Assembly: GCA_003554345.1 (NCBI GenBank)
Contig: PWGE01000129.1
Location: 1-6,336, forward strand
DNA length: 6,336 bases
Direction of reading: 5' to 3'
From: T1SED10-198M sp003554345 [NCBI: Candidatus Sumerlaeota bacterium]
GTDB lineage: Bacteria > Sumerlaeota > T1SED10-198M
Shown here: in pieces, positions 1-6,336 of the stretch
How the letters are laid out: every line of letters starts with the position of its first letter
Numbering within the stretch: position 1 is the first letter of the stretch
Made by a program: the position numbers and the translations under genes
The notes under the pieces: generated by a model
Databases searched by the model: none
What the model was told of the DNA's origin: nothing
The model's input: only the letters and a program-made list of their open reading frames with translations

Positions 1-55
1 ATCATGAAAATAGCACTCTTTTCTTGTAGTCTTAATCTGAAATCTTATCCTCTTC

Positions 56-169
56 ATCCTGTTCATCGATGCAAATTTTTCTGGGTTCTTATTCTTTCTG
101 GACTTATCTTGACTTCATCCCCGTATCATTGATGTAAAACATCTTTTCAGGGTTTTATTTTCAGAGGAG
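56..169 (+). repeat. Dispersed repeat, CATCGATG module, copy A
   Basis: The segment matches 4290-4386 along its length, except for about 17 extra bases near 84-100 that begin and end beside TTCTGG. It contains two related halves, one centred on CATCGATG (64-71) and the other on CATTGATG (127-134), each followed by an AAA/TTTTC stretch and CTGG or CAGGG, so the module itself probably arose by duplication. It ends in TATTTTCAGAGGAG (156-169), which is identical at four places in the window. I see no coding potential and no transposase nearby. Confidence 0.85.
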
Positions 170-233
170 AATAAACCTTGAAAAACACGAAAGAACACGA
201 ATAAAAGATACTATTCTGTTTTCCGGTGCTGAT
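170..233 (+). repeat. Dispersed repeat, CACGAA module, copy A
   Basis: These 64 bases follow directly on copy A of the CATCGATG module and match 4137-4200 at about 57 of 64 positions by hand alignment, without gaps. The core is a series of CACGAA words about 10 bases apart. In one forward frame the sequence from 196 reads HERTRIKDTILFSGAD, and the same frame of the other copy reads HEKHERTRKKDTILFPGSD. An SD-like AGAGGAG (163-169) stands 8 bases before a TTG at 178, but that frame ends at TAA (202-204) after eight codons, so it is a relic or a mini-ORF, not a gene. Confidence 0.85.
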
Positions 234-262
234 TTTCTGTCTTTCTGAAAGTTCACTCTAGC

Positions 263-298
263 GACTTTGCAATCTTTGTTATCTTTCGCGGTCTTTGC
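263..298. repeat. Degenerate 9-base tandem repeat, four units
   Basis: Four consecutive 9-base units can be read directly: GACTTTGCA, ATCTTTGTT, ATCTTTCGC and GGTCTTTGC. All share CTTT at the same phase. On the minus strand they read as GCAAAGACC, GCGAAAGAT, AACAAAGAT and TGCAAAGTC, which would encode a tripeptide pattern of the type AKT-AKD-NKD-CKV. A period divisible by three resembles the low-complexity K/D/H-rich leaders seen in intergenic repeat families of many environmental bacteria. No start codon and RBS support translation here. Confidence 0.7.
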
Positions 299-435
299 TT
301 TCTCTGCAATATCCTTTAATTTCTTTTCTTACAAAATATTCCTAAAAGTCCGCCTGTGGTGGGTTTGCGGGCTTGGCGAGCGTGCGTGATACATTCTTAT
401 TCCGGGGTTTGTTTGTCTTTATTCCCTGTCCTGAC

Positions 436-488
436 TATCCTGTAGATTGATGTAAAACCTCTTTTCCAGGGTTTTATTTTCAGAGGAG
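436..488 (+). repeat. Shortened CATCGATG module, copy C
   Basis: The segment begins TATCCTGTAGATTGATG, like the first half of the full module, then passes straight into the TAAAAC...CCAGGGTTTTATTTTCAGAGGAG ending of the second half. The central part of the full module is therefore missing, as expected from recombination between its two related halves. It ends in the 14-mer TATTTTCAGAGGAG (475-488). The sequence that follows (TGAAGGGATAAGGTGG) differs from the AATAAACC that follows copy A, but resembles 3946-3960. Confidence 0.8.
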
Positions 489-541
489 TGAAGGGATAAG
501 GTGGAAATAGTTTACAGTGCTCTCTACATACCGGGGGTATT

Positions 542-565
542 CCACAAAATTCACGAAAGAACCAT
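542..565 (+). repeat. Degenerate CACGAA repeat fragment
   Basis: CCACAAAATTCACGAAAGAAC aligns with the start of the CACGAA module at 4143 (CCACGAAAAACACGAAAGAAC), with three differences over about 21 bases. It lies about 30 bases beyond the purL stop and is separated from the nearest AGAGGAG junction (483-488) by about 53 unrelated bases. The match is short, so the call is tentative. Confidence 0.5.
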
Positions 566-594
566 AGTTGTCAGTCCAAAAGGAAACAACATTT

Positions 595-2808
595 TTACTG
601 TGCCACTGTATTTTCCAGTGCCTTCTCATAAAGAGATCGCATTTCTGCAAGGTGGAGAATATCATCTTCCCAGCAGATTGCCGGTTTTTCTGTCACTTTT
701 CCCAGGTACACCACCGGAACCTGAGCTTGATCAGCCTGTTCCAGAAAATCCTTTTCTTTATCCCTGCCGACACTTACCAGGAAAGAGCTCTGGATTTCCG
801 AAAAAAGAAATGCCGTTCGATTTTTAACAGAACAATCCGGCTGCAGAAGGGCACCCCATTCTTTCCCACTCCATAACAGCGACTCCAGGAGAGCTATCAT
901 AATGCCCCCTTCAGAAACATCATGAACACTTGAAAAAAGCTCTTTTCTGATGGCTCGCAGAATAAACTGCTGTGTTTTTCTTTCTTCCTGCAGATCAATC
1001 TCGGGACAGGGCCCTCTTTCTTCTCCGTTCAGTATTTTCAGGTATTGTGAGCCTCCCAGATTTTCTGAGGGTTTTCCGACCAGATAAATACCATCATTTT
1101 CTTTTTTAAAGAAAGCCGTCATATAGCGGGCCACATTTTCCAGTAAACCAACCATTCCTATAACGGGAGTAGGATATATGGCTTCTACTTTTCCCTCTGC
1201 ACTCCTGGTTTCATTATAGAGGCTGACATTACCCCCGGTGACCGGAGTTTCAAGAATTTGACAGGCCTGGCGCATTCCTTTTATCACTTCCTGAAATTGC
1301 CAGTATATTTCAGGATTTTCGGGGTTACCGAAGTTCAAGCAATTCGTTACTGCCAGGGGCTGAGCTCCTGCAGCCACACAATTCCGAGCAGCCTGAGCCA
1401 CCACAATCTTTCCCCCTTTTTCCGGGTCGAGATAACAATAATAGCCATTGGTATCAGTGGTCACCGACACCGCTTTATCAGAATCCTTCAAACGAAGGAG
1501 CGCGGCATCCTGTCCCGGGCGAACAACAGTATTCGTCTGAACCATATAATCATACTGTTCATAAATCCAGCGTTTCGAGGCAAAATGAGGATGAGCTACA
1601 AGGCGTTGAAGAGCGTCCTGCCAGCTCTCAAGAGAAACACCTTCATTATAAGTGGGCATCGTCTGTACATAAGCGGGTTTTTCAGCAGACACCTCACAGA
1701 CCGGAGCCCCTTCTGCCACATCATGGACCGGAATACAGGCTACTTCCTGCGATTTATGGTTCACTCTGAACAACTTATCGTCAGTCAGGTAACCTATTTT
1801 ACAGGGTTCAAGTTCCCATTTTTTGAGTATTCGATGCAACACATCTTCTTTACCTGCCTGGCAAACCGCCAGCATCCGTTCCTGAGACTCTGAAAGCATT
1901 ATTTCGTAGGAGGTCATATTTTTAGCGCGTTGCGGCACTTTATCCAGGTCGATAGTAATACCCAACCCGCCTTTTTCTGCCATTTCCGAAGCCGAGCATG
2001 TTAATCCTGCCGCCCCCATATCCTGAATAGAAACCAGACAACCGGAGGCAATCAGTTCCAGAGAGGCTTCCATGATGAGCTTTTCTGTAAAAGGATCTCC
2101 CACCTGCACGGAGGGACGTTTTTCTTCCTTATCCTCACCCAATTCTTCCGAGGCAAAGGTCGCCCCGTGAATGCCATCACGACCGGTGGGATTACCGAAA
2201 TAGTAGACAGGGTTTCCCGGTCCGGAAGCCCTGGCACTAATGATTTCCTCATGTCGGGCAAAACCCACACACATGGCATTTACCAGAGGATTCCCCTTAT
2301 ACTTGTTCATCGTTTGTAATTCACCACCTACGGTAGGCACACCAACGCAATTCCCGTAATGAGAAATTCCATTCACCACCCCTTTCAGGAGATAACGGGT
2401 TCGGGGATTATCAAGTTCACCAAAACTCAGTGAATCTAGAAGAGCGATGGGTCGAGCGCCCATGGTGAATATATCTCGCAGGATACCTCCCACGCCGGTA
2501 GCGGCTCCTTCAAATGGTTCGACCGCAGAAGGGTGGTTATGAGACTCGATCTTAAAAACCAGAGCCAACCCTTCTCCAATATCAACTGCACCGGCATTTT
2601 CACCAGGACCCTGCAGCACTCTTTCGCCTTCTACCGGCAGGGTGGCAAGCAGAGGGCGGGAGTGTTTATAACTGCAATGTTCACTCCACATAACAGAAAA
2701 AATGCCCAGTTCTGTTAAGGTTGGAGTGCGGTTTAGAATGCTTTTAATGGCGGCATATTCATTTTTTGTCAGCCCATGTTCAAGGGCAACCTCTTCTGTT
2801 ACCTGCAT
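595..2808 (-). CDS. purL: Phosphoribosylformylglycinamidine synthase subunit PurL
   Basis: This is the large, synthetase subunit of FGAM synthase. It converts FGAR, ATP and PurQ-derived ammonia to FGAM, ADP and phosphate in the fourth step of de novo purine synthesis in the cytoplasm. The 737 residues match the usual length of the small, multi-subunit form of PurL (about 740) rather than the roughly 1,300-residue single-chain enzyme. Visible family motifs are SEHCSYKHS (42-50), GPGENAG (67-73), ESHNHPS (88-94) followed by [12 protein letters not shown] (101-112), PTVGGEL (158-164), DPFTEK (238-243), the IQDMGAAGL region (261-269), LSESQERML (305-313), [10 protein letters not shown] (525-534) and VHDVSEGGI (628-636). 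This gives the two ATP-binding and two AIRS C-terminal domain halves in order, with no frameshift. The ATG start follows AAAGGAG (2814-2820) with a 5-base spacer. It lies 136 bases after purQ and may be read from the purSQ transcript or its own promoter. Confidence 0.98.
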
Positions 2809-2944
2809 TTTCGCTCCTTTTTTTCAAAGCATGAAATTAGGTATAATGGTAATTAAATCAGTTTATTTTTTTCTTCACATTCCATGAGAACCGGCAGTGT
2901 TATCTGTATTTTTTTAACAGGTATGCTAAGAAAATTCCTTTTTA
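2809..2944 (-). other. AT-rich purQ-purL spacer with purL ribosome binding site
   Basis: This 136-base gap separates purQ from purL. The strong Shine-Dalgarno AAAGGAG occupies 2814-2820. Upstream on the minus strand the sequence is AT-rich, with TTATAC at 2841-2846 as a possible -10 element, but I find no good -35 hexamer at the expected distance. No terminator-like GC-rich stem is present. A short CTGT/ACAG pair around an A-rich loop (near 2907-2923) is too weak to call. Read-through from purSQ and a separate purL promoter both remain possible. Confidence 0.5.
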
Positions 2945-3634
2945 TCATTTCAGGGATTGGTACAGAGACTTGAATAGAGCGAGCCCATCACAGCTATGAA
3001 GATAGGTATCAACAGCCCGTTCCGGATGAGGCATCATACCAAGGACATTACCCTGCTCATTGCATATGCCTGCAATATTATTCACTGAACCATTTGGATT
3101 AGCCTTTTCGGTCACATTCCCATCCTTATCCGAATAACGAAACAATACCTGTCCTTCTTCCTCAATTTTTTTCAGGGTTGCAGTATCAGCGTAATAATTT
3201 CCTTCATAATGAGCAATGGGAATATCCAGGGCAGCTCCTTTAGAAATAGCAGAGGTATAGATGGAATCATGGTGCTCTGCTTTTATAAAAACGTTACGAC
3301 AGATAAAACGAAGGGTGGTATTCTTCAAAAAAGCACCCGGCAAAAGACCGGATTCGAGCAGTATCTGAAACCCATTACAGATGCCCAATACCGGACCGCC
3401 CTTTTGCGCAAAACGTATCACTTCTTTCATAAGAGGAGAGAATCTTGCCAGAGCCCCGGTACGCAGGTAATCCCCATACGAAAAACCACCCGGTAAAACC
3501 ACCAGATCCGTTTTTTCAAGGGAGGAATCCCGATGCCATTGTAAAGCAACATCAAAACCCGCTTTTTCACGCAATGCCCATAAGCAGTCCTGGTCGCAAT
3601 TGGAACCGGGAAAAGTAATAATGACAGCTTTCAT
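2945..3634 (-). CDS. purQ: Phosphoribosylformylglycinamidine synthase subunit PurQ (glutaminase)
   Basis: This class I glutamine amidotransferase subunit of FGAM synthase hydrolyses glutamine and passes the ammonia to PurL. Its 229 residues are typical of stand-alone PurQ. The N-terminal [16 protein letters not shown] is characteristic, followed by the oxyanion-loop region [12 protein letters not shown] (47-58). The nucleophile C86 sits in GICNGFQ (84-90), and the triad is completed by H203 and E205 in MPHPER (201-206). The segment [13 protein letters not shown] (138-150) has Tyr143 where many homologues carry Gly (HGEG), a position known to vary. The ATG overlaps the purS stop by four bases (ATGA, 3631-3634), a sign of translational coupling and of roughly matched synthesis of the two subunits. 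Confidence 0.97.
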
Positions 3635-3873
3635 ATCTTTTCTTCAGTTAAAATTCGATATTCTTCAATGACAGGATTGGAAAGAACATCCCTGCAAACA
3701 GCTTCAATCTCTTCCTGGTTCATGTCCTCGGGCACTTCCAGCTCAAAGTATTTCCCACAACGAACAGACTGGATACTGGTATGACCGGTACTGTGCAGAG
3801 AATGAGTAATAACAGTCCCTTCAGGATCAGAAACCTCTTCTTTAAGTGTGACAATTACCGGTATTTTTTTCAT
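3631..3873 (-). CDS. purS: Phosphoribosylformylglycinamidine synthase subunit PurS
   Basis: This small accessory subunit of FGAM synthase bridges PurQ and PurL and is needed for ammonia transfer between them in the multi-subunit enzyme. At 80 residues it has the normal family length. The pattern is clear: a first strand VIVTLKEEVSDPEGT (6-20), then VRCGKYFELEV (37-47), an acidic helix, and the C-terminal CRDVLSNPVIEEYRI (60-74), which matches the usual C...LL-NPVIE-Y ending. The ATG at 3873 is preceded by GGGATGGG about 7-14 bases upstream, a modest RBS. It is the first gene of the pur block, and the 595-base gap in front of it should hold the promoter, though no clear hexamers or known PurR/Pur-box site are visible. 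Confidence 0.95.
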   Translation of the reverse strand: MKKIPVIVTLKEEVSDPEGTVITHSLHSTGHTSIQSVRCGKYFELEVPEDMNQEEIEAVCRDVLSNPVIEEYRILTEEKI

Positions 3874-3919
3874 TTCATGCCCATCCCAGATAAAATTGAA
3901 GACGCTTCATTTCACCATA

Positions 3920-3938
3920 TTTTGATAAAAAATCAAAA
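3920..3938. repeat. AT-rich inverted repeat upstream of purS
   Basis: TTTTGAT (3920-3926) and ATCAAAA (3932-3938) are perfect 7-bp complements around AAAAA. The repeat lies 46 bases upstream of the purS ATG. It could be an operator or a weak hairpin in the purS leader, but AT-rich palindromes of this size also arise by chance, and no regulator can be assigned. Confidence 0.4.
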
Positions 3939-3945
3939 AGAGGAG

Positions 3946-4120
3946 CAAAGGATAAGGGGGTTCTTTTGTCAGCACGAGTGCTTACGCCATCAGGCACGAA
4001 AATAAGATGCCGATACCGCCATAGGCAGACTGTAAGTTGGGAATCGGCGCTCCCGGCAAAGCGGCAATACAATAGTGAAGTGCAAAGTTTTTCAACCAAT
4101 GTGCATTCTATTTTGAAGAG
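3946..4120. other. GC-richer block of unknown nature between repeat modules
   Basis: This block contrasts in base composition with the AT-rich modules around it and lies between two AGAGGAG words (3939-3945 and 4130-4136). It contains AGCACGAGTGCT (3971-3982, 5-bp arms) and a longer inverted repeat, GCCGAT (4009-4014) against ATCGGC (4043-4048), which extends inward by CC/GG after one mismatch. Both strands are open: 96 codons on minus ending at 3875, and 77 codons on plus (3966-4199). Neither has a good RBS, a recognisable domain or conserved motif, and both run into the CACGAA repeat. It may be a non-coding repeat or structured RNA element. I do not recognise it. Confidence 0.45.
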
Positions 4121-4122
4121 TC

Positions 4123-4200
4123 TATTTTCAGAGGAGAATAAACCACGAAAAACACGAAAGAACACGAAAAAAAGATACTATTCTGTTTCCAGGATCTGAT
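4123..4200 (+). repeat. Dispersed repeat, junction 14-mer plus CACGAA module, copy B
   Basis: TATTTTCAGAGGAG (4123-4136) is followed by 64 bases matching 170-233 at about 57 positions. Over the 78 bases the two copies agree at about 71. CACGAA words start at 4144, 4153 and 4163. Here the sequence before the 14-mer is unrelated to the CATCGATG module, unlike copy A, which shows that the two modules are separable. One forward frame reads HEKHERTRKKDTILFPGSD, similar to leader peptides of GxxExxY-type ORFs, but no body of such a gene follows. Confidence 0.85.
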
Positions 4201-4295
4201 AACATTATCTTTTCTCTGGCATCCTCTTTCACCCTGTCAATCCTTGTTAAATCTCTTTTTCCGGATCTGATGAGATTATTTTTTTCTGATATCCT
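4190..4295 (+). repeat. Internal direct repeat, about 71-base period
   Basis: The 36 bases at 4190-4225 (beginning CAGGATCTGATAACATTATC) and the 35 bases at 4261-4295 (beginning CCGGATCTGATGAGATTATT) align with a few mismatches and one gap, both ending in ATCCT. This suggests a diverged tandem duplication within the repeat region. The copy A module shows a related but more diverged sequence (TTCCGGTGCTGATTTTC) at 221-237. Confidence 0.65.
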
Positions 4296-4386
4296 GTGCA
4301 TCGATGCAAATTTTCTGGATTTATCTTGATTTCATTCCCGTATCATCGATGTAAACATCTTTTCCAGGGTGCTATTTTCAGAGGAG
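4290..4386 (+). repeat. Dispersed repeat, CATCGATG module, copy B
   Basis: These 97 bases match 56-169, apart from 17 bases missing here. Both halves contain the perfect palindrome CATCGATG (4299-4306 and 4344-4351), and the module ends in TATTTTCAGAGGAG (4373-4386). After the junction comes TTCTCATGCTGATGTAAATATTC, which itself looks like a degenerate half-unit (GATGTAAA shared), so the array may continue for about 20 bases toward the deacetylase gene. Confidence 0.85.
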
Positions 4387-4422
4387 TTCTCATGCTGATG
4401 TAAATATTCGCACCACGAGGGG

Positions 4423-4439
4423 GAACAAGAAATTTGTTC
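4423..4439 (-). other. Short stem-loop after the deacetylase stop codon
   Basis: GAACAA (4423-4428) and TTGTTC (4434-4439) are perfect 6-bp complements around GAAAT. On the minus strand the stem lies about 30 bases past the deacetylase stop. It is followed by CCCCCT instead of a T-run, so it is not a classical intrinsic terminator. It could protect the 3' end of the mRNA or be chance. Confidence 0.35.
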
Positions 4440-4468
4440 TATCGACAGCAAGACTGGCACCGTTCACG

Positions 4469-5386
4469 TCAGGGTTGAAAGCTGATATATTCTGACTGCA
4501 AATTCCCTTTGAGAATAGCACGAAATGTTTGAGGAACAGAATGAGCAGCGGTTGCAAACCATCCCCGGGCAGGATTCCAGCGAAAATAACATGGAATAGC
4601 AGCCCGTTTTATATTCCAGCAGGACTCAGGGAGCACTATTTTTTCGCCGAGAGACGCCCCACCTTCATAAATTTGCCGATAGAGGAACCCACTATGATGA
4701 TAAAGTACTGAAGGCACATTTAATTCTTCAGCAGCCTTTTGAACCCCCAGGGCACAAGCCCTATGGTCATTAGGGTCCGTTCTGTTTTCATAGGGTGCCA
4801 TAGTACAGATAATATCCGGAGAAAATCGACGAATATAATATTCTGCCACACGGGCATAACGATGACTCATTTCTTCTTCTGAAAGAGGCCTGCCATTTAT
4901 AGCAATTTGACCATCCTTAATATGAAGCGGAGAATCAGGATCCCAGAACGCCATTTGTATGCTGTCACGTGGAATACCAAGGGCATTGGTGACGTGAAGG
5001 AATTCAAAATCTCGCTGTTTTCCCCAGGTAGGACAACCAAAACCAGGCTCCCTCTCTGAATCAGAATGTTCAAAAAAAGGTATTTCATTTGGTGGCGAAT
5101 GCCACCATGTTCCATCTTCCTCTTCGACCAAACCCTCGTCGTGTGCCTGCAGCTCTTCAGCATTAAAAAACTCAGCAAATTCACTCAACCTGGTACACTT
5201 CCAGATACCACGAACACTGAGGAAACCGGCATCTGCCGCTCCATCGGTCACCAGTACCAGATGAAGTGACTTCGCTTCCTGCGCTGCATATGCCAGGGTT
5301 CCTCCCATTCCTATCAATTCATCATCCTGATGAGGTACAATCGCCATTACATGTCGATCTTTTATACCGAGATCTTCAATTTTCAT
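4469..5386 (-). CDS. PIG-L/LmbE family zinc-dependent deacetylase
   Basis: This is a predicted cytoplasmic metal-dependent N-deacetylase of the PIG-L/LmbE superfamily, whose members remove acetyl groups from N-acetylglucosamine-type or related amides. The substrate here is unknown. The N-terminal signature PHQDDELIGMGG is at 18-29. By comparison with MshB, H19 and D22 would bind zinc and D21 act as base, and the third ligand is H208 in PNDHRA (205-210). LVTDGAADAG (45-54) is the following loop. The 305 residues exceed the roughly 230 of bacillithiol-type enzymes. The extra length includes an acidic, aromatic stretch at about 82-170 that may form a lid over the active site. There is no signal peptide or membrane segment. 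The gene starts 22 bases after the TPR gene, suggesting one operon. I chose ATG 5386 over the in-frame GTG at 5401 because AAAGGG lies between them. Confidence 0.93.
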   Translation of the reverse strand: MKIEDLGIKDRHVMAIVPHQDDELIGMGGTLAYAAQEAKSLHLVLVTDGAADAGFLSVRGIWKCTRLSEFAEFFNAEELQAHDEGLVEEEDGTWWHSPPNEIPFFEHSDSEREPGFGCPTWGKQRDFEFLHVTNALGIPRDSIQMAFWDPDSPLHIKDGQIAINGRPLSEEEMSHRYARVAEYYIRRFSPDIICTMAPYENRTDPNDHRACALGVQKAAEELNVPSVLYHHSGFLYRQIYEGGASLGEKIVLPESCWNIKRAAIPCYFRWNPARGWFATAAHSVPQTFRAILKGNLQSEYISFQP

Positions 5387-5392
5387 ATTCTT

Positions 5393-5398
5393 CCCTTT
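5393..5398 (-). promoter_or_regulatory. Ribosome binding site of the deacetylase gene
   Basis: AAAGGG lies six bases upstream of ATG 5384-5386. It would be inside the coding region if translation began at the GTG at 5401, so it favours the ATG and a 305-residue product. Confidence 0.7.
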
Positions 5399-5408
5399 CA
5401 CTCACAAA

Positions 5409-6335
5409 TTAGAGATCGAGTTTCTCTTCAACATCTTTAAAATCAGGTGCCTGCGAATATATTTTTTCCCATTCTTTGCGGGCACGCCCCATGTGTCCCA
5501 TGGCCTCGTATACAAGGCTTCGTTCATACCGCAAAGCTAATTCCAGCCTATCGGTAAGGATCGACTTTTTTCTTATCACAGAACTGAGTTCATCCCTGGC
5601 AGCGGTATGGAGCCCTAATTTCCTTAAAGCACGGGCTTTATACATTAATACGGCCGCATGATGCTCACTTTGTCGTTCCCCCTCCCTGGTAAGTTCTACA
5701 ATCTTCTTGCACATCTCTTCATCAACTTTTATGGTAGCAAAAATCCCGTATATACATGCCAGCAATATATCAACCTGCTGTGGTTGTGAAGCCAGCACGT
5801 TCTTAAAATAGCGGGCAGCCTTTTCTCTATCACCGGCCATGAGGTGTCCATAACCTGTAACCACTTTTATACGATCAAGGTCAAGAGTAACAGCAAACTT
5901 TAATCCATGACAGATGGTAAGCTGTGAATAACTGCGAATTCCATATTTCCGCAGAAGCTTACCAAGGCCGGCGTGCTTTTTTAAAACCCTGGTGAAATAC
6001 CTGATTGCTGGTTCGTACTCCTTCTCCTGAAAAAGGTACAATGCCGCACAGAAATAACTATCCGGAATAGAAGCAGCTTTATGAAAATTTGCCAGAGCTT
6101 CCGCTTTTTGTCCTTTGCTCATGGCGTTTACTCCTTCCACAAACGCCACTTCTTCCTCCGGCATAAAAAGTTTCTCAAAAAACCCCAGTTTGATTGGCAG
6201 AGAACGTTGAGGTTTAGCCGCCTGTTGCGCTTTTTGACGGCTTTGTTGTTTTTTCTTACCCTTTTTGGGGTAAGAGATATAAGAAACTCCTGTTCCTGGT
6301 ATTCCCACTGTTTTCCGGGTTCCTCTTTTACTCAC
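5409..6335 (-). CDS. DUF4236-like N-terminus with TPR repeats, 5' partial
   Basis: The visible 308 residues begin at a GTG on the window edge, but the opening SKRGTRKTVGIPGTGVSYISY looks like the end of a DUF4236 domain (typically ...RGxRxTxGxPGTGxSY), so the true start is probably some tens of codons upstream, outside the window. A basic, Gln/Lys-rich linker (24-45) follows. Then come helical hairpins of TPR type: about 63-92 (GVNAMSKGQKAEALANFHKA), 94-120 (LFQEKEYEPAIRYFTRVL), 155-187 (GYGHLMAGDREKAARYFKNV), 226-255 and 265-300. TPR arrays mediate protein-protein contacts, and the function of DUF4236 is not established. No membrane segment is visible in this part. The stop lies 22 bases ahead of the deacetylase ATG, so the two are probably co-transcribed and may work together, though no pathway is evident. 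Confidence 0.85.
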   Translation of the reverse strand: MSKRGTRKTVGIPGTGVSYISYPKKGKKKQQSRQKAQQAAKPQRSLPIKLGFFEKLFMPEEEVAFVEGVNAMSKGQKAEALANFHKAASIPDSYFCAALYLFQEKEYEPAIRYFTRVLKKHAGLGKLLRKYGIRSYSQLTICHGLKFAVTLDLDRIKVVTGYGHLMAGDREKAARYFKNVLASQPQQVDILLACIYGIFATIKVDEEMCKKIVELTREGERQSEHHAAVLMYKARALRKLGLHTAARDELSSVIRKKSILTDRLELALRYERSLVYEAMGHMGRARKEWEKIYSQAPDFKDVEEKLDL

Positions 6336-6336
6336 A

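What the first reader, a model, noticed from the sequence alone, without database searches (positions are those of the whole stretch)
156..4386. Exact 14-mer TATTTTCAGAGGAG at four places acts as a module junction
The word occurs at 156-169, 475-488, 4123-4136 and 4373-4386, always on the plus strand and only in the two gaps. What precedes it is alike at three sites (CCAGGG-type CATCGATG module) and different at 4123. What follows falls into separate classes: AATAAACC plus CACGAA module (170, 4137), a GGATAAGG sequence (489; also after a shorter AGAGGAG at 3939-3945), and CATGCTGATGTAA (4387). Modules sharing a fixed border but swapping their continuation suggest a shuffling or targeted-insertion process, or a conserved SD-like translation signal within a repeat family.
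Basis: partly seen in the sequence, partly recalled or inferred. Interest (0 to 1): 0.6.

Follow-up and report, generated by a model that had tools for sequence, protein, structure and literature searches.

The report
Chained hairpin-headed repeats sharing one end
The repeated 14-letter word is the common right-hand end of a large family of short, probably mobile DNA pieces in an uncultured bacterium; new pieces start beside words that look like this end, so pieces string together in chains with changing neighbours.

Summary
It is a true border. Of 117 copies read, 112 usable left flanks form seven tail families plus seven singles. What follows is the hairpin head of another unit (57), an AATAWACCACGAA head (8), small classes (7) or unique DNA (45). 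A unit runs from a head (TTMYTCAYGC, compensated hairpin, GCCACC) to the 14-mer. 38 heads start in unrelated DNA, just after a TTTTCARRGGAG-like word (6.74 of 12 matches, control 3.16), while 23 of 28 such units still end in the exact 14-mer. So the element's end resembles its own target, which explains the chains. A translation-signal role is not supported: 6 of 60 chain ends have a start codon at the right spacing. On the reverse strand the head reads GTGG plus palindrome, like a REP element. I favour mobilisation by a single-strand (HUH) nuclease of REP/IS200 or IS91 type; this is inferred. No intact enzyme was found; one partial Y1 gene match exists. New variant of a known kind.

The parts
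1..169 (+). Unit A, cut by the contig edge just inside its head; T4 tail; ends in the 14-mer at 156-169
   Evidence: 14-mer; body equal to that of other T4 units read; tail family
170..488 (+). Unit B with H2 head (AATAAACCTTGAAAAACACGAA) and T4 tail; ends in the 14-mer at 475-488; followed by unique DNA
3961..4136 (+). Unit C with an eroded H1 head (TTCTTTTGTCAGCACGAGTGCTTACGCC) after AAGGGGG; T1 tail; ends in the 14-mer at 4123-4136
   Evidence: tail and 14-mer; head by eye, not called by the head profile
4137..4386 (+). Unit D with H2 head (AATAAACCACGAAAAACACGAA) and T4 tail; ends in the 14-mer at 4373-4386
4387..4419 (+). Probable eroded H1 head directly after unit D
   Evidence: by eye; not called by the profile

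Best explanation
The 14-mer is the right terminus of a family of short, directionally arranged, gene-free elements. Shown by sequence: a unit starts with a head (TTMYTCAYGC, 8-bp compensated hairpin, GCCACC), has one of several unrelated bodies and tails, and ends in TATTTTCAGAGGAG. Heads lie directly 3' of a TTTTCARRGGAG-like word, either in unrelated DNA or at the end of an earlier unit. Inferred: a single-strand (HUH) nuclease recognises the head hairpin, which on the reverse strand reads GTGG plus palindrome as in REP elements. It cuts beside the target-like word at the head side and at the next target-like word on the other side, and joins the piece to a new target-like word. Because the right end is itself target-like, units chain; because the far cut needs only such a word, different tails became attached to one kind of head.
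For: Seven tail families share only the 14-mer and each occurs before H1 and before unique DNA. 38 heads in unrelated DNA have a left word matching TTTTCAGAGGAG at 6.74 of 12 against 3.16 in windows further left, with a largest mean of 3.89 at any shift; strong and weak heads do not differ much (6.70, n=10; 6.20, n=15); 23 of 28 such units have an exact right end, so the two words are not a target duplication (first versions). Head hairpin: 342 of 408 cells paired and 82 changed on both sides over 51 distinct heads, 0 of 1000 shuffles as high. Among 16 pairs of units at least 95% identical outside the head, 11 have hairpins under 75% identical. CCAC follows the stem in 102 of 123 heads, that is GTGG before the palindrome on the other strand, the REP layout (passages of PMC8266576, and PMC3733652). 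Border variant GATAAG is followed by H2 in 12 of 12 and never by H1 or other DNA. 24 of 124 heads lie inside called ORFs although ORFs cover 83%. A Y1_Tnp match sits next to a unit and GTAG/GGAG palindromes.
Against: No intact enzyme: Y1_Tnp gave one match covering profile positions 44-121 of 121; Y2_Tnp gave none, but no control genome rang either. Clear right-end hairpins were seen only in tail T2 among the first five copies of each family (three of T7), whereas IS200/IS605 elements have hairpins at both ends. The target word is long and loose, not one tetranucleotide (9 of 38 read GGAG). No empty site was recognised. 19 heads have no end within 700 nt and 25 of 150 ends no head, three of the latter with tails that look cut at their 5' side. 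Strand bias against GC skew is weak: 24 of 71 contigs same sign at first, 30 of 79, p=0.042, in the larger set. H2 heads show no hairpin head and 29 of 34 follow a border.
Confidence: 0.45

Rival explanations
1. Inert repeats reshuffled by homologous recombination or gene conversion: the 14-mer and the conserved head flanks are short crossover points that swap tails and hairpins, without active insertion.
For: Hairpins and tails assort freely; shared words flank the swapped parts; no intact enzyme found.
Against: It does not explain why 38 heads in unrelated DNA sit beside a target-like word. 14 nt is short for homologous recombination (general knowledge).
Confidence: 0.25
2. Cassette-like site-specific recombination, as in integrons: circular units with one border recombine at border-like sites and stack in arrays read through a folded hairpin.
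For: Head-to-tail arrays with a repeated border; a hairpin conserved in structure more than in sequence.
Against: Many separate genomic sites rather than one array; no genes inside delimited units of 132-509 nt. The integron core word GTTRRRY (recalled) is not what follows the border. Integrase genes were not searched.
Confidence: 0.12
3. RNA-mediated insertion primed at a target that resembles the element's 3' end.
For: Constant 3' end; three ends with tails that look cut at their 5' side.
Against: No reverse transcriptase (RVT_1, 0 matches; 3 of 14 control genomes ring), though the draft is 87.7% complete. The target-like word lies at the 5' side of the unit.
Confidence: 0.07
4. A Shine-Dalgarno-carrying leader family: the 14-mer is kept because GAGGAG drives translation of the next gene.
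For: GAGGAG is SD-like. In a Chloroflexi draft genome 4 of 4 TTTTCAGAGGAG copies have an ATG within 10 nt after them.
Against: In the host genome 6 of 60 chain ends have a start codon at SD spacing, and the next feature is a gene end in 31 and a gene start in 25.
Confidence: 0.04

Closest known systems
REP palindromes with TnpA-REP / RAYT (GTAG- or GTGG-tagged; BIME, REPIN)
   Same: Tag directly 5' of a palindrome whose stem varies with compensation; many intergenic copies; a Y1-type gene remnant nearby
   Different: Here the palindrome heads units of 132-509 nt that end in a fixed 14-mer resembling the target; unrelated tails; head-to-tail chains
IS200/IS605 elements and their non-autonomous derivatives
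   Same: Target-like word beside the left end, an equivalent word at the inner right end, a hairpin near the end, no duplication
   Different: No transposase in the units, no common right-end hairpin, longer and looser target word
IS91 / IS801 family (one-ended transposition)
   Same: One constant end; the other end falls at words like the target, so different DNA is carried
   Different: No Y2 transposase found (test without a ringing control); different target word
Helitrons (eukaryotes)
   Same: Hairpin close to one end, stem exchangeable, read-through picks up neighbouring DNA
   Different: Bacterial host, other terminal words, gene-free units
Integron gene cassettes
   Same: Tandem units with a repeated border and a hairpin kept in structure
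   Different: No genes in the units, many separate sites, core word not matched from memory

Membership tests
REP (GTAG/GTGG-tagged palindromes) | Tetranucleotide tag directly 5' of a short palindrome | tested here: met
   CCAC directly after the stem on the top strand, i.e. GTGG before it on the other strand, in 102 of 123 heads. The tag is GTGG, not the usual GTAG
REP (GTAG/GTGG-tagged palindromes) | Palindrome kept by compensatory changes | tested here: met
   342 of 408 cells paired, 82 double changes, 0 of 1000 shuffles. On a hand-picked 37 rows the covariation score is 0.603 against 0.373, but the counts of pairs (37/500) and pair types (62/500) barely exceed shuffles
REP (GTAG/GTGG-tagged palindromes) | A cognate RAYT gene flanked by the same palindromes | tested here: inconclusive
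   One Y1_Tnp match (profile 44-121 of 121) near GTAG/GGAG palindromes and a unit, not shown to act on GTGG heads
IS200/IS605 | Target word beside the left end and equivalent word at the inner right end, no duplication | tested here: met
IS200/IS605 | Hairpins near both ends | tested here: not met
   Clear right-end hairpin only in T2 among the copies folded
IS200/IS605 | tnpA (Y1) gene in an autonomous copy | tested here: not met
   No unit with such a gene seen; one partial Y1_Tnp match in an 87.7% complete draft
IS91/IS801 | Y2 transposase | tested here: inconclusive
   PF04986: 0 matches, but no control genome rang
IS91/IS801 | Variable far end at target-like words | tested here: met
   Seven unrelated tails, all ending in a target-like word
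Integron cassettes | Integrase gene and attC core words | not tested
   Integrase genes were not searched; the core word was compared only from memory
Retroelement | Reverse transcriptase | tested here: not met
   PF00078: 0 matches in an incomplete draft, 3 of 14 controls ring

The most novel reading that the evidence does not exclude
A capture-and-chain system: a REP-like hairpin mobilises whatever DNA lies between it and the next TTTTCARRGGAG word, and because each captured piece ends in a copy of the target it becomes the landing site for the next. One short hairpin would have attached itself to at least seven unrelated sequences and built chains, while its own stem is exchanged as a block under selection for structure only. 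The same end word on an unrelated repeat in a Chloroflexi genome would mean that the rule spans phyla.
Probability: 0.27. Interest if true: 0.7.

Novelty: new variant of a known kind. Interest (0 to 1): 0.5.

Why it matters
Short intergenic repeats are common in bacteria, but how they pick up different neighbours and build mosaics is poorly understood. Here head, end word and target can be told apart within one genome, and the target resembles the element's own end. That gives a concrete rule (cut at the hairpin side and at the next target-like word) that can be tested with one enzyme and short single-stranded DNA. It also bears on why this draft is so broken: 126 of 274 marks lie within 400 nt of a contig end, a zone that is about 13% of the sequence read (many of these contigs were chosen for carrying marks).

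Tried and rejected
Shine-Dalgarno role: not supported. Target-site duplication: not supported, since right ends are exact while left words differ in 23 of 28 units (27 of 33 before cleaning). Decay of an inherited left copy: not favoured, since strong and weak heads have similar left words. Reverse transcriptase: no match. Hairpin inherited from the neighbouring unit: 4 of 28 adjacent pairs alike, 2.7 expected, 147 of 500 draws as high. Replication-strand bias: 24 of 71 contigs became 30 of 79, p=0.042; not used as evidence. Long autonomous units: two head-to-end spans over 520 nt, one of 2169 nt with two ORFs on the opposite strand and one of 5617 nt with four ORFs on both strands; I took them for unrelated genes between marks and did not follow them. 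Empty sites: 88 flanks searched by BLAST gave other repeat copies and two overlapping copies of the same loci; I recognised no clean empty site. Rfam: nothing at gathering level in the window. The 14-mer string is in no paper of the held library (one string search). Viral contigs: 0 matches to the border-plus-head pattern.

Selections to know: of 124 exact sites 117 were read with flanks, on 71 contigs. Contigs were mostly chosen because they carry the word or a unit hit; of the 40 fetched last, 8 were so chosen and 32 were arbitrary. In all 111 contigs and 671 kb of 2.55 Mb were read. Ends were called at up to 1 mismatch, so altered right ends are missed. Genes are ORFs of at least 90 aa, not a trained gene finder. 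In the target test, 5 of 43 heads proved to be mis-registered (2) or placed after a recognisable tail (3); one search drops them and is the figure used. Unit pairs are not independent and use 62 of 77 units. The alignment holds 37 of 51 distinct hairpin heads chosen by hand (14 left out), which raises the paired share (87.5%); all 51 give 342 of 408. In one search, 26 of 34 H2 hits follow a border within 3 mismatches, 3 more show it just inside the reported hit, and 5 do not.

Full report
Observation. The exact word TATTTTCAGAGGAG is at 156-169, 475-488, 4123-4136 and 4373-4386, all on the + strand. The window is contig 62 of a 2.55 Mb, 454-contig draft genome, 87.7% complete. That genome holds 124 exact copies (73 forward, 51 reverse) and none of the reversed control word; chance would give about 0.02 (my arithmetic). 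None of 40 other genomes searched (39 of the same phylum, 1 of the same domain) has the word. None of the 39 other genomes of the phylum has a relative of a T1 unit at E <= 0.001, and the head word GCGCCACCAATSATGAA is in the own genome only (1 of 41). The window's genes are purL, purQ, purS, a PIG-L family protein and a TPR protein, all on the minus strand.

Flanks. For 117 exact sites I clustered 60 nt on either side. The 112 usable left flanks form seven families (25, 24, 19, 15, 11, 7, 4) and 7 singles. Right flanks are H1 (57), H2 (8), three small classes (3, 2, 2) and 45 unique. Each of the seven tail families occurs both before H1 and before unique DNA.

Units. H1 is a head of about 40 nt: TTMYTCAYGC, a palindrome, GCCACC, AATSATGAA. 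On 111 contigs (671 kb) a profile finds 124 heads, 56 directly after an exact 14-mer, and there are 150 ends with at most one mismatch. 77 head-to-end units of 132-509 nt could be delimited; 19 heads had no end within 700 nt and 25 ends no head. Of 34 H2 hits, 29 follow a border or a variant of it (26 within 3 mismatches, 3 more by inspection) and 5 do not. The border variant GATAAG is followed by H2 in 12 of 12 cases; GAGGAG is followed by H1 54, by H2 13 and by other DNA 53 times. I read this as a composite whose inner end was lost and which was then copied whole; a single amplified lineage without any functional meaning fits equally well.

Where heads start. In a first set, 36 of 104 heads had four or more mismatches to the 14-mer on their left; their positions -11 to -1 read TTTTCA-RRGGAG, while -12 to -20 carry little information. 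In the larger set 43 heads qualified. On checking, 2 of these were mis-registered by one or two bases and 3 follow a recognisable tail. The remaining 38 match TTTTCAGAGGAG at 6.74 of 12, against 3.16 in windows 12-60 nt further left (largest mean at any shift 3.89). Heads with strong and weak profile scores are similar (6.70, n=10; 6.20, n=15), and 23 of 28 such units end in the exact 14-mer. The left word therefore behaves as a target and the right word as part of the element, without duplication. A unit's end is thus target-like, which accounts for chains and for the fixed border. 24 of 124 heads lie inside called ORFs although ORFs cover 83% of the sequence.

Head hairpin. Over 51 distinct heads with a 20-nt hairpin, 342 of 408 cells form standard pairs and 82 are changed on both sides; none of 1000 shuffles reaches either value. 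On 37 hand-picked rows the score is 0.603 against 0.373 in shuffles, while two coarser measures barely exceed them (37 and 62 of 500). The hairpin does not follow the rest of the unit: among 16 unit pairs at least 95% identical outside the head, 11 have hairpins under 75% identical and 2 identical ones, and hairpin types occur with many tail types. On the reverse strand the head is GTGG directly before the palindrome, then GTGAATAA and CTCCTC; CCAC stands after the stem in 102 of 123 heads. This is the layout of a REP element. The passages I saw describe a GTAG tag 5' of the palindrome, cleavage at CT, and cleavage at CC when the tag is changed to GTGG in one system (PMC8266576), and a family with mostly GTGG tags and stems with alternative complementary residues (PMC3733652). 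GTAG-tagged palindromes occur in this genome too, several inside T6-type units, and in five T1 tails the end of the border word is replaced by one. The one Y1_Tnp match covers profile positions 44-121 of 121 and lies downstream of a unit and next to such a palindrome; I take it for a remnant.

Function. The Shine-Dalgarno idea is not supported here: after the last border of 60 chains the next feature is a gene end in 31, a gene start in 25 and none in 4, and 6 have a start codon at SD spacing. In a Chloroflexi draft genome found by a longer pattern, however, all four TTTTCAGAGGAG copies have an ATG within 10 nt and end a different repeat. Of 14 places matching that repeat's tail there, 8 end in TTTTCA plus a varying word ending in GGAG. 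I do not know whether this is shared descent, convergence or a shared rule.

Mechanism. Shown: directional units, fixed ends, target-like word at the head side, no duplication, a head kept in structure, unrelated tails. Inferred: a HUH single-strand nuclease of REP/IS200 or IS91 type. The IS200/IS605 rule (target word beside the left end, equivalent word at the inner right end, hairpins near the ends; PMC6006769 passages) fits the top strand except for the missing common right-end hairpin. The IS91/IS801 rule (one essential end; the other at any sequence like ter, beginning with a target-like tetranucleotide; PMC3189936 passages; that the essential end abuts the target is recalled) and the Helitron rule (hairpin near the 3' end, stem exchange leaves about 90% activity, read-through carries flanking DNA; PMC4778049 passages) fit the bottom strand and best explain the changing tails. 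Against it: no intact enzyme, clear right-end hairpin only in T2, weak strand bias, no empty site recognised. I put this at 0.45 and recombination among inert repeats at 0.25.

Known or new. The parts are of known kinds (REP-like palindromes, non-autonomous elements, mosaics). I did not find described the combination of a fixed far end that resembles the target, unrelated tails and a freely exchanged hairpin. My literature searches were five, and I saw passages of five papers, none whole. Hence 'new variant of a known kind', interest 0.5.

Noticed in passing
L132 1513-1797 (contig 235) and L113 near 3383-3510 (contig 257): A Y1_Tnp (RAYT-like) match on contig 235, apparently lacking its N-terminal part, beside a GGAG/GTAG palindrome and downstream of a unit; the same upstream DNA recurs on contig 257, cut by the contig end.
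   Followed up: partly
e.g. L102 minus strand 2383-2470, L113 2903-2985, L116 minus strand 905-985: Doublets of GTAG-tagged palindromes (GTAGGGGCAAACC... and GTAGGGGCAGACC...) about 54 nt apart, between a T1 tail and a T6 tail.
   Followed up: partly
L153-L156, L197-L210 (Chloroflexi draft genome G041, JACQEA01): A different repeat (GGACACAGA...TCTGTGTTAATCAGTGTCC) ends in TATTTTCARRGGAG just before ATG codons; same end word in another phylum.
   Followed up: partly
window 486-510 and 3941-3965: Two similar words, GAGTGAAGGGATAAGGTGG and GAGCAAAGGATAAGGGGG, at the outer edge of both gaps; unexplained.
   Followed up: no
L176 1036-1316, L193 minus strand near 10079: Border-like words (TTTTTTCAGAGGAG, TATTTTCAGAGAAG) without a recognised unit; chance, targets or minimal remnants.
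   Followed up: no
L088 minus strand 1670, L108 minus strand 10927, L077 plus strand 1942: Ends whose tail seems cut at its 5' side by unrelated DNA, without a head.
   Followed up: no
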